From the NCBI GenBank assembly GCA_003551865.1, contig PUNU01000229.1:1-17893 (forward strand): 17,893 nucleotides of DNA. Direction: 5' to 3'. This DNA is from Syntrophomonadaceae bacterium (lineage in GTDB: Bacteria; Bacillota_D; Dethiobacteria; DTU022). This document shows, in pieces, positions 1-17,893 of this stretch; position 1 is the stretch's first letter; each line of letters opens with the position of its first letter. The notes under the pieces are model-generated. The model was not told the DNA's origin and did not search any database. It was given only the letters and a program-made list of their open reading frames with translations. A program made the position numbers and the translations under genes.

Positions 1-1
1 C

Positions 2-268
2 GGCCGGGTTCCTGACGGAACTTTTTACGGCAGGGTTGAAACTATCATGGCCGCGGCAAAAGTTGTGGTCACCGTGGAAGACGGGGAAATAACCGGGATT
101 ACTCTGGTCGAACATGTTCATTCCAACGGTGAAGTCGCCGAAGTGGTGCTTGACAGGGTTCTCGATGAACAGTGCCTGCAGGTAGACGTGGTCAGTGGTG
201 CGACTTACAGCAGCTTGGTTTTGCTCAAAGCGGTGGAAGACGCCCTGATTTATAGGGTGAGGGAGTAG
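2..268 (+). CDS. FMN-binding domain protein, 3' part (5' end outside window)
   Basis: The reading frame is open from the window edge, so the gene starts upstream. The ATG at 47 lies inside the domain and has no convincing ribosome site. The visible 88 residues have the FMN_bind fold pattern: DGTFYGRV, a VVVTVEDGEITGI strand pair, and near the end VDVVSGATYSS. In this family (RnfG/NqrC and small FMN_bind proteins) the Thr of S-G-A-T is where FMN is attached through a phosphoester bond. That Thr is visible residue 68. The protein probably carries electrons in a redox chain. It ends 35 nt before an acyl-CoA dehydrogenase gene on the same strand, so the two probably share a transcript and may exchange electrons (inference). 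Whether the missing N-terminus has a signal peptide, a membrane segment or a larger flavoprotein domain cannot be seen. Confidence 0.8.
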   Translation, partial: GRVPDGTFYGRVETIMAAAKVVVTVEDGEITGITLVEHVHSNGEVAEVVLDRVLDEQCLQVDVVSGATYSSLVLLKAVEDALIYRVRE

Positions 269-303
269 AATATTCGGGCATGCCGGGAGATGGAGGAGAT
301 AAA

Positions 304-2001
304 ATGGTTTTACTTAACCCGAAGCAGCATCAGCGCAGTTACAGCGATCCGCGTTCAAGGGAAATAATGCTCAAGACCATTGAATTTTTTGAGAAAAAAG
401 GCAAGCAGAAGCTGAAGGAAGACGACCGCAACCGGGTTTGGTATGAAGACTTCCTGCAGTTTGTAAAAGAGCATGAGCTTTTTTATGACCTGCTGACTCC
501 GCAACAATATGGTGAAGAAGACTGCCGCTGGGACACCTGGCGCAACTGTGAGTTTAACGAGATCCTGGCCTTTTACGGACTTCATTACTGGTACACCTGG
601 CAGGTCTCTATTTTGGGGTTGGGTCCGATCTGGATGAGCGATAATGAAGTCCAGAAACAGAGGGCTGCCGGACTGCTTAAAGACGGCCATGTTTTTGCCT
701 TTGGCCTATCCGAGCGCAAACATGGGGCAGACGTCTATTCCACCGAGATGAATCTTACCCCCTTAGCCGACGGCACCTACCGGGCCAATGGTGAGAAATA
801 TTACATCGGCAACGGAAACATTGCCGAAATGGTCTCCACCTTCGGCAAGATGGCCGACAGCGGTGATTATGTTTTTTTTGTAGCCAATTACCGGCATCAG
901 AATTATGAGCTGGTTCAAAATGTAGTTAATTCGCAGTCCTATGTCGCTGATTTTGCCCTGCATGATTACCCGATCACCGAGAAAGAGATCCTTTCGCGCG
1001 GGCAGGGGGCCTGGGATACCGCCCTGAACACGGTCAATATCGGCAAATATAACCTGGGGTGGGCTTCAATCGGTATCTGTACTCATGCCTTCTACGAAGC
1101 GCTGAACCACGCCGCCAACCGTGTTCTTTACGGTATGAAGGTTACCGATTTTCCACATGTCAAGCAGATGTTTGTTGATGCTTATACCCGCCTGGTGGCG
1201 ATGAAGCTTTTTGCCCTGCGTGCCGCCGATTATATGCGCACTGCTTCGCCCGAAGACAGGCGTTACCTGCTCTACAACCCGACTGTAAAAATGAAAGTCA
1301 CCACCCAGGGTGAAGAAGTAATCAACCTGCTCTGGGATGTTATTGCCGCCAGGGGTTTTGAAAAAGACACTTATTTTGAAATGGCGGCCCGTGATATTCG
1401 TGCCCTGCCGAAACTCGAGGGGACTGTGCACGTCAATATTGCCCTGATCCTTAAGTTTATGGCCAATTACTTCTTTAATCCCCGGGAGTATGCCCCGGTA
1501 GAGACTCAGGATCAGCCGGTCAATGACGATTTTCTTTTTAACCAGGGGCCGGCCCGGGGTCTGGGCAAGATCCGTTTTCACGATTACAGCGAGGTGTACG
1601 CCCTGTATGATCTGCCCAACCTGGATGTGTTCAAGGAACAGACCGCGTTGCTCAAAGAATTTCTTGCCGGTGCCACCCCCGATGCCGATCAGCAAAAAGA
1701 CACCGATTTCCTGCTTTCCCTGGGTGAAATGTTTACCCTGGTAGTCTACGGTCAGCTGATTTTGGAAAATGCAAAGATTTATGATCTTGAGGAAGCCCTG
1801 GTCGACCAGATTTTTGATTTTATGGTCCGTGATTTTTCAAAATTTGCCCTTACTCTTTACGGCAAGCCGAGCACTTCTGAAGCCCAGATGGGCTACCTGC
1901 AGCAGATGATCAAAAAACCGGCCGCTGACAGAGGCCGGTTTGGCAGGGTCTGGAACCAGCATGTCCTCGCCCTGAAAGATCTATATGAAATGAACCCTTA
2001 A
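304..2001 (+). CDS. acyl-CoA dehydrogenase family protein
   Basis: A 565-aa flavoprotein of the acyl-CoA dehydrogenase superfamily, which oxidises the alpha-beta bond of an acyl-CoA and passes electrons from FAD to a partner. I chose ATG 304 because GGAGGAG lies 5 nt upstream; an in-frame ATG at 280 would add 8 residues without a ribosome site. Visible landmarks are a mostly helical N-terminus, FAFGLSERKHGADVYSTEM at about residues 131-149 (the FAD/substrate loop), VTDFPHVKQM at about 280-289, and ALPKLEGTVH near 367-376. The Glu of LEGT (residue 372) aligns with the catalytic base of medium-chain enzymes. About 150 residues follow it, longer than the usual 380-aa enzyme, so there is an extra helical C-terminal region. 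Substrate is unknown. The FMN-binding protein just upstream suggests an unusual electron acceptor instead of plain ETF. No etfAB is visible here. Confidence 0.85.
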   Translation: MVLLNPKQHQRSYSDPRSREIMLKTIEFFEKKGKQKLKEDDRNRVWYEDFLQFVKEHELFYDLLTPQQYGEEDCRWDTWRNCEFNEILAFYGLHYWYTWQVSILGLGPIWMSDNEVQKQRAAGLLKDGHVFAFGLSERKHGADVYSTEMNLTPLADGTYRANGEKYYIGNGNIAEMVSTFGKMADSGDYVFFVANYRHQNYELVQNVVNSQSYVADFALHDYPITEKEILSRGQGAWDTALNTVNIGKYNLGWASIGICTHAFYEALNHAANRVLYGMKVTDFPHVKQMFVDAYTRLVAMKLFALRAADYMRTASPEDRRYLLYNPTVKMKVTTQGEEVINLLWDVIAARGFEKDTYFEMAARDIRALPKLEGTVHVNIALILKFMANYFFNPREYAPVETQDQPVNDDFLFNQGPARGLGKIRFHDYSEVYALYDLPNLDVFKEQTALLKEFLAGATPDADQQKDTDFLLSLGEMFTLVVYGQLILENAKIYDLEEALVDQIFDFMVRDFSKFALTLYGKPSTSEAQMGYLQQMIKKPAADRGRFGRVWNQHVLALKDLYEMNP

Positions 2002-2195
2002 TGGCCGGGATATCCTGTAAAAACAGCCGGCAGGAAGGCCGGAAGGACAAATGCCGGCAAAACCCTGCCTTTGCAGCGGGCTGCAGTCATCTTTATTGCT
2101 ACTCTCTTTACATTATCAGCCATGCGGTTGCTGAAAATATATACCGGGCATAAAACGGGAGAAATAAGCCCATGTGATTGTATCATAAGTTACCC

Positions 2196-3104
2196 TTACG
2201 GTTCAGCCAGCAGTAGTTCACTCAATGAGCAGGGCTCAAGCCCGCGGTCGCGAAGGCCGGTTATAATATTGGGCAGAGCATTGATATCTTCTTCGTTAAA
2301 ATGCAGTAAAACAATACTGCCGCCCCTGGCGTTTGCCAGCACATGTTCAGTGATCCGGGCAGAAGAATAGCTTTCATTGCGCAGGGCGTAAATCAGTTCA
2401 ACGTCCCAGAGCACGGGGAACATTCCTTTTTTAGCGATAATTTCCTGGAGGCGTTCTTGATGGTGCCCCTGGCCGGTCATAAAACCGTCCCCGTAGGGAG
2501 GGCGGAAAAACAGGGTGCGGTGGGGTTCTCCAACAGCTTCTTCCACCGATTCCTGCCAGCCGCTCAGTTCTTCTCTAATCCTTTCTTCGGAGATTTGGGT
2601 AATATAAGGATGGTTGTAGGTGTGGTTTCCCAGTTCATGCCCTTCTTCGACAGCCCTTTGCCATACTTCCGGGGCATGATCGATCCAGGAACCCATCGGG
2701 AACAGGGTGGCCCTGACATCGTGGGCCTTGAGGTGATCGAGGGCCCGGTTTATTAATTCTGCGCCCGCCCCGTCGTCAATGGTAATGGCCACCTTGTCGG
2801 TTTCGCGGTTGCCGTGTTCAATCACGGTGGATGAACGGAGCATCCGGTTCTCTTCGCGCAGTTTTTCGTTTTCTTCGTAAATCTCTTCGTACTGCTCTTG
2901 CAGGTGCTCGTTTTCCTGCTTCACCTCGTCAAATTTATCTTCGAGGGACTGCATCTCCCTCTGCATTGCCTGGACAGCCAGGTACTGGGTCGCGCTGAAC
3001 ACGCCCAGGACTGCGACAGCGAGCAGCAAAACTAAAAAGATAACCAGGCGGGCCGTCGATTTCTTTTTTGCTTGTTTGGTTCGCGAATAATGCTGGTTTA
3101 CCAT
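2196..3104 (-). CDS. membrane-anchored polysaccharide deacetylase (NodB homology domain)
   Basis: A 302-aa protein with a short basic N-terminus, one membrane segment (about residues 19-41), a charged heptad-rich coiled coil (about 43-90), then a NodB/CE4 deacetylase domain facing outside the cell. CE4 motifs are visible: TIDDG (catalytic Asp and metal-ligand Asp at 110-111), HTYNH (metal-binding His 161 and 165), RPPYGDG (201-207), LWDVE (232-236) and LLH (His 268). The family removes N-acetyl groups from peptidoglycan or other cell-wall glycans, which changes lysozyme sensitivity and wall remodelling. The coiled coil probably sets reach or oligomer state (inference). ATG 3104 has AGGAAAG about 9 nt upstream. 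A candidate promoter (TTGCCT, 17 nt, TAACAT; 3152-3180) lies in the divergent gap shared with the flavoprotein gene. It converges with the upstream dehydrogenase; the 194-nt gap at 2002-2195 shows no convincing terminator. Confidence 0.9.
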   Translation of the reverse strand: MVNQHYSRTKQAKKKSTARLVIFLVLLLAVAVLGVFSATQYLAVQAMQREMQSLEDKFDEVKQENEHLQEQYEEIYEENEKLREENRMLRSSTVIEHGNRETDKVAITIDDGAGAELINRALDHLKAHDVRATLFPMGSWIDHAPEVWQRAVEEGHELGNHTYNHPYITQISEERIREELSGWQESVEEAVGEPHRTLFFRPPYGDGFMTGQGHHQERLQEIIAKKGMFPVLWDVELIYALRNESYSSARITEHVLANARGGSIVLLHFNEEDINALPNIITGLRDRGLEPCSLSELLLAEP

Positions 3105-3225
3105 GGCACCACTTTCCTTTTAAGCAGAAAAGTTTTCAATTTCTCTTTACTATGTTAATCTACTATAAAAGATAAGGCAATAGTTACGTGATCAACTAAA
3201 ACTACAAGTATAGGAGTGGATACAG

Positions 3226-3819
3226 GTGAAAACACTGCTGGCAATAGCGCCAAGCCCGCGGCGGGGGGGAAACAGCGAGCTGCTGCTCAAGGAGTTCTGC
3301 CTGGCCGCTGAAGATGCCGGCTGGCAGATCGACATGGTGAGGGTTAACAGCTTGAAATTTAAGCCCTGCCAGGCCTGCGATCTCTGTGCCAGGGACGGAC
3401 ACTGCGTGATCCAGGATGATATGCAGGATGTTTATACCCGGGTGATCGAGTCCGACGCCCTGGTGGTGGCCAGCCCGGTTACCTTTGGCTCTTTAAATGC
3501 CCAGCTGAAAATGCTTATTGACCGTTTTCAATGCTGGTGGCAGGCCAAGTATAATTTAAAAGCGCCTTTTGTCAAAGAAGAAGAAAACCGCCAGGGATTT
3601 TTTATCTGTGTCGGGGCTTTGAAAAAGAAAGACTACTGTGAAAACGCCCTGCAGATTATTAAGGTATTTTTCCACAACATCAATCATAAATTTGCCGGCA
3701 GTGAATTTTTCCGCGGCTACGACGAAAAAGGAGCAATTGCCAATGATCCGGAAGCCCTTGCCCGGGCTTACCAGGCCGGCAAAGAATTTATTGCCACTGC
3801 AGAAGAAACAATGAGCTAG
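3226..3819 (+). CDS. iron-sulfur flavoprotein / NAD(P)H-dependent FMN reductase family
   Basis: A 197-aa flavodoxin-fold protein. The start is GTG 3226, with AGGAG 9 nt upstream. SPRRGGNSE (10-18) is the FMN-phosphate loop, and SPVTFGSLNAQLKMLIDR (83-100) is the characteristic dimer/flavin segment. Between them is C48-x2-C51-x2-C54-x5-C60, the compact cysteine motif that binds a [4Fe-4S] cluster in archaeal and clostridial iron-sulfur flavoproteins (Isf). The protein is therefore likely a cytoplasmic two-cofactor electron carrier, possibly for O2 or peroxide reduction or ferredoxin oxidation in an anaerobe (known of the family, not shown here). It stands alone, divergent from the deacetylase. 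Its TAG stop lies within the left terminal repeat of the MITE-like element. Rejoining the flanks across one CTAG copy would restore the same stop. Confidence 0.88.
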   Translation: MKTLLAIAPSPRRGGNSELLLKEFCLAAEDAGWQIDMVRVNSLKFKPCQACDLCARDGHCVIQDDMQDVYTRVIESDALVVASPVTFGSLNAQLKMLIDRFQCWWQAKYNLKAPFVKEEENRQGFFICVGALKKKDYCENALQIIKVFFHNINHKFAGSEFFRGYDEKGAIANDPEALARAYQAGKEFIATAEETMS

Positions 3820-4003
3820 TGCCCTGTAAACATAAAAGGCGTAATTTGACAATTATTACAACAACTCTTTATCTATAGGAGATGTGGCAAGCCGGAAGCG
3901 AACATAAAGCGAGCCGTGACAATTCCAGGCGAGCGATCCGTGAGCGCCGGCTTGCCACAGCTGTGAATTAAAAACAGAACAAACTTAATTGACAGGGCAC
4001 TAG
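3816..4003. mobile_element. MITE-like element with 12-bp terminal inverted repeats
   Basis: A 188-nt non-coding interval bounded by perfect inverted repeats: CTAGTGCCCTGT at 3816-3827 and its exact complement at 3992-4003. An inner pair, TGTGGCAAGCCGG at 3883-3895 and its complement at 3947-3959, is also perfect (13 bp) and encloses a GCGAGC-rich loop. There is no ORF of note inside. The outer CTAG on each side could be a 4-bp target duplication (as in YTAR-targeting IS5-group elements), or only the TA could be duplicated (IS630/mariner type). In the first case the element proper is 3820-3999, in the second 3819-4000. The layout suits a non-autonomous element mobilised by a transposase elsewhere; the family is not recognised. 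Confidence 0.6.
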
Positions 4004-4018
4004 AATCAGAAAGTATAA

Positions 4019-6643
4019 TTAACTAACGTGTCCCGAAATTTTTTCTGATTCGCCGGGTTTGAACTCGATGCCGCTTTTACCCCTGGCCAGGACGACTTCG
4101 CCTTCTTCCTCGATTTCCCCGGCTACGATCCGGCGTGACAGCGGGGTTTCGACTTCATTTTGGATTACCCGCTTCAGCGGCCTGGCCCCGAAGGCGGGGT
4201 CATAGCCTTTTTCGGCCAGGTAGGCGACCACTTCGTCGTCCCACTTCAGGTCAAGGCCCGCACTCTTGCTCAGCCGCTCATCAAGCCTCTTCAGCAGCAG
4301 TGAGGCGATCCGGTTGACCTGTTCCATTTCCAGGGCCCGGAAGACGATAATTTCGTCAACCCGGTTCAAGAATTCGGGGCGGAAGTTTTGCCGAAGCATG
4401 CCGAGCACGGTATCCCTCATCTGCTCGTAGCTGCCGCCTTTTTCGTGGAAAGCGAGGATTTCCTGGCTGCCTGTATTCGAAGTCATAATCAGGATCGTGT
4501 TGCGGAAATCAACCGTGCGTCCCTTGCCGTCGGTAAGGCGGCCGTCGTCCAGGATCTGCAGCATGGAGTTGAACACGTCCTGGTGGGCTTTTTCCACCTC
4601 GTCGAAAAGCACGACGCTGTACGGTTTGCGCCTGACCGCCTCGGTGAGCTGTCCGCCTTCCTCGTAGCCGACATATCCCGGCGGGGCGCCGATCAGGCGG
4701 GCTACAGTGTGTTTTTCCATGTATTCGGACATGTCCAGGCGGATCATGTTGCGCTCGTCGTCGAACAGGGCTTCCGCCAGGGTGCGGGCCAGCTCGGTTT
4801 TACCCACCCCGGTCGGGCCCAGGAAGATAAAGCTTCCCACCGGCCGGTTGGGGTCTTTAATACCGCTGCGGGCCCTGAGCACGGCGTCGGATACGGCTTT
4901 GACCGCTTCGTCCTGTCCGATTACCCGCTCATGCAGGATATCTTCCAGGCGGATCAACTTGTCGCGCTCTCCTTCCAGCAGACGGCTGACCGGGATGCCG
5001 GTCCAGCGGCTGACCACCTGGGCGATTTCTTTTTCGCTTACTTCTTCGTTTAACAGCATGTTTTCTTTTTGCTTTGCGGCCAGTTTATCTTCTTCTTCCT
5101 GCAGCTGCTGCTCGAGCTCGTTCAGGCGGCCGTACTTGAGTTCGGCGGCCCGGTTTAAGTCATATTCTCTTTCCGCCTTTTCAATCTCGGTGCGCACTTC
5201 GTCTATTTCACGTTTAAGCGAGCGCACCTTTCCGATCGATTCTTTTTCCGCCTGCCACTGGGCTTTCATGGCATCGGCTTCGGATCTTAGCTCGGCCAGA
5301 TCTTCCCGCAGTTTATTAAGTCGTTCCTGTGAGGCCGGGTCGGTTTCTTTCTTCAAGGCGGCCTCTTCAATCTCCAACTGCATTATCCGGCGGGTTATCT
5401 CATCAAGCGCCGCCGGCATACTGTCGATCTGGGTCCGCAGGTGGGCTGCAGCTTCATCGACCAAGTCGATTGCCTTGTCCGGTAAAAAGCGGTCGCTGAT
5501 GTAGCGATCGGACAATACCGCCGCCGAAATCAAAGCGCTGTCCTGAATGCGCACACCGTGGTGCACCTCGTAGCGTTCCTTGAGACCGCGCAGGATTGAA
5601 ACCGTATCTTCCACGGAAGGCTGGTCGATCAGCACCGGCTGAAAACGCCGTTCCAGGGCGGCGTCTTTTTCCACGTTCTTGCGGTATTCATCTACGGTGG
5701 TCGCCCCGATGCACTGCAGTTCCCCCCTGGCCAGCATCGGCTTGAGCAGGTTGCCGGCATCCATCGCTCCTTCGGCGGCACCGGCTCCGACCACGGTGTG
5801 CAGTTCATCGATGAAAAGAATTATTCTTCCTTCCGCCTCCTGCACTTCCTTCAGGACCGCTTTCAGCCTTTCTTCAAATTCACCGCGGTATTTTGCTCCG
5901 GCCACCAGTGCACCCATGTCGAGGGCAATTACTTTTTTGTCCTTCAACCCTTCGGGCACATCACCGGCCACGATCCGCCGGGCCAGCCCTTCGGCTATTG
6001 CCGTTTTGCCTACACCGGGATCACCCATCAAAACCGGGTTGTTCTTGGTCCGCCGCGACAAAATTTCCATTACCCGGCGGATTTCTTCGTCCCGGCCGAT
6101 CACCGGATCAAGCTTGCCTTTTTCGGCCTCTGCGGTTAAGTCCCTGCCGTAGCGCTGCAGGGCCTCATACGTGTCTTCGGGGCTGTCGCTGGTAACCCTT
6201 TGTGACCCGCGCACATTTCTAAGCGAGTTCAGCAGGGTATCGCGATCGAGCCCGAACTGGGCCAGCAGTTTTTTCAAATCCTCTTCGCCTTCCTCGAGCA
6301 GACCCAGCAGTATATGCTCCACGCTGACATAATCGTCTTTAAGCTGTTTGGCCTCCTCTTCGGCCCTCGACAAAACCCGGGCCAGGGAGGAGCTCATCTG
6401 CAGGGAGCCCTCGTAGCCGGATACCCGCGGCATGGCTGCAAGCTGCTGTTCCAGGCCCTGCCGCAGAGAAGCGACATCAACTCCGGCGTGCTGCAAAAAG
6501 CGGCCGGCCAGGCCCTCTTCCTGGTCCAGCAGGGCGGACAGAAGATGCCTGGGCCCGACAACCTGGTGCCCGCGGTTGGCGGCCACTTCCTGGGCTGCCG
6601 CCAGGGCTTCTCTTGATTTATTTGTAAAACGGTTTAAATCCAT
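4019..6643 (-). CDS. clpB: ATP-dependent disaggregase ClpB
   Basis: An 874-aa Hsp100 disaggregase, normal length for ClpB. It threads aggregated protein through a hexameric ring with the DnaK system. Domains: tandem Clp_N repeats (about 1-145); AAA1 with Walker A GDPGVGKT (207-214) and Walker [10 protein letters not shown] (275-283); a long charged coiled-coil middle domain (about 405-525), which marks ClpB against ClpA/ClpC; and AAA2 with Walker A GPTGVGKT (609-616) and [12 protein letters not shown] saw no ClpP-binding IGF-type loop. The start is ATG 6643, preceded by GGTAGGTGA. The frame stays open a further 108 nt upstream, but that stretch overlaps cbpM and has no homology to Clp_N. It is the last gene of the dnaK-grpE-dnaJ-cbpM-clpB operon, 11 nt after cbpM, so co-expression with DnaK is built in. 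Confidence 0.96.
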
Positions 6644-6654
6644 TTTTATATCAC

Positions 6655-6942
6655 CTACCTTTTGCGCAGACGTTCTATTTCGTCTTCCAGTTTTTCTATT
6701 CTTTCCAGCAAGTCGACAATAATTGCCGCTCCGATAGTATTCGCCCCGCACTGTTTCTTGATCCGCATGATCTTGTGCAGGCGGCGCATATCTTCATAAG
6801 GGACGGTATCTTTCTCGATACTGATGATGCCCATTTCTTCAAACAGGGCCAGCATATCGGGATGATATACCCTGCAGCATTCAGTTATATTTTCGCCCTG
6901 TTCGGTGTGGTAGTGGATACGGACCAGTTTCATGCTTATCAC
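6655..6942 (-). CDS. cbpM: CbpM-like chaperone modulator (MerR_2 type)
   Basis: A 95-aa protein. Its middle resembles a MerR winged-helix core: [18 protein letters not shown], then [18 protein letters not shown]. It ends in a charged helix, [18 protein letters not shown]. Length and pattern fit CbpM, the small partner that binds the J-domain of CbpA and inhibits its co-chaperone activity. It lies directly after the J-protein gene, which supports this. The alternative is a shortened HspR-like repressor; actinobacterial heat-shock operons have the order dnaK-grpE-dnaJ-hspR. GTG 6942 overlaps the dnaJ stop by 4 nt (GTGA, translational coupling); ATG 6933 (MKLVRIHYH) is an equally possible start. 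AAAGGTGGGG is upstream of both. Confidence 0.75.
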
Positions 6943-7964
6943 GCCCCACCTTTCCGCAGGTCATGGAGCTGCTTGTAGAGATTCTTTTCTTCTTCGCTCA
7001 GGTCCGGCGGCACATCGATCAAGAGCCGGACATACTGGTTGCCGCGGCTGCCCCCTTTGCCGGGAAAACCTTTGCCTTTAAGGCGCAGCTTGCTGCCGCT
7101 GCGGCTGCCCGGCGGCACCTTGAGGCTGACCTCGCCGTCAAGGGTTTGCACCGAGATCTTGTCTCCGAACAGCGCCTGTTCGGGGCGAATTTTTGCATCG
7201 ACCTCGATATCGCTGCCGTTTAGTTTAAATACCGGGTGGGGGCGCAGGCGGACTTTTAGGTAAAGATCACCTTTTGGGGCACCGCCCAGGCCGCTGCCGC
7301 CCTGTCCTTTCAGGCGGATCCGGCTGCCGTCTTTTACCCCGGCCGGCACCTTGACATCCAATGTTTTTTCATCAGGCAGGTTTCCTGTGCCGCCGCACTG
7401 GGGGCAGAATCCCTGTCCGGTTGTGCCTGCTCCACCGCATGCGGAACACACCGCACTGCCGCTGACCCGGATCGTTTTGGTCACGCCGCGGTAAGCTTCC
7501 TCAAGGCTGAGTTCAATTTCACTTTCCACGTCTTCGCCTTTTACCGGGCCGCGGCGGGCCGCACTTCCGGCTCTCCGGCCGCCCGCCCGGGCGGCTGCTC
7601 CTTCACCGAAGAACATCTTGAAAAAATCACTGAACCCGCCTTCGAAAGCACTTTCAAAATCGCCGAAATCACCGGATGTGTAAAAGCGCACTCCTTCCAT
7701 ATCCGGATGAGCCTGAAAGTCCTGGCCTTCTTGCCACCTGCTGCCCAACTGGTCATAGCGCTTTCTTTTTTCCGGATCTTTTAGCACTTCGTAGGCTTCG
7801 TTAATTTCCTTAAACTTTTCTTCAGCCTTTTTTTTATCCGCTTCCGGGTGCAGATCGGGGTGCCATTTCCGGGCCAGCTTACGGTATGCGTTTTTTATAT
7901 CTTTTTCACTGGCGCTGCGGTCTAAGCCCAGAATTTCATAGTAGTCTTTATATTTTACCGCCAT
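6939..7964 (-). CDS. dnaJ: DnaJ/CbpA-family co-chaperone with reduced zinc finger
   Basis: A 341-aa J-domain protein, the Hsp40 partner that stimulates DnaK ATPase and delivers substrates. The J-domain covers residues 5-70 with HPD at 35-37. A Gly/Phe-rich stretch follows (about 97-121), then an Ala/Arg/Gly linker. Next come two CXXCXGXG motifs only (CSACGGAG 173-180, CPQCGGTG 187-194), where canonical DnaJ has four. The C-terminal substrate domains are complete ([35 protein letters not shown]). It is thus intermediate between DnaJ and the zinc-less CbpA, which agrees with the CbpM-like gene overlapping its stop. ATG 7964 has GGAGG about 7 nt upstream. It lies 24 nt downstream of grpE. Confidence 0.92.
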
Positions 7965-7988
7965 GGTGATTCCTCCAGGTGCTTCATA

Positions 7989-8582
7989 TTATTCTTCGGT
8001 TTCCGGTTTGCAGGCGACCATTACCTGGGCCGGCCTGAGCAAAATATCGCCCAGCTTGTATCCCGGATAGACCTCTTCAGCCACGCAGCCCTCGGGGTAT
8101 TCCGCCGATTCCACATAGCCTAAGCCTTCCTGTTCTTCGGGATCAAAAGTCTCGCCCAGGCATTCTACCCGCCTGACACCGTGTTTATGTAAAAATTCAT
8201 TGAACTGCCGGGCCATGATCTCAATCCCGCTGGCCGCGGCAGGATCCTGAACCTGTTTTCGAGCCTGGTCAAAGTAATCCAAAAAGGTTATTAGATCGAG
8301 CAAAATATCCTTTTTAGCCTGGATGCGCCTTGCTTCCGCTTCGCGTTCCATGCGCTTGCGGAAGTTCTCAAAGTCTGCCTTTGTCCTCAGGTGGCGGGCT
8401 TTTTCGTCTTCCAGCTCGCTGCGCAGGCGCTCGATTTCTGCTGCCGCTCCCCGGTCTTCTTCTTCACCTATATATTCGGCCTCCACTTCCGCTTCGGGAC
8501 CGGCTTGGTTCTCGGTTTCTTTGTTTGTCCGGCCATGGGTTTGTTCCCAATTTTTATTTTCCTGTCTGTATTTTTTCATCAT
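7989..8582 (-). CDS. grpE: nucleotide exchange factor GrpE
   Basis: A 197-aa GrpE, which releases ADP from DnaK. It has an acidic disordered N-terminus (about 1-48), a long dimerising helix containing LRTKADFENFRKRMERE, and the beta-wing with GYKLGDILLRPAQVMVA near the C-terminus, the family signature. There are two adjacent start codons, ATG 8582 and ATG 8579. GGAGG lies 5 nt before the first and 8 nt before the second, so the second gives the better spacing and the protein may be 196 aa. It is the second gene of the operon, after dnaK, which reverses the usual Firmicutes order. A strong hairpin separates it from dnaK. Confidence 0.95.
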   Translation of the reverse strand: MMKKYRQENKNWEQTHGRTNKETENQAGPEAEVEAEYIGEEEDRGAAAEIERLRSELEDEKARHLRTKADFENFRKRMEREAEARRIQAKKDILLDLITFLDYFDQARKQVQDPAAASGIEIMARQFNEFLHKHGVRRVECLGETFDPEEQEGLGYVESAEYPEGCVAEEVYPGYKLGDILLRPAQVMVACKPETEE

Positions 8583-8608
8583 TGATACCTCCAGCCGGGT
8601 TTTGGAAA

Positions 8609-8641
8609 GCGGAGCCGGTTTATAACCGACACCGGCTCCGC
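8609..8641 (-). promoter_or_regulatory. 11-bp hairpin in the dnaK-grpE mRNA spacer
   Basis: A perfect 11-bp inverted repeat, GCGGAGCCGGT at 8609-8619 with its complement at 8631-8641 and an 11-nt loop. It lies in the 93-nt gap between dnaK and grpE. No clean U-run follows in the transcript direction (TTTCC), so it is not a strong intrinsic terminator. It more likely acts as a partial terminator, a processing site, or a 3' stabiliser of the dnaK segment, giving more DnaK than GrpE (inference). Confidence 0.6.
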
Positions 8642-8675
8642 CGCCAAAACCTGCTAATTACTGGTGTTATTCATT

Positions 8676-10583
<1,908 letters not shown>

Positions 10584-10623
10584 TTTTGGTCACCTCACTT
10601 AATCATTAGTTTGTGTTCTTCTT

Positions 10624-10652
10624 ATTATCTTCATCCTTCCGCCTCCGTTAAA
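10624..10652 (-). promoter_or_regulatory. candidate sigma-A promoter of the dnaK operon
   Basis: Minus-strand TTTAAC (10647-10652), 17 nt, GATAAT (10624-10629), about 40 nt before the dnaK start. The -10 matches 5 of 6 consensus bases but the -35 only 3 of 6, so it is a moderate candidate. No CIRCE repeat (TTAGCACTC-N9-GAGTGCTAA) or HspR-type CTTGAGT repeat is seen nearby. Confidence 0.35.
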
Positions 10653-10672
10653 AAGATACTGCGGGGCGGAAG
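10636..10672. promoter_or_regulatory. inverted repeat around the dnaK -35, possible operator
   Basis: CTTCCGCC at 10636-10643 and its exact complement GGCGGAAG at 10665-10672, separated by 21 nt. The candidate -35 hexamer lies between the arms. No T-run follows on the minus strand, so it does not look like the terminator of the upstream rubredoxin-like gene. A dimeric regulator binding site is possible. Confidence 0.35.
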
Positions 10673-10680
10673 TGAACCTA

Positions 10681-11043
10681 TCAATCCATCAAGCCGTCGC
10701 TGGCCACCTTGGCCCAGATACACTCGTTGGCGTGGCCGGTCAGCTCTTCTTTAATCCTTTCCCGGATGTTTTCGATGTCTTTCCGGGTTTGTCCAAAAAT
10801 ATCGTTGCATATGTCATCCATGTTTAAATCGATGCCTTCTTCGGCAATCTTGTCGATTGCGTCGAGGTGTTCACCGATCTTCACGTACTTTTCCCTGACA
10901 GCCAGGGCGTCACGCATCATTTCCGCTTCTTCTTCGTCCAGCAGTTCAAAATACTCTTTCGGGTAGCCGCATTTGGGGCAAATATCAGGTGGTTCTTCTC
11001 CTTCGTGCAGGTAACCGCAAATTTCACAACGCCACATTTTCAT
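10681..11043 (-). CDS. rubredoxin-like domain protein
   Basis: A 120-aa protein. The N-terminus is a rubredoxin-like metal site: C6-x2-C9 (CEICGYLHEGEEPP) and C22-x2-C25 (CPKCGYPKEYFELL). This closely resembles the C-terminal rubredoxin module of rubrerythrins but is placed first. The rest (about 35-108) is a charged helical region without the EXXH ligands of a diiron rubrerythrin, so it is not a rubrerythrin. Extra cysteines occur at 79 and 108. It binds Fe or Zn and could be an electron donor in an oxidative-stress chain, or a zinc ribbon with a regulatory role; neither is shown. ATG 11043 has GGGAGCG upstream; a second in-frame ATG at 11037 would shorten it by 2 residues. It lies between vapC and dnaK on the same strand. 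Confidence 0.75.
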   Translation of the reverse strand: MKMWRCEICGYLHEGEEPPDICPKCGYPKEYFELLDEEEAEMMRDALAVREKYVKIGEHLDAIDKIAEEGIDLNMDDICNDIFGQTRKDIENIRERIKEELTGHANECIWAKVASDGLMD

Positions 11044-11118
11044 TTAAAAACGCTCCCTTCACATTTTTTGTTCGGTCTTTACCCGGATATTTGGGCTTCT
11101 TCCATTTTTACTGCTTTA

Positions 11119-11592
11119 TTATCCCGACTGCCGCTTTCTGCTATCCGGATCTTGAGCTGTTGCATTGATACAAAGTTTAATACTTTCTCCCCGCGAGGCT
11201 CTGGCCAATTCCCGGTCCAGTGTCAGGATCATCAGCTCGGGAAATTCCTGCTGCAGCGTTTTGGCTGTAGCAAGATGCCATAAACCTGTGCCTCCGAGCG
11301 GCCATTTGTAGGCCAGTTTCTTTAAAGTCAGAGTATCTGGGACAATGTTCAACCTGCTCCATGGTCCGGACTCAAGCAGCTCAAACAGCGAATCGCCGAG
11401 CATTTCCGACAGCAGGCGCTCCCGGCGGGCACGGCTGATGATTGTAAATACTTCCGCAATGGTCAGGGTGGTGAGAAGGTGAACACCTTTCTGCCGGGCC
11501 TTTTCTATTACCACATCGCTGTGCTCGTCTTTAAAAAGATAAGACAAAAGCGCACTTGAATCCCAGTAAACAACGGCAAGTTTATTTTTCAT
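11119..11592 (-). CDS. vapC: PIN-domain toxin, VapC-like
   Basis: A 157-aa PIN-domain protein, the endoribonuclease partner of a type II toxin-antitoxin pair. ATG 11592 is chosen because AGGAGG lies about 9 nt upstream, and YWDSSALLSYL follows at once as in VapC proteins. The open frame upstream to 11685 overlaps the antitoxin. Acidic PIN residues visible: D11 (WDSSALL), E47 (IAEVF) and D126 (LTLDREL). The third conserved acid, normally the D of DALHLATA, appears as Gly103 in GLWHLATA. Activity may therefore be reduced, or another residue may supply the ligand. It overlaps the antitoxin gene by 11 nt, typical for such pairs. Confidence 0.8.
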   Translation of the reverse strand: MKNKLAVVYWDSSALLSYLFKDEHSDVVIEKARQKGVHLLTTLTIAEVFTIISRARRERLLSEMLGDSLFELLESGPWSRLNIVPDTLTLKKLAYKWPLGGTGLWHLATAKTLQQEFPELMILTLDRELARASRGESIKLCINATAQDPDSRKRQSG

Positions 11593-11881
11593 TGTCCCTT
11601 TCCTCCTGTAAAAGCCGCCTGGCATAATTCCGGGGCAGCTCCACCGGATAAGAAACCGGTTTGCCCGGGCGTGGGCATGGTTCAATCAAACCGCAGCTTT
11701 CGTAATTTTTAATTCTTTCCTCCAGGGATAGGGCTTTTCCCTCCGCCGGAATCAACCTGGCTACGGGAGTGCCCCGATCGGTGATGATAATTTCCATTCC
11801 GCTGCGCACGTCCCGGATCAATTTGCTTAAGTTAATTCTCGCTTCCCTGATTCCAATGTAGCTTTTTTTCATTTCCACCAT
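11582..11881 (-). CDS. vapB: Phd/YefM-family antitoxin
   Basis: A 99-aa antitoxin. IGIREARINLSKLIRDVRSGMEIIITDRGTPVARLIP is split here as the Phd/YefM DNA-binding core (IGIREARINLSKLIRDV) and its beta hairpin (EIIITDRGTPVARLIP). The C-terminus (about 45-99) would wrap the toxin. Start choice is uncertain. ATG 11881 has AAGG 10 nt upstream. GTG 11890 has a ribosome site that is too close, and ATG 11872 would still leave the core whole. The protein should bind the palindrome immediately upstream and repress its own operon, with the PIN toxin as co-repressor (known of the family). Confidence 0.82.
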   Translation of the reverse strand: MVEMKKSYIGIREARINLSKLIRDVRSGMEIIITDRGTPVARLIPAEGKALSLEERIKNYESCGLIEPCPRPGKPVSYPVELPRNYARRLLQEERDNEK

Positions 11882-11894
11882 TTCAACCACGCCT

Positions 11895-11919
11895 TAATGT
11901 AGTAACTGTTACTACATTA
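11895..11919. promoter_or_regulatory. 25-nt palindromic operator of the toxin-antitoxin operon
   Basis: A perfect 12-bp inverted repeat with a single central base: TAATGTAGTAAC at 11895-11906, T, then its complement at 11908-11919. It begins just after the promoter -10 and covers the expected transcription start, 14 nt before the antitoxin start. This is the expected place for Phd-type autorepression. Confidence 0.8.
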
Positions 11920-11920
11920 T

Positions 11921-11949
11921 AGTATAGGGGTTTGGTTATACCTTGTCAA
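11921..11949 (-). promoter_or_regulatory. sigma-A promoter of the toxin-antitoxin operon
   Basis: Minus-strand TTGACA (11944-11949), 17 nt, TATACT (11921-11926). The -35 is consensus and the -10 differs at one base. Transcription would start near 11914, inside the palindrome. Confidence 0.8.
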
Positions 11950-11981
11950 TACTTTTTGCGTACACAAGCACTACTTTTTTT

Positions 11982-12005
11982 ACGAGCTGTAACACGAGCT
12001 GTAAC
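11982..12005. repeat. tandem 12-mer, two copies
   Basis: ACGAGCTGTAAC occurs twice head to tail, at 11982-11993 and 11994-12005, in the 149-nt gap between the divergent antitoxin and sufC genes. It could be a regulator half-site pair or simple slippage. Confidence 0.5.
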
Positions 12006-12048
12006 AGACCGGGTGGACGCCGGAAGGAATAAGGGTGAAATTGGCGAA

Positions 12049-12077
12049 TTACTAAAGCAAACAAAGTGATCTATATT
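12049..12077 (+). promoter_or_regulatory. weak candidate promoter of the sufC-sufB pair
   Basis: TTACTA (12049-12054), 17 nt, TATATT (12072-12077). The -10 is good and the -35 poor. The start would fall near 12084, leaving only a very short leader before AAGGGAG (12084-12090), so the real promoter may be elsewhere. Confidence 0.25.
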
Positions 12078-12098
12078 TTGCAGAAGGGAGCATTTTAA

Positions 12099-12848
12099 TT
12101 GCTTAAACTTGATGATATACGCTTGGAGATCGAAGCCAACGAGCGGAAAGTGGAAGTTTTGCATAATATAAACCTGGAGTTTGAAGCGGGAAAAATCTAC
12201 GTATTGACCGGCCCCAACGGCAGCGGGAAATCCTCAGTAGCCCGGGTGGCCATGGGCATTTACCAGCCAAGTGAAGGCAGGGTGATCTATAACGGGGAAG
12301 ACATTACTTCCCTCGGGGTTTCCGACAGGGCTCGGGCGGGCATCGGTTACGCTTTTCAGCATCCGCCGCGATTTAAGGGGATGCCGGTTAAAGACATGCT
12401 CGAGTATGCCTTTAAATACTCCGATGGATATGACTGCCAGGTTTTACGCGACATCGGCCTTTGCCCGGAGGAATACCTGGGGCGCACCCTGGACAACAGC
12501 CTTTCAGGAGGTGAAATCAAGCGGATTGAAATCGCCACCTTGCTGGCCCAGGATCCGAAGGTGCGCATGTTTGACGAGCCGGAAGCGGGCATCGACCTGT
12601 GGAGCTTTGAGCAGTTGATCGACGTGATCGGGGCCAGCCACCGCGAAGATACCACGACGGTAGTTATTTCCCACCAGGAGAAAATTTTAAACATGGCAGA
12701 TGAGATTATCCTTATTGAAAGCGGCACCGTAAGCATGTGCGGAGACCGTGAAACGATCTGGCCTAAAATTAAAGAAAGCGCCCTCTGTGGCTGCCGGCAG
12801 AGCTGTCGCTTGGAAGAGGAGGGAATTTATGCTGACTGCCCTCGATAA
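12099..12848 (+). CDS. sufC: SufC/SmsC-like ABC ATPase for Fe-S cluster assembly
   Basis: A 249-aa cytoplasmic ABC ATPase that drives conformational change of the SufB-type scaffold during Fe-S assembly. The start is TTG 12099, with AAGGGAG 8 nt upstream. Visible motifs: Walker A GPNGSGKSS (38-46), Q-loop YAFQHPP (Q87), signature LSGGE (135-139), Walker B VRMFDEPEAGID (D159, E160) and H-loop SH (H192). The Sms/Suf-type sequence GYAFQHPPRFKGM separates it from transport ATPases. No transmembrane partner is present; the next gene, overlapping by 20 nt, is a SufB homologue. Unusually, the C-terminus has four cysteines (230, 232, 236, 247; CGCRQSC then C), which could hold a metal or cluster. There is no sufD, sufS or sufU in view. 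Confidence 0.88.
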   Translation: MLKLDDIRLEIEANERKVEVLHNINLEFEAGKIYVLTGPNGSGKSSVARVAMGIYQPSEGRVIYNGEDITSLGVSDRARAGIGYAFQHPPRFKGMPVKDMLEYAFKYSDGYDCQVLRDIGLCPEEYLGRTLDNSLSGGEIKRIEIATLLAQDPKVRMFDEPEAGIDLWSFEQLIDVIGASHREDTTTVVISHQEKILNMADEIILIESGTVSMCGDRETIWPKIKESALCGCRQSCRLEEEGIYADCPR

Positions 12849-13746
12849 AAAACTGCTGGAAGAAATCGCCGATCTGCACGGCGACCCTCCGGGGGCATTT
12901 AATATTCGCAAGGACGGCCAGGGAGTCCAGCGTCGTTCCCTGGAGGGGATCGAGATAAATCCAAAGAGCGATCAACCGGGCATAGACGTGATCGTTTCTG
13001 CCGGCAAAGAAGGCACGGTCCATATCCCGGTGATCCTGACCCAAACCGAACTGTCGGACCTGGTCTACAATACCATCGATATTGGCCCCGAGGCCAGCAT
13101 CACCCTGGTGGCCGGGTGCGGCATTCACAACCCGGGTTCCGGAAGCGCCCGCCATGACGGGGTCCATGAAATTATTGTCCGCCGGGGAGCGCACCTGGTC
13201 TATACTGAAAAACATTTCGCCGAGGGCGAAGGCGGAGGTAAAAGAGTGCTTAACCCGAAAACTGTGCTCACCGTTGAAGAGGGAGGATATGCCGAGCTGG
13301 AGCTGGTCCAGATCCGCGGGGTAGACGACACCTCCAGGATTACCGAGGCCGAGGTCAAAGCGGGCGGTCGCCTGGTGATGTATGAGCGCCTGCTGACGGA
13401 CGGCGAGCAGACGGCTACTTCCGATGTTCTGGTTAAACTGGTGGGCGAAGAGAGCACCGCCCGGATTATCTCCCGCTCCGTGGCCCAGGAGCGCTCAAGG
13501 CAGGCCTTTTATCCGCGCCTCATTGCTTATGGACCGGGCCGGGGGCATGTCGAGTGTGATTCGATCATTATGGATCAGGCGGTGGTGCGTTCGGTGCCGG
13601 AAATCTGGGCTGAAAATGCCGACGCAGAGCTGGTCCACGAGGCGGCAATCGGGAAAATTGCCGGTGAGCAGCTGATCAAGCTAATGGCCCTGGGATTGAG
13701 CGAAGAAGAGGCCGAAGAAGCGATTATCAGCGGCTTCCTCAAGTAA
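12829..13746 (+). CDS. sufB: SufB/SmsB-like Fe-S cluster scaffold
   Basis: A 305-aa SufBD-family protein, shorter than SufB (about 470-495 aa) and SufD (about 420 aa). ATG 12829 is preceded by GAGGAGGG; an in-frame extension to 12748 lies inside sufC and is rejected. The beta-helix core and the C-terminal segment are clear: HVECDSIIMD, then VHEAAIGKIAGEQLIKLMALGL. Cys243, His270 and Glu271 align with E. coli SufB C405, H433 and E434, residues needed for cluster building, with one residue less between them. Both halves of the active interface would come from a homodimer. With sufC this makes a two-component SmsCB-like system, regarded as an ancestral minimal SUF of archaea and strict anaerobes. 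Confidence 0.87.
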   Translation: MLTALDKKLLEEIADLHGDPPGAFNIRKDGQGVQRRSLEGIEINPKSDQPGIDVIVSAGKEGTVHIPVILTQTELSDLVYNTIDIGPEASITLVAGCGIHNPGSGSARHDGVHEIIVRRGAHLVYTEKHFAEGEGGGKRVLNPKTVLTVEEGGYAELELVQIRGVDDTSRITEAEVKAGGRLVMYERLLTDGEQTATSDVLVKLVGEESTARIISRSVAQERSRQAFYPRLIAYGPGRGHVECDSIIMDQAVVRSVPEIWAENADAELVHEAAIGKIAGEQLIKLMALGLSEEEAEEAIISGFLK

Positions 13747-13828
13747 AAAGCGGCAGTTTGGCTCAGCACTATCTTTTTATAAAGCAACTACTCGCCTATT
13801 GTCCTTGTTGAATGAAAAGCGGCGCCAC

Positions 13829-13905
13829 GGGGACGGATCGAACGTCCCCACTAATCTGGGTTCTGACCTCTGACTTCTATTATGGGAGACGGTGGAACCG
13901 TCCCC
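13829..13905. repeat. pair of REP-like GGGGAC/GTCCCC palindromes
   Basis: Two palindromes lie in the 220-nt gap after sufB. The first is GGGGACG (13829-13835), a 7-nt loop and CGTCCCC (13843-13849). The second is GACGGT (13888-13893), GGA, ACCGTC (13897-13902), extended to CCC at 13903-13905 with a bulged A on the left arm. Similar GGGGACGGT...GTCCCC hairpins are dispersed in many clostridial genomes (from memory). The rest of the gap shows nothing else convincing. Confidence 0.6.
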
Positions 13906-13966
13906 TGTGGTTAGCGGGTTAGGCCTTAGCAGTTACTATATAAAATAAACAGCAGGGGGGTTGCTT

Positions 13967-14932
13967 TTGGGCGTTATCACTCTTTCACACGAGTTTGGCT
14001 GCGGCGGCGATGCCATTGCCCGTTTTGTGGCCGAGAAAACCGGGTTTCTGCTGGTCAACAAAGATACAATAGCCCGGGGGCTCGAGGAACACGGTGTGGA
14101 TATGCCAAACGACAGGTTGGAAGACTTAATTGAAGATGAAGAAAATGAACAGCCTCTCAGGCAGTATATCGAGGCGATGCACGAATACATCTATGACCTG
14201 GCTATCCGCAACGACCTGGTAATTTTGGGCCGGGGAGGTTCAATTCTTTTCCGCGATTACCCTCCGGCCCTGCATGTTAGATTGATTGCCCAGTTTAACC
14301 GGCGTTTACAGAGGGTAATAAAGCTCTATGATTTAAATGCGGAGACAGCGGTTAAACTGATCAAAGAGCAGGACCGAAAAAAAAGGCGGTATTACCGCCG
14401 CGTGTTCGATATTAACTGGAACAATCTGCGCGACTACAACCTTGTCATCAATACGGAACTGATGGGCCTGGAAGATGTCGCCGACATCATTATCGGCGCT
14501 TATCGCATCCATGCCGAGCCGCAGGAAGTAAAAGACGGGCCCGGCAGTGTCGAAATTGAAGAATGGGTTTTTGAAGATGCGGCGGAGGCCGAAAAGGAAG
14601 AATTTATGCATCCGAGCGAGGAAGAATTTGCCCGCATGCTCGATTTTTATCGGATCTGCTGGGAATACGAACCGCGGACCTTCCTTTTGGAGTGGGACAG
14701 CGAAGGCAATGTGCTTGAGGCTTTCTCGCCCGATTTTTACCTGCCTGATCAGGATCTCTTTATCGAGCTGACCACCCAGAAACCGAAGCAGGCCTGGAAG
14801 AAAAACCAGAAGATCAGGCGGATGAAAGATCTGTACCCGGACGTTAATGTCCGCTTGATCGACAAAAAGGGCTTTGAGAGTCTGCTTAAAAAGCACAGCA
14901 TTGACCGGAATGACAAGGGAGAAGAGACTTGA
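13967..14932 (+). CDS. cytidylate-kinase-like protein with C-terminal PD-(D/E)XK-like domain
   Basis: A 321-aa two-part protein. The start is TTG 13967, with AGGGGGG ending 6 nt upstream; TTG 13961 touches the ribosome site and is less likely. Residues 1-185 resemble the cytidylate-kinase-like family (Cytidylate_kin2): GVITLSHEFGCGGDAIARFVAEKTG in place of a standard P-loop, LVILGRGGSILFRDYP (84-99), and an Arg-rich lid (KKRRYYRRVF, 138-147). Residues about 186-213 are an acidic linker. Residues 214-310 contain SPDFYLP (254-260) and LFIELTTQK (264-272), a PD-x10-E-L-T pattern like restriction-type nuclease folds, with the usual Lys of ExK replaced by Thr269 and Lys272 nearby. Its role is unknown. 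It overlaps hpt by 4 nt (TTGA), so a link to nucleotide or nucleic-acid salvage is possible. Confidence 0.75.
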   Translation: MGVITLSHEFGCGGDAIARFVAEKTGFLLVNKDTIARGLEEHGVDMPNDRLEDLIEDEENEQPLRQYIEAMHEYIYDLAIRNDLVILGRGGSILFRDYPPALHVRLIAQFNRRLQRVIKLYDLNAETAVKLIKEQDRKKRRYYRRVFDINWNNLRDYNLVINTELMGLEDVADIIIGAYRIHAEPQEVKDGPGSVEIEEWVFEDAAEAEKEEFMHPSEEEFARMLDFYRICWEYEPRTFLLEWDSEGNVLEAFSPDFYLPDQDLFIELTTQKPKQAWKKNQKIRRMKDLYPDVNVRLIDKKGFESLLKKHSIDRNDKGEET

Positions 14933-15483
14933 GCGAGAAGAAGCCTTACGAAACTGACGAGTTAAAAATTCTTTTTAACAGAGAAGAGATCGAGGAAAAA
15001 ATTACCGGGCTGGGTAAAGCCATTTCCCGGGATTATGCCGGCGAGGAGCTGATTATGGTCGGGGTCCTGCGCGGCAGTATCTATTTCCTGGTTGATCTGA
15101 CCCGCAGGATGCATATTCCTTTTGCCATTGATTTTATCAGTGTTTCGCAATACACCGAGCAGGTCAATCAAACCGGGGTGGTGCGCATTACCAAGGACCT
15201 CGATTTAAGCATTGCCGGCCGGCATGTGCTCGTTGTTGAAGATATTGTCGACACCGGCCTGAGCCTGGGCTACCTTTTACGCAACCTGAAAACCAGGAAC
15301 CCGGCGAGCCTCAAGGTCTGCACCCTGATCAATGTGGAAGCACGCCGCATTGTCGAAGTGCCCGTCGATTACAAGGGTTTTGACATCCCTAACATATTTG
15401 TCGTCGGCTACGGCCTGGACTACAATGAACAGTACCGCAACCTGCAGTTTATAGCCGAGTTCGATCGGCCCCACCAGCAATGA
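14929..15483 (+). CDS. hpt: hypoxanthine(-guanine) phosphoribosyltransferase
   Basis: A 184-aa purine salvage enzyme that converts hypoxanthine or guanine plus PRPP to IMP or GMP in the cytoplasm. TTG 14929 overlaps the upstream stop (TTGA) and follows AAGGGAG by about 7 nt. Signatures: VGVLRGSIYFLVDL (44-57), the PRPP-binding loop LVVEDIVDTGLSL (101-113), and NIFVVGYGLDYNEQYRNLQFIA near the C-terminus (given here as NIFVVGYGLDY and NEQYRNL). Length is normal. In many Firmicutes hpt lies between tilS and ftsH; here it is coupled to the kinase-nuclease fusion gene. It converges with the structured RNA gene whose 3' end lies 17 nt past the stop. Confidence 0.95.
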   Translation: MSEKKPYETDELKILFNREEIEEKITGLGKAISRDYAGEELIMVGVLRGSIYFLVDLTRRMHIPFAIDFISVSQYTEQVNQTGVVRITKDLDLSIAGRHVLVVEDIVDTGLSLGYLLRNLKTRNPASLKVCTLINVEARRIVEVPVDYKGFDIPNIFVVGYGLDYNEQYRNLQFIAEFDRPHQQ

Positions 15484-15500
15484 AAAAAGTACATAAATAA

Positions 15501-15812
15501 ACCAGGCTCCAACAGACCTTCGGCTTACCTCCAGGACCTTTCTCCCCGACCCTCTGCGGTCGCTCTTGCTGCCCCTACAGACAGCTTTTTGCGGCCTCCG
15601 GCCGGTTAGTCAAGATCCTGTGCTGTGGTTTTCCGGCGCTTCCCGGTTCAGGCCTGGTTTTACCCTTGCCCGACCTTTCCGCTACCGTTCCTTACAGCTG
15701 CCCGTCTCTCTTGGATACTGCCGGCTTCCGATCCAGGCTTGCACCTTTTTCTTTCACCGGTTCTCCCTTCGAAACGGACCCGGTTCACCTTTTCAGTCTC
15801 TCGGAACCTGGT
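15501..15812 (-). ncRNA. candidate free-standing structured RNA, about 312 nt, class not recognised
   Basis: The 532-nt gap between hpt and atpD holds no credible gene, but the minus strand looks like an RNA gene. A near-perfect promoter points into it. The predicted 5' end ACCAGGUUCC (15812-15803) pairs fully with GGAGCCUGGU (15510-15501). After one G-G mismatch the helix continues with AGACU (15799-15795) against GGUCU (15518-15514). Inside are hairpins such as CGGCC-GGA-GGCCG (15592-15604), CGACC-N6-GGUCG (15547-15562), UGGAUCGG-AAG-CCG with a bulge then AUCCA (15712-15735) and CCGG-N6-CCGG (15633-15646). Loops are purine-rich (GGAAA, GAAAA) on this strand only. A U-rich tail (UUAUUUAU, then UUUUUU at 15488-15483) follows. 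It lacks the conserved cores of RNase P RNA, tmRNA and SRP RNA and is longer than Firmicutes 6S RNA. Confidence 0.6.
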
Positions 15813-15818
15813 AGACTT

Positions 15819-15847
15819 ATAATAGCATGGGCCGGCAGACTTGTCAA
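15819..15847 (-). promoter_or_regulatory. sigma-A promoter of the candidate structured RNA
   Basis: Minus-strand TTGACA (15842-15847), exactly 17 nt, TATTAT (15819-15824). The -35 is consensus and the -10 differs at one base. The expected start near 15812 coincides with the first base of the closing helix. Confidence 0.75.
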
Positions 15848-15904
15848 TAGTTATTTTAATATTTTATAAAAAAAAATTTTTGGATCAATTTACCTTTGCA
15901 GTAA

Positions 15905-17494
<1,590 letters not shown>

Positions 17495-17643
17495 AAAGTA
17501 AAGCGGTAAACCTGCTCTAGAGCGGCCGGTTCTTTTGCCATTTCCCCGGGTGATAAAATCGTTCAAACCAAAGCCGGTTTCGCTTAAGACTGACCGCCCT
17601 TCCCCGGCTGGGAGAAAAAAAGCAAAAGGGAGCGCAGCTGCCG

Positions 17644-17893
17644 ATGAAGCTTAAAATACTGCTTCCGGCAAAAGTTCTGCTGGAAGAGGAAGTGGAAAAA
17701 GTAAATGCCGAAGCGGAAGACGGCTATTTTACCCTTCTGCCTCGCCATATTGATTTTGTAGCAGCCCTGGTCCCCGGCATCTTCACCTACCTTACTTCCG
17801 GAGGGGAAGAGCGCTACCTGGCCCTTGATGAAGGAATCCTGGTTAAGCAGGGCGGACTGGTTTACGTTTCGGCGTCGCGGGCAGTGAGCGGAG
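17644..17893 (+). CDS. atpC: F1 ATPase subunit epsilon, N-ATPase type (3' end outside window)
   Basis: The first 83 residues of an epsilon subunit, which couples the central stalk and can inhibit hydrolysis. ATG 17644 follows AAGGGAG by about 11 nt. The sequence MKLKILLPAKVLLEEEVEKV, then FTLLPRHIDFVAALVPG (29-45) and LALDEGILVKQGGLVYVSA (59-77), is the epsilon beta-sandwich; LLPRHIDFVA matches the N-ATPase version, where standard epsilon has ILPGHAPLVA. It lies 149 nt after atpD, a wide gap for this operon. The gap holds a weak AAACC-N6-GGTTT hairpin (about 17566-17581) and no ORF. Confidence 0.88.
   Translation, partial: MKLKILLPAKVLLEEEVEKVNAEAEDGYFTLLPRHIDFVAALVPGIFTYLTSGGEERYLALDEGILVKQGGLVYVSASRAVSG

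What the first reader, a model, noticed from the sequence alone, without database searches (positions are those of the whole stretch)
15501..15812. Possible undescribed structured RNA gene between hpt and atpD
Seen: a TTGACA-N17-TATTAT promoter whose predicted start falls on the first base of a 10-bp helix formed by the two ends of a 312-nt interval, extended past one mismatch; at least four internal hairpins; purine-rich loops on the minus strand only; U-rich tail. Known: conserved cores of RNase P, tmRNA and SRP RNA are absent. Inference: an independent, multi-branched ncRNA with a closing P1 helix, transcribed toward hpt and away from the ATPase operon. It could regulate by trans-action, bind a protein, or be a very diverged known class.
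Basis: partly seen in the sequence, partly recalled or inferred. Interest (0 to 1): 0.8.

Follow-up and report, generated by a model that had tools for sequence, protein, structure and literature searches.

The report
New large structured RNA gene family
Beside a purine-salvage gene in a group of anaerobic bacteria lies a gene for an undescribed, strongly folded RNA about 312 bases long; relatives with the same closing helix and promoter occur in about half of the species examined in that bacterial class, so it is a real RNA family, of still unknown function.

Summary
The minus strand of 15501-15812 folds far better than shuffles (z -9.1; plus strand -0.9) and starts, six bases after the -10 box of a TTGACA-N17-TATTAT promoter, on the first base of its closing helix. 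No Rfam family matches.
Relatives exist: 72 complete promoter-plus-RNA copies. 50 of 96 genomes of the class Dethiobacteria carry at least one (49 complete, one cut by its contig end), as do three Bacillota genomes outside it. The closing helix has a nearly invariant core, CCGAGAGRC/GYCUGUUGG with a G.G mismatch. Outer helix and interior covary: 91% of pair cells are paired against 25-45% in slid controls, and mean covariation is about 10 sd above a tree-based null. No single pair is significant in the strict all-pairs test.
44 of 72 copies converge on hpt; one paralog follows an aminotransferase-like gene, another precedes rubredoxin in 3 of 4 loci; tandem dimers occur. 6S and RNase P RNAs are found separately.
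Best reading: a new family of stand-alone, trans-acting RNA, the helix core being a docking or end-protecting site. Existence about 0.97; mechanism inferred.

The parts
15501..15812 (-). the RNA gene: predicted ~312-nt structured non-coding RNA, 5' end at 15812, 3' end of the closing helix at 15501
   Evidence: fold z -9.09; homologues with the same ends; covariation
15842..15847 (-). -35 box TTGACA
   Evidence: present in front of all 72 complete copies (the pattern required it) and, as TTGAC, in front of 74 of 76 modules found without requiring it (one further chance module in a control locus set aside)
15819..15824 (-). -10 box TATTAT, preceded by TG
   Evidence: TANNAT-like box at the same place in the upstream sequences listed
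15848..15885 (-). A/T-rich stretch just upstream of the promoter, similar in group A relatives (AAAAATATTgAAAAAACTA); UP-element-like (label recalled)
   Evidence: upstream sequences listed
15795..15812 (-). P1 closing helix, 5' strand (contains core CCGAGAGAC at 15804-15796)
15501..15518 (-). P1 closing helix, 3' strand (contains core GUCUGUUGG at 15517-15509; G15513 faces G15800, the conserved G.G mismatch)
15782..15789 (-). P2, 5' strand (pairs with 15522-15529), leads into the junction
   Evidence: helices 2-3, coordinates
15522..15529 (-). P2, 3' strand
   Evidence: helices 2-3, coordinates
15700..15779 (-). arm I of the junction (helices 4-8)
   Evidence: 10 pairs with changes on both sides in this arm
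15622..15698 (-). arm II of the junction (helices 9-11; the outermost helix 11 is weakly supported, 73.7% paired)
15532..15620 (-). arm III of the junction (helices 12-15; the inner part of helix 12 is weak, 77.7% paired), shared with paralog B and at least group D
   Evidence: model R1 matches
15481..15500 (-). U-rich 3' flank, similar in relatives; possible release site directly behind P1
   Evidence: sequences; no terminator-like hairpin found there
14929..15483 (+). hpt, hypoxanthine phosphoribosyltransferase, convergent neighbour
   Evidence: TIGR01203, 196.6 bits over cut-off 150; HPT is among the next three genes behind the RNA in 44 of 72 copies
15929..17494 (+). atpD of an alternate (N-type, name recalled) F1Fo ATPase, divergent neighbour in the window and in most group A relatives with enough flank
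   Evidence: TIGR03305, 777.1 bits over cut-off 752; context

Best explanation
It is a stand-alone gene for a ~312-nt structured non-coding RNA of an undescribed family. SHOWN by computation: a conserved sigma-70-type promoter directly in front, a closing helix P1 and a branched interior kept by compensatory change, and paralogs at other loci of the same genomes. INFERRED: the RNA is made constitutively, its 5' and 3' ends are sealed in P1, and it acts in trans as a stable particle. The nearly sequence-invariant P1 core (CCGAGAGRC/GYCUGUUGG, with a G.G mismatch and a G.U pair), set in an otherwise covarying helix, is most simply a docking or end-protection site for one conserved partner, probably a protein, while the length-variable interior (247-416 nt overall) forms a scaffold that differs between paralogs.
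For: Fold z -9.09 on the gene strand only; 69 of 72 copies z <= -3, mean -5.99, against a mean of -2.5 and 25 of 72 on the opposite strand. Group A, 20 sequences, structure taken from the window alone: 91.0% of cells paired against 25.3-44.8% when slid; 41 of 98 pairs with both-side changes against 14-19. Tree-based null: mean score 2.47 against -0.02 +/- 0.23 (A), 2.99 and 3.37 (two structures) against about 0 +/- 0.3 (B). P1 core nearly invariant while outer P1 pairs switch between G-C, A-U and G-U. Own promoter. No long reading frame: longest start-to-stop runs 20-80 codons, varying between copies. In 44 of 72 copies HPT faces the RNA from the other strand, so there is no downstream gene it could lead. 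Paralog B at an aminotransferase-like locus, a further paralog and dimers from one promoter suggest action in trans.
Against: No transcript data. No single pair significant in the all-pairs test (0 in A, B, C and in A6). The interior of group C and most of E aligns or scores poorly, so a common interior is shown for A and B and supported for D and a few others only. The docking role is a guess from conservation; no partner was identified. One paralog stands in front of a rubredoxin gene on the same strand in 3 of 4 loci, which would also fit a leader. Carrier genomes are mostly unnamed and in many contigs.
Confidence: 0.55

Rival explanations
1. RNA-only assembly: like GOLLD, ROOL or OLE, the RNA folds into a homo-oligomer without a protein, the P1 core and purine-rich internal loops making RNA-RNA contacts.
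For: Large, branched, very stable fold with conserved purine-rich internal loops; tandem copies and dimeric transcripts; published precedent for three ornate RNAs (PMC12286853, abstract and passages seen).
Against: The same paper reports a large RNA that stays monomeric (raiA motif; passage). Length varies by about 170 nt between copies, which is hard for a fixed interface outside P1. No test here.
Confidence: 0.15
2. Base-pairing regulatory sRNA: accessible purine-rich loops pair with pyrimidine-rich sites in mRNAs.
For: Purine-rich loops on the gene strand; several paralogs with different interiors.
Against: Most of the length is structured and the most conserved stretch is inside the P1 helix, whereas seed regions are normally unpaired and the most conserved part (recalled). 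No target search was made.
Confidence: 0.12
3. Cis-acting leader (riboswitch-like), at least for some paralogs: a P1-closed domain controlling the next gene.
For: Paralog B lies in the same orientation as the next gene and ends about 40-250 nt before it. The further paralog is followed on the same strand by a small rubredoxin-like gene (MxKYVCELCDYTYDP..., label from reading) about 33 nt (L255), 50 nt (L248) and 230 nt (L254) away; none was seen behind the fourth (L256).
Against: In 44 of 72 copies the gene behind is HPT on the opposite strand, so the window's copy cannot lead a gene; the genes after B differ between genomes; no terminator-like hairpin or other expression platform was recognised in the window (not examined in relatives).
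Confidence: 0.1
4. CsrA sponge (CsrB-like): GGA motifs in loops titrate CsrA.
For: About 13 GGA per group A copy, about 6 of them unpaired in the fold; GGA counts lie 9-23% above shuffles in all four groups (13.2/12.1, 13.4/11.1, 7.8/6.6, 17.8/14.5).
Against: The excess is small. 31 of 50 carrier genomes have no CsrA match, and CsrA is no commoner in carriers (19 of 50) than in the other genomes (19 of 46) (recount).
Confidence: 0.02
5. Miniature inverted-repeat mobile element whose terminal repeats look like a helix.
For: Inverted ends, several copies per genome, tandem copies.
Against: Copies sit at recurring loci (HPT 44, aminotransferase-like 15 of 72); the promoter outside the repeat is conserved; interior helices covary; no blastn match (E<=1e-5) to the window's RNA in 50,697 phage or 72,556 plasmid records, and 13 viral-contig motif hits had neither promoter nor 3' core.
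Confidence: 0.02

Closest known systems
Large 'ornate' bacterial RNAs (OLE, ROOL, GOLLD, raiA motif, HEARO)
   Same: Stand-alone, long, multi-branched bacterial RNA of unknown or barely known function
   Different: No Rfam match on the RNA in the window or in the 23 relative loci scanned; HEARO goes with an HNH endonuclease gene (PMC12286853, passage), and none was recognised among the five window proteins scanned with Pfam; marked by a conserved P1 core rather than by the interior
6S RNA
   Same: Closing helix, own strong promoter, paralogs in one genome (6S paralogs recalled)
   Different: 6S RNA is found separately in 86 of 96 genomes of the class, 45 of the 50 carriers (recount); this RNA has a three-arm junction and no 6S match
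RNase P RNA (bacterial type A)
   Same: About 300-400 nt, closing helix, branched
   Different: Found separately over the cut-off in 29 of the 37 carrier genomes; no match at this locus
Y RNAs (Ro60/Rsr partners)
   Same: In recalled terms: a conserved terminal stem with a distorted protein site, and a variable interior
   Different: Only a recalled analogy; no Rfam match; about three times longer (recalled); presence of a Ro60 gene not tested
CsrB/RsmZ-type sponges
   Same: Purine-rich loops with GGA
   Different: GGA only slightly above shuffles; 31 of 50 carriers have no CsrA match; one closed branched fold

Membership tests
Any of the 4227 Rfam 15 families | covariance-model score above the family's gathering threshold | tested here: not met
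   0 hits in the window; only unrelated weak rows in the region; no row on the RNA in 16 relative loci at E<=1 (flanking tRNAs and weak unrelated rows) and 0 hits in 7 more at gathering threshold. 23 of the roughly 150 carrier loci fetched were scanned
6S RNA (RF00013) | match to the 6S model at this locus | tested here: not met
   No match here; 6S elsewhere in 86 of 96 class genomes, 85 over the cut-off
RNase P RNA (RF00010) | match to the RNase P model at this locus | tested here: not met
   No match here; RNase P RNA elsewhere in 30 of 37 carriers, 29 over the cut-off
tmRNA | tRNA-like domain and tag frame | tested here: not met
   ARAGORN finds none in the window; no Rfam match
OLE / ROOL / GOLLD / raiA / HEARO | match to the family model (that all are in Rfam 15 is recalled) | tested here: not met
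OLE / ROOL / GOLLD-like quaternary RNA assembly | homo-oligomer without protein | not testable with these tools
   needs cryo-EM or mass photometry
CsrB-like sponge | GGA motifs enriched in loops | tested here: inconclusive
   GGA 9-23% above shuffles in the four groups
CsrB-like sponge | CsrA in the genome | tested here: not met
   no CsrA match in 31 of 50 carriers; some genomes may be incomplete
Riboswitch / cis-regulatory leader | lies in the 5' leader of a gene on the same strand, kept among homologues | tested here: not met
   for the window's copy and the hpt-linked type: HPT faces it in 44 of 72 copies. Open for paralog B and the rubredoxin-linked paralog
Y RNA / Ro60 RNP | terminal stem bound by Ro60 (Rsr); rsr gene in the genome | not tested
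MITE | unrelated insertion sites and target-site duplication | tested here: inconclusive
   sites recur; duplications not examined

The most novel reading that the evidence does not exclude
A previously unknown class of house-keeping-type RNA particle of the Dethiobacteria and neighbours: a modular family in which a nearly invariant P1 'plug' (CCGAGAGRC/GYCUGUUGG with a G.G mismatch) is a universal docking or assembly site, the interior is exchangeable between paralogs, and copies can be strung in tandem on one transcript to build RNA or RNA-protein multimers.
Probability: 0.3. Interest if true: 0.9.

Novelty: categorically new. Interest (0 to 1): 0.75.

Why it matters
New families of large, branched bacterial RNAs are rare finds, and GOLLD, ROOL and OLE turned out to form RNA-only assemblies (PMC12286853, abstract). 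This one has 76 modules in hand, a sharp diagnostic motif and recurring gene neighbourhoods. Its carriers appear to include Dethiobacter alkaliphilus, a cultured species (PMC10376724, abstract passage), and Desulfitibacter alkalitolerans (cultured as far as I recall), so transcript, structure and partner can be tested directly. At the level of RNA families it matches nothing in Rfam 15; the broad kind, a large structured RNA of unknown function, is known.

Tried and rejected
Strict covariation: an R-scape-like all-pairs test written here (G-statistic, product correction, substitutions re-dealt along the tree) gave no pair at E<=0.05 in A (20 sequences), B (20), C (11) or the 40-sequence arm III alignment A6. 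With the test limited to proposed pairs, 1 pair (A) and 1 or 2 pairs (B, two structures) passed. I therefore rely on the aggregate test and the slid controls.

Structural alignment: mafft --qinsi was not accepted as an option. A full-length covariance model was not attempted because calibration time grows steeply with length; a 128-position model of arm III plus the 3' strand of P1, with only 20 base pairs, was built instead. It matches the five group D copies at 43.7-54.6 bits, Desulfitibacter at 40.4, two E copies (L249, L252) at 69.6 and 53.1, other C and E copies at 9.6-27.3 bits, and gave no row for the hpt-side copies in L247, L253, L254 and L255. A common interior for C and most of E is therefore weakly supported.

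Phage and plasmid origin: no blastn match; viral contigs, 13 exact motif hits, none with promoter or 3' core. CsrA sponge, 6S, RNase P: see rivals and membership. Coding: no long frame. Structure search of the neighbouring kinase-like protein found its kinase half only; the C-terminal domain was not modelled alone, so nothing is said about its fold.

Corrections to my own counts. In one search, 1 of the 72 rows (L184, the same copy as L093) was joined to a wrong downstream match because its true 3' core reads UUUGUUGG; the same wrong end went into (L184, z -1.3). My genome patterns require CCGAGAGRC, so the four copies with CCGAGAGGU (L248, L254, L255, L256) and more diverged ones were missed: 50 of 96 is a lower bound. 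The invariance of the 5' core is partly imposed by the pattern; the 3' core was in no genome pattern. In one search L107 was put in group B; it was moved to A before the alignments, but the GGA counts still have it in B. In one search, 1 of 77 modules lies in an unrelated control locus (L013) and has no promoter. One search gave two strings outside the class (G353, G369) that look like chance and were not examined further. One search printed long stretches of fetched sequence through a slicing slip.

Literature. Ten searches listed no paper that describes this RNA. Three papers on new RNA families (PMC11109978, PMC8632094, PMC2864571) were searched for hpt, hypoxanthine and a few other words only (passages; hpt and hypoxanthine absent from the main text); their supplements could not be read. 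Subscription journals and preprints are mostly not held.

Full report
WHAT WAS CLAIMED AND WHETHER IT IS THERE. The minus strand of 15490-15822 folds to -151.1 kcal/mol against -104.3 +/- 5.2 for 100 dinucleotide-preserving shuffles (z -9.09, 0 of 100 as good); the plus strand is ordinary (z -0.91, 18 of 100 as good). A near-consensus promoter, TTGACA-17-TATTAT with TG before the -10 box, lies at 15847-15819 on the minus strand (11 of 12). After six bases comes A15812, the first base of a helix with 15501: 12 bp, one G.G mismatch, 5 bp more. Rfam 15 has no match in the window at gathering threshold and no relevant weak match. ARAGORN finds no tRNA or tmRNA.

FINDING RELATIVES. No whole genome is held for the window. 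A scan of one genome per species with the neighbouring HPT protein gave one close locus, L001, a Syntrophomonadaceae MAG (HPT 68% identical). Behind its hpt, in the same orientation, lies an RNA with the same ends, TTGACA in front, and paired changes in the closing helix. BLAST with that RNA over 99 relatives found many more, often two per genome. The 16-base motif CCAGRTTCCGAGAGRC occurs in 37 of 97 genomes of the class, against 0 of 97 for the motif read backwards. A looser promoter-plus-core pattern, TTGACA-N33..41-CCGAGAGRC, occurs in 50 of 96, the backward control in 7 of 96. All 13 genomes gained over carry the 3' core at the right distance; of the 50, 49 have a complete copy and one (G041, L149) is cut by its contig end. 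In a sample of 398 genomes of the phylum, 13 match, 6 of them outside the class: 2 are real by promoter and 3' core (G189, G137), 1 is cut by its contig end but has the promoter and 5' sequence of G189 (G254), and 3 are chance. A second pattern over the same sample added outside the class only two strings that look like chance (G353, G369, not examined further). Of 50 genomes (of the 80 behind the loci) only G054 matched the motif, and G054 is itself in the class. The single-contig carrier G013 is Candidatus Contubernalis alkaliaceticus (HPT 100% identical, contig length 3,558,951 in both), which NCBI places in Dethiobacteria (its genome paper gives 3,558,949 bp, PMC10608574, passages); so the class is Dethiobacteria. 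G024 is probably Dethiobacter alkaliphilus (HPT 99% identical to a cluster of that name).

IT IS AN RNA, NOT JUST CONSERVED DNA. Group A, the window type, was aligned (20 sequences) and scored with the structure predicted from the window alone: 91.0% of cells form standard pairs, against 25.3-44.8% when the partner is slid by 1-3 columns; 41 of 98 pairs have a change on both sides against 14-19 slid and 20.6 +/- 2.8 shuffled; covariation score 0.262 against 0.047-0.082 slid and 0.185 +/- 0.006 shuffled. Against a null that re-deals substitutions along the tree, the mean pair score is 2.47 in A (null -0.02 +/- 0.23, maximum of 100 nulls 0.65) and 2.99 or 3.37 in paralog B with two alternative structures (null sd 0.28 and 0.32, maximum 0.67 and 1.0). 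Against this: no single pair reaches E<=0.05 in the all-pairs version, so the evidence is aggregate. Over 72 copies, 69 fold with z <= -3 (mean -5.99); on the opposite strand the mean is -2.5 and 25 of 72 reach -3 (one copy, L184, was cut at a wrong end). Reading frames on the RNA strand are short (longest start-to-stop 20-80 codons) and vary between copies.

ANATOMY. From 5' to 3': an A-rich stretch, promoter, +1 on the first base of P1; P1; a short P2; a junction with three arms; P2 and P1 again; then a U-rich flank. P1 has two zones. The outer zone covaries (for example CCAGGUUCC/GGAACCUGG, CCAAAUCCC/GGGAUUUGG, CCGAAUCCC/GGGAUUCGG). The inner core CCGAGAGRC/GYCUGUUGG hardly varies, with a G.G mismatch in all 72 rows (one row, L184, is joined wrongly, but its true copy, L093, also shows G.G and has UUUGUUGG in place of YCUGUUGG). 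The 5' half of the core was in my search patterns, the 3' half was not: of 78 promoter-plus-5'-core hits, 72 have a 3' core, 4 are cut by a contig end, 1 by a run of N, and 1 (L227) is a chance hit in other sequence. Length from P1 to P1 runs from 247 to 416 nt.

PARALOGS AND NEIGHBOURS. HPT is among the next three genes behind the RNA, facing it, in 44 of 72 copies, usually followed by a cytidylate-kinase-like gene; 15 of 72 (paralog B, -10 region GATCAATAAT) follow a class-III-aminotransferase-like or aldehyde-dehydrogenase-like gene; 13 of 72 are elsewhere or too close to a contig end to tell. Labels other than HPT, AtpD and the kinase-like protein come from my reading of the sequences, not from a family search. 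Searching without the promoter and with a looser 5' core gives 77 modules, 74 with TTGAC in place: of the other 3, 1 is a chance hit in a control locus (L013) and 2 are second modules of tandem dimers that follow a first module without a promoter of their own (L172 3755-4193; L263 1074-1519). Four of the 77 are a further paralog with core CCGAGAGGU about 2-3 kb past the hpt-side copy (L248, L254, L255, L256); behind three of them, at about 50, 230 and 33 nt on the same strand, lies a small rubredoxin-like gene, not seen behind the fourth. Arm III aligns between A and B; a model of it also matches the five group D copies at 43.7-54.6 bits and Desulfitibacter at 40.4, others more weakly or not at all.

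WHAT IT IS NOT. 6S RNA is found elsewhere in 86 of 96 class genomes, 45 of the 50 carriers, and RNase P RNA in 30 of 37 carriers, 29 over the cut-off. CsrA has a match in 38 of 96 genomes, 19 of 50 carriers and 19 of the other 46, so the two do not go together; GGA motifs lie only 9-23% above shuffles. There is no blastn match in 50,697 phage or 72,556 plasmid records, and the 13 viral-contig motif hits lack promoter and 3' core. It is not a leader of hpt, which runs the other way; a leader role remains open for paralog B and the rubredoxin-linked paralog.

HOW IT MOST LIKELY WORKS. Shown: promoter, ends, fold, conservation, paralogs. Inferred: a stable, constitutively made RNA whose ends are sealed in P1 and which acts in trans. 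That a nearly invariant, slightly distorted core sits inside a helix that elsewhere covaries is the usual mark of a recognition site (general knowledge), so I propose docking or end-protection by one partner, most likely a protein; the interior then serves as a scaffold that differs between paralogs. The chief rival is an RNA-only assembly like GOLLD, ROOL or OLE (PMC12286853, abstract and passages). Neither can be decided here.

VERDICT. A real, undescribed RNA family: probability about 0.97 that this is a structured RNA gene, about 0.55 for the mechanism as stated. At family level it matches nothing in Rfam 15, and the ten literature searches named under Tried and rejected listed no description; the broad kind, a large structured RNA of unknown function, is known.

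Noticed in passing
[not shown]
   Followed up: partly
L172 3755-4193 and L263 1074-1519 (-): Tandem dimers: a second, shorter RNA module with its own compensated P1 follows the first within a few bases and has no promoter of its own.
   Followed up: partly
L248, L254, L255, L256 (about 2-3 kb past the hpt-side copy): A further paralog with 5' core CCGAGAGGU and a similar interior; in 3 of 4 a small rubredoxin-like gene follows on the same strand.
   Followed up: partly
L143 / L118 (G064:C139): Two 5' ends about 340 nt apart separated by a run of N: probably an assembly gap inside one or two copies.
   Followed up: no
L053 / G054: A MAG titled Desulfovibrio sp. DeMMO6_25 lies in the same class as the other carriers and bears the RNA; its title is probably wrong.
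   Followed up: no
window 11119-11890 (-): A Phd/YefM antitoxin-like and PIN-domain protein pair; similar pairs recur near some group A loci (clusters c4 and c15).
   Followed up: no
paralog B loci (for example L171, L202, L203): The B copies sit between metabolic genes; the gene after B is proC-like in some genomes and NuoEF/formate-dehydrogenase-like in others (labels from reading).
   Followed up: no
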